From NCBI RefSeq assembly GCF_009827445.1, contig NZ_WTYI01000001.1, forward strand, positions 1,144,381 to 1,208,380: a stretch of DNA of 64,000 nt, read 5' to 3'. Numbering within the stretch: the first letter of the stretch is position 1; every line of letters begins with the position of its first letter. The notes beneath the pieces are model-generated. The model did no database searches and was not told the DNA's origin. It saw only the letters and a program-made list of their open reading frames with translations. The position numbers and the translations under genes were made by a program. Positions 1 through 64,000 of this stretch are shown here, piece by piece. This DNA is from Qipengyuania aquimaris (lineage in GTDB: Bacteria; Pseudomonadota; Alphaproteobacteria; Sphingomonadales; Sphingomonadaceae).

Positions 1-161
1 GAAAGTGGCGCGAGAAGGCACGTGGCAGATTGAAATCATAGCATTTCGTCGCAGGCCGCCGGTCGGTTTATCGCTAATTTCGAGTTAAAGGCGTTTGTTC
101 ATCCGCGGTTGTAATCCCCGCCGCAAACTGGCGACAAATCACTCTCATTAGGGGACGCACA

Positions 162-545
162 ATGAAGAAGATCGCACTCGCTTTTGCCGCCGGCACGATG
201 GCCGTGACCGGCCTCGGAACCGCCGCTCCGGCAGCCGCCGACCCGCCCAGCTGGGCTCCGGCTCACGGCAAGCGCGCCAAGGACCGGATGTACAACAACC
301 AGGGCTACTACGTCACGCCGCGCCGCATCACGCGCGACAGCTACATGTGGCGTGGCCGCGACGGCCGCTACTACTGCAAGCGTGACAACGGCACGACCGG
401 TCTTGTCATCGGTGCAGGTGTCGGCGCGCTGGCGGGGCATGAACTCGCCGGTCGCGGCGACCGCACGCTGGGCGCGATCCTCGGCGGGGCCGTGGGCGCA
501 ATCGTCGGCCGCGAGATCGACCGTGGCAGCCTGCGCTGCCGCTGA
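162..545 (+). CDS. Glycine-zipper 2TM-domain envelope protein
   Basis: 127 aa. A signal peptide is visible (Lys-Lys start, hydrophobic stretch to about residue 24, Ala-rich cleavage region). The middle is basic and Tyr/Arg-rich. Residues about 80-117 form two hydrophobic Gly-x3-Gly segments (LVIGAGVGALAGHE, LGAILGGAVGAIVGRE), the glycine-zipper pattern of the 17-kDa surface antigen/SlyB-like family. Such proteins sit in the outer membrane or periplasm; a specific role is not known. The RBS-like AGGGGA lies 9-10 nt before ATG. A clear terminator follows, so it is probably monocistronic. Confidence 0.85.
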   Translation: MKKIALAFAAGTMAVTGLGTAAPAAADPPSWAPAHGKRAKDRMYNNQGYYVTPRRITRDSYMWRGRDGRYYCKRDNGTTGLVIGAGVGALAGHELAGRGDRTLGAILGGAVGAIVGREIDRGSLRCR

Positions 546-565
546 TAGACCTGAGATGACAGCAA

Positions 566-597
566 GCGCCGCGGGCCCATTGGCTCGCGGCGTTTTG
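566..597 (+). terminator. Rho-independent terminator after the glycine-zipper gene
   Basis: A GC-rich stem (CGCCGCG pairing with CGCGGCG, extended inward by GCC/GGC) with a short loop is followed by TTTTGCTT. It lies 21 nt after the stop codon of the glycine-zipper gene. Confidence 0.75.
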
Positions 598-688
598 CTT
601 GTCCGCACCTCATCGGCGCAAAAGGCTTGATCGCAAAGCCGTTGCTGGTCCAGACCGGCACCATGGATCGATCCGACGAGCTTTCCCG

Positions 689-1456
689 ATGACCCGGCCT
701 GCCGTCCTTGTGACCGGTGGCGCAAAGCGGCTCGGGGCCGCCATCGTGAAGACCTTCGCTGCGAAGGGCTGGCACGTCATCATCCACTACCACAGCTCCG
801 ACGGGGCCGCGCAGGAACTGGCCGACAGCCTGCCGAGCGTGGAAACGGTCTGCTGCGACCTGCGCGATGGCGACGCTGCGGTTCGAATGATCGAAAAGCT
901 TGCCCAGCGCCACGACGATTGGCGGGTGCTGGTCAACTCCGCCTCCGCTTTCTCTCCTGACGATGTAACCGGGCTCGATCCCGACACGAACCAGAGGGCG
1001 ATGCAGATCAATGCCCGCTCCCCCGCCCGTATGGCGCAGGCCTTCCTTAAGGGCGCCAAGTCCGAAGATGGGCGCTGCGTCATCCAGGTCACCGACCAGA
1101 AGTTGCGCAACCCCAATCCCGACTTCTTCAGCTACACGATGAGCAAGCATGCTCTCGACGCCACCATCGCTATGCTTTCCATGGGCGCAACCCGCGATGA
1201 CGACCGGGTATACGGCCTTGCTCCCGGAGCAATCCTGCCAAGCCACGACCAGACGGAAGAAGAGGCCGAGCGCTCGCACCGGATGAACCTGATCCGGCGT
1301 CGCACCGGGGCGGACGAAATTGCCGATGCCTCCGTCTTCCTGGCGCAAGGTCATCTCGGCAGCGGCCAGACGCTCTTCATCGACAGCGGCCAACACCTGA
1401 TGCAACAGGACAGGGATGTCATCTACCTCGCGCGGGAAGAGGGAGCCGAGGCTTGA
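689..1456 (+). CDS. SDR family oxidoreductase, pteridine-reductase/FolM-like
   Basis: 255 aa from ATG at 689; a longer in-frame start at 599 adds residues with no SDR similarity. The Rossmann motif TGGAKRLG is at residues 9-16, NSAS at 83-86 and YTMSK at 149-153. The usual catalytic Ser is replaced by Asp136, exactly 13 residues before Tyr149, as in PTR1/FolM-type pteridine reductases (established for those families). NADPH-dependent reduction of a dihydropteridine is therefore a better guess than a generic SDR role. The stop overlaps the TTG start of the cytochrome b gene (TTGA), so the two are probably translationally coupled. Confidence 0.8.
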   Translation: MTRPAVLVTGGAKRLGAAIVKTFAAKGWHVIIHYHSSDGAAQELADSLPSVETVCCDLRDGDAAVRMIEKLAQRHDDWRVLVNSASAFSPDDVTGLDPDTNQRAMQINARSPARMAQAFLKGAKSEDGRCVIQVTDQKLRNPNPDFFSYTMSKHALDATIAMLSMGATRDDDRVYGLAPGAILPSHDQTEEEAERSHRMNLIRRRTGADEIADASVFLAQGHLGSGQTLFIDSGQHLMQQDRDVIYLAREEGAEA

Positions 1457-2124
1457 AACGTCACGCCCTTTCTACGCGCCTGTGGCACTGGCTGAACCTG
1501 TTCTGCGTGGTCGTCCTGTTCATGTCGGGACTCACGATCTCCAATGCCCACCGCCTGCTCTACTGGGGCGACTGGGGCTTTTCCCGCCAGCAGGCCTGGC
1601 TCGAAGTTCCCCGCTTCCCCGACTGGATGACCATCCCCGGTTATTACAGCCTGGCGGTTGCACGCGACTGGCATATCCTCATCGCCTGGCCGTTCGCACT
1701 GGGTCTGCTTTTCATGTGGGCTGCGATGCTCCTCAACAGGCATTTCAAGCGCGACATCGCCACCAGCAAGCGCGAATGGCGCTGGTCGAACATCAAGCGC
1801 GATATCGTCCAGCACCTGAAGCTCGATTTCGACCACGGAGACGGCAAGTACAATTTCCTCCAGAAGCTGGCATACGGGCTGGTGCTGGGCGTTTTCCTGC
1901 CGATGATGGTATTCACCGGAATGGCGATCAGCCCGGGGCTGGAGCCGCTGCTCGGATGGTTGGTCGACCTCCTGGGCGGAAGGCAGTCGGCACGCAGCCT
2001 GCACTTCATCTTTGCGTTCGCCATCTTCGGCTTCTTCATCGTTCATCTGGCCCTGGTCATCCTGGCAGGCCCTTTCCGGCAAATCCGGGACATGATCACC
2101 GGAGGACGCATCGATGAAGCGTAG
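1453..2124 (+). CDS. Membrane cytochrome b (b561/Ni-Fe hydrogenase b type)
   Basis: 223 aa, starting at TTG 1453, which overlaps the stop of the SDR gene. Four hydrophobic helices are visible. Histidines inside or next to them (RLWHW near residue 12, DWHIL near 74, LHFIF near 184, FIVHLAL near 198) fit a di-heme b-type cytochrome fold. It overlaps the downstream molybdopterin gene by 11 nt. In this arrangement it is likely the membrane electron carrier between quinone and the periplasmic molybdoenzyme. The electron partner is inferred from the neighbourhood, not seen directly. Confidence 0.85.
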   Translation: MKRHALSTRLWHWLNLFCVVVLFMSGLTISNAHRLLYWGDWGFSRQQAWLEVPRFPDWMTIPGYYSLAVARDWHILIAWPFALGLLFMWAAMLLNRHFKRDIATSKREWRWSNIKRDIVQHLKLDFDHGDGKYNFLQKLAYGLVLGVFLPMMVFTGMAISPGLEPLLGWLVDLLGGRQSARSLHFIFAFAIFGFFIVHLALVILAGPFRQIRDMITGGRIDEA

Positions 2125-2854
2125 GGGGTTTCTCGCAGTGCTCGGTGCCGGGTTCGTCGCCGGGTGCAACAAGTTCGCCGATAGCGACGCTGGCTCGAAA
2201 CTGCTGGGCGCCGCGGAAAAGTGGCACAAGAATGCGCACGAGTTCCTGATGGACAGAAAAGCGCTCGCCCCCGAGTTCCCGCGCAGCGCAATCTCTCCCT
2301 TCTTCCGGGGCAACGGTTCGGTCGATCCGCAAAACGGTGACTACCCGGCCCAGGCCGAAGCAGGTTTTGCCGACTGGCGGCTGGAAGTACGCGGCCTCGT
2401 CGAACACCCGCTTTCGCTCAGTCTCGAGAACATTCGCAAGCTGCCCCAGCGCACGCAGGTAACGCGCCATGACTGCGTCGAGGGCTGGAGTGCGATCGGC
2501 GAATGGACCGGGCCGCAGCTTTCCCTGCTGCTCGACACGGCAAAGCTGAGGCCCGAGGCGAAGTACATCGTATTCCGCTGCGCGGATAACCTCAACGGGC
2601 AGGATTATTACGAGAGCGTCGACCTCATCGACGCTTACCACCCGCAAACAATCGTCGCGCATGAGCTGAACGGCGAACCGCTCCCCATCCGCAATGGCGC
2701 CCCGCTACGAATGCGCATCGAACGCCAGCTTGGATACAAGCACGCCAAGTATCTCACCGCCATCGAAGCGGTGGCCAGCCTCGATGATATCGCAGGCGGG
2801 AAAGGCGGCTATTGGGAAGACCGCGCCGGCTACCAATGGTACGCGGGCATCTGA
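2114..2854 (+). CDS. Molybdopterin-dependent oxidoreductase (sulfite-oxidase fold), lipoprotein
   Basis: 246 aa. The N-terminus KRRGFL resembles a Tat signal, and the hydrophobic stretch ends in VAGC (Cys18), a lipobox, so it is likely exported folded and lipid-anchored. The oxidoreductase molybdopterin-binding core runs from about residue 85 to 225. HDCVEGWS carries Cys121, the expected molybdenum ligand of the sulfite oxidase/MsrP family. It overlaps the cytochrome b gene by 11 nt, which implies a coupled redox pair. The substrate is unknown; it is shorter than typical MsrP and lacks that operon's usual MsrQ partner. Confidence 0.85.
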   Translation: MKRRGFLAVLGAGFVAGCNKFADSDAGSKLLGAAEKWHKNAHEFLMDRKALAPEFPRSAISPFFRGNGSVDPQNGDYPAQAEAGFADWRLEVRGLVEHPLSLSLENIRKLPQRTQVTRHDCVEGWSAIGEWTGPQLSLLLDTAKLRPEAKYIVFRCADNLNGQDYYESVDLIDAYHPQTIVAHELNGEPLPIRNGAPLRMRIERQLGYKHAKYLTAIEAVASLDDIAGGKGGYWEDRAGYQWYAGI

Positions 2855-3292
2855 TCACGCCGGGTATTTGCGCGCCATGCCTTCCCAGTCATTGCGCAGA
2901 AGAGCCTCCAGCACATCCATGTCTACATCGGCGAGCTTGTTGATGTAGAGGCAGCTCTTGCCGATCTTGTACTTGCCCAGCTTTGCGAGAAGCTCGTCGC
3001 GGCGCTTGCCGGTTTCCGGGTCGCAATATCCGCCCATCAGGTAGAGCGAATGTTTCGCTTTGCGGGGGCTAAATCCACTTCGCATCCAGTGGACATCGCG
3101 ACCGCTTTCATAGGTGGTGTGGTACTCACCATAACCGATAATCGACGGCCCCCACATCTTGGGTTCCATACCGGTGACCTTGCGGAAAAGATCGTCGAGG
3201 ACTTCCGCTTCTTCGCGCTTTCGCTCAGGCTCGACCGAAGCAAGGAAATCCGAGGGTTTGCGATCAGTGATTTTCGTCGTTGCTTCTGCCAT
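2855..3292 (-). CDS. DUF1801 domain-containing protein
   Basis: 145 aa cytosolic protein. The run around residues 45-75 (KMWGPSIIGYG, then HWMRSGFSPRKAKHSLYL) and the late KSCLYINKL are typical of DUF1801/YdhG-like proteins of unknown function. It is tail to tail with the molybdoenzyme gene: the two stop codons abut and form the palindrome TGATCA at 2852-2857, leaving no room for a terminator between them. Confidence 0.85.
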   Translation of the reverse strand: MAEATTKITDRKPSDFLASVEPERKREEAEVLDDLFRKVTGMEPKMWGPSIIGYGEYHTTYESGRDVHWMRSGFSPRKAKHSLYLMGGYCDPETGKRRDELLAKLGKYKIGKSCLYINKLADVDMDVLEALLRNDWEGMARKYPA

Positions 3293-3470
3293 TGCGCTCC
3301 AATATCACTCACGAGGAATTCGGCCAAACCCTGGCCAGCTTCCGCCCTCCCCGCATCGCGTCCGTATCTTTGGCGAAACCTGCCGCTTCCCCCGGCTTAG
3401 CGCTTCTTGATTGCCTACCGCCTTACCCTCCTGCTAGCCGCGCCTCCAAGCAATCCAAGGTGCATCTGCA

Positions 3471-4685
<1,215 letters not shown>

Positions 4686-4771
4686 AGAATTACCGGTCAG
4701 CCAGTCCGTAGGCGCTTAAAATTGCGCGCATAGCCGAAGTCGGGTTCGAATCTTTGCGACGAACGGTTGAC

Positions 4772-4814
4772 TTATCCACCTCCCTCCACAGCGAATTGTG
4801 TGGAAAGTGGATAA
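4772..4814. repeat. Nested inverted repeat with DnaA-box-like arms
   Basis: The outer arms TTATCCAC (4772-4779) and GTGGATAA (4807-4814) are exact reverse complements and match 8 of 9 bases of the classic DnaA box TTATCCACA. The inner arms are TCCACA (4785-4790) and TGTGGA (4799-4804). The element sits about 50 nt upstream of the structured RNA region. It could be a DnaA-binding operator, a cruciform or an RNA hairpin; the sequence alone does not decide. Confidence 0.6.
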
Positions 4815-4859
4815 CTCGCCTCTTGTGCGCTTGAAGAATCACACAATCAGGAGCAGCTT

Positions 4860-5405
4860 CAAGTCATCGGAACGGCGAAGAAAGCTTCCGGTCTCGACGG
4901 TCTAACGACCTGAAAGACTTAGGAAATTCGGAACCGGAAAGACGTAGCGGAACCTGTCCGCGCGACTTAAGAGACCCTCGTGCCGAAGGCTCACGCCGGA
5001 CGCAAGGCGGGTCGATGACGAAGACGCGTAACGTTCCATTACGAGCCGGGGCAACCCGGTCGGATGCCGAAGGAGGCGTCGCAACAAGGTCTTCGGACCG
5101 GATGGCGATGCAACCGTTTGAGGCTCCGGCCATCAACGGAAGGTCGGGCTGCGGAGCTGCCTGTTGAAGGTCGGCTGGGGAAAGTAAGCGAACGGCTTCG
5201 GCCGCGACGCGACTGGACCGGGCTGATTGGAGGGTGGAGCCGGATGCCGGTGCGAGCGCCGGTGACAGAACCGGAAGGGAAGTCTTCGGACGGAACGGAA
5301 GGGAAAACATCGGATGCCAAGTCTGCGTCCCTTGAACTTCGGTTGAAGGAACACGGCCACGCATCGGTGAGAGTGGGGTCGGCAGCAATGCCGGCCCCAT
5401 TTGCT
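4860..5405 (+). ncRNA. Candidate long structured non-coding RNA, unassigned family
   Basis: No reading frame here looks like protein on either strand. Hairpins are dense. UUCG-capped ones are GGTC/GACC at 5088-5099, CGGC/GCCG at 5193-5204, GTC/GAC at 5282-5291 and CCTTGAAC/GTTGAAGG at 5330-5349 (one mismatch). A GCAA-capped one is CCGGG/CCCGG at 5046-5059. A CGAG-capped one is CCGGTG/CGCCGG at 5247-5262. A perfect 11-bp GCAA-capped stem sits at 5374-5399. UUCG closed by C-G and GNRA loops are RNA-specific stabilisers, and the + strand carries them in the favourable orientation. It did not match my memory of RNase P, tmRNA, 6S or SRP RNA. The 5' end is uncertain (4815-4865). Confidence 0.6.
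5374..5399 (+). terminator. Terminator-like hairpin at the 3' end of the candidate RNA
   Basis: An 11-bp stem (TGGGGTCGGCA with TGCCGGCCCCA, one G-U pair) is closed by GCAA and followed by TTTGCT. It is strong as a hairpin; the T-run is weak. It probably defines the 3' end of the structured RNA. Confidence 0.55.
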
Positions 5406-5629
5406 ATGCGGCACCCTTCCCTCGCGATCCGGCAACAACAGCCGTCAATTCCCCCGAATCGCTCTCTGGTATGCACGCCACCTGGCACACCCCAGATGCA
5501 GTAGGAAAGCGCGACCACCTCCGTATCCGCGCGTTGAAACGTGGCCAAAACGAGGCAGTTTCCGTCCACGTTAACGACTCCGCGCGGCGCATCGCCTATA
5601 TCCTCCCGAACCGAACGGGAGGTCCATTC

Positions 5630-6142
5630 ATGGCCAAACGCGCGCTACGCAGCGCACTCTTCGTTGCAGCACTGACGCTGCCCGGCACCGCCGGTCATTC
5701 GGAAGAGCGCGAGCTTACCCCAGTAACCGACACCCAATTCCAGGCGAGTTTCGCCGAGTACGCCCCCCTGCCCGCTGCGCCTGCGCCGGGGCCGGAGGCG
5801 GTGGATCTCGACACCTTCGATCCCCCGATCGAGGTGGAGCCCGTCACGACCTCGCTCGGCAGCGGGGTTGCTTCCTATTACGGCCGCCGGTTCCACGGCC
5901 GCCGCACCGCCAATGGCGAGCGGTTCGACATGAACGCCATGACAGCTGCGCACAAGACGCTGCCCTTCGGAAGCCTGGTCCAGGTCACCAACCCGCGCAC
6001 GGGGGCTTCGGTCATCGTGCGCATCAACGACCGCGGTCCCTACGCACACGGCCGCACCATCGACCTCAGCCGCGCCGCCGCCCAGCAGATCGGGCTGGTC
6101 CAGCGCGGTCACGGCTCGGTAGAGCTGGAACTGGTGAAGTAG
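5630..6142 (+). CDS. RlpA-like double-psi beta-barrel protein, secreted
   Basis: 170 aa from ATG 5630. This start is chosen because GGGAGG at 5617-5622 is well spaced and it gives a signal peptide (to about residue 22). An acidic, Pro-rich linker leads into the RlpA domain at about residues 75-168: GVASYYG, TANGERF, AHKTLPFG, VRINDRGPY and GRTIDLS are the family blocks. RlpA proteins bind or cleave denuded glycan at the septum. No SPOR domain is present, so septal targeting is not shown. 5401-5629 upstream holds nothing I recognise. Confidence 0.9.
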   Translation: MAKRALRSALFVAALTLPGTAGHSEERELTPVTDTQFQASFAEYAPLPAAPAPGPEAVDLDTFDPPIEVEPVTTSLGSGVASYYGRRFHGRRTANGERFDMNAMTAAHKTLPFGSLVQVTNPRTGASVIVRINDRGPYAHGRTIDLSRAAAQQIGLVQRGHGSVELELVK

Positions 6143-6172
6143 GCACCGCGCCCCCGCGCCAGCCCCTCGCCG

Positions 6173-6934
6173 CTACCACACGAACGCGCCCTTCCCGTCC
6201 TCTCCGGTGAAGAGCCACCACTCCCGCCTGCGCCCCTCGTAGGCGGATAGCTGCAGCTCCTCCAGCGCGAGAGGCTCCAACCCCAGCGCCTGTGCCTGTT
6301 CCTCGATGCTCGGCGCATCGGCGGGCCGCGCATCGAGCATCGCCAGCACCCGCTCCACCCAGGTGACGCAGCACGCGCACAAGTCCTCCTCGTCCAGCGT
6401 GTCGGATTGCTCCCCGCATTCCCTACAGAGTGGAACGGGTGGAACACACTCCTGGGCCAATTCTCCTGGCGAGCGCGCCGCCGCCAGTTCCTCGCCCCGC
6501 TCCAGCGCCTCGATCCGCTCGTCGAGCACATCCAGCTCGGCCGCGATTTCGGGCTTTTCCTCGAGCCGGTCGAGCCGCGCCAGGTGCGCGAGCAGCAGGC
6601 GGTCGGAATAGCGCCTGCGCCGCGCCACCTCCTCGCCGTGATAGAAGACCGCCTCCTCCACCCCGTTGATCGCGCGATCGGCGAGCGTCGCCTCGGCCGC
6701 AGCCCGCGCCGCGAGCAGCGCCGCATCCCACGCCCGCGCAAAGCCGGAGGAGCGCCGCCGCGCCCGATAGGCCGTCTGCGCCGAGCACGAGGCCGCCCGG
6801 CACGCGAGCCGGACATTGCCGAACAGCTGGAGGCTCTTGAGAAACTCCGCCTGGAGCGAAGGCGTCAACACCGTCCGCCCCTCCCCATGCGGACCGTGAG
6901 TGGGAGCGGGTTCGATCGGGACGATGGCGTTCAT
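6173..6934 (-). CDS. Hypothetical protein with helix-turn-helix-like N-terminus and Cys-pair motif
   Basis: 253 aa, very rich in Ala, Glu and Arg. Residues about 25-75 (LKSLQLFGNVRLACRAA onward) resemble the DNA-recognition helices of small-terminase or transposase-type HTH domains. A long charged helix follows. Around residues 168-187, CREC and CACC flank an acidic stretch, giving a possible zinc site. I do not recognise the family. It is convergent with the RlpA gene and lies just downstream of the RloB frame, but its GC is like the host's and unlike the ATPase gene. A regulator or phage-derived adaptor is possible; neither is shown. Confidence 0.6.
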   Translation of the reverse strand: MNAIVPIEPAPTHGPHGEGRTVLTPSLQAEFLKSLQLFGNVRLACRAASCSAQTAYRARRRSSGFARAWDAALLAARAAAEATLADRAINGVEEAVFYHGEEVARRRRYSDRLLLAHLARLDRLEEKPEIAAELDVLDERIEALERGEELAAARSPGELAQECVPPVPLCRECGEQSDTLDEEDLCACCVTWVERVLAMLDARPADAPSIEEQAQALGLEPLALEELQLSAYEGRRREWWLFTGEDGKGAFVW

Positions 6935-6964
6935 GGTTCACCTTATGGGCTGGAGTGAACCGGG

Positions 6965-7747
6965 TTAGTTATAAGGAGACGCGGGAGTAGGACAGGCTAG
7001 TCGATCTCGCCTCTTAAAAGTGATTCCCAAAGTTCCGCTTTGCCTTGGCGAACATGGCAAAGGCGAGCTTGGCCTACCGCACGTCCTGTCCAGATAATTC
7101 AAATAAATGCGCGACGAGCTTGTGCATTTCTGTCGATGGGTTTTTCTCATCGTCGGCCTCAGCCATGCCCAGCGCAGCGCGCGAATTGGCAATCGCTTGT
7201 GGTAAACGCCCACGAAGTTGAGACCAGAGGTCTGTTTGCCCTTTCCTATAATCGCCAATACGGTCCGCAAGTTCTCGACAAGCCACTTCGCCAGCGCTTC
7301 GCCAGCGCTTCGCCCCCCTGCTGCGACAAGTGGTTTACGGAACGGCTCAAAATGCATCAGGCCCCAAACCTCGAAGCAAGGATATGAAGGTACAAGGCGA
7401 ATGGGCAAGCCACCCGCGATCTCTGTTGCGACTTTCTCAAGCGCAGCTGCGAACGTTTGGTGACTGTCGCGGTCGACCAAGCAGAAAAGCTCATCGAAAC
7501 CACCGTCTTCTTTGAACTGATCAATTCCATACAACACCACACTAAGCGGGTCGCTGCCACATTCCTCGCCACGAATATCCAAACCGAAAAAACGTAGTTC
7601 TCTTCTCAAACCATCAAAGTATTCGGGTTCGGTGCATTCGCCCTCACAAGCGATGAGTATTCTCGACTCGCCTTCTTTCAGATTATCAATGCGACCGAGC
7701 GTGGCCGGCGGACGTCCACGTCGCTTTTGCATCGGTCGGCGGGCCAT
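6965..7747 (-). CDS. RloB-family (AbiLii-like) protein, C-terminus frameshifted
   Basis: The frame reads 260 aa, but only about the first 150 look like RloB: ACEGECTEPEYF (residues 33-44), CLVDRDSH (89-96) and PCFEVWGLMHF (123-133) are TOPRIM-like RloB motifs. The true C-terminus is in another frame (7074-7285; it ends KNPSTEMHKLVAHLFELSGQ). An exact 11-bp tandem duplication at 7286-7307 explains this: removing one copy fuses the two frames into a 220-aa protein ending at 7074. The start overlaps the ATPase stop (TAATG). RloB/AbiLii works with an AAA ATPase in abortive infection (known for AbiL). As read, it is inactive or phase-off. Confidence 0.75.
   Translation of the reverse strand: MARRPMQKRRGRPPATLGRIDNLKEGESRILIACEGECTEPEYFDGLRRELRFFGLDIRGEECGSDPLSVVLYGIDQFKEDGGFDELFCLVDRDSHQTFAAALEKVATEIAGGLPIRLVPSYPCFEVWGLMHFEPFRKPLVAAGGRSAGEALAKWLVENLRTVLAIIGKGKQTSGLNFVGVYHKRLPIRALRWAWLRPTMRKTHRQKCTSSSRIYLNYLDRTCGRPSSPLPCSPRQSGTLGITFKRRDRLACPTPASPYN
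7286..7307. repeat. 11-bp tandem duplication inside rloB-like gene
   Basis: Two exact head-to-tail copies of CTTCGCCAGCG (7286-7296 and 7297-7307) are followed by a partial third, CTTCGCC. Eleven is not a multiple of three, so copy number sets the reading frame. A run of six C (7313-7318) next to it is a second possible slippage site. Confidence 0.9.
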
Positions 7748-9015
7748 TACCGGCTCGTCCGAGCCAATGGAATACCACGGTAGCGACCACCAAGGTAACC
7801 TCGCAGAAATGATTCATTCTGTCGGGGCTTAAAGTCAGATAGCGGATACAAAACTGAACCTGCATTGATATTTCTGTCTAGGAACCAAATTTGATCAGTT
7901 CTTAGGAGATTATCTTGGAGAAGAGTCGCTTCATGGCAAGTGATAACGAGCTGCGCGTTACTGGTATTGTGCGATTTGCTGAAGAACAAACTAACGAGCG
8001 CTCTCAAAGCTAAGGGATGTAAACCACTATCAAGTTCGTCGATGATCAGCGTGTATCCGCTTTCAAGTGTGTCGATCCACGGCCCAGCAAGGCTATACAT
8101 GATCGAGTTGCCGGTGGATTCCTCTTCCAGCGCGAACTCAATCGGCATCCCGTCAGTACCGCTTCGAATTAGAGACGCGTCGTAATGTTTCTTACCTTTA
8201 AGCTCACTCAAGATCGACTCGCGTACTTGCTCACTGAAGTCCTTCAATAATTCTTCAGCATCGAACTCGCTTTCCTTCACTCGTAAATCTTCAATTTCTG
8301 GATCAACCGATCGAATGAGGTCAACCACTTTGCCCTTTTTTTCTTCATCAAGACAATACTGAGAGGTTCTAACATCACCAAGACTTCTCGCACTTGAAAA
8401 GACGCGAAAATGACTATTAAGCCATTCAAAAGGAGGCTCTAGGTCCTGAGAGTTCAACTGATTAGCAGTTGAAAGGAATAGAGAATTACTTCGAGTTGAT
8501 TCCTGCCAGACTTTCTTCTCACCGCGAATTCGACTATTCACATACCACTCATAATCACCGCTACTGGTATCGAGGTCACGCGAAAAGATGTGACGAATTC
8601 GACCATCCGATGGCGTTTCATACAACCACTCACCGTGTACCTTTTCGGCATCAGCAGAGAAGCCGTACTGGTAGAGCACATCTTTGTGGATGAAAATTAT
8701 TTCGAATTCGGATGGTTCTTCTCGGCATTTTGTATCGAGCCGATATGGCGAAACAGGAATTGGGTCACCTTTCTGTCCAGAAGCCGAATGCATAACGAAC
8801 CTACGCATCGTTGCCATTGCGGCAATCAGGTTGCTTTTGCCTCCAGAATTCGCCCCATAAATAACAGCGCCATGCAGCAGATTAGGCGCGGGCTTGAGTT
8901 TTGTCGAAAAGCTTCGGCCGTTTTTACCGGTGCCTTGCCTTCCGGCCTCAAGCGAAAGCGTTTGCTCACACTTGAAGGACAGATAATTTTTGACTGAAAA
9001 CCTGACGAGGGCCAT
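7747..9015 (-). CDS. AAA family ATPase, RloA/AbiLi-like
   Basis: 422 aa from ATG 9015, chosen because GGAG lies 5 nt upstream and the protein then opens with the usual FSVKNYLSF of AAA_15/21 proteins; the start at 9093 is less likely. Walker A GANSGGKSN is at residues 54-62. Walker B with the D-loop (LIIDELDSGLHP) is near 330 and the H-loop (LVITCHEA) near 370. It is overlapped by the RloB gene, the standard AbiL/RloAB arrangement of sensor ATPase plus TOPRIM effector. Base composition is plainly AT-richer (roughly mid-40s percent GC through 8161-8520) than the GC-rich neighbours, which suggests transfer. Confidence 0.85.
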   Translation of the reverse strand: MALVRFSVKNYLSFKCEQTLSLEAGRQGTGKNGRSFSTKLKPAPNLLHGAVIYGANSGGKSNLIAAMATMRRFVMHSASGQKGDPIPVSPYRLDTKCREEPSEFEIIFIHKDVLYQYGFSADAEKVHGEWLYETPSDGRIRHIFSRDLDTSSGDYEWYVNSRIRGEKKVWQESTRSNSLFLSTANQLNSQDLEPPFEWLNSHFRVFSSARSLGDVRTSQYCLDEEKKGKVVDLIRSVDPEIEDLRVKESEFDAEELLKDFSEQVRESILSELKGKKHYDASLIRSGTDGMPIEFALEEESTGNSIMYSLAGPWIDTLESGYTLIIDELDSGLHPLALRALVSLFFSKSHNTSNAQLVITCHEATLLQDNLLRTDQIWFLDRNINAGSVLYPLSDFKPRQNESFLRGYLGGRYRGIPLARTSR

Positions 9016-9179
9016 CGTTGCTCCAAACAAATAGCGATTTCTGCACATTTTGTGCTCAAAACAGCTGTTATTTGAGATTCTGGCTGTAGGCAAGCCTTAA
9101 GTTTGAGGCCTACACGCTCTCGCAGCAACCTAACAAAATCTCACCTTTTCGACGATGGAGATGACGATACTGTGTCGCT

Positions 9180-9275
9180 TTCAGCTTCCGCTCAAGGATC
9201 AGTTCCACGTACTGGCCCGTATAGCTTTCCGGCACTTCCGCGACCTCTCCCTGCGCGCCTTACGCGACGATCCGG
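9180..9275 (-). pseudogene. Decayed 3' fragment of a second uvrA
   Basis: Read on the minus strand, 9271-9185 encodes IVA, then a stop, then [13 protein letters not shown] and LERK. The intact uvrA at 9935-9849 encodes IVAQ, the same [13 protein letters not shown] and LERQ. The two 87-nt stretches align without gaps, about 64 of 87 bases by hand. The Gln codon has become TAA. No other part of uvrA is found here. Confidence 0.75.
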
Positions 9276-9291
9276 CCATCAAGCACCGCCC

Positions 9292-9585
9292 TTACTTCGC
9301 GTTTCGCGCACACCCCTGCACGACGGTTTGCATCTCCGCATTGTCCTCGCCGAAGGCGTCGGTCAGTTTGAAGCCGCGGCGGTCGAATTCGCGTTTCATG
9401 CAGCCGCAGATTTGCGGGGCCTTGGACTGGAATTGCGCCGGGAAGCGCGCGCGAGCGACGCATTGCTCGACGAAGTCCTCGTCCAGCCTGCGGTCCACCT
9501 CCGCCCCGATCTCATCGCTGTTCGACCAGCCGAAAGCGACCAGGAAGCCGACCACTGCGGCGACGATAAAGGCAAGCCATTTCAT
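9292..9585 (-). CDS. Small membrane-anchored hypothetical protein
   Basis: 97 aa. An N-terminal hydrophobic helix (residues about 3-20) acts as anchor or uncleaved signal. The rest is charged with four Cys (near residues 43, 58, 60 and 92; CGC in the middle), so disulfides in the periplasm are plausible. I do not recognise the family. It lies between the intact uvrA end and the decayed uvrA scrap. The 236-bp gap to uvrA (9586-9821) holds only imperfect GC-rich palindromes. Confidence 0.6.
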   Translation of the reverse strand: MKWLAFIVAAVVGFLVAFGWSNSDEIGAEVDRRLDEDFVEQCVARARFPAQFQSKAPQICGCMKREFDRRGFKLTDAFGEDNAEMQTVVQGCARNAK

Positions 9586-9821
9586 AACCCACGCTCCTTA
9601 AGCTGACGGGTGTGAAGGCTTGGCTATAGCACAGGGTGGTTAAGGGTTCTGCCTCGCGCGGAGTGGCTCGTTCGGGCGTATTTTTTTGTTTGCGCCCTCA
9701 AACGCCGGGCGCGGCCCGTCCGGGCCGCTTGGCTTCGCGGCATAAGCCGCGACGCGCGCTTGCGCTTTGGCGACGCTGGCGCGTCGCACCAGCGCTCCTC
9801 CGCTAGCTATGCGATATTCAC

Positions 9822-12746
9822 TTACTCCGCCGCTTCCTTGGTGGCTGCTTGCCGTTCCAGCATCGGCTTGAGATACTGCCCCGTATAGCTCTCCGGCACC
9901 TCGGCCACTTCCTCCGGCGTACCTTGCGCGACGATCTCGCCGCCGCGCACGCCGCCGCCCGGGCCCAGGTCCAGGATGTGGTCGGCGGTCTTGATGACGT
10001 CGAGATTGTGCTCGATCACCACCACCGAATTGCCCTGTTCCACCAGCCGGTGCAGCACTTCGAGGAGTTTCCTCACATCCTCGAAATGGAGGCCCGTGGT
10101 CGGCTCGTCGAGGATGTAGAGCGTCTGGCCGGTGCTGCGCTTCGACAGTTCCTTGGCCAGCTTCACGCGCTGCGCCTCGCCGCCTGACAGCGTGGTCGCC
10201 TGCTGGCCGACCTTGACGTAGCCCAGCCCCACCTCGTTCAGCATGTGCATCTTGTCGCGGATCGGGGGGACGGCCTTGAAGAAGACCTCCGCATCCTCGA
10301 TCGTCATGTCGAGCACGTCGGCGATGGAGTGCCCCTTGAACTTCACCTCCAGCGTTTCGCGGTTGTAGCGCTTGCCGCCGCATTCCTCGCAGGTGACGTA
10401 GACGTCGGGCAGGAAGTGCATCTCGATCTTGATCAGGCCGTCGCCCTGGCACGCCTCGCAGCGGCCGCCCTTGACGTTGAAGCTGAAGCGGCCGGGCTTG
10501 TACCCGCGCGCCTGCGCTTCGGGGAGGCCCGCGAACCAGTCGCGGATCTGGGTGAAGGCGCCGGTGTAGGTCGCCGGATTGGAGCGCGGGGTGCGGCCGA
10601 TGGGCGACTGGTCGATCTCGATCACCTTGTCGCAATATTCGAGGCCGGTGACCTTATCGTGCGCGCCCGCGACCACGCGCGCGCCGTTCAGCTGGCGCGC
10701 CGCGGAGGCGTAGAGCGTGTCGATGGTGAAGGACGACTTGCCCGAGCCCGAGACGCCGGTGATGCAGGTGAAGGTGCCGAGCGGGATGGAGGCGGTCACG
10801 TCGTTGAGGTTGTTCGCCCGCGCGCCGTGGACGGTAAGCTCGTGCCCGTTGCCCTTGCGGCGGGTGGCCGGAACGCTGATTTCGCGGCGGCCGGTGAGAT
10901 AGTCCGCGGTGAGCGACTTCTTGCTCCGCAGCACCTGCTTCAGCGTGCCCTGCGCAACCACCTCGCCCCCGCGCACGCCAGCGCCCGGGCCGAGGTCGAC
11001 CACATGGTCCGCCTGGCGGATCGCGTCCTCGTCATGCTCCACCACGATCACCGTGTTGCCGAGATCGCGCAGGCGCTTGAGGGTTTCGAGCAGCCGGTCG
11101 TTGTCGCGCTGGTGGAGGCCGATGCTGGGCTCGTCCAGCACGTAGAGCACGCCCGAAAGGCCCGAGCCGATCTGCGATGCGAGGCGGATGCGCTGGCTCT
11201 CCCCGCCCGACAGCGTGCCGCTGGTGCGGTCGAGGTTGAGGTAGTCGAGGCCGACATTGTCGAGGAAGCCCAACCGCTCGTTGATTTCCTTGAGGATGGC
11301 CTTGGCGATCTGGCTTTGCGTGTCGTTGAGATCCTCGGGCAGCTTGAGGAAATAGTCCTTCGCATCGGCCACGCTCATCTTGGTGGGGGTGGCGATGTCG
11401 GTCCCTGCGATCTTCACCGCCAGCGCCTTCTCGTTGAGACGCTTGCCATGGCAGGTCTCGCACGGCTGCGCGGTCTGGAACTTTGACAGCTCCTCGCGCA
11501 TCCACGCGCTCTCGGTCTGGAGCATGCGGCGGTTGAGGTTGCCGATGACGCCCTCGAACGGCTTCTTCACCGTGTACTGCTTGCGCCCGTCCTTGAAGGT
11601 AAGCGGGATGGCCCGGCCGCGGGTGCCGTAGAGGATGATATCTCGGATTTCCTTGTCGAAATCTTCCCACGGAGTGGTGAGATCGAACTCGTATTCCTTC
11701 GCGAGGCTGGCCAGCACCTGCATGTAATAGGGCGACGGAGGATTGCTCTTCGCCCACGGCACGACCGCGCCTTTCTTGAGGCTGAGCGCCTCGTTGGGCA
11801 CGACCAGCTGCGGGTCGAACAGCTGCTTCTCGCCGATCCCGTCGCAGGTCGGGCAGGCACCCTGCGGTGCGTTGAAGGAGAACAGGCGCGGCTCTACTTC
11901 CTCGATGGTGAAGCCGGACACCGGACAGCTGAAACGCTCGGAGAACACGATCCGGTTCGCGGGAAGGCCCGCTCCCTTCATCGCGCCGCCGCCTTCAGCT
12001 TCGTCCTCACGCCCGGGCACGACGCCATCGGCAAGGTCCACATAGGCGAGCCCATCGGCGAGCTTCAACGCAGTCTCGAAACTGTCGGCCAGGCGCGTTT
12101 CCAGGCCTTCCTTCACCGCCAGGCGATCCACCACCACTTCGATGTCGTGCTTGAATTTCTTGTCGAGCGCAGGCGCTTCCTCAATCGGATACATCTCGCC
12201 GTCGATGCGCACGCGGGTGAAGCCCGCCTTCTGCCATTCGGCCAGTTCCCTGCGGTATTCGCCCTTGCGACCGCGCACGACCGGCGCGAGCAGGTAGAGC
12301 CGGGTACCTTCAGGCAGTTCCATGACCCGGTCGACCATGTTGGAGACCGTCTGCGCCTCGATCGGCAGGCCGGTGGTCGGCGAATAGGGCACGCCCACCC
12401 GCGCCCACAGCAGGCGCATGTAATCGTAAATCTCTGTCACCGTCGCCACGGTCGAACGCGGATTGCGGCTGGTGGTTTTCTGTTCGATCGAGATAGCGGG
12501 AGACAGCCCGTCGATATGTTCGACGTCAGGCTTCTGCATCATCTCGAGGAACTGGCGCGCATAAGCGGAGAGGCTCTCCACATAGCGCCGCTGCCCTTCT
12601 GCATAGATGGTATCGAACGCCAGGCTCGACTTGCCCGAACCGGACAGCCCCGTGATCACGATCAGGCTGTCGCGCGGAAGGTCGATGTCCACGCCCTTGA
12701 GATTATGCTCGCGCGCGCCGCGTACGGAGATTTTGGTAAGTGCCAT
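9822..12746 (-). CDS. uvrA: UvrABC system protein A (excinuclease ATPase)
   Basis: 974 aa, full length. It is the damage-recognition ATPase of nucleotide excision repair, a dimer that loads UvrB. Two ABC modules are visible: Walker [10 protein letters not shown] near residue 34 and GVSGSGKSS near 660. [12 protein letters not shown] and [12 protein letters not shown] are the two signatures. The zinc module CEACQGDG...[10 protein letters not shown] is present near residues 760-790, and CPTCDGIG lies earlier. It starts at ATG 12746. There is no SOS box that I can recognise upstream. Confidence 0.98.
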
Positions 12747-12917
12747 GAAGGAAGCGTGTTCCCGAATTGTTCGCTTTGGTCAAGGGGCCGCGACTGTGGG
12801 TGTCCAGGCCTTCACTGAGGGCAGCGGACGAGAAGCGCGGGGGTTCCGCAAATGTGGGTTTGGCCCTTGGCGAATACAAGCTGGGACCCGGATGGCAGCC
12901 ACGCGAGTTTTCTAGGC

Positions 12918-13898
12918 ATGACCATCCCACGCACACTCCTTTCGATAAGCGCCTTCCTTTCAGCAACTTGCCTTGCCGGGTGCAGCGATGCGCCGCCCTC
13001 CGAAAGCGAATTAACGACCTCCGAGGCTGCGGCACCCGCGCTCGAGATCGGCGCGCCAGTGACCTCGCTCGGCGCAATCAAGGGGTTCTGGCTGGTCGAA
13101 CGCTTTGAGGAATTTTCGCCGGACTGGCGCGAAGGAGTCGGCTGGCGCAGTGCCTATGTCCAGGTCAATGCCGACGGGCTGGCCTATTCGGTCGGCTGCA
13201 ATCACTCCAGTAATCCGGCAACGCTGGGCGAAGATGGGATTCTTCGGGAGGCCGGCGATGGTTCGCGCATCCAGACGTTGATGGGGTGTCCCGCCGAATG
13301 GGAAGGCCGCGACGGCAGGTTCTTCGGCTTCTTCGGTACAAATCCTACCGTGAACCGGGTTGGAGAAAGTCGACTGCTGTTGAAGAGCGGGGCTACGGAA
13401 CTCGTATTGGTAGAGCCGGAAGCCTGGCGGTTGGCCAATATCCCCGACCGCGATTTCGTAACGGGCAAATGGGTGCCGCAAATGGCGTCTACTTACGACG
13501 GGTGGGGCCATTCGGGCTTCGGCATCGGCGAGAATGCAGGTGTGGTCACCATCGCTGCCGGCAATATCGAATGGTCGGAATGCCCTGGCACCTCGATCGA
13601 GATCGAATGGACTGCAGACGGCCGTCTAAGGAATCGGGATGGAGCGAAAACCCGGTGTGACGCTCTTGCGCGGAATACGGACAACGGCAGAAGTCTCGTG
13701 ATGGGTGTCCTCTCTGACAGCCCTGCGGTAATCCGTATAGGAAAGAACAGGATAACCCTGATCGTCGGGACGAGCGACAAGGGCAGCAGGCTAGATATGC
13801 AGACGCTTGAAAGTGTCATGAATCCTCCAAAACTGCCGCCACCCCCACCGGGAGAGGTGGAACCGCCTCCCCCGCCTCCTATTCCCATAAATAGCTGA
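12918..13898 (+). CDS. Putative lipoprotein with META/HslJ-like repeats
   Basis: 326 aa from ATG 12918; the longer frame start at 12852 lacks a signal. A signal peptide ends in LAGC, a lipobox, giving an outer-membrane or periplasmic lipoprotein. Two regions look like META domains: the first has W-L near the start, a GCN motif and a MGC motif; the second is similar but more diverged. The tail is strongly Pro-rich (PPPPPGEVEPPPPPP). META proteins such as HslJ are linked to heat or antibiotic tolerance; a role here is not shown. The 187-bp gap after it has no feature I can name. Confidence 0.7.
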   Translation: MTIPRTLLSISAFLSATCLAGCSDAPPSESELTTSEAAAPALEIGAPVTSLGAIKGFWLVERFEEFSPDWREGVGWRSAYVQVNADGLAYSVGCNHSSNPATLGEDGILREAGDGSRIQTLMGCPAEWEGRDGRFFGFFGTNPTVNRVGESRLLLKSGATELVLVEPEAWRLANIPDRDFVTGKWVPQMASTYDGWGHSGFGIGENAGVVTIAAGNIEWSECPGTSIEIEWTADGRLRNRDGAKTRCDALARNTDNGRSLVMGVLSDSPAVIRIGKNRITLIVGTSDKGSRLDMQTLESVMNPPKLPPPPPGEVEPPPPPPIPINS

Positions 13899-14085
13899 AA
13901 CTCTGTTATTTTTTGGTCGCTCCCCCGATATGGACCACCCCTCCAAGCGAGCGCCAGGCGCGGTGAAGCGTGGACCCATTCAACCAGTTGATCCGTTGAT
14001 TGGGTAAGACAGGCCGCAGATCGGCCATGCCTTCCGCTTTCGAGCGAAGGGTTTCAGATACGGAATTCACGGGAATAGAAAAGCA

Positions 14086-15000
14086 ATGAAGCAGGAAGTC
14101 GAGCAAAAGGACCGGGTCGCACCGTCACCCGACCGCTTGCGACCTGCGCCCATATCCGGTTCGCTTCAGGACGAACGCATCCGCGCAATCATGCGCGAAC
14201 TCGATCGCCCCCTCGACAGCGAGAACTGGATCGCAACACCCCACGCGGGTGAGCAGAAGCGCGCACGCAAGCTCCTCAAGCGTATAAAGCAGCATCGCCG
14301 TCACCGCCGCGACCTCAAGCGTGCACGCCAGGCGGCGCAGCAGGTGTTCAACGTCAAACCCAGGATGTCTTCGCGCAAGCGAGCGACGTTGATGATGGGT
14401 GCTGGCGCAGTCGGCCTTGCAGCCTTTACCGGACCACCGACACAGAATTCGCGCAGTAAGCCTCAGTCTGCTGCAACCTATGTGATGAGTGCTGAAGAGC
14501 AGGACGTCCGCAAACCTGCAGCCCTGATGAAGGCGAGCGATGACTTCAAGCAGGCGCTTATCGAAGAAGAAGGGGTCCGCTACACAGTCTATCGCGATGT
14601 CGCAGGCTATCCTACCGTCGGCGTGGGCCATTTGATTACGCCGGAAGACAACCTGCGGGTCGGCGACCGTATCTCGGAAGAACGCGTATTGTCCCTCCTG
14701 GAAAAGGATTTGCAAACCGCGGAGCGCGGCGTGCGTATCCTCGTGGGCGACCTTCCCCTTTACCAGCACGAATTCGATGCGCTGCTCGATCTCGTCTACA
14801 ATGTGGGCCTAGGGAACGTCTCCGAAAGCAAAAGCCCGAGACTCAACGCTGCTATCGAAGCTGGCGATTATGAGCAGATCGCCGCAGAACTCGATTATAC
14901 CCACGCGGCCGGCAAGGTTGCTCGCGGTCTTGAATTCAGGTCCGAACGCAGAGCGCAGATGTTTATGGACGCGAGCTACGATAACCCCAGGGACAGTTGA
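14086..15000 (+). CDS. GH24 lysozyme-like muramidase with basic N-terminal extension
   Basis: 304 aa. The C-terminal half (about 150-300) is a T4-lysozyme-type GH24 domain: EEG (Glu162), YRD (Asp171) and PTVGVGH (Thr177 to His182) match the Glu-Asp-Thr catalytic set. The N-terminal 100 residues are highly basic, with a long Arg/Lys helix, then a short hydrophobic segment (about 102-115) that could be a signal-anchor. There are no phage genes nearby, so it is probably a host cell-wall remodelling enzyme or a domesticated endolysin. Confidence 0.85.
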   Translation: MKQEVEQKDRVAPSPDRLRPAPISGSLQDERIRAIMRELDRPLDSENWIATPHAGEQKRARKLLKRIKQHRRHRRDLKRARQAAQQVFNVKPRMSSRKRATLMMGAGAVGLAAFTGPPTQNSRSKPQSAATYVMSAEEQDVRKPAALMKASDDFKQALIEEEGVRYTVYRDVAGYPTVGVGHLITPEDNLRVGDRISEERVLSLLEKDLQTAERGVRILVGDLPLYQHEFDALLDLVYNVGLGNVSESKSPRLNAAIEAGDYEQIAAELDYTHAAGKVARGLEFRSERRAQMFMDASYDNPRDS

Positions 15001-15125
15001 GCGTTTTCATTGATAACAATAACCCCCGCCTTCGACGCAATATTGTAAGTTTCCGGTTTGTGTCATAAAGCGTTCATGAGGCCTCACACACACGGGTTGA
15101 AGGTGAGGTAACAGGGGACAGCCGC

Positions 15126-16295
15126 GTGAAGACGGCAACTGGGTTTTCGGTCGCACCCGAACGGGACGCAGATTGGCTGCAAGAAAGCTGGCGAGAGACC
15201 GTGAGATCGGTCTTGATCACCGAAGATCGTGCTTTTTACGCCAATGTCCTCGCCGTCGTCGCAATTGCCGTAGCCGTCTTGTTTCTGCGCAATCCCTCGG
15301 CCTATCTTTTTCCTTTGCTGATGCGCGTATTGTCCCTGACCGGAGCGCATCTTTCCTACAACCATCTGCGCCGTCAGATCGACACCGGCCATTCACTCGA
15401 TCCGGCGTTGAGAATCCTTACCGTGATGCTGTTTTTTGGGGGGATGAGCTGGGCCTACCTGCTCCTGCCGTCGCTTTCGAAGCCGCTGGACGAACCTCTT
15501 CGCCTCGTGATCGCGGCAGGGACAATCACCGGCGTGGGACTTATCGTGACGATGACCGCAACGCTGAGGCAACAAACGTTTGCGTTCTTGCTTGGCTTCC
15601 TGCTGACGCTGTTTGTCGGCCTTTATTTTTTCGCCGGTGATGCCCTCATTACCTACGGAATCGGGACGACCGCACTGGTTATCGGAGTTTCCATGTTCGC
15701 CTTTGCATCCGCCCAGCAGCGGAGCGTTTCCGCCGACATGCTGGTGGAAAACCGGCGCCTCAACGAAGACCTTGCCGATGCCTTGGCGCAGGCGGAATTC
15801 CTGGCCAAGCATGATCCGTTGACAGGCCTCTACAATCGCCGCGCTCTCTTCGAATACGGGCTTGTGGATGGCCAGACCAACCCGATCGCGCACCTGTTGC
15901 TGGTGGATTTGGATCACTTCAAGAAAATCAACGACAATTACGGCCACGATATGGGCGACAAGGCGTTGATCGAAGCGAGCAAGCTGATGCGCGACGCCCT
16001 TCGCGTTTACGGCGATGGGCATCATTTCGCGGCGCGCCTGGGTGGCGAAGAATTTTGCGTGTTCCTCGATGAAGAAAACCCTCACGAGGCCCTGATATTC
16101 GCTGAAGACCTACGAGAAGGGCTTGCATCGCTGCACGAGGTGCTCGGCCTGCCGAGCGGCGCGACCAGCGCCTCCATCGGCATGGGGCCGCACACGCTTG
16201 GCAGCACCATTGACGAGAGCCTGAGGCGAGCAGATGCCGCAATGTACGATGCCAAGACCGAAGGCCGCAATCGCGTGCGCCAGGTCAACCGCTGA
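15126..16295 (+). CDS. Membrane diguanylate cyclase (GGDEF)
   Basis: 389 aa, starting at GTG 15126 behind AGGGGA. About six transmembrane helices lie between residues 38 and 195. A short coiled helix (200-225) leads to a GGDEF domain with GGEEF at 306-310, DPLTGLYNRR at 230-239 and DLDHFKKIND at 261-270, all expected for an active cyclase making c-di-GMP. The RxxD inhibitory site normally just before GGEEF is absent (His where Asp is expected). The N-terminal membrane domain is not a sensor type I can name. Confidence 0.9.
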   Translation: MKTATGFSVAPERDADWLQESWRETVRSVLITEDRAFYANVLAVVAIAVAVLFLRNPSAYLFPLLMRVLSLTGAHLSYNHLRRQIDTGHSLDPALRILTVMLFFGGMSWAYLLLPSLSKPLDEPLRLVIAAGTITGVGLIVTMTATLRQQTFAFLLGFLLTLFVGLYFFAGDALITYGIGTTALVIGVSMFAFASAQQRSVSADMLVENRRLNEDLADALAQAEFLAKHDPLTGLYNRRALFEYGLVDGQTNPIAHLLLVDLDHFKKINDNYGHDMGDKALIEASKLMRDALRVYGDGHHFAARLGGEEFCVFLDEENPHEALIFAEDLREGLASLHEVLGLPSGATSASIGMGPHTLGSTIDESLRRADAAMYDAKTEGRNRVRQVNR

Positions 16296-16319
16296 TACGG
16301 CTCTGACCCGGATTACTCC

Positions 16320-16865
16320 ATGAGCCATCGCCTGTTCGTCGGACTGCGTCCGCCAGCCAGCCATCGGGACCAACTCATCGACCGCATGCAAGGCGTGGAT
16401 GAGGCGCGCTGGCAAGATGACGAACAACTGCATTTGACGTTACGCTACATCGGCGATGTCGAGACACACCAGGCTGACGACCTCGCCGAACAGCTGGGCT
16501 CGATCGACTTCCAACCATTCGACCTTACTGTTTCAAGCACCGGTTTTTTCGAAAGAAAAGGCCACCTCCGGGCCCTGTGGGCAGGAGTCGAGCAAAGCGA
16601 GGCGCTCATCCGCCTACAACGCAAGGTCGAAAGGATGTGCCAGGCCGTCGGTTTCGAAGCTGAGGGTCGCAAGTTTCTCCCCCATATCACTCTCGCCCGG
16701 CTGAATTCCGCAAGCGGACCCGCCAACGCATTTCTGTCCGCTACAAGCACCTTGCGCCTTGAGCCATGGACCGTGCAGGAATTCGTCCTGTACGAGAGCG
16801 AATTGCATCCCGAGGGGTCGATCTACACCCCTATTGTCCGCTATCCTGCGCGCAAATGCACTTAA
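16320..16865 (+). CDS. thpR: RNA 2',3'-cyclic phosphodiesterase (2'-5' RNA ligase family)
   Basis: 181 aa, normal length. It opens LFVGLRPP, the family start. The two catalytic HxTx motifs are HLTL at residues 38-41 and HITL at 122-125. The enzyme hydrolyses 2',3'-cyclic phosphate RNA ends; the physiological role is poorly known. It overlaps the following lipoprotein gene by 10 nt, and 24 nt separate it from the GGDEF gene, so the three are likely cotranscribed. Confidence 0.93.
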   Translation: MSHRLFVGLRPPASHRDQLIDRMQGVDEARWQDDEQLHLTLRYIGDVETHQADDLAEQLGSIDFQPFDLTVSSTGFFERKGHLRALWAGVEQSEALIRLQRKVERMCQAVGFEAEGRKFLPHITLARLNSASGPANAFLSATSTLRLEPWTVQEFVLYESELHPEGSIYTPIVRYPARKCT

Positions 16866-17503
16866 AAGCCCACCTTTTCCCGACGATCGGCCTCACGACC
16901 GCCCTTGCGGCATGCTCCCCGGCTCCTTCGGATATTCTCGTTCCGGATGACCAGCGCGAGCCCCTGATGCAAATAGTCGAACAAGAAGCCCGTGCGGATC
17001 CTGCCGAGAATTGCCTTTTGCTGGTCTGGTCGGAACAGGAAGATCCGGACATCGAGTTCGACCGGGCAAACGACGCCGTCAACGGCGGTGCGATCTCCTG
17101 CGCTACCGGAACAAGTCCGAGCCAGTTCGAAGCCGCCATCGAAACCTTGCGCGATGCTGCCCAGAGCGGCGACAAGGCGCGCCTTCTCGAACAAGTTGGC
17201 CTGCCACTTCTCTATATCGACGCCGAGGGCGAGCGGCAGGAGCTGACCGAAGACCAGATCGACGCCCTGTTCGATGAGGTGTTCGACCAGCGCATGGTCG
17301 CGGTCCTGCGCGATCTCGACCTGTCGCAAATGACGGTCGACAAGGACCAGGGCGCGTATTTCGAACTCGGTTCTCTATGGCTGGTTGTCGACGGCACCGG
17401 AGGCAAGCCCCGCATCGTCACGGTGAACCGCCAGGCGCTGGAGGAAGCGGCTGAGGCTGCGAAGGATCAGGCCGAGCGGGGTCAGGGCAAGCCACTCGAC
17501 TAA
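16856..17503 (+). CDS. Hypothetical lipoprotein
   Basis: 215 aa from ATG 16856, inside the end of thpR. A hydrophobic N-terminus ends in LAAC, a lipobox at about Cys19. The rest is acidic with no family I recognise. A longer in-frame start at 16766 would bury the signal peptide and overlap thpR by 100 nt, so it was not chosen. Confidence 0.7.
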   Translation: MHLKAHLFPTIGLTTALAACSPAPSDILVPDDQREPLMQIVEQEARADPAENCLLLVWSEQEDPDIEFDRANDAVNGGAISCATGTSPSQFEAAIETLRDAAQSGDKARLLEQVGLPLLYIDAEGERQELTEDQIDALFDEVFDQRMVAVLRDLDLSQMTVDKDQGAYFELGSLWLVVDGTGGKPRIVTVNRQALEEAAEAAKDQAERGQGKPLD

Positions 17504-17648
17504 GCGCCTCCGCAGACCGGCATTTGCCGTTCGACGCGCGAAACTTGCACTTCGCCTGCAATTCCTGTTCATGCGCCATTGTCGCAAACGAAACCATATT
17601 GCGGATGCACAAATGTCCATTCGCTTTTCGCCGATTATTGGAGAGACC

Positions 17649-19901
17649 ATGAAGGCCCAGATTTTGGCCACCACCGCCGCCGCAGCCCTGCTTGGCGGCT
17701 GCGTTACCATCAACACCGAAGAAGGTGATCCCTTGGCAGAACTGAAGGAAGCCCAGGCGTACAATCCGGATATTCCCGCCGGCACCGGCTATTTTGCCGA
17801 ACGCAGCGATCTGCCGCTTTACGCGCCGGACTTCACCAAGATCTCCGAAGACGATTATCTCCCCGCTTACGAGCAGGCGATGATGATCCACAAGGCCGAG
17901 ATCGAGGCGATCAAGAATAACCCGGCCGCCCCGAATTTCGAAAACACCATCGTCGCTATCGAAAAGGCCGGCAGCATGCTGGGCCGCATCAACACGGTGT
18001 TTTTTGCCCTGACCGGTTCGAATACGACCGATCGCCTTGACGAAATCAACACAGAGATCAGCCCCAAGCTGACCGAGCATTATGACTCGATCACGCTCGA
18101 CCCCGCACTCTTTGCCCGCGTCAAGGCCGTCTATGACAACCGCGCCGCGATGACGATGACGGTGGAAGACGCCAAGCTGCTCGAGACCACCTACGATACC
18201 ATGGTCCATGCCGGCGCGCTGCTGAGCGATGCCGAGCGCGAGCAGGTCAAGGCGATCAACTCGCAGCTCTCGACGCTGACGACCGAATTCAGCCAGGCAG
18301 CCCGCGCCGCGATGAGCGACCAGCCGGTCATCTTCGACACCCGTGAAGAGCTCGCCGGTCTGTCGGACAACGACATCAAGTCCGCTGCCGATCTGGCCAC
18401 CGAAAAGGGCTTTGACGGCAAATATGCCATCGCGCTCCAGAACACGACGCAGCAGCCGCTGCTGCCGAGCATGGAAAACCGCGCTGCCCGCGAAAAGCTG
18501 TTCATGGCGAGCTATCACCGCGCCGACGGGACGACCGATGTCGACACGCGCATGCTGATTGCCAAGATCGCCAAGCTGCGCGCCGACAAGGCCGCCCTGT
18601 TCGGTGAAGCCGACTGGGCCAGCTACGCCATGTGGGATCGCATGGCCGAAAAGCCGAAGACCGCGCTCGATTTCATGGAACAGATGGTCCCTGCCCTTGC
18701 CGCGACCCAGCGCCGTGAAGCGGCCCTGCTGACCGCCGCAATCGCTGCCGACGGCGGCGACTACGAAGTGAAGCCGTGGGACTGGTATCGCTATGCCAAC
18801 CGCATCAAGGCCGAACAGTTCGACCTCGATGAAGATGCGGTGATGGAATACTTCGTGCTCGACAAGGTGCTCGAGGACGGCGTGTTCTACATGGCCGAAA
18901 AGCTTTACGGCCTAACCTTCCAGAAGCGCACCGACCTGCCTGTCTATCACCCGGACGTGACGACCTACACCGTCTTCGACCGCGACGGCCGCGAACTGGG
19001 CATCTTCTATTTCGACCCGTTCCAGCGCCCGTCCAAGCGTGGCGGCGCTTGGATGAGCAACTTCGTGGAGCAGAGCCATTTGTATGGCACCAAGCCGGTG
19101 ATCTACAACGTGCTCAACATCCCGAAGGCACCGGCAGGCGAAGTCCAGCTGGTCAGCTTCGACTGGGTGAACACCACCTTCCACGAATTCGGCCACGCGC
19201 TGCACGGCTTCTTCGCCGACCAGCGGTATGAAAGCCTGTCGGGCACCGCCACGGCGCGCGACTTCGTGGAATATCCCAGCCAGGTCCACGAGATGTGGGC
19301 CACCTGGCCGAGCGTGCTGTCGAACTACGCCAAGCACTACGAAACCGGCGAGACCATTCCCGACGAGATGATCGAGAAGATCGAAGCCGCTGCAAAGTTC
19401 AACCAAGGCTATGATTTCGGCGAAGTCGTCGAAGCCGCCCTGCTCGACATGAAGTGGAGCGCGCTGTCGCCTGCCGAAGCAGCCGCTATCGATACGCCGG
19501 AAAAGGTCGACGCGTTCGAGCGTCGCTCGCTGGAAGAACTCGGCCTCGAGATCGACCTCGTGCCGCCGCGTTATCGCAGCACCTATTTCAGCCACATCTT
19601 CAGCTCGCCCGCGGGTTATTCCGCCGGCTATTACAGCTATCTGTGGACCGAGATGCTCGATCGCGACAGCCGCAAGTGGTTCATCGAGAACGGCGGCCTC
19701 ACGCGTGAGAACGGCGATCACTATCGCGCAACCGTGCTCAGCCGCGGCGGGACGATGGATTACTTCCAGATGTTCCAGAACTTCGCTGGCCGGGCACCCG
19801 ATGTGACCCCGATGCTCGAAGCGCGCGGCCTTGTCGCCGGTGACGAAGCAGCGGACAGCGAAGTGTCGGACGGCAAGCTTCCGGGTTCTGCCGTCAACTA
19901 A
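17649..19901 (+). CDS. dcp: M3 family metallopeptidase (peptidyl-dipeptidase Dcp-like), lipoprotein
   Basis: 750 aa from ATG 17649, with GGAGAG 3 nt before it. The N-terminus ends in LLGGC, a lipobox, so it is a lipid-anchored periplasmic form. The zinc site HEFGHALHGFF sits near residue 515, and the second Glu and surrounding FVEYPSQVHE match the M3/Dcp family, which removes C-terminal dipeptides from oligopeptides. The length fits the family (about 680-720 plus signal and linker). A terminator follows the stop. Confidence 0.93.
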   Translation: MKAQILATTAAAALLGGCVTINTEEGDPLAELKEAQAYNPDIPAGTGYFAERSDLPLYAPDFTKISEDDYLPAYEQAMMIHKAEIEAIKNNPAAPNFENTIVAIEKAGSMLGRINTVFFALTGSNTTDRLDEINTEISPKLTEHYDSITLDPALFARVKAVYDNRAAMTMTVEDAKLLETTYDTMVHAGALLSDAEREQVKAINSQLSTLTTEFSQAARAAMSDQPVIFDTREELAGLSDNDIKSAADLATEKGFDGKYAIALQNTTQQPLLPSMENRAAREKLFMASYHRADGTTDVDTRMLIAKIAKLRADKAALFGEADWASYAMWDRMAEKPKTALDFMEQMVPALAATQRREAALLTAAIAADGGDYEVKPWDWYRYANRIKAEQFDLDEDAVMEYFVLDKVLEDGVFYMAEKLYGLTFQKRTDLPVYHPDVTTYTVFDRDGRELGIFYFDPFQRPSKRGGAWMSNFVEQSHLYGTKPVIYNVLNIPKAPAGEVQLVSFDWVNTTFHEFGHALHGFFADQRYESLSGTATARDFVEYPSQVHEMWATWPSVLSNYAKHYETGETIPDEMIEKIEAAAKFNQGYDFGEVVEAALLDMKWSALSPAEAAAIDTPEKVDAFERRSLEELGLEIDLVPPRYRSTYFSHIFSSPAGYSAGYYSYLWTEMLDRDSRKWFIENGGLTRENGDHYRATVLSRGGTMDYFQMFQNFAGRAPDVTPMLEARGLVAGDEAADSEVSDGKLPGSAVN

Positions 19902-19920
19902 GGCTGATCGTCAGCGTAAA

Positions 19921-20241
19921 TCAGCAAAGGCCGGGCCGTTTGGTCCGGCCTTTTCTTTTGCCCCGCCATGCGAGTGACTTGTCGTTGAGCTGGTCCATGT
20001 CCAGCGCCCCGGCAATGGCCTGTTCGCCAAGGGCAATCGCCAGCCCCAGCTGTTCATCGGTCGCATTGCGATAAGCAGGCGAAGCGATAGTTTCACGCCA
20101 GGGGCCGCCCGTGGCATTGTCGAGCAGGATGCGCTGGAAGCAGTGGTCGAGATGTACCGGCCACTCGCGCGCGCCGGAAAGTGCAGGCAGTTCCTCGCGC
20201 GTCAGGGCGAACCAGCGCTGGACTAGATGATCGGCAGCCAT
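19921..20241 (-). CDS. Small conserved-looking protein at the end of the cobalamin uptake operon
   Basis: 106 aa, cytosolic. It opens with RWFALTREELP and has a central HCFQRILLDNATGG stretch. I think similar small proteins in sphingomonads are sometimes named GNAT-related, but no acetyltransferase motif is visible, so I do not adopt that name. It starts 14 nt after btuD in the same direction, so it is likely the fifth gene under the riboswitch. The basic tail is encoded by the terminator stem. Confidence 0.65.
   Translation of the reverse strand: MAADHLVQRWFALTREELPALSGAREWPVHLDHCFQRILLDNATGGPWRETIASPAYRNATDEQLGLAIALGEQAIAGALDMDQLNDKSLAWRGKRKGRTKRPGLC
19926..19956 (+). terminator. Bidirectional terminator between the M3 peptidase and the cobalamin operon
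   Basis: The stem AAAGGCCGG/CCGGCCTTT with a 10-nt loop is followed by TTTCTTTTG on the + strand and preceded by A-rich bases that would serve as T-run on the minus strand. It lies inside the last codons of the minus-strand gene at 19921-20241. Confidence 0.75.
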
Positions 20242-20255
20242 GGCCGGTCAACGGG

Positions 20256-20984
20256 TCACAGCGGCATGAGTGCCATGCGACCGCCGCGCTCGATCCATTC
20301 GACCTGCGTTTGCCAGACGCGCTCTACCACCTCGGCGGCAAGCGCGCGGTGCGGCTCATCGTCCGCCGCCAGTGTCCCTTCGTCCAGCACGATCACGCGG
20401 TCCGCATGGTTCATGGCATGGGACAGGTCATGCAGCACCAGAACCACGCCGATGCCGCTGTCGGCGGCTCGGCGCAGGTGTTTGAGCAGGGCCAGCTGGT
20501 GCCCGATGTCGAGCGCAGCCAGCGGTTCGTCGGCGAGAATCCATTGCGGCTCTCCCGCAAGCACGCGGGCCAGCAGGACACGCGCTGTCTCCCCGCCGGA
20601 CAATGATTGCGCACGACGGTCGGCCAGATGCTCTACGTCGAGTGCCCGCAACGCGGCCTCTACTGGCTCGGTGCGCTTGTCGCCATGCGGCATCCGGCCC
20701 AATTCGACGAGCCGGCGGACCGGCACGTCCCAGGATACGGTATGCTCCTGCGGCAGATAGCCGATTGCCTGTGCACGCTCGCGCGGCTGGTAGGACACAA
20801 GGTCCCTGTCGCCGAGCCCGATAGCGCCGGAATCGACGTCGAGAAGTCCCGCCAACGCTTCGAGAAGGCTCGACTTGCCCGCCCCGTTGGGGCCGCAGAT
20901 CGCGGTGATTTCCCCGGGCCGCAGGCTCAGGCTGACATGGGCGAGCCTGTCCTCAAGCACGAGGTCGCGTGCTTCCAGCATCAT
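20256..20984 (-). CDS. btuD: Vitamin B12 ABC transporter ATP-binding protein
   Basis: 242 aa from ATG 20984, whose first bases overlap the permease stop (ATGA-type). Walker A GPNGAGKSS is near residue 30, the signature SLSGGETARV is near 130, and Walker B ILADEPLAALD follows. The Q-loop reads YLPQEH. It powers cobalamin import through the inner membrane. Other FecCDE-type substrates share this family; the B12 assignment comes from the upstream riboswitch and BtuB/BtuF-like partners. Confidence 0.88.
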   Translation of the reverse strand: MMLEARDLVLEDRLAHVSLSLRPGEITAICGPNGAGKSSLLEALAGLLDVDSGAIGLGDRDLVSYQPRERAQAIGYLPQEHTVSWDVPVRRLVELGRMPHGDKRTEPVEAALRALDVEHLADRRAQSLSGGETARVLLARVLAGEPQWILADEPLAALDIGHQLALLKHLRRAADSGIGVVLVLHDLSHAMNHADRVIVLDEGTLAADDEPHRALAAEVVERVWQTQVEWIERGGRMALMPL

Positions 20985-21934
20985 GCCAGCCCCTTCCGCA
21001 TGCGCAGCAGCAGCCACAGGAAGAAGGGCGCACCGAGCAGGCTCAATGCAATGCCCAGCCGCAGTTCGGTGACCAGCGGGAGGATGCGCACCACGCTATC
21101 CGCAACAAGCACCAGCAAGGCGCCCGCCAGCGCGCTCGGCAGGATTAGCTGCGAAGGCCGCCGATCCGTAAGCGGCCGCACGAGATGGGGGACGATGAGC
21201 CCGACGAAGCCGATAATGCCTGCAACCGCGACACCCGCTCCCACAGTGAGGCCGACGCCAAGGATCAGGAGCCACAACAGCCGGTTGGTATCGACACCAA
21301 GCGAGCGTGCAACCGGCTCTCCCAAGGTCAGCGCATCGAGGCCCGCACCTGCGCGCATCAGTAATACCATGCCGAGCAAGACCATCGGCCCGGCAAGCCA
21401 CACCTCGCGCCAGCTGCGGTCGGTCAGCGCGCCGTTCAGCCACAGCACGATCTCGCTCATAGCAAAGGCATTAGGAGACATGGAGATAGCCAGTGCAGTC
21501 AGCGCGCCCGCGAGGCTCGCCACCATGAGGCCAGCCAGCGTGAACAGGGCGATGCCCCCGGTGCGCCCGGCAATCAGGGCGAGCAGCGCCATCGCCCCGC
21601 CCGCACCGACCAGCGCGAAGAGCGGCAGCAGCCACGCGCTCGCGGTGAAGCCGAAGAAGAGAGCCGTGACCGCGCCCAGCGCCGCACCAGGCGCGATGCC
21701 AAACAGGCCGGGATCGGCCAGCGGATTGCGAAGGTATCCCTGCATGGCCGCGCCGGCCGACCCAAGCCCCGCTCCCACTACGATTGCCAGCACGGCACGC
21801 GGCAGGCGGAGCTCGCCAAGGATGAGGGCGGCGTTGGGCGTGGTTGCCGGGTCGATCCACACCCTTCCCGCAAGCAGCGATAGCGGTAAGGCAATCGCCA
21901 GCAGTGCGGCCATGACGAGGACGGCGCGATTCAC
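20981..21934 (-). CDS. btuC: Vitamin B12 ABC transporter permease
   Basis: 317 aa from GTG 21934, which overlaps the btuF stop (GTGA). About ten hydrophobic helices are present. LRLPRAVLAIVVGAGLGSAG and MQGYLRNPLADPGLFGI are typical of FecCD/BtuC permeases. A farther in-frame ATG at 21997 would extend into btuF and adds a hydrophilic leader unlike the family, so GTG is preferred. Confidence 0.88.
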   Translation of the reverse strand: MNRAVLVMAALLAIALPLSLLAGRVWIDPATTPNAALILGELRLPRAVLAIVVGAGLGSAGAAMQGYLRNPLADPGLFGIAPGAALGAVTALFFGFTASAWLLPLFALVGAGGAMALLALIAGRTGGIALFTLAGLMVASLAGALTALAISMSPNAFAMSEIVLWLNGALTDRSWREVWLAGPMVLLGMVLLMRAGAGLDALTLGEPVARSLGVDTNRLLWLLILGVGLTVGAGVAVAGIIGFVGLIVPHLVRPLTDRRPSQLILPSALAGALLVLVADSVVRILPLVTELRLGIALSLLGAPFFLWLLLRMRKGLA

Positions 21935-22743
21935 GACACGTCCTGCCGGATTTGCGCCAGCCGTTCCGCAGCACGGATGATCGTCGGGCCGCCGCAATAG
22001 AGGAGGCTCGTGTTGAAATTCTCGCGACGCATCTGCAGCAGGCCGGACAGGACAGGATGGCGCTGCCCCGCCTCGCTGCCCGCTATCAGCAAGACTTCGG
22101 GAGGGTCGGCGACGACTTGTTCCAGCGCGAGGTAGTCCGCCTGCGCCATTCCCCTGGCAGCGCTGTAGCTTTCGAAGCCCGTCCGCCGCAGCAGATCGCT
22201 GATGAGCGCGCCCTCACCCGGGACAATGCCCGAGGGTTGCCATAGGGCGGCTTCGACCGGCCTGCCGTCGGCAACAGCACCCGTAAGCGCGCGCTCGATC
22301 GAAGCGACCAGGGATTCTCCGCTCGCGGGATTGCCCGTCAGGCGCGCAAGTTGGCGCACCTGCTCGATGCTTTCCTCCACGCTCGCAACGCTGCCGAAGG
22401 TTTCGACCCTCATCCCCAGATCATCAAGCGCCGCCCGCGTTGCAGGGGCGATGAAAGTCGAGGCCACGACAATGTCGGGTTCAAGGGCGAGGATTTCCTC
22501 CACCGTGCCGCCCGTCGAGGCATATCGTGCCGCAACCTCCGGCTCCATCGAACTCGCGCGCGGGTCCTTGCTATAGTGCGAGATTGCCAGCAGCTGTTCG
22601 GGATCGGTGACCTCCGCAAGGATCGCGTCCGTGCAAGGGTTCAGGCTGACGAGCTTGGGCTTTTCGCCGCCATGGTCCCCTAGCTCCTGGCCGCCCGAAC
22701 AGGCGGCCAGGAACAGGAACAAGGTGGGCGCGATGCGCTTCAC
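21931..22743 (-). CDS. btuF: Cobalamin-binding periplasmic protein
   Basis: 270 aa. A lipobox-like FLAAC ends the signal sequence, so it is probably lipid-anchored. It has the two-lobed helical-backbone binding protein pattern: VSLNPCTDAIL, the LLAISHYS segment, then LEPDIVVAS. It overlaps btuB by 4 nt (ATGA) and btuC by 4 nt. It delivers B12 from BtuB to BtuCD. Confidence 0.87.
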   Translation of the reverse strand: MKRIAPTLFLFLAACSGGQELGDHGGEKPKLVSLNPCTDAILAEVTDPEQLLAISHYSKDPRASSMEPEVAARYASTGGTVEEILALEPDIVVASTFIAPATRAALDDLGMRVETFGSVASVEESIEQVRQLARLTGNPASGESLVASIERALTGAVADGRPVEAALWQPSGIVPGEGALISDLLRRTGFESYSAARGMAQADYLALEQVVADPPEVLLIAGSEAGQRHPVLSGLLQMRRENFNTSLLYCGGPTIIRAAERLAQIRQDVS

Positions 22744-24686
22744 ATCTGCGCCCTTAGCCCGACGAACGCGCCTCTGCCCGGCGTCTGATAGCCGGATACG
22801 AGGCGGTAATCGGTATCGAACACGTTCTCGACCCGCCCGAACAGTTCCAGGCTCTCGCCGATATCGAACGCGGCCCTAAGATCGAGGATCTCGTATCCGT
22901 CGAGTTCCACGGTGTTCGCCGCGTTGTCGAAGGACGAGCCCGAGAAGCGCAGGTCGGCGCCCAGCTTCAACCCGAAACCGCTTTCCCAATCGGCGAACAG
23001 GGTGCCGAAATGCTGCGGCCTGCGTGCGAGCTCGAGACCGCTCCCGCGATCCTCTGCATCCACCAGCGCGTATACACCCGACAGGCGGAGCGAGTTCGTC
23101 ACATCGAAACCCGCTTCCGCCTCGATGCCCTGCGCGCGGGCGCGGTCGGTGTTCTGGTAAACGCCGAACGGCCGGTCGGGCGTGAAGGCAAAGCCGATCA
23201 GATTATCGCTGTCGCGCCGAAAGCCAGTCAGCGCGAGGTACAGGCCGAGATCGCGGCGACCACGCTCGATGCCGATGTCGAAACTGGTGCTCTCCTCCGG
23301 TTCGAGCTCGGTATTCCCGTAGAAGGACAGCAATTGGTATAGCGTCGGCGCCTTAAACCCTTCGCCAAGGCTGGCCCGCACGCGCCAATCGTCGCCGAAA
23401 CCATAGCTGACATCGCCGCCAAAGCTGGTCGACGTGCCGAATTGCTCATGATCGTCGATCCGTCCGCCGACATGGATGGCAAGGCGGCCCATCACCCAGC
23501 CGAGCTGACCGTAGAAACCCGCAATGCCCGTCTCGGCAGGAGCGTCGAAATTCGTCTCGAACTCGGTCCATTCCTTCTCTCCGCCGAAAGCGAAGCTGAG
23601 CCCGCCCAGAAGGCGGTATTCGCCGCGCAGCTGCACGCGCTCGGACTTGCCCTTGCTGCCGAAGGTGACACCGCCGTCCTCACCGAGATTGTCGCGCTCG
23701 GTGCCCGAGAGGCTGTAGGCTGCGCGCAAGGTCAAATCATTGCCGTAGTACGCAAGGCCGATGTCGCCCCAGTGGCGGCGCGTTTCCTGCGTTTCCAGGG
23801 TATCGGCCAGGGCGAATGAGGGAGGCGGGAAGCCGTCTATGTCGAGCTTTCCCTCGCTCCAGTTGAGGTGGGTGAAAATTTCCAGACTGTCGGTCAGGTC
23901 GAGGAAGCCGACACCTCCGATTGCAAACTGCTGGAAACCGTCCGCCTCGGTGCCATTCGCGGCGGCGGAAAAACCGTCGCTCGTGAACCATGACCCATTG
24001 AGCCCGACATAGGCTTTTTCACCGCTTACCCCGGTCGCGACATTCGCCCGGAAGGTCTCGCGCGCACCATACTCCAGCGTACCCTTCATACCCGTTTCGG
24101 CGCGGGTGGAGATGTCCATGACACCGCCGATCGCCTCGCTTCCCCAGATGGTCGAGTTTGACCCCCTCAGGATATCGAACTTACCCGCCATTCCGGTGAG
24201 CTGGTTGCCGAAATCGAAGCCGCCACCCGGCGCGGCCGGATCGGCCACCCTGACGCCGTCGACCAGCACCAGGACCTGGTCGGCACTGGCACCGCGAATG
24301 TTGACGCCGGTGAAACCGCCGACCCCGCCATTGCGCGAGAAGGAGAGGCCGGGTGTCCTTTGCAACACGCGCGTTGCGTCGCCGCCTTGCACGCTTTCGA
24401 TCTCGTCGCGCTCGATAATCGTGACCGCCTGTCCCGTGTTCTCGATGGCGGTGGAAAGACCATTAGCGGTCACCGTGATCTGAGGGACCAGCATGTCAGC
24501 GATTACGATCGGTTCGGGCCACTCGCGCTCTATGCGGGTACCGTAGTGCGCTTGGTCATCGACTTCCTTTGCCTGTTCGGCATCTTGTGCAGCGATGATT
24601 TCCGCCAGCGCGTCCTCGCTTGCCGATTGCGCAGCAGCGGCGGCCGGGAAAGTGGAAACAGTAATCAGAAACAGGTATTTATACAC
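22740..24686 (-). CDS. btuB: TonB-dependent cobalamin receptor
   Basis: 648 aa from GTG 24686, chosen because AGGAGG (24691-24696 on + as CCTCCT) stands 4 nt before it and the product begins with a clean signal peptide (cleavage after AAAAAQS region). A TonB-box-like PQITVTA follows, then the plug domain (IRGASADQVLVLVDGVRV) and a 22-strand barrel ending in an aromatic-poor QM. The ATG at 24701 is upstream of the Shine-Dalgarno and 24851 lies in the riboswitch, so both are rejected. Control is by the cobalamin riboswitch directly upstream. Confidence 0.9.
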   Translation of the reverse strand: MYKYLFLITVSTFPAAAAAQSASEDALAEIIAAQDAEQAKEVDDQAHYGTRIEREWPEPIVIADMLVPQITVTANGLSTAIENTGQAVTIIERDEIESVQGGDATRVLQRTPGLSFSRNGGVGGFTGVNIRGASADQVLVLVDGVRVADPAAPGGGFDFGNQLTGMAGKFDILRGSNSTIWGSEAIGGVMDISTRAETGMKGTLEYGARETFRANVATGVSGEKAYVGLNGSWFTSDGFSAAANGTEADGFQQFAIGGVGFLDLTDSLEIFTHLNWSEGKLDIDGFPPPSFALADTLETQETRRHWGDIGLAYYGNDLTLRAAYSLSGTERDNLGEDGGVTFGSKGKSERVQLRGEYRLLGGLSFAFGGEKEWTEFETNFDAPAETGIAGFYGQLGWVMGRLAIHVGGRIDDHEQFGTSTSFGGDVSYGFGDDWRVRASLGEGFKAPTLYQLLSFYGNTELEPEESTSFDIGIERGRRDLGLYLALTGFRRDSDNLIGFAFTPDRPFGVYQNTDRARAQGIEAEAGFDVTNSLRLSGVYALVDAEDRGSGLELARRPQHFGTLFADWESGFGLKLGADLRFSGSSFDNAANTVELDGYEILDLRAAFDIGESLELFGRVENVFDTDYRLVSGYQTPGRGAFVGLRAQM

Positions 24687-24787
24687 GAAACCTCCTATCA
24701 TGAACGAACTGCCGCTCATGACGGGAGGGAGCAGGATCGCTTCCATCCGCGTTTGCCATCGGTGCACCCCGCCCGTGGCCGAACGAC

Positions 24788-24960
24788 TGGTACAGGCAGG
24801 TCTCCTGGCTCGCCGGATCAACGCTTTCCCGCCGCCTTCCCACCCCCGCAAGGGGGCAGTGGCATCTGGCGGGATCGCTCCCCGGTCACAGTTGCGGGGG
24901 CAGCCGGGGCTTCCTCACCCCGTTCCCTCTTAGGTCCGCCTTCGCGGACAACCCGTACCA
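24788..24960 (-). promoter_or_regulatory. Cobalamin (B12) riboswitch
   Basis: On the minus strand a P1 stem TGGTAC/GTACCA (24955-24960 with 24788-24793) encloses the conserved core: TAAGAGGGAA, GCTGCCCCCGCAACTGT and the B12-box AGCCAGGAGACCTGCCTG. These are the hallmark elements of the cobalamin riboswitch class. It precedes btuB by about 100 nt. CCTCCC on the minus strand (24723-24728) could pair with the btuB AGGAGG, which would allow translational shut-off; this last point is inference. Confidence 0.93.
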
Positions 24961-25052
24961 ATAACCGCGCCAATAGGGTGGGTTCGCAGGGCGGGCAAGT
25001 GCCTTGCTATTAACCTTTCCCCGCTATGCGATCCTGCGGTATGGAGCGCGTC

Positions 25053-26123
25053 ATGCAGCATCGGGATACACCAGTGTCGAGCAGGAGGGCTGCGCGCGAG
25101 GCGCAGGCCCGCTCGCGCCGCCAGATGCTGCGGCGGGTGGCAGTGGTGATCCTTGCAATCGCCCTGCCCACGGCTGCTGCGCAGGGTGCATGGCCCGGCT
25201 TTGCCAAGGCCATGGGCATCGCGCAGGGCGAGCCGCCGGTCCAGCCCATGCCGTTCGAGATTGCAGGCCAGAGCTTTCCGGGCTCGGCATTCTATTATCT
25301 CGACCAGCCGCCCGAACAGGTGATCGACCTTGCCGAGCTTCGCGTGTCCGAAGGCAACCTCGATACCGAACGCTTTACCGAACGCTTCGGAGCGGCTGCC
25401 ACCGCACGGGCCTTCCAGAGCGCGGGGAGCGGGATCGACAAGGCACGCGCGCTTCGGTGCCTGTCCATGGCCGTCTATTACGAAGCCGCCAGCGAAAGCC
25501 AGGCGGGGCAGGAAGCCGTCGCGCAAGTCGTCCTCAACCGGGTCTCGCACCCCGCCTATCCGGCAAGTATCTGCGGGGTCGTATTCCAGGGGTCGGAGCG
25601 CAAGACCGGTTGCCAGTTCACCTTCACCTGTGACGGCTCACTCAATCGCCAGCCATCGCGCGCCGGCTGGGCCAGAGCGCAATCGGTGGCCCTCGCCGCC
25701 TTGTCGGGGCATGTATTCCAAGCGGTCGGCCTCGCGACCCATTATCACACCCACGCCGTCAATCCGTACTGGGCGAGCAGCCTCGACCTGATCGGCTCGA
25801 TCGGCGCGCACCGTTTCTATCGCTGGAAGGGCAGCGCAGGCCGCGCAGCCGCATTTTCGGGGGCCTATGCGGGCGGAGAACCGCTGGCCTTGCCGAATAC
25901 GTCGAGCGCTTCGCCCCTGCCCTCGCAGGCAGCATTGGGCAGCGTGCCCCCTCCTCCCGCAGATCCCGTGATCGGAGCGACCATCGCGCCCGAACCCAAG
26001 GTCGGCGAGACCAGCGCCGCAGAGGTGGTCGGCTCTCCGCAGTCCGGCGACGTGAAGCCTGAATATCGCAACAGTGGGCGGTGGATCAGGGAGCCCGGCG
26101 CGCGAAAAAAGACAGCGGAATAG
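25053..26123 (+). CDS. Cell wall hydrolase, SleB family
   Basis: 356 aa from ATG 25053, preferred over 25026 and 25041 because GGAG lies 6 nt upstream. A basic N-terminus is followed by a signal-anchor (about residues 28-45). The SleB/Hydrolase_2 domain is at about 135-255: LRCLSMAVYYEAASES, GQEAVAQVVLNRV, then the Cys-bearing CQFTFTCDGSL. The tail is Pro/Ser-rich and disordered. Family members act on peptidoglycan as putative lytic enzymes. It diverges from the cobalamin operon. Confidence 0.9.
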   Translation: MQHRDTPVSSRRAAREAQARSRRQMLRRVAVVILAIALPTAAAQGAWPGFAKAMGIAQGEPPVQPMPFEIAGQSFPGSAFYYLDQPPEQVIDLAELRVSEGNLDTERFTERFGAAATARAFQSAGSGIDKARALRCLSMAVYYEAASESQAGQEAVAQVVLNRVSHPAYPASICGVVFQGSERKTGCQFTFTCDGSLNRQPSRAGWARAQSVALAALSGHVFQAVGLATHYHTHAVNPYWASSLDLIGSIGAHRFYRWKGSAGRAAAFSGAYAGGEPLALPNTSSASPLPSQAALGSVPPPPADPVIGATIAPEPKVGETSAAEVVGSPQSGDVKPEYRNSGRWIREPGARKKTAE

Positions 26124-26244
26124 GCATTTAACTTCTTTTCAAGCATACCGCGGAACCGAAGTTTAGCGGCTGCCGCTTATACCGTCTCCCGAAGCCGGGC
26201 CGCGAGGGTAGATAGACCCGCGGCAGCACAGGAGGATCGCGTTC

Positions 26245-26577
26245 ATGCCAGTTCATTTTGCCGCCGCGCGCTCAGCCGCGCGCTCCCCCGTTGCGCGCAT
26301 ACTCGCTAAGCCGTCGCCGGGGATTGCGGTAAACGACAATGATTATCCGGTCGGTGAACCCTTCCCGATGGAGAGCCTGCGCGATGCGTTGATGCATTTC
26401 GCGGAACACGGGATGGGCGCCGCAAAGGAAGCACATCGCCTAGCACGTGTCGCGCATGAAGCTGACAATGTCGGTGATCGCGAACACTGGGCTGGCATCT
26501 GCCGCACACTGGATGCCCGGGAAGCCAGCGAATTCGAGCGCGCGCTCATCTCGCAGGATGCGCCGCTGATAGGTTGA
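26245..26577 (+). CDS. Hypothetical protein
   Basis: 110 aa behind a strong AGGAGG. The first 30 residues are Ala/Arg-rich. The C-terminal part is an amphipathic helical run (ALMHFAEHGMGAAKEAHRLAR onward in two pieces) of unknown function. A terminator follows, so it is probably a single-gene unit. Confidence 0.65.
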   Translation: MPVHFAAARSAARSPVARILAKPSPGIAVNDNDYPVGEPFPMESLRDALMHFAEHGMGAAKEAHRLARVAHEADNVGDREHWAGICRTLDAREASEFERALISQDAPLIG

Positions 26578-26622
26578 GCCTGTCGCTTCGCCTCACCTGA
26601 ATGGGGCGACGGCAAAAGTACT

Positions 26623-26660
26623 GGCCGCGCGGAACCTGAAAGCCGCGCGGCCATTTCTTT
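26623..26660 (+). terminator. Rho-independent terminator
   Basis: Perfect 10-bp arms GGCCGCGCGG (26623-26632) and CCGCGCGGCC (26643-26652) are followed by ATTTCTTT. They end the 110-aa gene and insulate the mdh operon. Confidence 0.8.
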
Positions 26661-26695
26661 GTCACCTCCCCGCGGAAAACTGCCGTTATTGCTAC

Positions 26696-26710
26696 TGCGA
26701 ACTATTTGCA
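26696..26710. promoter_or_regulatory. Possible Fur/Mur-type operator upstream of mdh
   Basis: TGCGAACTATTTGCA has near-palindromic half sites (TGCGAA and TTTGCA, one mismatch) like the TGCAAAT-n-ATTTGCA style of box described for alphaproteobacterial Fur/Mur. An overlapping dyad AACTAT/ATAGTT is also present (26699-26718). It lies 160 nt before mdh. The match is by eye; the regulator is inferred. Confidence 0.35.
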
Positions 26711-26821
26711 AAGATAGTTGTCGCATGCGACCTTTTGCCGGTTGCATTCCTATGCTCCGGGGCCTAGGTCGCCCTTCGAACACCGGGCGCGCGTACCCAC
26801 GCGGGACTCCACGCGCCATAG

Positions 26822-27832
<1,011 letters not shown>

Positions 27833-27855
27833 GCTGGCAGGAACGGAGACTTCTC

Positions 27856-28770
27856 ATGAAGCGGATCGCACTCCTTTCAGCCCTGCCACTGCTGGCATTT
27901 GCAAGTCCCGCAGCGGCGCAGATGAAGCCCGCAGGGGCGCCGGACATTCTCGAAGCTATCGAGATGTGCAAGTCGATATCGACGCCCGTCTGGATGCATC
28001 GCGACCTTCTCGAAGATTCAGACTGGCATACGGCTGAAGTGCGCGGCGAACGTCGCCGCACCCGCAAGGTGCGCGGCATCTATGAGAAGTTGGGCAACCG
28101 TGCCTATGTCGTTCTGACCCGGGAAGAACTGCGCAACCGTGAATGCGTGGTGCAGGCGCGCCTCGAAGAAACCAGCGCTTACATGCCCCTGCTTCAGGAA
28201 ATTTCGCAGACCACCGGCATGCCGACCGGTCAGGACGGATACGGCTATACCTGGGAGCTGGACGACTACAACATGCGCGTCGAGCCGACCGGCGAGCGCA
28301 GCGCGCCGAGCGTGCGTTTCGTCATTTCGACCATTCCGATGGTTGGCACGGATGATATCCTGGCGGCTGTCGATGCATGCGTAGCCGCGACGGGCGCGAC
28401 ACGCCTCGAAGCTGATGCACTCGCACCGGCTGGCTGGAGCAAACGGACCGAATTCCGCCGTAAGGATTCGGATGGCTCGCTGGGTATCGTCATGTTCGAA
28501 AGCGCGGAGAACGCAGCCATCGTTTCGTCGCGGGCAACCGGTGACGACTTCAAGGATTGCCGCGTCTCCGGACGTCTCGAGAGCAAAGAGACCGCAGAGA
28601 ACCTGCGCGCCGCCCTGACCGGCAAATTCGGAACCCCGAGCGCCGATGACGACAAATTGAATTGGAGCCATGACGGTCGCTCTTTGCGCCTCATGACTTT
28701 CGAACGTGCCAACCAGTCGGGGGCGTTCGCTTTCCAGATACCTGTTTCCTACGTGGGAGAAACCGAATGA
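27856..28770 (+). CDS. Secreted hypothetical protein between mdh and sucD
   Basis: 304 aa with a clear signal peptide ([16 protein letters not shown], cleaved after AAAQ). Two similar halves may exist: each begins with an [20 protein letters not shown]-type segment followed by a charged sheet-rich stretch, which suggests an internal duplication. I do not recognise the family. Its stop overlaps the sucD start (ATGA at 28767), so it is translated in step with a TCA enzyme although it is exported. The reason is unknown. Confidence 0.7.
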
Positions 28771-29657
28771 GCATCCTCGTCGACAAGAACACCAAGGTCA
28801 TCACCCAGGGGATGACTGGCAACACCGGCACCTTCCACACCCAGCAGGCGCTTGATTACGGCACCAAGATGGTAGCAGGCGTCACGCCCGGTAAAGGTGG
28901 CACCGACCACATCGGCCTGCCGCAGTTCAACACGGTGCGGGAAGCCAAGGCCGAAACCGGCGCGACGGCTTCGTGCATCTACGTCCCGCCGCCGTTCGCA
29001 GCCGACGCTATCCTTGAGGCGATCGATGCCGAGATGGAACTGATCGTCGCCATCACCGAAGGCATCCCTGTGCTCGACATGGTCAAGGTCAAGGCTGCCC
29101 TCACCGGCTCGAACTCGCGCCTGATCGGCCCGAACTGCCCAGGTGTGCTGACCCCTGAAGAATGCAAGATCGGCATCATGCCCGGCTCCATCTTCAAGAA
29201 GGGCAGCGTCGGCGTGGTCTCGCGTTCGGGCACGCTGACCTATGAAGCCGTGCACCAGACCACCATGGTCGGCCTCGGCCAGACCACGGCAGTCGGCATC
29301 GGCGGCGATCCGGTCAACGGCACCAATTTTATCGACGTGCTCGACCTCTTCCTCGACGACGACGAAACCAAGTCGATCATCATGATCGGCGAAATCGGCG
29401 GCAGCGCGGAAGAAGAGGCGGCCGAGTTCATCAAGCAGGAAGCTGCCAAGGGCCGCAAGAAGCCCATGGTCGGCTTCATCGCAGGCCGCACGGCGCCTCC
29501 GGGCCGCCGTATGGGCCATGCCGGTGCTATCGTTTCGGGCGGCCAGGGTGGCGCGGACGACAAGATCGCGGCGATGGAAGATGCGGGCATCCGCGTTTCG
29601 CCCTCGCCCAGCGAACTTGGCACCACGCTCGACGCGATGCTGAAGGAACTCGCCTGA
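28767..29657 (+). CDS. sucD: Succinate-CoA ligase, alpha subunit
   Basis: 296 aa. It makes ATP or GTP from succinyl-CoA together with the beta subunit. The CoA-binding start [14 protein letters not shown], the [20 protein letters not shown] block and the phospho-His in [12 protein letters not shown] are all present. The beta-subunit gene sucC is not next to it or anywhere in this window, so it must be elsewhere if the enzyme is complete. Confidence 0.97.
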
Positions 29658-29667
29658 TCTTTGGTCT

Positions 29668-29705
29668 GTTGCGGAAAGGTTTTCTCCTCCCCGGGAGCCT
29701 TCCGC
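29668..29705 (+). other. Stem-loop between sucD and sucA
   Basis: TGCGGAAAGG pairs with CCTTCCGCA (one bulged A), enclosing a smaller CTC/GAG hairpin. There is no T-run after it. It may be an RNA-processing or stability element separating sucD from sucA. Confidence 0.45.
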
Positions 29706-29762
29706 ACCGCCGAGGCATTGGCAGTATAAGCCGGCAAGAAAGTCGGCGCGAAAGGTAGCCCG

Positions 29763-32594
29763 ATGGGTAACGAGAGCCACGATTTCCTGCCCGAAATGGG
29801 CGATCAGGAGGGTCCGCAGCAAGGGCCCAGTTGGGGTAACCCGCGCTGGTTGGCCGAAGTGGTCGACAGCGATGCGGACCTCACGGCCGCACTTGATCCC
29901 ACCCAGATGCGTCTCGCGGTCAAGCAGGCCGCAGAGAAGGCCGGCAAGGCCACCGATCCCAAGGCTATCGAACAGGCGGCCGACGACAGCATCCGCGCTA
30001 TGCTGCTCGTGCGGCTCTACCGCGTGCGCGGCCATCTGGCGGCCGACCTCGACCCGCTGGGTCTTTCCCACCGCGAGGTGCCGGAAGATCTGACGCTGGA
30101 ATGGCATGGCTTCACCGGCCAGGAAGACCGCGAAGTCTTCGTCGGCGGCGTATTCGGCTTCGACTGGGTCACCGTTCGCGAGCTCTACGATGCCCTGCGC
30201 GCTACCTATTGCGGCAATGTCGGCCTCGAGTACATGCACATCTCGGACACGGAGGAACGCCGTTTCCTCCAGGACAAGTTCGAACAGCCCGAAGACACGA
30301 TCCAGTTCACCGACGAAGGCAAGCGCGCCATTCTCGCCTCCGTAATCCGGGGCGAGGAATACGAGAAATTCCTCGGCAAGAAATACGTCGGCACCAAGCG
30401 CTTCGGCCTCGATGGCGGCGAATCCATGATCCCTGCGCTCGAAGCGGTCATCAAGTATGGCGGCCAGCAGGGCGTGCGCGAAATCATCTACGGCATGGCC
30501 CACCGTGGCCGCCTCAACGTTCTCGCGAACGTCATGGGCAAGCCGTACAAGGTCATCTTCCACGAATTCTCGGGCGGCTCTTCGAATCCTGACGATGTCG
30601 GCGGCTCGGGCGACGTGAAATACCACCTCGGCACCAGCACCGATCGCACCTTCGACGATATCGACGTGCATATGAGCCTCGTGCCCAACCCCTCGCACCT
30701 TGAGGCGGTGAATCCGGTCGTCCTCGGCAAGAGCCGCGCGCAGCAGGCCATCCGTGACGACCTCAAGAAGCATGAACAGGTTCTGCCTGTCTTGCTCCAC
30801 GGCGATGCCGCCTTCGCAGGCCAGGGTATCGTGTGGGAATGCCTCGGCTTCTCGGGTGTGCGCGGGTACAACACCGGCGGCTGCCTGCACTTCGTCATCA
30901 ACAACCAGATCGGCTTCACCACCAGCCCGCAATTTGCGCGTAGCTCGCCCTACCCGAGCGATGTCGCCAAGGGCGTCCAGGCGCCGATCCTCCACGTCAA
31001 CGGCGACGATCCCGAAGCCGTGACCTTCGCCTGCAAGCTGGCGATCGAATACCGCCAGAAGTTCGGCCGCGATATCGTGATTGACATGTGGTGCTATCGC
31101 CGCTTCGGCCACAACGAGGGCGACGAGCCCAAGTTCACGCAGCCGCTGATGTACGACGCCATTCGCAATCACCCGCGGGTGAGCGAGCTCTACACCAAGC
31201 GCCTCGAAGAAGAAGGCGTCATCGAGAAGGGCTATGCCGACCAGTTGCGTAGCGAATTCGACGCCCATCTCGAGGAAGAATTCTCCGCGGCCAAGGATTA
31301 CAAGCCCGACGAGGCCGACTGGTTCGGCGGTCGCTGGGCCGGCATGAACAAGCCTGCCGATCCCGAGGGCGCACGCCGCAATGTCGAAACCGCGATCGAA
31401 AAGAAGCTGTTCGACAGCCTCGGGCGCACGCTGACGACCGTCCCCGAAGACGTGACCATCCATAAGACCCTGGGCCGCGTGCTCAAGGCGAAGAAAGAGA
31501 TGTTCGACAGCGGCACCGGTTTCGACTGGGCAACCGCAGAAGCGCTCGCCTTCGGCAGCCTCGTTACCGAGGGTTTCGGCGTCCGCCTGTCGGGCCAGGA
31601 TTCGGGACGCGGCACATTCAGCCAGCGTCATGCCGTCTGGGTCGACCAGAAGGACGAGCGCAAGTACATCCCGCTGACCACCCTCCCCCACGGCAAGTTC
31701 GAGGTCTACGACAGCCCGCTGTCCGAATACGGCGTGCTCGGCTTTGAATACGGGTTCGCCATGGCGGATCCGAAGAGCCTAGTGATGTGGGAAGCGCAGT
31801 TCGGCGACTTCGCCAACGGCGCGCAGATCATGATCGACCAGTTCATCGCCGCCGGTGAAGTGAAATGGCTGCGTGCGAACGGCCTCGTCCTGTTGCTGCC
31901 GCATGGCTACGAAGGTCAGGGTCCGGAACACAGCTCCGCGCGTCTTGAACGCTTCCTGCAGCTGTGCGCGAACGACAATATCCAGGTCTGCAACATCACC
32001 GACCCGGCGAACTACTTCCATGTCCTGCGCCGCCAGATGCTGCGTTCGTTCCGCAAGCCACTCGTCATCATGACGCCCAAGTCTCTGCTGCGCCATCCGA
32101 TGGCCAAGAGCGATGCCGATGGTTTCATGGGCGAAACGCATTTCATGCGGATCAAGTCGGACCTGACCGACATTCCCGACGAGAAGGTGAAGCGCCTTGT
32201 CCTCTGTTCGGGCAAGGTCGCTTATGACCTGATGCAGCGCCGCGACGAAGCCGGGGTGGACGATGTGTCCATCGTGCGCATCGAGCAGCTTTATCCCTTC
32301 CCCGGCGAACCGCTGGCGGTCCGGATCGAACGGATGAAAAATCTTGAGACCATCGTCTGGTGCCAGGAAGAGCCGAAGAACAACGGCGCGTGGTTCTTCG
32401 TCGATCGCCTGATCGAGGAAGCGGCGGAGAAGGCCGGCAAGAAGGGCATGCGTCCCTGCTATGCCGGACGCGAAGTCGCCGCCTCGCCCGCCACCGGATA
32501 TGCCAGCCGCCACAAGGTCCAGCAGGAAGCGCTGGTCAACATCGCGCTCGGCCTGAACGGCGACAATTCCGCCGCCACCAGCAATTGCCCCTGA
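29763..32594 (+). CDS. sucA: 2-oxoglutarate dehydrogenase E1 component
   Basis: 943 aa, full length. It is the thiamine-diphosphate-dependent decarboxylase of the 2-oxoglutarate dehydrogenase complex. An N-terminal E2-docking segment is followed by [21 protein letters not shown], the ThDP/Mg site ([14 protein letters not shown]) and [15 protein letters not shown]. The C-terminal transketolase-like half has [12 protein letters not shown] and [18 protein letters not shown]. It is followed closely by sucB (28 nt). Confidence 0.98.
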
Positions 32595-32622
32595 TCGAGG
32601 TCGTAAAAGGAACCACCTGACC

Positions 32623-33864
<1,242 letters not shown>

Positions 33865-33875
33865 GGAGCGCTAGC

Positions 33876-34181
33876 ATGAAGAAGCTGGTAATCTGCACCA
33901 CTGCCCTCGTCGCCCTGACGGGCTGCGACGTCGCTAGCGCAGTCGCCGGCGATGCGATCGCGGGAGAAATCCGCACGCGCTACATCGAGCAGTGCCAAGG
34001 CATTGCCGAAGGTGCAGGCATTGCTACGGAACGGATCGACGCTGCGTGCGAATGCAGCGCGGACAATTTCAAGGAAGACTTCGCCGCCGATGGCCAGTTG
34101 GACATCAATCGCGAGCGGATGGAAGAAGTCTTGAGAATCTGTATCCAGGACGACACGCAAGTCGCTCCTGCGGAGGGATAA
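33876..34181 (+). CDS. Small lipoprotein embedded between sucB and lpdA
   Basis: 101 aa. The signal peptide ends in LTGC, a lipobox with Cys17. Three further Cys follow (QCQG, ACEC region) and one late (RICIQ). Acidic; no family recognised. It has 12 nt before it and 1 nt after it, so it is a fixed part of the operon although the flanking enzymes are cytosolic. Confidence 0.7.
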   Translation: MKKLVICTTALVALTGCDVASAVAGDAIAGEIRTRYIEQCQGIAEGAGIATERIDAACECSADNFKEDFAADGQLDINRERMEEVLRICIQDDTQVAPAEG

Positions 34182-34182
34182 A

Positions 34183-35595
34183 ATGGCTGAATACGACTAC
34201 GACGTCCTTGTCATCGGCGCTGGCCCCGGCGGCTATGTCGCCGCGATCCGCGCAGCACAACTGGGCCTGAAGACCGCCTGCGCCGAAAGCCGCGAGACGC
34301 TGGGTGGTACCTGCCTCAACGTGGGCTGCATTCCGTCGAAAGCGATGCTGCACGCATCGGAATATTTCGATGCGGCAAGCAATGGCACGATGGCCGAGAT
34401 GGGTATCGAGGTTTCGCCGAAGCTGAACCTCGACGCGATGCACGCGCAGCGTCGTGACGCGGTAAAGGGCCTGACGGGCGGCATCGAATTCCTGTTCAAG
34501 AAGAACAAGGTCGACTGGAAGAAGGGCCATGCCACCTTCCAGGATGAGCACACGGTCAAGGTCGGCGACGAAACGGTCACCGCCAAGGACATCATCATCG
34601 CCACGGGTTCTTCGGTCACTCCGCTCCCCGGTGTCGAAGTCGACAACGACAAGCAGATCGTCGTCGATTCCACCGGCGCGCTGGAACTCAAGTCCGTGCC
34701 CAAAAAGATGGTCGTCATCGGCGGCGGCGTGATCGGGCTGGAGCTCGGCTCCGTCTGGCGGCGTCTCGGTGCCGAAGTCATCGTGGTCGAATATCTCGAC
34801 AAGCTACTGCCCGGCATGGACGACGATGTCCGCAAGGAAGCTGGCAAGATCTTCAAGAAGCAGGGCATGGAACTGCGCCTGTCGACAAAGGTCACCGGCT
34901 GCACCGTGAAGGGCAAGAAGGCCACGCTGACGCTGGAACCGTCTTCTGGCGGTGACGCAGAAACGCTCGAAGCCGATTGCGTACTGGTGTCGATTGGCCG
35001 CAAGCCGAATACCGATGGCCTCGGCCTCGATGCGATCGGCATCGAAACCAACAAGCGCGGTCAGATCGAAGTCGATCACGACTTCCGCACCAAGGTCGAC
35101 GGCGTCTGGGCCATCGGCGACGTCGTCCCCGGGCCGATGCTCGCTCACAAGGCCGAAGACGAAGGCATTGCCTGCGCCGAGAATGTTGCTGGCCAGACCG
35201 GCATCGTGAACCACGATCTCATCCCCGGCGTGGTGTACACCTGGCCCGAGTTTGCCGGTGTCGGCCTGACGCAGGACGAAGCGATCGAGAAAATGGGTGG
35301 CGACAAAAAAGCCATCAAGGTCGGCAAGTTTCCCATGATGGCCAACAGCCGCGCCAAGACCAATCACGAGCCCGAGGGCTTTGTGAAGGTCATCGCGGAA
35401 GCCGAAAGCGATCGCGTGCTCGGAGTTTGGGCCATCGCCAGCGTGGCAGGCACCATGATCGCCCAGGCGACGCAGGCCATGGAATTCGGCGCTACATCCG
35501 AAGACATTGCCTACACCTGCCACGCCCACCCGACGCATTCGGAAGCGATCAAGGAAGCGGCGATGGGCGTACAGGGCAAGCCGATCCACATCTGA
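34183..35595 (+). CDS. lpdA: Dihydrolipoyl dehydrogenase (E3)
   Basis: 470 aa. It is the FAD enzyme that reoxidises lipoamide with NAD. The FAD motif GAGPGGYVAA is at the start, the redox disulfide in GGTCLNVGCIPSK is near residue 45, the NAD motif VIGGGVIGLELGSVW is near 180, and the C-terminal HAHPTHSEA carries the catalytic His. It closes the TCA array. The 193-bp gap after it holds no feature I can name. Confidence 0.98.
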   Translation: MAEYDYDVLVIGAGPGGYVAAIRAAQLGLKTACAESRETLGGTCLNVGCIPSKAMLHASEYFDAASNGTMAEMGIEVSPKLNLDAMHAQRRDAVKGLTGGIEFLFKKNKVDWKKGHATFQDEHTVKVGDETVTAKDIIIATGSSVTPLPGVEVDNDKQIVVDSTGALELKSVPKKMVVIGGGVIGLELGSVWRRLGAEVIVVEYLDKLLPGMDDDVRKEAGKIFKKQGMELRLSTKVTGCTVKGKKATLTLEPSSGGDAETLEADCVLVSIGRKPNTDGLGLDAIGIETNKRGQIEVDHDFRTKVDGVWAIGDVVPGPMLAHKAEDEGIACAENVAGQTGIVNHDLIPGVVYTWPEFAGVGLTQDEAIEKMGGDKKAIKVGKFPMMANSRAKTNHEPEGFVKVIAEAESDRVLGVWAIASVAGTMIAQATQAMEFGATSEDIAYTCHAHPTHSEAIKEAAMGVQGKPIHI

Positions 35596-35788
35596 TCAGG
35601 TCGACGGGAAGGTCTTTGCCAAAACCCACGGGGGTGCGTGAATGGCGGCCTTCCTGATTTTAAACCTGTCCACTAAGGCCGCAATTAAATCTGCGGCTGA
35701 GTATCGGCCTTTAGCAAACGAAGATCCTCCGAACTTGCCCTCACTCCTCGAGTGTGTATTAATACCGTAATACACATGGGAGAATGAG

Positions 35789-37156
35789 ATGATCACGTTC
35801 CGCCGCACAGCCAATGCCTTCGCCCTTTTGGCCTTGATGCTATCCGGCGCTTCCCTGTCCGCGCAGGATGCACAGCGGATGGAAACCATCGTCTCCGCAA
35901 GCGAGGATGACGGCAAGTTCATGGGAACGGCGCTGGTAGCTATTGGCGACGAAATCTTGCTCGACAGCGGGTATGGATCCGCCAATCTTGAGTGGGACAT
36001 CTCGAACAGCCCGCGCACGAAATTTCGCATCGGTTCGGTCACGAAGCAGTTCACCGCTGCTGCGATCCTGTTGCTCGCGGAACGAGGCGAGATCAATCTA
36101 GATGAGGCCATCGGCACCTATTGGTCCAAAGCTCCCGCGTCCTGGGATGCTGTCACCATCCGTCACCTTTTGCATCACACTTCCGGAATTCCGAACGTCA
36201 CGAGCTTTGAAGACTTCGGAAAATGGAAATACCTGCCCACCGAGCGCGACGAGTTAATCGCCCGTTTCTCCGACAAGCCGCTTGAATTCGAACCTGGCGC
36301 AAAGTGGGCCTATTCCAATTCCGGCTACCTGCTTTTGTCGGCCATCGTTGAGGAAGTGGGAGGTTCGCCCTACGCCGAGTTCGTGAAGGAAAATTTCTTC
36401 ACGCCGCTACAAATGGCGGACACGGCGATCGATGTGACCGCTGAGATCGTGCCTTACCGTGCATCGGGGTATTCCCCGTCCGATGATGCGATGGTCAATG
36501 CAGATTACGTCGATATGGGCATCCCCCAAGGTGCAGGAGCCCTATATTCGACAACGCACGATCTCCTCAAATGGCAACGAGGCCTATTCGGCGGCAAGGT
36601 TCTCCGACCTGAGAGCCTCGCAATGATGGTTGCCCCAGCCATCGAAGCAATGCCCGATTCCGGCTATGGGATGGGTGTTCTCGTGACCGAGAAGGATGAC
36701 GGACGTCTCATCTGGCACGGCGGCGGTATCGAGGGATTCAACTCGTTCCTTGGCCACGATCCCGACCGCAACATTACCGTCGTTGTGCTCGCCAATCTGA
36801 ACGGTGGTGCTGCAAATACTCTAGGGCAATCGCTTGTTACCCTGGCTCGCGGCGGTGAAGTCACCCTGCCCAGCGAACGTGTGACTGCCGACCTGCCGAT
36901 TGAGAACCTCGCTCAATACGAGGGCGTCTATGCCATAACTCCCGAATTCAAGATCAGCATCTTCGAAAGGAACGGCGCCCTGATGACGCAGGCGACTGGA
37001 CAGGATGCCTTCCCGATCTTTGCAGAAGAGCGCAAGGACTGGTTCTTCCTCAAGGTCGTCGACGCGCGCCTCCACTTCCAACGTGACGATAACGGAGACG
37101 TCACCGGCCTGGTCTTGCATCAAGGTGGTCGCGAGGCGCCGGCAACGAAAGAGTAA
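35789..37156 (+). CDS. Serine hydrolase, class C beta-lactamase/DD-peptidase family
   Basis: 455 aa with a signal peptide (cleaved after SLSAQ). The nucleophile motif SVTK is at residues 83-86, YSN occurs in KWAYSNSGY near 172, and HGG near 310 stands in for the KTG triad. A C-terminal beta domain (about 360-450) is the extension seen in many Pab87-like or esterase members. It could be a peptidase, an esterase or a cell-wall enzyme; beta-lactam resistance is not implied. Confidence 0.88.
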   Translation: MITFRRTANAFALLALMLSGASLSAQDAQRMETIVSASEDDGKFMGTALVAIGDEILLDSGYGSANLEWDISNSPRTKFRIGSVTKQFTAAAILLLAERGEINLDEAIGTYWSKAPASWDAVTIRHLLHHTSGIPNVTSFEDFGKWKYLPTERDELIARFSDKPLEFEPGAKWAYSNSGYLLLSAIVEEVGGSPYAEFVKENFFTPLQMADTAIDVTAEIVPYRASGYSPSDDAMVNADYVDMGIPQGAGALYSTTHDLLKWQRGLFGGKVLRPESLAMMVAPAIEAMPDSGYGMGVLVTEKDDGRLIWHGGGIEGFNSFLGHDPDRNITVVVLANLNGGAANTLGQSLVTLARGGEVTLPSERVTADLPIENLAQYEGVYAITPEFKISIFERNGALMTQATGQDAFPIFAEERKDWFFLKVVDARLHFQRDDNGDVTGLVLHQGGREAPATKE

Positions 37157-37210
37157 GGGAATTGCCCCTCTTCCCCAGCTGACATAGTCTGCAAAGCGAG
37201 GGGAGATTGC

Positions 37211-38545
37211 ATGGCCTATCCGAAATTGACCGACAAACCCGGAGCGATTGAAACGGCTGCGCGGATTGCAGCGGGAGAAATCTCGCCGCTTGAGGCTGTC
37301 GACGCGGCGATTGCGCGGATCGAACACCTTGATACGCATATCAATGCGGTGGTGGTTTGCGATTTCGAGCGCGCCCGGGATGCGGCGAAAGCTATGGATA
37401 AGTCTGCGCCTTCGGACGCTACGCCACTGTTCGGCGTCCCCATGACGATCAAGGAAAGCTTCGACATTGCCGGCCTTCCCACCACCTGGGGCCACGAAGC
37501 GCACCGCGACAACATAGCCACGGCGGACTCCGCAGTCGTACGCAAGCTGAAAGCAGCGGGCGCGATCTTTCTCGGCAAGACCAATGTACCGCCTGACCTG
37601 GCGGACTGGCAGTCCAACAATCCGGTATATGGCCGCACCAACAATCCTCACGATCACGAACGCTCGCCCGGCGGATCGTCGGGCGGGTCGGCAGCTGCAG
37701 TCGCCAGCGGAATGGTGCCGTGCGAATTCGGGACGGACATCGGGGGGTCCGTGCGCGTACCGGCCCATTTCTGCGGCGTATGGGGCCACAAGTCGAGCTG
37801 GGGCCTGGTCAGCAAGGAAGGGCACGACCATCCCCTCATGGCAGGTCGCGGCGCGCATGACGGGGTCCTTTCGATCGCAGGCCCCCTCGCCCGCAATGGA
37901 GCGGACCTCTCGCTCCTTACCCGGATCACCACCGATCGCCCGCTCGAAGAGCGTCGCGCGCCTCTTTCTCAGATGCGTTTCCTCGCGCTCATCGATCATC
38001 CCGACTGCGAGACCGATGACGGTGTTCGCGGTCCTCTCAAAGCTGCGCTCGACACGATGCGCCAGGCAGGCGCGACAGTGGACACCAGCAGCGATATCTT
38101 GCCAGACCTTGCCGCGCAGCATGCCGATTACATGCGGATGCTCAACGTAGCGATGGCGCGCGGCGCACCCGGAAAGGACGGCAAGCGAGCCAGCGCTACC
38201 GACTGGTTCAACATGCTCGACCTGCAGTATCGCAACGAGCTGGCCTGGGCGAAAGTGTTCGAGACATATGACTTCGTTCTCGCCCCGCCTGCTCCCGTGC
38301 TTGCGGTGCCACATACCGATGGCCGGGTCTTCGATGGGGAAATAGAGGTCAATGGCCGGCAGGTTCGCGGTGCAGCCGGTCTGTGCTGGGCCGGGCTCGC
38401 CACATTCCCCAACCTTCCCTCGACCGTATTGCCGATCGGTGCGAGCGGCGATCTTCCCTGCGGAATGCAGGTCATGGGTCCCCGCTGGGCAGATCTATCC
38501 ACGATCGCGGCTGCAGAAGCTATCGGGCAGGTGTTGCACTCCTGA
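37211..38545 (+). CDS. Amidase, amidase-signature family
   Basis: 444 aa. The Ser-cisSer-Lys triad is visible: Lys in MTIKESFDIAG near residue 80, and GGSSGGSAAAVASGM with GTDIGGSVRVP near 160-185. Cytosolic, with no signal peptide. The substrate cannot be read from sequence; it lacks partner genes of GatCAB, so it is not the tRNA amidotransferase. Confidence 0.92.
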   Translation: MAYPKLTDKPGAIETAARIAAGEISPLEAVDAAIARIEHLDTHINAVVVCDFERARDAAKAMDKSAPSDATPLFGVPMTIKESFDIAGLPTTWGHEAHRDNIATADSAVVRKLKAAGAIFLGKTNVPPDLADWQSNNPVYGRTNNPHDHERSPGGSSGGSAAAVASGMVPCEFGTDIGGSVRVPAHFCGVWGHKSSWGLVSKEGHDHPLMAGRGAHDGVLSIAGPLARNGADLSLLTRITTDRPLEERRAPLSQMRFLALIDHPDCETDDGVRGPLKAALDTMRQAGATVDTSSDILPDLAAQHADYMRMLNVAMARGAPGKDGKRASATDWFNMLDLQYRNELAWAKVFETYDFVLAPPAPVLAVPHTDGRVFDGEIEVNGRQVRGAAGLCWAGLATFPNLPSTVLPIGASGDLPCGMQVMGPRWADLSTIAAAEAIGQVLHS

Positions 38546-38588
38546 GCCTCGCAGCGCATTCCGGTTGGCGGATCAGACGGAGGATTTT

Positions 38589-39284
38589 GTGGGTCAGCAG
38601 CAAATGATGCGGCGCTTTGCCAAATGGCACATCTGGCTGGCCTGGCTGGCTGGCGTTCCGATCCTGATGTGGACCGTCACTGGCCTCATCATGGTGATCA
38701 AGCCGATCGAGGAAGTGCGCGGCAATCATTTGCGCAACGCGGTCACCGAACGCGCCTTGCCCAGCGACACGGAAATCTCGGTCGCCTTGCCAGCGGAAAG
38801 CACGCGGCCGGTTCGCTCGGTGAAGACGCAGATCGAACGCGGCGAAACGGTGACGCGGATCACCTACATGGACGGTACGAGCGACAGGTTTCGTGCCGAC
38901 GGCTCCGAAATGGGCCCGATTTCCGAGGTGGAAGCGCGCATGATCGTGGCCGAGCGCATCAAAGGCGGCGACCGTGTGGCCGACACCGCGCGCTACGATG
39001 CCGATGAGGTCCCGTTCGATTTCCGCAGGGAAATGCCGGTCTGGCAGGTCGCCCTGACGGACGGAACCCACGTCTATGTCGGCGAGCATACGGGTGAGAT
39101 CGAGGCCGTCCGCACGCAGTGGTGGCGCACGTTCGATTTTGTCTGGGGCTTGCACATCATGGATCTGCAGACCCGCGAAGACACCAGCCATCCGATCCTG
39201 ATCCTGTTTGCAATCCTTGGCGTCCTGGCGTCGCTGCTGGGCTTCGTCCTGATGTTCCGCCGCCGCAAAGCCCGTAAGGTCTAA
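38589..39284 (+). CDS. PepSY domain-containing membrane protein
   Basis: 231 aa from GTG 38589, which has GGAGG 5 nt upstream; the longer open frame from 38352 overlaps the amidase and is not used. A first helix is at about residues 14-35, a periplasmic middle (about 40-185) contains a PepSY-like segment (YVGEHTGEIEAVRT), and a final helix is near 200-222 with a basic tail. PepSY proteins include iron-reductase-type and peptidase-inhibitor-like members; a specific role is not shown. Confidence 0.8.
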   Translation: MGQQQMMRRFAKWHIWLAWLAGVPILMWTVTGLIMVIKPIEEVRGNHLRNAVTERALPSDTEISVALPAESTRPVRSVKTQIERGETVTRITYMDGTSDRFRADGSEMGPISEVEARMIVAERIKGGDRVADTARYDADEVPFDFRREMPVWQVALTDGTHVYVGEHTGEIEAVRTQWWRTFDFVWGLHIMDLQTREDTSHPILILFAILGVLASLLGFVLMFRRRKARKV

Positions 39285-39289
39285 CTCTC

Positions 39290-39925
39290 TTGAACGAGGA
39301 AATCCTCACGCCTGTGCTCGACTGGCTGGACGTTGCCGGAGTGGCGATCTTCGCCATGACCGGGGCCCTGGTGGCGGCCAAGGAAAAGCAGACGCTTGTC
39401 ACGCTGACATTCTTCGCTCTCATCACCGGAGTAGGAGGTGGCACGATACGGGATCTGCTGATCGGCGCGCCAGTGTTCTGGATGGTCGACCCCTGGGTCT
39501 CCGCCACCTGCCTCGGTATCGCGCTGTTTGCATGGTTCACGCCCACGCGCTGGTGGGAGGGCCGGTTCCTGTCGATTGCCGATGGAATGGGCCTCGCCGC
39601 CTATGCCGTCCTCGGTACGGCCAAGGCGCTGCAATACGGAGTCCCGCCCGTCCCCGCGGCATTGATGGGGGTAATTACCGGCTGTGTCGGCGGCATCATC
39701 CGCGATGTGCTTGCGGGAAGGCCTTCGATCCTGATGCGGCCGGAGCTCTACGTTACCGCCGCAGCCCTTTCCTCTAGCCTGACCGTGGTCGGCTCGCTGG
39801 TCGGACTGGAGGACTGGTACGTATGGATCGGCGCGGCGCTGGCCGGATTCGGCCTCCGCCTCGCCGCCATCCTGTTCAATCTAGCCCTGCCCTCCTACGA
39901 CGAGCGCGTGGCGAGCAAGGACTAG
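39290..39925 (+). CDS. Trimeric intracellular cation channel family protein
   Basis: 211 aa, beginning at TTG 39290, 5 nt after the PepSY stop. There are seven hydrophobic helices in two similar halves. AGVAIFAMTGALVAAKEK and GVGGGTIRDLLIG, repeated as GCVGGIIRDVLAG, are the UPF0126/TRIC signatures. The family conducts potassium as homotrimers. The start codon is the least certain part. Confidence 0.9.
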   Translation: MNEEILTPVLDWLDVAGVAIFAMTGALVAAKEKQTLVTLTFFALITGVGGGTIRDLLIGAPVFWMVDPWVSATCLGIALFAWFTPTRWWEGRFLSIADGMGLAAYAVLGTAKALQYGVPPVPAALMGVITGCVGGIIRDVLAGRPSILMRPELYVTAAALSSSLTVVGSLVGLEDWYVWIGAALAGFGLRLAAILFNLALPSYDERVASKD

Positions 39926-39928
39926 GAT

Positions 39929-40705
39929 TTAGACCGGGTCGCCGGGATAGACGGGGCGATTGTCTTCGTCCTCGCCCTCGATCGGGCCGCCGGGATAGGC
40001 CGGTTGGGCTCCTTCGACGACGGCATTTTCCGTGTCCGAAACCATCGCAGTTCGACCGTCGGCCTTCTGCCTCTCGGCAGCATAGCGCGCATCGTCCCAC
40101 TGGTTGTCTTCGGTGACTGCTGCATAGCCGTCATCGTCGCGATCTTCGTCGCCCTGCCAATTGCCGGACTGCCCGAAATCCACGTTCCGGACGCGGCCAT
40201 CGTTGCCGATTTCGCAGGAGAAGCCTGCGCCGCTCGAAAGGGTGCCGCTGATCTGCCAACCGCGAGCGGTGCGATCCGCACGGTCCACGGTCTCGACGCG
40301 TTCGTCACGCTCCACCGCATCTACGCACATGCTCACGGCGCGGTCGATACCGCGGCCATCGTCCCAGCGCGCATCGTCGCGGCGATCATCGCGATAGTCG
40401 CGGTCGCGATAGCGGCGGTCGTCGCTACGCTTCGAATTGTTGGCGATAGCGGCGATGCCACCGATGATCAGGACGCCGGTCAGCACGTCGCCTAGGCTTG
40501 GGCCACGGTGGTGACGATAGTGGCGGTAACGGCGGTGCCGATGGTTTTCGTAAATCTGATCGGCGGGATCGTAGCTGGTGACGCCTGCGGGTTTCGCAGC
40601 GACAACCGAGACCTGCGGGATGGATGCCGCGGCGACGGGCGACACCCCGATATAAGCGGTCGCGAGAACGGCAGGCGCGAGTGCCCAAGTGTGCAATTTC
40701 TTCAT
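39929..40705 (-). CDS. Secreted basic low-complexity protein, paralogue A
   Basis: 258 aa from ATG 40705 (GAGGAA upstream); the longer start at 40735 blocks the signal peptide. After the signal comes a His/Arg/Tyr run, a hydrophobic Gly-rich segment (GDVLTGVLIIGGIAAIAN), an Arg/Asp-rich region, and a fold with Cys pairs near CVDA and CEIG. The acidic tail has two YPG-P repeats. It shares the GDV..G..IIGGIAAIAN core and the overall layout with the gene at 40852-41451. Confidence 0.75.
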   Translation of the reverse strand: MKKLHTWALAPAVLATAYIGVSPVAAASIPQVSVVAAKPAGVTSYDPADQIYENHRHRRYRHYRHHRGPSLGDVLTGVLIIGGIAAIANNSKRSDDRRYRDRDYRDDRRDDARWDDGRGIDRAVSMCVDAVERDERVETVDRADRTARGWQISGTLSSGAGFSCEIGNDGRVRNVDFGQSGNWQGDEDRDDDGYAAVTEDNQWDDARYAAERQKADGRTAMVSDTENAVVEGAQPAYPGGPIEGEDEDNRPVYPGDPV

Positions 40706-40800
40706 GCAAAACTTCCTCTGCCTTCGCGCCCCCACCTAGCGCAAGGAATGACGATGCGACCGATGCCATATCGCAGCTTTAGCACGGCTGAACCGGACAC

Positions 40801-40832
40801 AAAAAACGGCCCGAACCTCAAGGTCCGGGCCG
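40801..40832 (-). terminator. Rho-independent terminator after paralogue B
   Basis: On the minus strand CGGCCCG pairs with CGGGCCG, extended inward by CCT/AGG, followed by TTTTTTG. It lies 20 nt after the stop at 40852. Confidence 0.85.
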
Positions 40833-40851
40833 CTGGTGGATTGATCGGGAA

Positions 40852-41451
40852 TTAGCGGAGACCGCGAATGCCCTTGAAATCGACGTGGCTCACACGGCCC
40901 CGCTCGATATAGCAGGTGAACTTGCCGTGATCTTCACCGCGATAGCGGCGACGGTCGTCACGATCGTACCTGTCATAGCGGTCGTACCGGTCATAGCCGC
41001 CCCAGCGGCCACCACGCTGGCCATCGACGACGATCCGGCCCTTCACCCTCCAGCCATAACGCGTGTCGTCGACATCGCGGATGTCGGTGACCTGGGCGTA
41101 TCGATAGCCATAACGGCGCGCGTCCTGCTTGGCGGCGCGAACACAACGCTCGACTGCGGCGCGCGGGTTTCCGCGGTTACGATACGCGCTGCGGCGGTAA
41201 TCGCGCCCGTCGCGGTAATAGCGACCATCGCGGTAATAGCGGCCGTCGCGATAATAGTCGCGGTCCCGCTTAGCCGAATTGGCAATAGCGGCAATGCCGC
41301 CGATGATGACTGCGCCGGCGATGACGTCGCCGACGGAGATACCATCGTCGCGGTCGCGGGCCTGGGCCGGAGTTGCGGTGGCCAGCGCCATGGCGCCGAC
41401 TGCAGCTGTTGCGATCCCACCCTTCGCAATATTCTTGGTAATCTTGGTCAT
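40852..41451 (-). CDS. Secreted basic low-complexity protein, paralogue B
   Basis: 199 aa. Signal peptide to about residue 31, then GDVIAGAVIIGGIAAIAN (shared with paralogue A). Tandem DGRYYR units (three) and YDRYDR units follow, around a domain with Cys in ERCVRAA and FTCYIERG. The repeats make it easy for copy number to drift. Probably periplasmic or surface-exposed; function unknown. Confidence 0.75.
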   Translation of the reverse strand: MTKITKNIAKGGIATAAVGAMALATATPAQARDRDDGISVGDVIAGAVIIGGIAAIANSAKRDRDYYRDGRYYRDGRYYRDGRDYRRSAYRNRGNPRAAVERCVRAAKQDARRYGYRYAQVTDIRDVDDTRYGWRVKGRIVVDGQRGGRWGGYDRYDRYDRYDRDDRRRYRGEDHGKFTCYIERGRVSHVDFKGIRGLR

Positions 41452-41581
41452 GTGAGGTTCTCCTCATCTCTACCCAGGCGGGATTGCCTCGGTTGAATGA
41501 GGTTCTAGGCGAGTCGCACTGAGGTGAGCCTGAATTCCGATTGCAGGCAATATTCAGGAAAGTCTATATTTATCTGAACGC

Positions 41582-43003
41582 CTAATTCTCAAGCGATTTC
41601 AGCACGTCGCGGGTGAAAGCGGCAATATCGAAGCGGGTTCCGACCATGTTTTCCCCACGTCTGACGATCACGACTTCGCGCGAAGGTACGACGACCACAT
41701 ACTGCCCGCGATTGCCAAAAGCGGCGAAAGTGTCGCTCGGAACACCTTCGGACTGGTTCATCAACCACCAGGCTGCTCCATAGCCGAAAGCGCTGCCTTC
41801 AGGCTGCGGTCCGGCAGGGCTTGAGACATAATCGCGCCAGTCCTCTGGCAAGATGCGCTCACCTTCCCACACGCCGTCCTGCAAATAGAGTTGACCTAGC
41901 CGAGCGAGATCTCGCGCGGTTGACCAGACTTGTGACGAGAGGACGTAGTTACCCCGCCAGTCGGTCTCGGCGACAGTGTTGGTCATTCCGAGCTTCTCGA
42001 AGAGGTCCGCAGGCGGATGGTCTTCGAAGGTTTCGTCAATCGCCATGATCGCAGCAAGAGTATCATTGTTGGCGTAGCGATAGATCGTGCCCGGCGCATC
42101 AATCAGCGGCCAATTTTGTGCACGTTCCTCTACAGTTGTGCCGCCCCAATAGAGCGGATCGGTGCGATTGCCGCGCGTGTCCGAATACCGACCCGTTGCC
42201 ATGCGCAGCGCATGGTCGATAGTGATCGCGCGGCGGGGGTCGATATCGTCGGCACCCAGTCCGGCCGAAGCAGTTACCTCCGCCTCACCTCTCTGCACTG
42301 CTGCTCCGATCACGGTTGCAGCAATGCTCTTGGCTACAGACCATGTGCGCTGAGGCGTCGTCGCGTAGAAGCCATCGGCATATTGCTCGCCAGCCAGCTT
42401 GCCACGGTGAAGCACGGTGACTGCGGTTGTCCGCCCTTCGCCATATGCGCCTGTGAAGGCCGCGCTCACATCCACGCGTTTTTGCGCGATATTGGCCGCC
42501 ATGGGGTCAGACGTAGTCCGCTCCATGGCAGGATTGCTGGGCGCCTCGGTACGCAAGAAGTTCCAGTCTGGCGGTGTGGCGCCCATCGGAGCGACGAAAC
42601 AGCCCTTCCCTTCGCGATAGACGGCCCAACGGGGCGGAGCATCTTCGGCCCAGGTCACCGCGACGTGGTCCAGCCCTGGGCGCTGCCCGCTGTCTTCGTC
42701 CAGGGGTGCCGCCCAGAACACGTCATATTCTAAGTCGCGGACAATTGGATCGAGAGCAGGGTAAATCCCTGTCAGTTCCCAAGCGTGGACACTCTCAGGC
42801 GTTCTCAGCGCGCCATTGGCCTCAGCATTGCCAATCGCGCTGCACAGCATCAGCGCCTTGTAGCCCGCTGCGAGCGCAAGATCGTAGCGCGCATCGAGCT
42901 GGTCTTGCGCCGTTGGCGGCGAAACAGAGCGTGATTGCGCATGGGCAGAACTCGCGGGAGCAGTGATCGCAGCGAGAACGCTGGCAAGAATGAGCCTCTT
43001 CAT
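41582..43003 (-). CDS. Serine hydrolase, beta-lactamase-like fold
   Basis: 473 aa from ATG 43003 (43012 is an alternative 3 codons up). Signal peptide to about residue 22. A first domain of about 150 residues is not recognised. The hydrolase part has the nucleophile SVAK in RTWSVAKSIA, YAN in YRYANNDTL, and a late FGNRGQYVVV block in the KTG position. It faces the alpha-operon terminator tail to head. Confidence 0.85.
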   Translation of the reverse strand: MKRLILASVLAAITAPASSAHAQSRSVSPPTAQDQLDARYDLALAAGYKALMLCSAIGNAEANGALRTPESVHAWELTGIYPALDPIVRDLEYDVFWAAPLDEDSGQRPGLDHVAVTWAEDAPPRWAVYREGKGCFVAPMGATPPDWNFLRTEAPSNPAMERTTSDPMAANIAQKRVDVSAAFTGAYGEGRTTAVTVLHRGKLAGEQYADGFYATTPQRTWSVAKSIAATVIGAAVQRGEAEVTASAGLGADDIDPRRAITIDHALRMATGRYSDTRGNRTDPLYWGGTTVEERAQNWPLIDAPGTIYRYANNDTLAAIMAIDETFEDHPPADLFEKLGMTNTVAETDWRGNYVLSSQVWSTARDLARLGQLYLQDGVWEGERILPEDWRDYVSSPAGPQPEGSAFGYGAAWWLMNQSEGVPSDTFAAFGNRGQYVVVVPSREVVIVRRGENMVGTRFDIAAFTRDVLKSLEN

Positions 43004-43030
43004 GGCAGCCAACCCTAAGCGCGCCCGCCC

Positions 43031-43068
43031 AAAAGAAAAGGGGCCGGAGGATTTCGCCTCCAGCCCCT
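43031..43068 (-). terminator. Terminator of the ribosomal alpha operon
   Basis: On the minus strand GGGGCTGGAGG pairs with CCTCCGGCCCC (one G-U) with loop CGAAAT, followed by TTTTCTTTTG. It lies just after rplQ. Confidence 0.93.
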
Positions 43069-43092
43069 CGTCAATTTCCCGATGGAGAGCGC

Positions 43093-43512
43093 TTACGCGT
43101 CTTCCATTTCCTCGTCGCCCATGACCGGACCGCTGTCCTGGCCCTTGGCGTCGACGTCGCGGTCGACCAGCTCGATCACGGCCATCTGCGCGGCGTCGCT
43201 GCCACGATAGCCGGCCTTGATCACGCGGCTGTAACCGCCTTCACGATCGGCATAACGCTCTGCCAGGACGTCGAACAGCTTCTTCAGCTGCGTTTCGTCC
43301 TGCAGGCGAGCCATCGCAAGGCGACGGTTCGAAAGGCCGCCACGCTTTGCCAGCGTGATCAGCTTTTCGATGTAGGGGCGCATTTCCTTCGCCTTGGGCA
43401 GCGTGGTCATGATCTGCTCGTGCTTGATCAGCGCAGCAGCCATGTTGCGCAGCATTGCATGACGGTGACCCGTCTTGCGTTGCAGCTTGCGGCCGGAAAT
43501 CTTGTGACGCAT
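43093..43512 (-). CDS. rplQ: 50S ribosomal protein L17
   Basis: 139 aa, near the usual 117-140. It opens with the typical MRHK, and the [14 protein letters not shown] block is the L17 signature. The acidic tail (GDEEMEDA) is a modest extension. It is last in the block, 88 nt after rpoA, with a GGCCGGA/TCCGGCC hairpin in that gap (about 43561-43582). Confidence 0.97.
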
Positions 43513-43600
43513 TTTCTAGTCCTTCGTTCGTAGGGGGCCCGTATGAGGTAGCCCGAAACAGGCCGGAAAACGGGGTCCGGCCTATGCCCCTTGAGATAGA

Positions 43601-44656
43601 TTAACCGAGCAGCTCTTGTTCGAGCTTCTTGGCCATTTCCTCGATATTTTCCGGCGGCCAGCCAGGGATGTCCATGCCGAGGCGCAGACCCATCGAGCTC
43701 AGGACTTCCTTGATCTCGTTGAGCGACTTGCGGCCGAAGTTCGGCGTACGGAGCATCTCGGCCTCGGTCTTCTGGACCAGGTCGCCGATGTAGATGATGT
43801 TGTCGTTCTTGAGGCAGTTCGCCGAACGAACCGACAGTTCCAGCTCGTCGACCTTCTTGAGAAGGTAGCGGTTGAGCTGGTTGGTGTCGCTTTCCTGCGG
43901 CTCTGCAGCCTGGCCGATCATCGCCGAAGTCGGCTGCGGGATGCCGTCTTCGAAGTGGACGAACAGGGTCAGCTGGTCCTGGAGGATGCGCGCGGCATAG
44001 GCCACGGCGTCTTCCGGAGTGACGGTGCCGTCGGTTTCGATCGTCAGCGAAAGCTTGTCGTAGTCCAGTTCCTGGCCCACGCGAGCGTTGTCGACCTTGT
44101 AGCTGACCTGGCGAACCGGCGAATACAGGCTGTCGACCGGGATGAGACCGATCGGCGCATCGGCCGGACGGTTCATCACGGCGGGGCGATAGCCCTTGCC
44201 CGTGTCTGCGGTCAGTTCCATGTTCAGCGTTGCACCTTCGTCGAGGTGGCAGATCACGAGATCCTTGTTCATGATCTCGATGTCGCCGGAAACGGCGATG
44301 TCGCCAGCCTTGACTTCGCCCGGGCCGGTGGCCGAGAGCTGAAGGCGCTTGGTGCCTTCACCTTCCATCTTGAGCGCGATTTGCTTCACGTTCAGGACGA
44401 TGTCGGTGACGTCCTCGCGCACGCCTGCGAGCGAGGAGAATTCATGCAGCACGTTCTCGATCTTGATCGAGGTGATGGCCGCGCCCTGGAGCGAGGACAG
44501 CAGCACGCGACGCAGAGCGTTGCCGAGCGTCAGGCCGAAGCCACGCTCGAGCGGCTCGGCAACGAAGGTCGCCTTACGCTTCTTGTCGCCACCGTCCTTG
44601 ATGTCGAGGGTGTTGGGTTTCTTGAGTTCCTGCCAGTTCTTGATGTTGACGGACAT
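43601..44656 (-). CDS. rpoA: DNA-directed RNA polymerase subunit alpha
   Basis: 351 aa. The N-terminal dimer domain has [17 protein letters not shown]; the C-terminal domain (about 270-340) has [13 protein letters not shown] and [14 protein letters not shown], which contact UP elements and activators. Length is normal for alphaproteobacteria. It lies between rpsK (104 nt) and rplQ. Confidence 0.98.
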
Positions 44657-44760
44657 GGATTTCCCCTGGTGTGGATGCGGGCAGGACCGGAGCTCTCAGT
44701 GAGCGTCCGGTCCGTGAAGATTGTCGGCGGCCCGTTGCCGGACCGCCAGGCAGGTACGGA

Positions 44761-45150
44761 TCAGACGCGACGACGCTTGGACGGCCGCACACCATTGTGC
44801 GGGATCGGCGTAACGTCGCGGATCGAAGTGATCGTGAAGCCGACAGCTGCGAGACCGCGAAGCGCGCTCTCACGACCCGAACCCGGGCCCTTAACTTCGA
44901 CTTCGAGGGTGCGCACACCATGCTCGGCAGCTTTCTTGCCGGCATCGTCTGCTGCAACCTGGGCAGCATAGGGAGTCGACTTGCGGCTACCCTTGAAGCC
45001 CATCATCCCGGCGCTGGACCAGCTGATAGCATTGCCTTGTGCGTCGGTGATGGTGATCATCGTGTTGTTGAAGCTGGCGTTGATGTGCGCAACGCCGCTG
45101 GAAATGTTCTTTTTGTCGCGGCGCCTAACGCGGCCGGGTTCGCGTGCCAT
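44761..45150 (-). CDS. rpsK: 30S ribosomal protein S11
   Basis: 129 aa, normal length. [19 protein letters not shown] and the C-terminal [16 protein letters not shown] are S11 hallmarks; it shapes the platform near the E site. It lies 55 nt after rpsM. Confidence 0.98.
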
Positions 45151-45205
45151 GATGTTACTTCCTTACATATTCTCAAGAAGGGAAAAGCGCTGGGAGGCCC
45201 CAAGC

Positions 45206-45574
45206 TTACTTCTTCTTGCCGGCGATCGGCTTGGCCTTGCCCTTGCGGGTACGGGCATTGGTGTGAGTGCGCTGGCCGCGAACGGGCAGGCCGGCACGGT
45301 GACGAAGACCGCGATAGGAACGCAGGTCCATCAGGCGCTTGATGTTCATCGCGGTGTCGCGACGAAGATCGCCTTCGACCATGTGCTCTTCGTCGATCGT
45401 TTCGCGAACGCGCAGGATTTCCTCGTCGGAAAGGTCCTGGACGCGGCGAGCGTGATCGATGCCGAGCTTGTCGGCGATCTCAACAGCCTTGGTACGGCCG
45501 ATTCCGTGAATATAGGTGAGCGCGATGATAACGCGCTTGTTGGTGGGGATATTTACCCCGGCAATACGAGCCAC
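45206..45574 (-). CDS. rpsM: 30S ribosomal protein S13
   Basis: 122 aa. [14 protein letters not shown] at the start and [15 protein letters not shown] near the C-terminus are diagnostic; the basic tail contacts P-site tRNA. First gene of the alpha cluster. A candidate own promoter and leader hairpin lie upstream. Confidence 0.98.
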
Positions 45575-45661
45575 TTAATTCTCCATGCTCCACAGGGTCC
45601 TTTAAAGCGGGACCCTATCTCAACGCCTTGTTTTCATTGACACAACCGGTCGTTCTTCACG

Positions 45662-45702
45662 CAAAAAGCCCGGATGGCGTGCTTACAGCTCCCGCCTGCC
45701 GG
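45662..45702 (-). promoter_or_regulatory. Terminator/attenuator-like hairpin upstream of rpsM
   Basis: On the minus strand CCGG-CA-GGCG pairs with CGCC-AT-CCGG across a 13-nt loop, then GCTTTTTGCG. It lies between the candidate rpsM promoter and rpsM, so it may end the upstream adk transcript, attenuate the alpha operon, or both. Confidence 0.5.
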
Positions 45703-45730
45703 ACTCACCGAAAGTGTCGAATGAAACGCG

Positions 45731-45759
45731 CGCTTAGGCGGATTCGCCGCTAAGGTCAA
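45731..45759 (-). promoter_or_regulatory. Candidate promoter for rpsM-rpsK-rpoA-rplQ
   Basis: The minus strand reads TTGACC, 17 nt, TAAGCG. The -35 is good; the -10 is weak, which is common in this group. The spacer and flanks form a palindrome (TTAGCGGCGAATCCGCCTAA). Confidence 0.4.
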
Positions 45760-45853
45760 CCGCCCGCGCACGCAAACGACGAGGCCACCGATGTAGGAGG
45801 CCTTCCGTCTATTACAACAGTGTCATAACGGGTGGAGGGAGCTGCGTCAAAAT

Positions 45854-46504
45854 TCAGTCGGCCAAAGCGTCTATCTGATCCCCGACACTGGCTTCCTCGG
45901 CCGGCTGATCCTCGTCTTCCTGCTCCGGCGTTTCGCCCGCAGCTTCGGCTTCATCACCATCCAGTGAACCGAGGTGATCGCGCAATCCCGACAATTGCTG
46001 GTTCATCACCCCGTCGACAGCCTTCGATATCTGGCCGATCTCGAAACCCATCGGCCCACCGACATTGTATTCCCAGTCGATCCGGGTCCCGCCGTCGATT
46101 TCCGAGAGTGTGACAGTCAGGACCCCGGTCGCGGGGACGGCCTGCAGCGGGCCCAGCCCCCCGCGTAGACGCAGCGCCCGATCCGGCACGGCCTGTACGA
46201 CGATTGCATGCTGCGCACTGCCATCGAGGGGAATGTCGCCCTCGCCCGGGATCTTCTCGCAAAAGCACCCGCCTGCGCTCGGCACGAGCGTCATGTTAGA
46301 CGCATCGGCCGACCATGTGTGCGCGTCGTTCCACCAGTCTGAAGGCTTGATCAAGGCAAGCCAGGCTTCACGCGGGGTTGCCGCAACCCGCGCCGAGGCC
46401 TTGGTCACGAAGCCGCTATCGCTTGTCGCGACGACCTCTGCGCTCGCCGGCACCGCGAGTGTCGCGAGGCCGATGGCAGCAAGGGTTGCATGAAAACGCA
46501 GCAT
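45854..46504 (-). CDS. SRPBCC/polyketide-cyclase-like protein, secreted
   Basis: 216 aa with a signal peptide (cleaved after PASA). The START-like fold is suggested by an ATPREAWLALIKPSDWW opening, a central GG-rich LRLRGGLGPLQ and a late IDWEYNVGG strand. The C-terminal 40 residues are highly acidic (PEQEDEDQPAEEA). The ligand is unknown. It lies between adk and rpsM, where most bacteria have no such gene. Confidence 0.75.
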   Translation of the reverse strand: MLRFHATLAAIGLATLAVPASAEVVATSDSGFVTKASARVAATPREAWLALIKPSDWWNDAHTWSADASNMTLVPSAGGCFCEKIPGEGDIPLDGSAQHAIVVQAVPDRALRLRGGLGPLQAVPATGVLTVTLSEIDGGTRIDWEYNVGGPMGFEIGQISKAVDGVMNQQLSGLRDHLGSLDGDEAEAAGETPEQEDEDQPAEEASVGDQIDALAD

Positions 46505-46587
46505 TCATCTCTCCCGGATCATTCGCGCGAGTTGTATGAGTGCAAAAGGTGTTTGGAAAGGGCAGTTCGCACCGCCCTGCCCCTTCC

Positions 46588-47232
46588 TTAGGTCAGGATC
46601 GCGTCGATCGCGTGGGTGACGTCATCGATGGCACCCATCCCGTCGACCCGGCTGACGATTCCGCGCTCTTCGTAGCCAGGCAGGATCGGAGCGGTCTCGC
46701 TGCGATAAACCTGCATGCGGTGACGCACGGTTTCTTCATTATCGTCGGGGCGGCGCTTGAACTCGGTCGAACCGCACTGGTCGCAGACACCTTCCACCTT
46801 CGGCTGCTTGAAGGTGTCGTGATAGCCCGCACCGCAATTGGCGCAGGTGAAGCGACCGGTAATACGCTCTACCAGTGCATCCTCGTTCACTTCGAGTTCG
46901 ATGACATGGTCGAGGCTGCGGCCATGCTTGGCCAGGATCTCGTCCAGCTGCTCAGCCTGTGCTGCCGTGCGCGGATAGCCGTCGAAGATAGCACCGGTTT
47001 CGGGGCCCATGTCGGTGAGCTTGGCATCGATCATGGCGGAAACGATGTCGTCCGAGACAAGGCTGCCGGAATCCATGATGTCCGCGACCTTGCGGCCGAG
47101 TTCGGTATCCGCCTTACGCGTTTCCCGAAGCATGTCGCCGGTGGACAGCTGCATCATGCCATGATGCTCGACCAGGCGCTGTGCCTGCGTGCCCTTGCCT
47201 GCGCCCGGAGGGCCGAGAAGAATTATATCCAT
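46588..47232 (-). CDS. adk: Adenylate kinase
   Basis: 214 aa, the long type. The P-loop GPPGAGKGTQ is at residues 7-16. The LID carries Cys pairs (CANCG and CDQCG), so it should bind zinc. FDGYPRTAAQAEQL is the family signature. It interconverts AMP, ADP and ATP. It lies 32 nt after secY, the usual spc-operon position. Confidence 0.98.
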   Translation of the reverse strand: MDIILLGPPGAGKGTQAQRLVEHHGMMQLSTGDMLRETRKADTELGRKVADIMDSGSLVSDDIVSAMIDAKLTDMGPETGAIFDGYPRTAAQAEQLDEILAKHGRSLDHVIELEVNEDALVERITGRFTCANCGAGYHDTFKQPKVEGVCDQCGSTEFKRRPDDNEETVRHRMQVYRSETAPILPGYEERGIVSRVDGMGAIDDVTHAIDAILT

Positions 47233-47264
47233 CGCGTGACGTCCCTTTCGCCTTCGCTCATGCC

Positions 47265-48629
47265 TTAACGAAGGCGCCCCTTCAACTTGGCCTTTTTGAT
47301 GAGATCGCCGTACTGGTGCGCCAGCAGGTGCGACTGGATCTGGCTGATCGTATCGACGGTCACGTTCACGACGATCAGCAGGCTGGTTCCGCCAAGGAAC
47401 AGCGGGATGCCGGTCTGGGCGATCATGTATTCGGGCACGACGCAGACGAACGTCAGGTAGATGGCGCCGATCACGGTGATGCGCGTGAGAACGTAGTCGA
47501 GATACTGCTCGGTGCGCTTACCGGGGCGTATGCCCGGGATGAAGCCGCCGTTCTTCTTCAGGTTCTCTGCGGTCTCTTCCGGATTGAAGACGACTGCGGT
47601 GTAGAAGAAGCAGAAGAAGATGATGCCGAGGCCGTACAGCGTCATGTAGAGCGGCTGCCCGTGCTGGAGGTATTGCAGAACCGTCTGCACACCGCCGCCG
47701 AAGCTGCTTTCCGTGTCCAGCGAATTGCCGGCAAACTGCGTGATCGTCAGCGGCAGCAGAAGCAGCGAGCTGGCGAAGATCGGCGGAATGACGCCGGCAG
47801 TGTTGAGCTTGAGCGGAAGGTGCGAACGATCCGCCTGCATCCCGCCGCGCTGGGTCGCACGCTTGGGATACTGGATCAGCAGGCGACGCTGTGCACGCTC
47901 GAAGAAGCTGATCAGCAGGATCAGGCCGACGACCATCACGATGAAGCCGAGCAGGATGCCGGTTGCGATCGAACCTTCGCTGTAGCCGGTCGCCATGTTC
48001 GACACGAAGGTCGGGAACTGGGCGACGATGCCGGCCATGATGATCAGCGAAACGCCGTTGCCGATACCGCGACTGGTGATCTGTTCACCCAGCCACAGCA
48101 GGAACATCGTGCCGCCGACAAGACTGATCACCGCGCCGACACGGAACATGTAGCCCGGGTCCACGACTGCGGCGATACCTTCGGAGGCACCGAAGCTTTC
48201 CAGTCCGGCGGCCAGGAACCAGCCCTGCACCGTGCAGAGCAGCACAGTACCGTAGCGGGTATACTGGTTGAGTTTCTGCCGTCCGACCGTGCCTTCTTTC
48301 TTGAGGGCAGCCAGCGTGGGATGCAGGGCCGAAGCCATCTGCACGACGATCGAGGCGGTAATGTAGGGCATGACGCCGAGCGCGATGAGGCTCATCCGCT
48401 CCAGGCTGCCGCCCGTGAACATGTTGAACATGTCGATGATGCCACCCTGTGTGACATCGGCCAGCTGCGTCAGCGCACGGGCGTTGATGCCCGGCAGCGG
48501 AACGAAGCTCAGGAAACGGAAAACGATCAGCGCGCCGATCGTGAACCAGATGCGCTGCTTGAGCTCAGTGGCCTTGGAGAAATTGGCGAGACTTATGTTG
48601 CTCGCGAAACTGTCGGCGCTTGATGCCAT
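47265..48629 (-). CDS. secY: Protein translocase subunit SecY
   Basis: 454 aa, ten transmembrane helices, the central pore of the Sec translocon with SecE and SecG. The plug-side PLPGIN, the G-Y-F-like cytosolic loop with KRATQRGGMQADRS and the RPGKRTEQYLD loop are typical. It is the membrane member of the spc operon. Confidence 0.98.
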   Translation of the reverse strand: MASSADSFASNISLANFSKATELKQRIWFTIGALIVFRFLSFVPLPGINARALTQLADVTQGGIIDMFNMFTGGSLERMSLIALGVMPYITASIVVQMASALHPTLAALKKEGTVGRQKLNQYTRYGTVLLCTVQGWFLAAGLESFGASEGIAAVVDPGYMFRVGAVISLVGGTMFLLWLGEQITSRGIGNGVSLIIMAGIVAQFPTFVSNMATGYSEGSIATGILLGFIVMVVGLILLISFFERAQRRLLIQYPKRATQRGGMQADRSHLPLKLNTAGVIPPIFASSLLLLPLTITQFAGNSLDTESSFGGGVQTVLQYLQHGQPLYMTLYGLGIIFFCFFYTAVVFNPEETAENLKKNGGFIPGIRPGKRTEQYLDYVLTRITVIGAIYLTFVCVVPEYMIAQTGIPLFLGGTSLLIVVNVTVDTISQIQSHLLAHQYGDLIKKAKLKGRLR

Positions 48630-48734
48630 TGGTCGTCTTCGATCCTAGCTTGTCGCCGGCCCGTCCCGGCGCTGACCGGACAGATAGGGAGCGGAAGGCC
48701 GATTGTCGAACCCCCGCTCCCTTATTTCCATCGA

Positions 48735-49274
48735 TTACTTTGCCTTCTTGGCCTTGTTGGCCTCGGTGCGAGCAGCCTTCTTCTCGTGCTCGGGCTGCGC
48801 CTTGGGCAGCACTTCAACCGAACCACCGGCCTTCTCGACGGCTTCGATCGCGCCCTTGGAGGCACCGGCAACGACGAACTTCGCCTTTGCCTTGATCTCA
48901 CCCTTGCCGAGCAGGCGGACACCGTCCTTGCCGCCGCGTGCGAGGCCTGCGGCCTTCAGCGCTGCGTGGTCGATGTCCTTCTTGGCGTCGAGCTTCTTGG
49001 CGTCGATGAACTTCTGGACCATGCCCAGGTTCACTTCGGCGTAGTCCTTGCCGAACGGGTTGTTGAACCCGCGCTTCGGCAAGCGCATGTGAAGGGGCAT
49101 CTGGCCGCCTTCGAAGCCCTTGATGGCAACACCCGAACGGCTCTTCTGACCCTTCTGGCCTCGGCCAGCGGTCTTGCCCTTGCCCGAACCGATGCCACGG
49201 CCGACGCGGATGCGCTCCTTGCGGGCGCCGGGATTGTCACGGATGTCATTGAGTTTGATAGTCATGTCTTGCAC
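48735..49274 (-). CDS. rplO: 50S ribosomal protein L15
   Basis: 179 aa, longer than the usual 144-165 because of a Lys/Ala/Glu-rich tail ([18 protein letters not shown]). The body is standard: [21 protein letters not shown] and [17 protein letters not shown]. It lies 85 nt after rpmD; a GCGGCC-type hairpin lies in that gap (49303-49335). Confidence 0.97.
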
Positions 49275-49359
49275 TCGCTTTCGCTTTTGTTCGCGCTGAA
49301 AAATGGAAGCGGCCCGCTATCGTAGCAGGCCGCTCCCGTCAAATTGTTCCGTCGACTGA

Positions 49360-49545
49360 TTAGTCGACGATCTCGACAAGATGCGGGACCTTGGCGACGG
49401 CACCACGCACTTCGGGAGTGTCCTGGCGTTCTACGACCTTGTGCATCTTGTTCAGGCCAAGACCGATGAGGATCTTGCGCTGTCCTTCCGGACGGCGGAT
49501 CGGCGAACCGATCTGCTTGAGCTTGATGGTTTTTGCTTTAGCCAT
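49360..49545 (-). CDS. rpmD: 50S ribosomal protein L30
   Basis: 61 aa, normal for bacterial L30. [16 protein letters not shown] and [16 protein letters not shown] are the family blocks. It lies 5 nt after rpsE. Confidence 0.96.
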
Positions 49546-49550
49546 CTTGA

Positions 49551-50342
49551 TTACTCCGCGATAGCGGCGGCGTCGGCTTCAGCCTCTGCCTCCGATGCAC
49601 CACCGCGACCAAGCAGGTCGGCGACCTTCTTGCCGCGACGCTGGGCAACCGACTTCGGCGAAGTCTGGTCGGTCAGCGCGTCGAACGTGGCGCGGATCAT
49701 GTTGTAGGGGTTGGAGGTGCCGACCGACTTGGTCACCACGTCTGCAACGCCCAGGCTTTCGAAGACGGCACGCATCGGACCACCGGCGATGATACCGGTA
49801 CCCGGAGGCGCCGTACGCACGGTTACCTTGCCGGCACCGAAGCGACCGTTGCCGTCGTGATGGAGGGTACGACCTTCCTTCAGCGGGACGCGGATCATCT
49901 TCTTGCGAGCAGCGGCAGTCGCCTTCTGGATCGCTTCGGGCACTTCGCGGGCCTTGCCCTTGCCGAAGCCGACACGGCCCGAGCCGTCACCCACGACCAC
50001 GAGAGCAGCGAAACCGAAGCGCTTACCGCCCTTCACCGTCTTGCTGACGCGGTTGATATGGACGAGCTTCTCGATGATGCCGTCGTCTTCTTCTTCGCGA
50101 CGACCGCCACGGCGGTTGTCACGGCCACCACGACCACGGCCGCGATCGTTGCCACCGCGGCCACCGCCACGGTTGCCACGTCCGCGCGGCTGACCTTCAG
50201 CGCCCTGTGCGGGGTCCTGGTTGGCAGCAGCTTCCGAAGGCGTATCGGCAACAGCCGGCTCTTCGTTGGTCACAGCGGTTTCGGTTTCTGCCGTCACGAC
50301 CTTTTCTTCGGTCTTTTCTTCGGTCTTGTTTTCATCAGCCAT
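49551..50342 (-). CDS. rpsE: 30S ribosomal protein S5 with acidic/RGG N-terminal extension
   Basis: 263 aa against about 167 for Escherichia coli S5. The normal body starts near residue 90: [33 protein letters not shown] and [12 protein letters not shown]. Before it lie about 50 acidic residues rich in Glu/Thr/Ala, then about 30 residues of Arg-Gly repeats ([12 protein letters not shown] and similar) of the kind that binds RNA. The reading frame is continuous from an ATG directly after rplR, so the extension is real coding sequence. Confidence 0.97.
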
Positions 50343-50344
50343 GA

Positions 50345-50689
50345 TCAGAACTCCAGCCCGCCTTCACGGGCGGCGTCGGCCAGCGCTTTCACGCGGCCAT
50401 GGAACAGGAAACCACCGCGGTCGAAAACGACGTTGGTGACGCCAGCCTTCTTTGCAGCAGCGGCGATGTCGGAGCCTACCTTCTTGGCGGCGTCGACATT
50501 GGCACCCGAGCCCTTCACGCCCAGCGTCGAAGCAGCGGCAACGGTCTTGCCGGCAGCATCGTCGATGATCTGCGCGTAGATGTGCTTACCGGTGCGATGG
50601 ACCGACAGGCGCGGCTTGCCACCAGCGCGGCTGCGAAGCGCAGTGCGCACACGGCGGCGGCGGCGTTCGAAAAGGGAAAGCTTTGCCAT
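50345..50689 (-). CDS. rplR: 50S ribosomal protein L18
   Basis: 114 aa from ATG 50689; the frame opens farther up but that part overlaps rplF and is not L18. [29 protein letters not shown] and the end [15 protein letters not shown] are diagnostic. It binds 5S rRNA with L5. One nt separates it from rplF. Confidence 0.97.
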
Positions 50690-50690
50690 C

Positions 50691-51224
50691 TTACTTCTTC
50701 TTCCCTTCCTTGCGGAAGATATACTCGCCGCGGTACTTGATGCCCTTGCCCTTGTAAGGCTCGGGCTTGCGCCACTTGCGGACGTTAGCCGCAAACTGGC
50801 CCACGGCCTGCTTGTCACTACCGCTGATTTCGACGGTGGTCTGGTCCGGGGTCTTCACCTCGATACCTTCCGGAACATCGAGGTCGACGTCGTGCGAGAA
50901 GCCGAGCTGAAGCTTGAGCTTCTTGCCCTGTGCCTGCGCACGATAACCGACGCCATTGATCTCGAGGACCTTGCTGAAACCTTCGGTAACGCCTTCGACC
51001 AGGTTCGACACCAGCGTGCGCTGCATACCCCAGTGGTTGCGTGCCTGACGGGTGTCATTGGCCGGAGTGACCGAGATTTCGCCGTCTTCCAGCTTGTACT
51101 CGACCAGATCGGACATGCCCATGGAAAGGGTGCCCTTGGGCCCCTTCACGCTGAGCGTGCCATCTTCGATCTTGGCCTCGACCCCACTCGGGATCGCGAC
51201 GGGTTTTTTACCGATGCGGCTCAT
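50691..51224 (-). CDS. rplF: 50S ribosomal protein L6
   Basis: 177 aa, normal. [16 protein letters not shown] opens the protein and [23 protein letters not shown] closes it. It overlaps the rpsH stop by 1 nt (TGATG). Confidence 0.98.
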
Positions 51225-51619
51225 CAGAATACCTCCGCCAGCACTTCGCCACCGACGTTGTCGGCACGTGCTTCGGCGTCCGAGAGCACGCCCTTCGGCG
51301 TCGAGACGATGGTGATGCCAAGGCCGTTGCGGACCACGGGGAGTTCTTTCGAACCCGCATAGACGCGGCGGCCGGGCTTGGAGACGCGGGCGACGTGCTT
51401 GATAGCCGGTTCGCCTTCGAAATACTTCAGTTCAATCCGCAGCGCAGGGTGCTTGCCACTGTCGTCTGCAGCGTAGCCACGGATGTAGCCTTCGCGCTGG
51501 AGTACTTCGAGGACGTTTGCACGCAGCTTGCTAGCCGGCGAAAGGACGCTGTCCTTCTTCGCCTGCTGGCCGTTGCGGATACGGGTGAGCATATCACCCA
51601 GGGGATCGGTCATAGCCAT
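51224..51619 (-). CDS. rpsH: 30S ribosomal protein S8
   Basis: 131 aa. [15 protein letters not shown] at the start and the C-terminal [14 protein letters not shown] block are diagnostic. In many bacteria S8 represses the spc operon by binding its mRNA; no site is identified here. Confidence 0.98.
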
Positions 51620-51630
51620 CTATCGATTCC

Positions 51631-51936
51631 TCACCAGCTCGACTTGGTCAGGCCCGGAATCAGGCCCTTGTTGCCGAGGTCGCGCAGTTCGATACGGTTA
51701 AGGCCGAACTTGCGGTAATAGCCGCGGGGGCGGCCGGTGGTGGAGCAGCGGTTACGCACCCGGGTCGGGTTCGCATTACGCGGCAGTTCAGCCATCTTGA
51801 GGCGCGCGATCAGTCGCTCGCCCTCATCGAGGCTCTCGTCGTCTGCGATCGCCTTCAGCTTTGCGAACTTATCCGCATACTGCTTGACGAGCTTCTTGCG
51901 ACGCTCGTTCTTGTTGATCGAACTCAGTTTCGCCAT
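51631..51936 (-). CDS. rpsN: 30S ribosomal protein S14 (zinc-free long form)
   Basis: 101 aa. It has [20 protein letters not shown] but no CxxC pairs, so it is the C-minus type that does not need zinc. It lies 41 nt after rplE. Confidence 0.97.
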
Positions 51937-51977
51937 TGGACTTAAGTTCCTTCCTTATCTCTCGATCGGAAGGCGGC

Positions 51978-52556
51978 TCACGCCGCCTCCTTCTCTTCCG
52001 ACTTTTCAGCCGGGAACGGGAAACCGAACAGACGCAGCAATTCGCGCGCTTCTTCGTCGGTCTTTGCCGTGGTTGTTACGATGATATCCATGCCCCGGAC
52101 CTTGTCGATCTGATCGTAGCTGATCTCGGGAAAGATGATCTGTTCTTTGAGGCCCATTGCATAGTTGCCGCGACCGTCGAACGACTTGGCGTTGAGGCCA
52201 CGGAAGTCGCGGATGCGGGGCATTGCGATGGTCACAAGGCGATCAAGGAATTCGTACATGCGCTCACGACGAAGGGTGACCTTCGCGCCGATAGGCATGC
52301 CTTCACGCAGCTTGAACTGCGCGATCGACTTCTTGGCCTTGGTGATGACCGGCTTCTGGCCGGCAATCAGTGCCATCTCTTCGGCTGCAGTCTGGACCTT
52401 CTTCTTGTCCTGGCTGGCTTCGCCCACACCCATGTTGAGCGTGATCTTTTCCAGCTTCGGGACTTCAAGACGGTTCTCGTAGCCAAATTTCTCGGTCATC
52501 GCCTTAACGATCTGGTCGTCGTAGCGCTGCTTCATGCGAGGCGTATAATCAGCCAT
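51978..52556 (-). CDS. rplE: 50S ribosomal protein L5
   Basis: 192 aa from ATG 52556; upstream frame is inside rpl[15 protein letters not shown] and the [14 protein letters not shown] block are diagnostic. The C-terminus has a short acidic extension (EKSEEKEAA). It overlaps rplX by 8 nt. Confidence 0.98.
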
Positions 52557-52869
52557 CGATGGTCTCCCCGGATTTGACGGCGACGCGCACCTTCTTGCCG
52601 TCCTTTTCTTCGAAACGGACGCGGGTGGGCTTGCCATCCTTGGGATCGGCAACAGCAACCTTCGAGATCGGCATCGGTGCTTCGAAGCGGTCGATGCCAC
52701 CCTGCGGGTTCTGCTGGGTCGGCTTGCGATGACGGGCTGCGATGTTCACGCCTTCGACGACGATCTTGCCGTCCTTGGGGTTCACTTTCGAAACCGTACC
52801 GGTCTTGCCCTTGTCCTTGCCGGACAGGACGACGACGGTGTCACCCTTCTTGATCTTTGCGGACGCCAT
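52549..52869 (-). CDS. rplX: 50S ribosomal protein L24
   Basis: 106 aa from ATG 52869, which overlaps the rplN stop (TAATG). A KOW motif [18 protein letters not shown] opens it. It is the assembly initiator of the large subunit. The frame is open much farther up but that is the shadow of rplN. Confidence 0.97.
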
Positions 52870-53237
52870 TACAGCACCTCCGGAGCAAGCGAGATGATCT
52901 TCATGAAGCCGCGGCCACGCAGTTCGCGTACCACCGGCCCGAAGATACGGGTGCCGATCGGTTCTTCGTTCTTGTTGACGAGAACCGCGGCGTTGCTGTC
53001 GAAGCGGATCACGCTGCCGTCGGGGCGGCGTACGTCCTTCTTCGTGCGCACGATGACAGCGCGATGGACATCGCCCTTCTTCACCTTCGTGCGCGGCTGG
53101 GCTTCCTTGACGGAAACCACGATCACGTCGCCGACGGACGCGGTGCGGCGCTTGGAGCCGCCCAGTACCTTGATGCACTGGACGCGCTTTGCGCCGCTGT
53201 TGTCCGCGACGTCGAGATTGGATTGCATCTGGATCAT
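52869..53237 (-). CDS. rplN: 50S ribosomal protein L14
   Basis: 122 aa, normal. [19 protein letters not shown] and [20 protein letters not shown] are diagnostic. First gene of the classic spc set; 59 nt follow rpsQ. Confidence 0.98.
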
Positions 53238-53296
53238 TGATCCGTTTCCTTCTCACTGGCTTGCCGGAACAAGTCCGGCAGTTCCTAACGTCTAAC

Positions 53297-53587
53297 TCAG
53301 TTGCCTGCGGCTTCGACTTCGAGGTCAGCCTCGACAGCCTGCGTTCCGCCTGCCGTTACCCGGTCCTTGACCAACCAGGTCTTGGTCTTCGAGATCGGCT
53401 TGGTCTCTTCGATGCGCACGACGTCGCCGAGCTGGTACTCGTTCTTCTCGTCATGTGCGTGGTACTTCTTCGAGCGACGGATGATCTTCCCGTAGAGGGG
53501 GTGCTTCACCTTACGCTCGACCAGTACGGTCACGGTTTTGTCGGTCTTGTCGGAGGTGACGGTCCCGATCAGAATACGCTTGGGCAT
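53297..53587 (-). CDS. rpsQ: 30S ribosomal protein S17
   Basis: 96 aa, slightly long (E. coli 84) because of an acidic tail ([13 protein letters not shown]). [18 protein letters not shown] and [16 protein letters not shown] are diagnostic. It lies 10 nt after rpmC. Confidence 0.97.
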
Positions 53588-53597
53588 GGTCTACTCC

Positions 53598-53807
53598 TTA
53601 AGCCTTGGCAGCGGCGCTGGCGCGCTCGGTCTGCAGCGTCTTGATCTTGGCGATCGAGCGGCGGACTTCGCGGATGCGGGCGGGCGCTTCGAGCTGGTTC
53701 GTCGCAGCCTGGAAGCGCAGGTTGAACTGCTCACGCTTCAGGTTGGTCAGTTCCTCTGCCAGCTGGTCGTCGCTCTTCTGGCGCAGATCTTCGATCTTGC
53801 TCATCAT
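53598..53807 (-). CDS. rpmC: 50S ribosomal protein L29
   Basis: 69 aa. LREK-type helix pair with [23 protein letters not shown] and RSIAKIKT. It overlaps the rplP stop by 4 nt (ATGA). Confidence 0.97.
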
Positions 53808-54238
53808 TCGCCTCCCAGGTGCGAGGAGTCACCCAGACGGGCAACAACCTTGGTCTTTACCGGCAGCTTCATGGCTGCGCGGCTGAACGCTTCGGCGGCC
53901 AGCGGGCCAGCAACGCCGTCGAGTTCGAACAGAATACGGCCCGGCTTTACGCGAGCGGCCCAGTATTCGACGGAGCCCTTACCCTTACCCTGACGGACTT
54001 CGGCAGGCTTTTTCGATACCGGCACATCGGGGAAGACGCGGATCCAGAGACGGCCCTGACGCTTGATGTGACGCGTGATCGCACGACGCGCAGCTTCAAT
54101 CTGGCGTGCGGTGATACGCTCGGGCTCGAGGGCCTTGAGGCCGTACGAGCCGAAGTTCAGCGTGGTGCCGCCCTTGGCGTTGCCATGGATCTTGCCCTTG
54201 AACGCCTTGCGGTACTTGGTTTTCTTCGGTTGCAGCAT
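53804..54238 (-). CDS. rplP: 50S ribosomal protein L16
   Basis: 144 aa. [16 protein letters not shown] and [20 protein letters not shown] are diagnostic. It lies near the A-site tRNA elbow. It is 21 nt after rpsC. Confidence 0.98.
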
Positions 54239-54259
54239 GGTTCTTTCCTAATCCTGCAA

Positions 54260-54955
54260 TCAGCGAGCCGGACGGACGCCGGACGTCTGCGATTCCATCA
54301 TGAGACGGTCCTGCGCGGTCGGGTCATGGCCGAGGATCTCACCCTTGAAGACCCACACCTTGATTCCGATGATGCCGTAAGCGGTCAGTGCTTCGGCTTC
54401 AGCGTAATCGATGTTGGCGCGCAGCGTGTGCAGCGGCACGCGGCCTTCGCGATACTGTTCGACACGTGCGATTTCTGCACCGCCAAGACGGCCGCCACAC
54501 ATGATCTTGATGCCTTCGGCACCAAGGCGCATGGCCGACTGCATGGCGCGCTTCATAGCGCGACGGAATGCGACACGGCGGATCAGCTGATCGGCAATGC
54601 CCTGTGCGACGAGCTTCGCATCGACTTCCGGCTTGCGGATCTCGACGATGTTCAGCTTCACTTCGCTTTCGGTCATCTTCGACAGCTGCGCACGCAGCTT
54701 TTCGATGTCCGCGCCCTTCTTGCCGATGATGACGCCGGGACGCGCAGCATAGATCGAAACGCGGCACAACTTGGCCGGACGCTCGATCACAACCTTCGAG
54801 ATTGCAGCCTGAGCTGCGTTCTTGAGGATGTACTTGCGGATCTCGATGTCTTCGCTCAGCAGCTTCGCGTAGTCGCGCCCTTCGGCGTACCAGCGGCTGT
54901 CCCAGGTGCGGTTGATCTGCAGGCGCAGACCGATCGGATTGCTCTTATGGCCCAT
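54260..54955 (-). CDS. rpsC: 30S ribosomal protein S3
   Basis: 231 aa. The KH domain has [14 protein letters not shown] near residue 75; the start [15 protein letters not shown] and [15 protein letters not shown] in the C-domain are standard. Part of the mRNA entry channel. It starts 1 nt after the rplV stop. Confidence 0.98.
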
Positions 54956-54956
54956 C

Positions 54957-55334
54957 TTACGCCTCTTCCTGCTCGCGAACGACGATCCGAAGGCGGCTGA
55001 ACGGCTTCAGGATGCGCGTCGACTTGCCGCGACCACGGGTGTGGAAGCGCTTCATCGTGATCGACTTGCCTACCGAAGCCTCGGCTACGACCAACGAGTC
55101 GACATCGAGGTTGTGGTTGTTTTCCGCGTTGGCGATCGCCGAGGCGAGAACCTTCGTGGCATCCTTGGCCATCGACTTCTTCGAGAAGGCCAGGATGTTG
55201 AGGGCCTCTTCGGCCTTCTTGCCGCGGATAAGCTCGGCAACGAGGTTCAGCTTCTGCGCGGAACCACGAATGGTGGTGCCTACTGCCAGAGCCTCGTTGT
55301 CGGCGACGCGACGGGGAGCTTTCTGCTTGCTCAT
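54957..55334 (-). CDS. rplV: 50S ribosomal protein L22
   Basis: 125 aa. [20 protein letters not shown] and the late [19 protein letters not shown] are diagnostic; the loop reaches the exit tunnel. It overlaps rpsS by 1 nt (TGATG). Confidence 0.98.
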
Positions 55335-55609
55335 CAGCGCTTACCCTTCTTGTCGGCAGCGTGACCCGGGAACGTGCGCGTGGGCGCGAATTCACCAAGC
55401 TTGTGGCCGACCATTTCTTCCGAAACGGCTACGGGGATGAACTTGTGGCCGTTGTACACGTTGAACGTGAGACCGACGAACTGGGGCAGGATAGTGCTGC
55501 GGCGCGACCAGGTCTTGATCGGCTTGGCATTGCTTGCGTCCTGAGCCTCTTCGGCCTTCTTCAGAAGGCTGAGTTCGACGAACGGACCTTTCCAGACGGA
55601 ACGAGCCAT
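55334..55609 (-). CDS. rpsS: 30S ribosomal protein S19
   Basis: 91 aa. [16 protein letters not shown] and [20 protein letters not shown] are diagnostic. It binds the head of 16S rRNA with S13. It lies 6 nt after rplB. Confidence 0.98.
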
Positions 55610-55615
55610 GTCGGA

Positions 55616-56452
55616 TTACCTCTTCTTCTTCGCGTGACGCGAACGGATAATGAACTTGTCCGTCTGCTTGTTCTTGCGGGTGCGGGCGCCCTTGGTCGGC
55701 TTACCCCACGGAGTGACGGGATGACGGCCACCGCTGGTGCGGCCTTCACCACCACCGTGCGGGTGATCGACCGGGTTCTTGGCGACACCGCGCGTCAGCG
55801 GCTTGATGCCCATCCAGCGACGACGACCGGCCTTGCCCAGGTTCTGGTTCTGGTTGTCTGGGTTCGACACGGCGCCAACGGTGCCCATGCAGTCGGCGCG
55901 CAGGTAACGCTGCTCGCCGCTGTTGAGACGCACGATGACCATGCCGCGGTCACGACCGACCAGCTGGACATAGGAACCTGCAGCGCGAGCGATCTGACCG
56001 CCCTTGCCCGGCTTCATTTCCACGTTGTGGCAGATCGTACCGACCGGCATCTGGCCGAGCAGCATTGCGTTGCCGGGCTTGGTGTCGGCCTTTTCGGCTG
56101 CGATCACCTTGTCACCGACAGCGAGACGCTGCGGAGCGAGGATGTAGGCCTGCTCGCCGTCTTCGTACTTCACGAGTGCGATGAAAGCGGTGCGGTTGGG
56201 ATCGTATTCGATCCGTTCCACGGTGCCTTCAACGTCCCACTTGCGACGCTTGAAGTCGATGAAGCGGTACTTCTGCTTGTGACCGCCGCCGATGCCACGC
56301 GAGGTGACATGGCCCTTGTTGTTCCGGCCACCGGTCTTGCGCTTGCCTTCCGTGAGCGACTTGACGGGCTTGCCTTTGTACAGGCCCGACTTGTCGACGA
56401 GGATGAGGCCGCGGCGCGCGGGGCTCGTCGGTTTGTAGTTCTTGAGTGCCAT
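55616..56452 (-). CDS. rplB: 50S ribosomal protein L2
   Basis: 278 aa, normal. [15 protein letters not shown] opens it, and [20 protein letters not shown] holds the His important for peptidyl transfer. It lies 14 nt after rplW. Confidence 0.98.
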
Positions 56453-56466
56453 TGTTTCCTAGCCCC

Positions 56467-56775
56467 TCAGATACCGCTGGTGACGTCGATGCTATCGCCG
56501 TCCTTCAGGGTGACGACAGCCTTCTTCACGTCGTTGCGCTTGTAGGGCTTACCGCGCCAACGCTTGGTCTTGCCCTTGACATTGATCGTGTTGACGCCCG
56601 TCACGCTCACATCAAAGATCGCCTCGATGGCTTCCTTGATCTGCGGCTTCGTTGCGTCATTGGCCACTTTGAAGACGACCGCGTTATGCTCGGAAGCAAG
56701 GGTCGACTTTTCGGTGATGTGCGGTGCGAGCACGACGTCGTAGTGACGCGCGTCTACTGCCTGCTTCTTAGCCAT
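56467..56775 (-). CDS. rplW: 50S ribosomal protein L23
   Basis: 102 aa. [21 protein letters not shown] and [19 protein letters not shown] are diagnostic; it is the exit-tunnel docking site for SRP and trigger factor. It overlaps rplD by 8 nt. Confidence 0.98.
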
Positions 56776-57391
56776 TGAAACGGCCCTCCAGCTTTTCGAC
56801 CGCGTCCTTGGTGAGGACCAGCGTGTCGTGCTTCAGGATGTCGTAAACGTTGGCGCCCATGGCGGGCAGGACGTTCACGCCCGGCAGGTTTCCGGCGGCC
56901 TTCTTGAAGCCGTCGTTCACGCTTTCGCCGTCGATGACCAGGACCTTGCCGTTCCAGCCATTCTTGTCGAACACACCCTTCAGCGCCTTGGTCTTGGCGT
57001 CCTTGAGCTCGAGGCTGTCGACGACGACGAGGCCGTCCTTCGCCTTGCTCGAGAGAGCCATCTTGAGGCCGAGAGCGCGGATCTTCTTGTTCAGCGACTG
57101 CTCGAAGTCACGCTTGCGCGCGCCATGAGCCTTACCACCGCCGATAAAGATCGGAGCGCCACGATCGCCGTGACGTGCGCCGCCCGAACCCTTCTGGCGA
57201 CCGAACTTCTTGCCCGTGCGGGCAACGTCCGAACGCTCACGCGTGGGGCGTGCAGTGCCGCGGCGGTTTTCGAGCTGCCACGTTACTACGCGGTGAAGGA
57301 TGTCGGCACGCGGTTCGAGACCGAACACATCTGCGTTCAGTTCGATGTCGCCCGACGCCTTACCGTCGATTTTCTGGACCTTGACCTTCAC
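56768..57391 (-). CDS. rplD: 50S ribosomal protein L4
   Basis: 207 aa. [32 protein letters not shown] in pieces, and [10 protein letters not shown]-type ending, mark L4. In gamma-proteobacteria L4 represses the S10 operon; here no leader is proven. It starts 2 nt after rplC. Confidence 0.97.
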
Positions 57392-57393
57392 GA

Positions 57394-58230
57394 TCAGGAC
57401 TCCTTGCTATCGGTGGCATCGCCCTCGGCACCAGCTTCCTGCTGTGCGAGAAGCTTCGCCTGAGTTTCGGCGTCCACCTCGGTGTTCACTTCGTGCTCGG
57501 CTGCGCTTTCGACCAGACCGGCGTCAGCTTCCTGCGAAGCGAACTCGTCCTGGTTGCGGCGCATGACGCCCGGGAACGGCAGTTCCTCGGCCGGAGCAAC
57601 CTTCACGGCATCGCGAACCATGAGCCAGCCATTCTTCGCGCCCGGGACCGAACCCTTGACGAAAAGAAGACCGCGATCGGCGTCGGTGCGCACGATTTCG
57701 AGGTTCTGCTGGGTACGCTGACGGTCGCCCATGTGGCCGGCCATCTTCTTGCCCTTGAACACGCGGCCCGGATCCTGACGGTTACCCGTCGAACCGTGCG
57801 AGCGGTGCGAGATCGAGACACCGTGGGTGGCACGCAGACCACCGAAGCCCCAACGCTTCATGGCGCCGGCAAAGCCCTTACCCTGCGTGTGACCGGTGAT
57901 GTCGACCTTCTGGCCGGCGATGAAGTGCTCGGCAGAAATGCGAGCGCCGACCGGAAGCAGAGCTTCTTCGCTGTCGACGCGGAATTCTGCGACCTTCATT
58001 TTCAGCCCGACTTCTGCCTTCGCAAAAGCTTCGCGCTGCGGCTTGTTTACGTTCTTCTGCTTCGCTTCGCCCGAACCGACCTGGACGCCGTAATAGCCGT
58101 CACGGTCCTGCGTGCGATGTGCGGTGACCTGGCAATCTTCCAGCGAAAGAACGGTCACGGGTACGTGCCGTCCGTCCTCCTGGAAGAGGCGGGTCATCCC
58201 GACTTTCTTTGCGATCACGCCTGTGCGCAT
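57394..58230 (-). CDS. rplC: 50S ribosomal protein L3 with acidic C-terminal extension
   Basis: 278 aa from ATG 58230 (GAGGAG 8 nt upstream); E. coli L3 is 209. The body is normal: [29 protein letters not shown] and [20 protein letters not shown]. From about residue 215 an extra 60-65 residues rich in Glu/Ala/Gln follow. A 244-nt gap with strong hairpins separates it from rpsJ, unlike the tight packing of most of the cluster. Confidence 0.97.
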
Positions 58231-58298
58231 CGTCAAACTCCTCAACAGAGGCACCCAGAGGCCCATCCCCAGGGTGCTTGCCAGCCCGATGATGTGAT

Positions 58299-58371
58299 GC
58301 GTGCCCCCGTCCGGGCTGATTGCTTCCGAGAAGGAAGCAGACGGGGGACGCAGTCCCGGGCTGATGCCCGG
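58299..58371 (-). promoter_or_regulatory. Structured leader candidate before rplC
   Basis: A long hairpin has an outer stem GCGT-CCCCCGTC (58299-58311, one bulged G) with GACGGGGG-ACGC (58340-58351), enclosing TGCTTCC/GGAAGCA (58321-58339). It is followed by CCGGGC-TGAT-GCCCGG (58356-58371). Both lie in the 244-nt rpsJ-rplC gap. No T-run is present, so it is not a simple terminator. It may be a ribosomal-protein binding leader or a processing site. Confidence 0.45.
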
Positions 58372-58474
58372 CGGTATCCCGATGTCTTGCCTGATCTTGC
58401 GATCCGGCGGGGCTATCGAGCGCCCCTTTAACTTCCGGCTGCTTTAAAGTCCTGCCGGGGACCGGATCAGTGGC

Positions 58475-58786
58475 TTAGGCCAGCTTGATCTCAACGTTCA
58501 CGCCAGCCGCGAGGTCGAGCTTCATGAGCGCGTCGACGGTCTGGGCGTTGGGCTGCACGATGTCGAGCAGACGCTTGTAGGTGCGCACCTCGAACTGCTC
58601 GCGCGACTTCTTGTCGATGTGCGGGCCGCGGTTCACGGTGAACTTCTCGATGCGCGTCGGCATGGGAATGGGACCACGAATAAGGGCACCCGTACGACGT
58701 GCGGTGTCTGCGATTTCACCAGTTGCCTGGTCGAGAACGCGATGGTCGAACGCCTTGAGGCGAATGCGGATATTCTGTGCTTCCAT
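58475..58786 (-). CDS. rpsJ: 30S ribosomal protein S10
   Basis: 103 aa, normal (also NusE in antitermination). [17 protein letters not shown] and [20 protein letters not shown] are diagnostic. First gene of the S10 operon. It has its own candidate promoter and an attenuator-like hairpin upstream. Confidence 0.98.
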
Positions 58787-58835
58787 TACCTACACCGATG
58801 CGAAAGAGCCAAGCGGGCCGGGGGTGACCCGCAAA

Positions 58836-58866
58836 CAAAAAGAAAGGTCCGCCTCGCATTGGACCC
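58836..58866 (-). promoter_or_regulatory. Attenuator-like hairpin in the rpsJ leader
   Basis: On the minus strand GGTCC, a 10-nt loop, GGACC, then TTTCTTTTTG. It lies about 50 nt before rpsJ and downstream of the candidate promoter, in the position where S10 leaders control readthrough. Confidence 0.45.
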
Positions 58867-58934
58867 GGTTTCCCGGAACGAGCGACCTTCCATGAATTCG
58901 ATAAATCAGAGACGAATCTCTGTCTGTGGGCGCG

Positions 58935-58963
58935 CATATACGGGTGACACCCGCATCTGGCAA
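58935..58963 (-). promoter_or_regulatory. Candidate S10 operon promoter
   Basis: The minus strand reads TTGCCA, exactly 17 nt, TATATG. It would start transcription near 58928 and give a leader of about 140 nt. The rest of the 314-nt tuf-rpsJ gap (58964-59040) holds nothing further that I recognise. Confidence 0.5.
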
Positions 58964-59040
58964 CCCCCGATTTCCGCCAAATCCAACTAGCGGGATCGTG
59001 GTGCGATCAACCGTGCCTCAGCACCGACCGCAAACCCCAG

Positions 59041-59083
59041 AAAAGTGGAAGGCCCGCCCTTCCCCGAAAGGAAGGACGGGCCT
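59041..59083 (-). terminator. Terminator after tuf
   Basis: On the minus strand AGGCCCGTCCTTCC pairs with GGAAGGGCGGGCCT around a TTTC-type loop, followed by TCCACTTTT. The T-run is interrupted. Confidence 0.7.
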
Positions 59084-59100
59084 GCCATTGAAGCAAAAGC

Positions 59101-60276
59101 TTACTTCTTGATGGTGCCGACAACACCCGAGCCGACCGTACGGCCACCTTCGCGGATTGCGAAGCGCAGACCCTGGTCCATAGCGATCGGTGCAATCAGC
59201 TTGACGTCGATCGTCACGTTGTCGCCCGGCATCACCATTTCGGTGCCTTCGGGAAGGATCACTTCGCCGGTGACGTCGGTGGTGCGGAAGTAGAACTGCG
59301 GACGGTAGTTCGCGAAGAACGGCGTGTGACGGCCGCCTTCGTCCTTCGAAAGGACGTAGACTTCTGCGCTGAACTCGGTGTGCGGCGTAACCGAACCCGG
59401 CTTAGCGAGAACCTGGCCACGCTCGACTTCTTCACGGCCAACGCCGCGGATCAGGGCACCGATGTTGTCGCCTGCTTCACCACGGTCAAGCAGCTTGCGG
59501 AACATTTCGACGCCGGTGACGGTCGTCTTCGCAGTGTCCTTGATGCCGACGATTTCGACTTCGTCGCCAACGTTCACAACGCCGGTTTCGACACGGCCGG
59601 TGACAACCGTACCGCGACCCGAGATCGAGAACACGTCTTCGATCGGCATCAGGAAGTCCTTGTCGACCGGACGATCGGGCTGCGGGATGTTGGTGTCGAC
59701 CGCGTCCATCAGTTCCTTGATCGAGTTTTCACCGATTTCCGGATCACGACCTTCGAGAGCGGCCAGTGCCGAACCCTTCACGATGGCGATGTTGTCGCCG
59801 TCAAAGCCGTACTCGCTGAGGAGTTCGCGAACTTCCAGTTCGACGAGTTCGAGGATTTCCTCGTCGTCAACCTGGTCGACCTTGTTCATGTAAACGACCA
59901 GAGCCGGAACGCCGACCTGACGTGCGAGCAGGATGTGCTCGCGGGTCTGCGGCATGGGGCCGTCAGCTGCGTTCACAACCAGGATGGCGCCGTCCATCTG
60001 GGCCGCACCGGTGATCATGTTCTTCACGTAGTCGGCGTGACCCGGGCAGTCGACGTGTGCGTAGTGACGCGCGTCGGTTTCGTACTCGACGTGTGCGGTC
60101 GAGATGGTGATGCCGCGCTCACGCTCTTCGGGAGCCTTGTCGATGTTTGCGAAATCGACGGCCGAACCGAGAACCTTGGTGATTGCTGCGGTCAGCGTGG
60201 TCTTGCCGTGGTCGACGTGGCCGATGGTGCCAACGTTGACGTGCGGCTTATTGCGCTCGAATTTTTCCTTCGCCAT
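59101..60276 (-). CDS. tuf: Elongation factor Tu
   Basis: 391 aa. [16 protein letters not shown] and NKVDQVDD are the G-motifs; GTPase that brings aminoacyl-tRNA to the ribosome. Only one copy is in this window. A GGCGCC/GGCGCC hairpin lies in the 92-nt gap after fusA. Confidence 0.99.
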
Positions 60277-60368
60277 TTTCCAATAACCTCTGTCTTAAAA
60301 ATTGGGATTTCTGCGGGAAGAAACGGCGCCCGCGGAATCAGGCGCCGCCCCTAGACGGTGAAGCTGCC

Positions 60369-62462
60369 TTACGCAAGCTTCTCCTTGACTTCCTGTGCCA
60401 CGTTAGCCGGAACTTCGTCGTAGTGGCTGAACTGCATCGTGTACTGAGCACGACCCTGGGTGAAGGAGCGCAGTTCGTTCACGTAACCGAACATGTTCGC
60501 GAGCGGAACGAAGGCTTCGACTGCCTGGGCGTTGCCGCGGCTGTCGGTGCCCTGGATCTGGCCACGACGCGAGTTGAGATCGCCGATGACGTCGCCGAGG
60601 TAATCCTCGGGAGTGACGACTTCGACCTTCATGATCGGTTCGAGAAGCTTGATGCCGGCCCGCTCTGCGACTTCGCGCATAGCGCCGCGACCGGCGATTT
60701 CGAACGCGATCGCGCTCGAGTCGACGTCGTGGTAGGCACCGTCATACAGGTTGACCGTGAAGTCGATGATCGGGAAGCCGACCAGGTGGCCGCTTTCGGC
60801 CTGCTCGCGCAGACCCTTCTCGATCGCGGGGATGTATTCCTTCGGAATGTTACCGCCCTTGATCTCGTCTTCGAAGACGAAGCCCTGACCGCGCTCGCCC
60901 GGGGTGACCTTGAGCTTGACGCGACCAAACTGACCCGAACCACCCGACTGCTTCTTGTGGGTGTAGTCCACGTCCACCGGCTTGCCGAGGTATTCGCGAT
61001 AAGCGACCTGCGGTGCACCGACGTTCGCCTCGACCTTGAATTCGCGCTTCATGCGATCGACGAGGATGTCGAGGTGAAGCTCGCCCATGCCCTTGATGAT
61101 CGTCTGACCGGATTCGTGGTCGGTGGTGACGCGGAAGCTCGGATCTTCGGCGGCCAGGCGGTTGAGGGCGACGCCCATCTTTTCCTGGTCGGCCTTGGTC
61201 TTCGGTTCGACCGACAGCTCGATCACAGGCTCGGGGAATTCCATACGCTCCAGGATGATCGGGGCGCTCGACGCACACAGAGTGTCGCCGGTGGTGGTTT
61301 CCTTGAGACCTGCGATAGCGACGATGTCGCCTGCAAACGCTTCATCGATGTCCTCGCGGTTGTTCGAGTGCATCAGCAGCATGCGGCCGATCTTTTCCTT
61401 CTTGTCCTTCACCGAGTTCAGGACACTGCCCTTGGTCAGCTGGCCCGAATAGATGCGGGTGAAGGTGAGCGAGCCGACGAACGGGTCGTTCATGATCTTG
61501 AAGGCGAGTGCCGAGAACGGAGCCTCGTCCGAAGACGGACGGGTCTGCTCTTCGTCGCTGTCGGGCAGGACGCCCTTGATGGCCGGAACGTCGAGCGGCG
61601 ACGGCATGTAGTCGACAACCGCGTCGAGGAGGGGCTGGACGCCCTTGTTCTTGAACGCCGAGCCACACAGGACCGGCACGAATGCACGGTCCATGGTGCC
61701 CTTGCGGATCAGACGCTTAAGCGTTGCTGCATCGGGCTCGTTGCCTTCGAGATACTGTTCCATGACATCGTCGTCGAGTTCGACGGCGGTCTCGACCAGC
61801 TTCTCGCGGTATTCGGCAGCCTTGTCGGCGAGATCGGCCGGGATGTCGACGTAGTTGAACGTCGCGCCCAGACCGTCGTTTTCCCAGACGATGCCGCGCA
61901 TGTTGACGAGATCGACTACGCCCGAAAGATCGCTTTCGGCGCCGATCGGGAGATAGAGCACCAGCGGCGTCGCGCCGAGGCGGTCGATGATCGACTGTAC
62001 GCAGTAATAGAAGTCAGCACCGGTGCGGTCCAACTTATTGATGAAGCACATCCGGGGAACGCCGTACTTGTCGGCCTGGCGCCAGACGGTTTCGGACTGC
62101 GGTTCTACGCCGGCGACGCCGTCGAAAACTGCAACAGCGCCGTCGAGTACGCGCAGCGAGCGTTCCACTTCGATCGTGAAGTCGACGTGTCCGGGCGTGT
62201 CGATGATGTTGATGCGGTGCTTGGGACCTTCACCGTCTTCGGCCGACCAGAAGGTGGTCGTTGCAGCCGAGGTGATGGTGATGCCGCGTTCCTGCTCCTG
62301 CTCCATCCAGTCCATGGTAGCGGCGCCGTCGTGGACTTCGCCGATCTTGTAGGACTTGCCGGTGTAGTAAAGGATACGCTCGGTCGTGGTGGTCTTGCCG
62401 GCATCAATGTGGGCCATGATGCCGATGTTGCGGTACCGCTCCAGCGGATATTCGCGAGCCAT
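60369..62462 (-). CDS. fusA: Elongation factor G
   Basis: 697 aa. [23 protein letters not shown] and [10 protein letters not shown] are the G-motifs; domain IV has [10 protein letters not shown]. It drives translocation. Several long open frames antisense to it are shadows of its codon use. It lies 120 nt after rpsG. Confidence 0.99.
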
Positions 62463-62582
62463 GTGCTTTTCCTTAAGACTGGGGGAGGAGACGAATTCTC
62501 CAGCCCCATATGGGTATCATTGTGACCGCTTGAAGACCGCGGGGAAGGAAACGCCCTCCCCCGGCCCCACAAGCGGAACGGC

Positions 62583-63053
62583 TTACCAGCGGTAGTGCGA
62601 GAAAGCGCGGTTCGCGTCCGCCATGCGGTGCGTGTCTTCGCGCTTTTTCACGGCGTTGCCGCGGTTGTTCGCCGCATCCATCAGCTCACCCGACAGACGT
62701 GCTGCCATGGTGGTTTCCGGACGGCCGCGCGCTGCGCCGATCAGCCAGCGGATCGCGAGTGCCTGGGCACGCTCGGGGCGAACCTCGACCGGCACCTGGT
62801 AGGTCGCACCACCGACACGGCGGCTGCGAACTTCGACCTGCGGCTTGATGTTGTCGAGCGCGGCGTGGAACAGCTCGACCGGGTTGGCCTTTGCCTTTTC
62901 CTCGACCACGTCGAGCGCGGTGTAGACGATACCTTCTGCAACGGCCTTCTTGCCGTCATACATCAGGTTGTTCATGAATTTCGAAAGGACCTGATCGTTG
63001 AATTTCGGATCAGGCAGGATTTCCCGCTTCTCGGGACGACGACGACGACTCAT
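62583..63053 (-). CDS. rpsG: 30S ribosomal protein S7
   Basis: 156 aa, normal. [16 protein letters not shown] and [18 protein letters not shown] are diagnostic. Organises the 16S head. It lies 24 nt after rpsL. Confidence 0.98.
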
Positions 63054-63077
63054 TGATTATCTCCTAAGTCCCGTGGA

Positions 63078-63449
63078 TTACTTCGGACGCTTCGCGCCAT
63101 ACTTCGAGCGCGACTGCTTGCGATCCTTGACGCCCTGCGTATCGAGCACGCCGCGAAGGACGTGGTAACGAACGCCGGGAAGGTCGCGAACACGGCCGCC
63201 GCGGATGAGCACAACGGAGTGCTCCTGCAGGTTGTGGCCTTCGCCCGGAATGTAGGAGATGACTTCGCGCTGGTTGGTCAGGCGAACCTTGGCAACTTTA
63301 CGCAGAGCCGAGTTCGGCTTCTTCGGAGTGGTCGTGTAAACACGGGTGCAAACGCCGCGCTTCTGCGGGTTCTGCTCCATCGCAGGGACCTTGGACTTGG
63401 CCTTCTGCGGAACGCGGCCCTTGCGGACCAGCTGGTTAATAGTCGGCAT
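63078..63449 (-). CDS. rpsL: 30S ribosomal protein S12
   Basis: 123 aa from ATG 63449 (MPTINQL, the universal S12 start); the GTG at 63464 is rejected. [19 protein letters not shown] holds the Lys whose changes give streptomycin resistance; here it is the sensitive-type Lys. [20 protein letters not shown] is diagnostic. First gene of the str set. Confidence 0.98.
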
Positions 63450-63788
63450 GAGTTCTCTCTTCACCGTTTCGATGGCGGCGACTAGCGGGTTTCAGGATGG
63501 TTCGTCGGGTTCGTGCCAAGCGCCGCACCGATGCCGCAAAGGGCACCTGGGCGGTCTGTTCGCACGAGCCTGAAACGCTCCACCCATCGGCCCACACGGC
63601 CACCGGGTTACTTTGACGGCTGCCCCGAGCGAAACTGGTTCGCTGCAATAGAAAAGAGCCTTATCGCTACAGCGACAGGCCCCCGGGTCATGACCGGCAA
63701 TGTTCAGCTCTATCTGGCCAGCGTTGGTTTCGCACAGGGCGATTCCCTCACCGGATGGGCGCGCACATAGTGTGAGAGGGGAGATGGG
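63450..63788. other. Non-coding stretch upstream of rpsL
   Basis: 339 nt with no credible gene. It should hold the str-operon promoter and leader on the minus strand, but I see no convincing -35/-10 pair. A near-palindrome CCGGGTCATGACCGG (about 63684-63698) and a small TCGCT-ACA-GCGA hairpin are present. Confidence 0.5.
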
Positions 63789-64000
63789 TCAAGCCGTGCC
63801 GCCCTCTTCAGCGCTCAACTGACGCAGGTGCTCGGCAACTGCAAGGTCGAGGTCTTGGTAGACGTAAGGCCCCACATGGTAAGACCGCGCTATACGCTCG
63901 GTAATCTGCGGCGGCGTCGGTTGTGCCGGATGGCGGACCGCGCCGCCTTCGTCTTCCCAGGATTTGACCGGATCGACGGGTATGGCCGGCGCAAGCGGCT
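63789..64000 (-). CDS. 3' end of an unidentified gene, cut by the window edge
   Basis: On the minus strand an open frame enters at the edge and stops with TGA at 63791-63789. The last 70 residues include IPVDPVKSWEDEGG, TPPQITERIARSYHVGPYVY and LDLAVAEHLRQLSAEEGG. Composition and codon use look coding. It is not rpoC, which often precedes rpsL elsewhere. Family unknown. Confidence 0.6.
   Translation of the reverse strand, partial: PLAPAIPVDPVKSWEDEGGAVRHPAQPTPPQITERIARSYHVGPYVYQDLDLAVAEHLRQLSAEEGGTA

Follow-up and report, generated by a model that had tools for sequence, protein, structure and literature searches.

A candidate gene for a large structured non-coding RNA, with putative replication-linked promoter sites, between argG and an rlpA-like gene of Qipengyuania aquimaris

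Comparison of related genomes predicts an RNA gene of approximately 539 nt, with its own promoter and terminator, at positions 4866-5404 on the plus strand of the window, a stretch of 64,000 nucleotides of Qipengyuania aquimaris DNA. Gene boundaries, promoter, terminator, fold, single-copy state and the lack of a kept reading frame are supported by comparison, and the sequence data support the view that the argG-rlpA interval of the window is the gene for an independent, folded, non-coding RNA under selection. The best explanation is probably that of a free-standing gene for a new trans-acting large structured non-coding RNA, the synthesis of which would be linked either to replication or to the cell cycle. 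The earlier note had proposed a long non-coding RNA here and that reading is supported, although it missed the promoter with its DnaA-like boxes and GANTC site as well as the spread of the RNA to further genera.

The gene is flanked on its 5' side by argG (Pfam argininosuccinate synthase) and on its 3' side by an rlpA-like gene (Pfam DPBB_1). argG and rlpA were each found within the same stretch as the RNA unit at 113 of 114 loci, and the unit is single-copy in the window's 2.66-Mb genome. The RNA start at approximately 4866 is predicted from spacing to the -10 element (7 nt past it) and coincides with a conserved AUCGGAA, where the conserved structure begins. As the transcript most likely starts here, positions 4815-4865 represent the promoter, and the extent of 4815-5405 first assigned to the RNA is retained for its RNA part but not for these initial nucleotides. 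The terminator-like stem described at the 3' end is present as an intrinsic terminator hairpin followed by a short U tract (5373-5404, plus strand), with a stem of 5373-5384/5389-5400 and a GCAA loop, and corresponds to helix 24 of the counted structure.

All four C(UUCG)G caps originally reported were found in plus-strand orientation, at 5091, 5196, 5284 and 5337, each capping a stem 3 bp or longer, with none on the minus strand. In 500 dinucleotide shuffles such hairpins averaged 0.03 and never numbered four, in agreement with the earlier view that the caps cluster beyond chance. Across 114 related loci there was a mean of 2.27 UUCG hairpins per locus on the plus strand versus 0.035 on the minus strand, and GNRA hairpins totalled 80 and 15, respectively; in 19 more distant RNAs the corresponding counts were 44 versus 2 for GNRA and 15 versus 1 for UUCG. 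The MFE z-score of 4815-5405 was -2.71, the sequence being more stable than shuffles. GCAA caps had also been described, and that of the terminator is present; a local GCAA hairpin can be read in the sequence at 5046-5059, but at 82% paired in relatives with one double-change cell it is less well supported than a long-range helix, 5044-5047/5147-5150, which was 98.4% paired with 38 double-change cells. No reading frame is kept among the 35 RNAs of the genus, the lengths of which fall in all three classes modulo 3. Four tested frames were stop-free in 15, 7, 21 and 25 of the 35 relatives (stops in 10-28 of 35), with the minus-strand frame 5039-5400 free of stops in 25. A protein gene was rejected on the basis of these broken frames and lengths, consistent with the initial statement that the approximately 540 nt hold no plausible protein.

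A single architecture comprising 160 pairs in 24 helices was obtained with RNAalifold on the genus alignment, and pairs were counted in 32 of the 35 genus RNAs, three near-identical ones being omitted. Over these 32 relatives 91.6% of 5069 cells were paired versus 30-44% for slid partners, although derivation of the counted structure from the same-genus alignment by itself lifts pairing above that of slid versions. Pairs changed on both sides numbered 85 versus 50.5 in shuffles (sd 3.7) and double-change cells 411 versus 141 (sd 12), with 0 of 500 shuffles reaching either value, bearing in mind that related sequences can exceed shuffles without any structure. A stricter test of all column pairs by tree-based simulation produced one significant pair in a first run on the genus, one in the 35-row genus alignment, with fewer than 80% standard pairs, six in the family alignment and, in a separate run, three in the 3' domain; in this 3'-domain all-pairs test 19 of 114 sequences were without anchors. 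When the covariation test was limited to proposed pairs, nine of 189 were significant. The argG-rlpA interval of relatives, comparison of which the earlier note had proposed, is conserved and has compensatory changes above those in shuffles and slid controls, but few pairs were significant in the stricter all-pairs test. Among the conserved elements are a helical arm (5058-5063/5126-5131, plus strand) bearing the UUCG hairpin at 5088-5099, and a second UUCG hairpin (5193-5204, plus strand) in which 41 of 128 cells were double changes and which includes the best-scoring covarying pair, 5195-5202. At the 5' end of the RNA an unpaired GGAA (4869-4872) is invariant in the genus alignment.

Towards the 3' end lies a near-invariant core, CCGGAUGCCGGUGCGAGCGCCGGUGA, with helices 5247-5254/5360-5367 and 5256-5264/5308-5317 (5239-5367, plus strand). 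For the four-helix 3' domain, 96.5% of cells were paired over 48 diverse sequences (48 of 57 selected from 76), and 12 pairs showed double changes, a result obtained in 0 of 500 shuffles. Two pairings of the core sequence GCCGGUGCGAGCGCCGGU are available. Folded locally, 329 of 334 cells were paired with no double change, whilst long-range pairing with 5360-5367 gave 372 of 384 paired cells and 16 double-change cells, and with 5308-5317 gave 415 of 427 and five, such that covariation was present in the long-range helices only. The CGAG hairpin (5246-5263) noted previously is formable in nearly all of the 48 relatives, but its bases can instead pair at long range, in an arrangement that covaries, and the local hairpin may represent a folding intermediate or a switch.

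Upstream of the RNA are three sites that we take to be DnaA boxes from the known consensus, the first being TTATCCACC, the second weaker and the third an inverted TTATCCAC. Site 1 (TTATCCACC; 4772-4780, plus strand) and site 3 (4806-4814, minus strand; GTGGATAA read on the plus strand) form the conserved left and right arms of an inverted pair, and between them is the middle site CCCTCCACA (4782-4790, plus strand), often TTGTCCAC in other loci. The inverted pair TTATCCACN{18,40}GTGGATAA has one occurrence in the 2.66-Mb genome. The outer arms, TCCAC...GTGG[AC]NAA, were exact in 108 of 121 loci; in 11 of the remaining 13 both arms were present with one or two changes and in two they were not found. 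In a promoter alignment of 69 of 84 loci the TCCAC of the middle site was invariant (69 of 69) and not imposed by selection; right-arm invariance in this alignment was imposed by the anchor used for locus choice. Boxes in some distant loci are identical to TTATCCACA. The left and right boxes could also pair as a stem, with A-A mismatches in 8 of 35, suggesting that they are DNA sites rather than an RNA stem.

Between the boxes and the predicted start is a promoter with a -35 element TTGAAG (4831-4836, plus strand) and, after a 17-nt spacer, a -10 element CAGCTT (4854-4859, plus strand; consensus CANNNT), the C, A and last T of which did not vary in any of the 69 aligned loci and were not imposed. 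The 13 of 121 loci without the exact box anchor were omitted from further promoter counts, and in the resulting 108 the pattern TTGNNN-N16..18-NANNNT was present in 96 (94 with N17) versus 10 of 1089 control windows. The 12 loci missing this pattern comprised, by eye, seven with CTGG for CTTG and five in which it was nearer the boxes. Conserved beside the -35 element is a GANTC (CcrM-type methylation) site, GAATC (4836-4840, plus strand). GANTC was observed 18-42 nt past the right arm in 95 of the 108 loci, mostly at 21-23 nt, compared with 15 of 1452 control windows, and at equal distance in 16 of 20 distant loci. The N position varies (GACTC 52, GAATC 40, GATTC 6 and GAGTC 4) whilst GANTC is kept, which is better explained by methylation than by a fixed word. 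A GcrA gene was present in 20 of 20 genomes tested, including those without GANTC at the locus, and so does not separate loci with GANTC from those without it in these genomes. The absence of GANTC from 13 of 108 loci and from four of 20 distant loci, the genomes of the latter having GcrA, indicates that the site is not obligatory.

The named GcrA/CcrM promoters of Caulobacter drive protein genes. The promoter described here has the arrangement typical of that class, GANTC beside -35 and -10 elements of the sigma-70 type (PMC3667746), and differs in having a structured RNA as its product and DnaA-like boxes in addition. According to the available parts of the sources, GcrA of Caulobacter and a relative is believed to stimulate sigma-70 where a methylated GANTC lies next to the promoter (PMC3667746, PMC7987155), and GANTC to GCNTC mutations in Caulobacter crippled four tested promoters with one other unaffected (PMC3667746). 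From the DnaA-like boxes together with the GANTC site we infer that synthesis of the RNA would follow replication or the cell cycle, through DnaA and GANTC methylation.

Searched with blastn, the interval matched 33 of the 37 genus genomes examined (its own included), 97 of 298 family genomes and 38 of 96 genera; 24 genomes from the order's other families gave no match. With a profile the unit was recognised at 81 of a further 82 loci, in the case of L134 by the 3' end only, which together with the first 33 make up the 114 loci. A 3'-motif scan of GTDB genomes produced 115 stretches; the names among the 80 of these matches listed were Qipengyuania, Erythrobacter, Altererythrobacter, Croceicoccus, Porphyrobacter and similar, Sphingomonadales or broader uncultured names. 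Two search models, R1 and R2, were also used, spanning 150 and 121 positions only. The promoter sequence model R2 matched 130 of 298 family genomes at E<=0.01 and 46 of 96 genera, weak matches included and with many of the loci found being among those used for its training, and had no match in 50 of the 96 genera. Loci from G104, G170, G231, G304, G313 and G327 were outside the R2 training and so count as new; all six have an R1 match of 32-36 bits on the same strand, its start lying approximately 320-730 nt downstream of that of the R2 match. In 289 genomes of the class R2 produced three strong matches, all in family members, and two weak ones elsewhere at 18.2 bits each, and no convincing match outside the window's own family was present in the genomes searched. 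R1 matched 160 of 298 family genomes (96 of them, by a count made by eye, scoring at least 46 bits), a tally that overstates the spread because inspected weak matches were terminator-like hairpins (seven of eight in L335-L342, by eye) or had no box pair (all nine in L383-L391). The hairpins at L335-L338 and L340-L342 are close to GGCAGCAATGCC and follow apparently unrelated protein genes (by eye), perhaps reflecting a lineage-wide terminator style.

In 19 distant copies the RNA bodies were about 330-700 nt long, and the motif CCGGAYGYC was present in 11 of the 19 on the plus strand and in none on the minus strand, with 1.3% expected from shuffles. By eye, a terminator was clear in 16 of 20 distant loci, absent from two and unconvincing in two. 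A match at L344 (963-1092) represents a divergent copy of approximately 360 nt with TTATCCACAGG and two GACTC, on a contig other than that of argG. In another relative (L400) an Rfam suhB/mmgR sRNA is located at 2889-2966 (plus strand), approximately 1.7 kb downstream of the RNA promoter. The RNA still follows argG in some genera, argG and RNA are apart in G104 and G204, and the RNA adjoins PurL-like and NadA protein genes in L401 and L417. Its presence at other loci in some genera indicates that argG and rlpA are neighbours and probably not partners. Ten genomes, four from the genus and six from other genera, retain argG and rlpA but have neither the unit nor the boxes there. These ten loci (L190-L195 and L197-L200) suggest repeated clean loss; the ten genomes contained no R1 match above 37.4 bits, and nine weak places from six of them had no box pair. 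Loss with both flanking genes kept suggests that the RNA is probably useful yet dispensable.

The RNA had been assigned to no named family, and cmscan of window positions 4600-5700 against Rfam 15 likewise gave no match at gathering cut-off. At E<=10 there were two matches, both on the minus strand; one scored 19.7 bits (cut-off 52) and the other 17.7 bits (cut-off 66.8). Rfam searches at the RNA of distant loci (15 loci, then four) also identified no family, and a known Rfam family was therefore rejected. The sole match of the window at gathering cut-offs is a cobalamin riboswitch at 24778-24971 (minus strand; 133.2 bits). ARAGORN found no tRNA or tmRNA in the window, and both were rejected, as was a phage- or plasmid-borne element, since viral contigs contained no exact match to the motif and plasmids no blastn match. 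OLE, ROOL and GOLLD are all represented in Rfam. Unlike these, the RNA described here matches no Rfam model and has convincing matches in its own family only, with none in viral contigs (exact motif) or plasmids (blastn), whilst sharing with them large size and an elaborate fold, as far as the available part of the source describes them (PMC12286853). The unit was not named in the titles or abstract openings of the literature found on sphingomonad ncRNAs. The parB gene normally lies near the chromosome origin; here it is at 2,224,218, with the RNA at approximately 1,149,246 on the same 2.66-Mb contig, approximately 1.07 Mb away. This distance, together with a location of oriC near hemE in most Sphingomonadaceae according to the available part of the source (PMC4741004), suggests that the locus is probably not an origin, and an origin was rejected; a GC-skew sample was weak and is given no weight in this.

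In the model that we consider probable, the housekeeping sigma factor would direct RNA polymerase to start at approximately 4866 from TTG-N17-CANNNT and stop at the hairpin 5373-5400, and the RNA would fold as several arms around a near-invariant core made up of the 5' end and the last approximately 170 nt. DnaA may occupy the boxes (about -97 to -52), and the GANTC beside the -35 element may be methylated by CcrM and read by GcrA, tying synthesis to replication or the cell cycle. The most speculative part is that the RNA would act in trans rather than as an rlpA leader, as its own terminator, its occurrence at other loci in some genera and a body of approximately 330-700 nt suggest. By analogy with large ornate RNAs as described in the available part of the source (PMC12286853), it might act as a structural scaffold or RNA-protein particle. 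A bolder form of this model can be offered only tentatively: a replication-gated large RNA of many Sphingomonadaceae genera, fired once per cycle by DnaA and the methylation of one GANTC. Equally tentatively, this RNA might assemble into a scaffold or particle, its core toggling between the local CGAG hairpin and the long-range helices.

A rather less likely explanation is a trans-acting antisense-type regulator, single-stranded conserved segments of which would pair with cell-cycle or other mRNAs, the elaborate fold merely presenting them. The cell-cycle style promoter and the invariant unpaired GGAA at 4869-4872 are consistent with this, and a precedent of the class exists in CcnA, a cell-cycle ncRNA of Caulobacter tied to the DnaA, CtrA and GcrA circuit (PMC8959179). 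According to the available part of that source, CcnA is 182 nt long and lies inside the replication origin with CtrA boxes (PMC8959179), whereas the RNA described here, like it in the putative cell-cycle link, is approximately 539 nt long and, approximately 1.07 Mb from parB, probably not inside an origin. A body of approximately 330-700 nt with dozens of pairs changing on both sides exceeds the needs of a pairing RNA, however, and we favour the structured trans-acting RNA.

Sites such as datA and DARS bind DnaA and exert chromosomal control, and the boxes could be a site of this kind with the RNA as by-product. Three DnaA-like boxes kept over many genera and an inverted pair found once in the genome would fit such a role, but the RNA body is itself under structural selection and the whole unit is absent in some species, making it improbable. 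A cis-acting 5' leader or attenuator of rlpA is a shade more improbable still and was rejected: rlpA occurs in the same stretch at 113 of 114 loci, and the strong terminator at the RNA end and two exclusive core pairings would fit such a role, but the unit stands beside other genes in some genera and rlpA persists at ten loci without it. Despite the DnaA-like boxes and the size, a chromosome origin, a mobile intron or an unrecognised RNase P, tmRNA or 6S RNA is very improbable given the distant parB, the reported oriC near hemE (PMC4741004, in its available part), the single copy in the window's genome and the lack of an Rfam or ARAGORN match.

Large orphan bacterial RNAs are already known as a kind, and what is novel here is the RNA family itself, which looks like a family of large RNA genes that has a near-invariant core and no Rfam entry. 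If the reading of the promoter is true, a large structured RNA would be wired directly to DnaA and CcrM/GcrA, and the job of large orphan RNAs would become testable.
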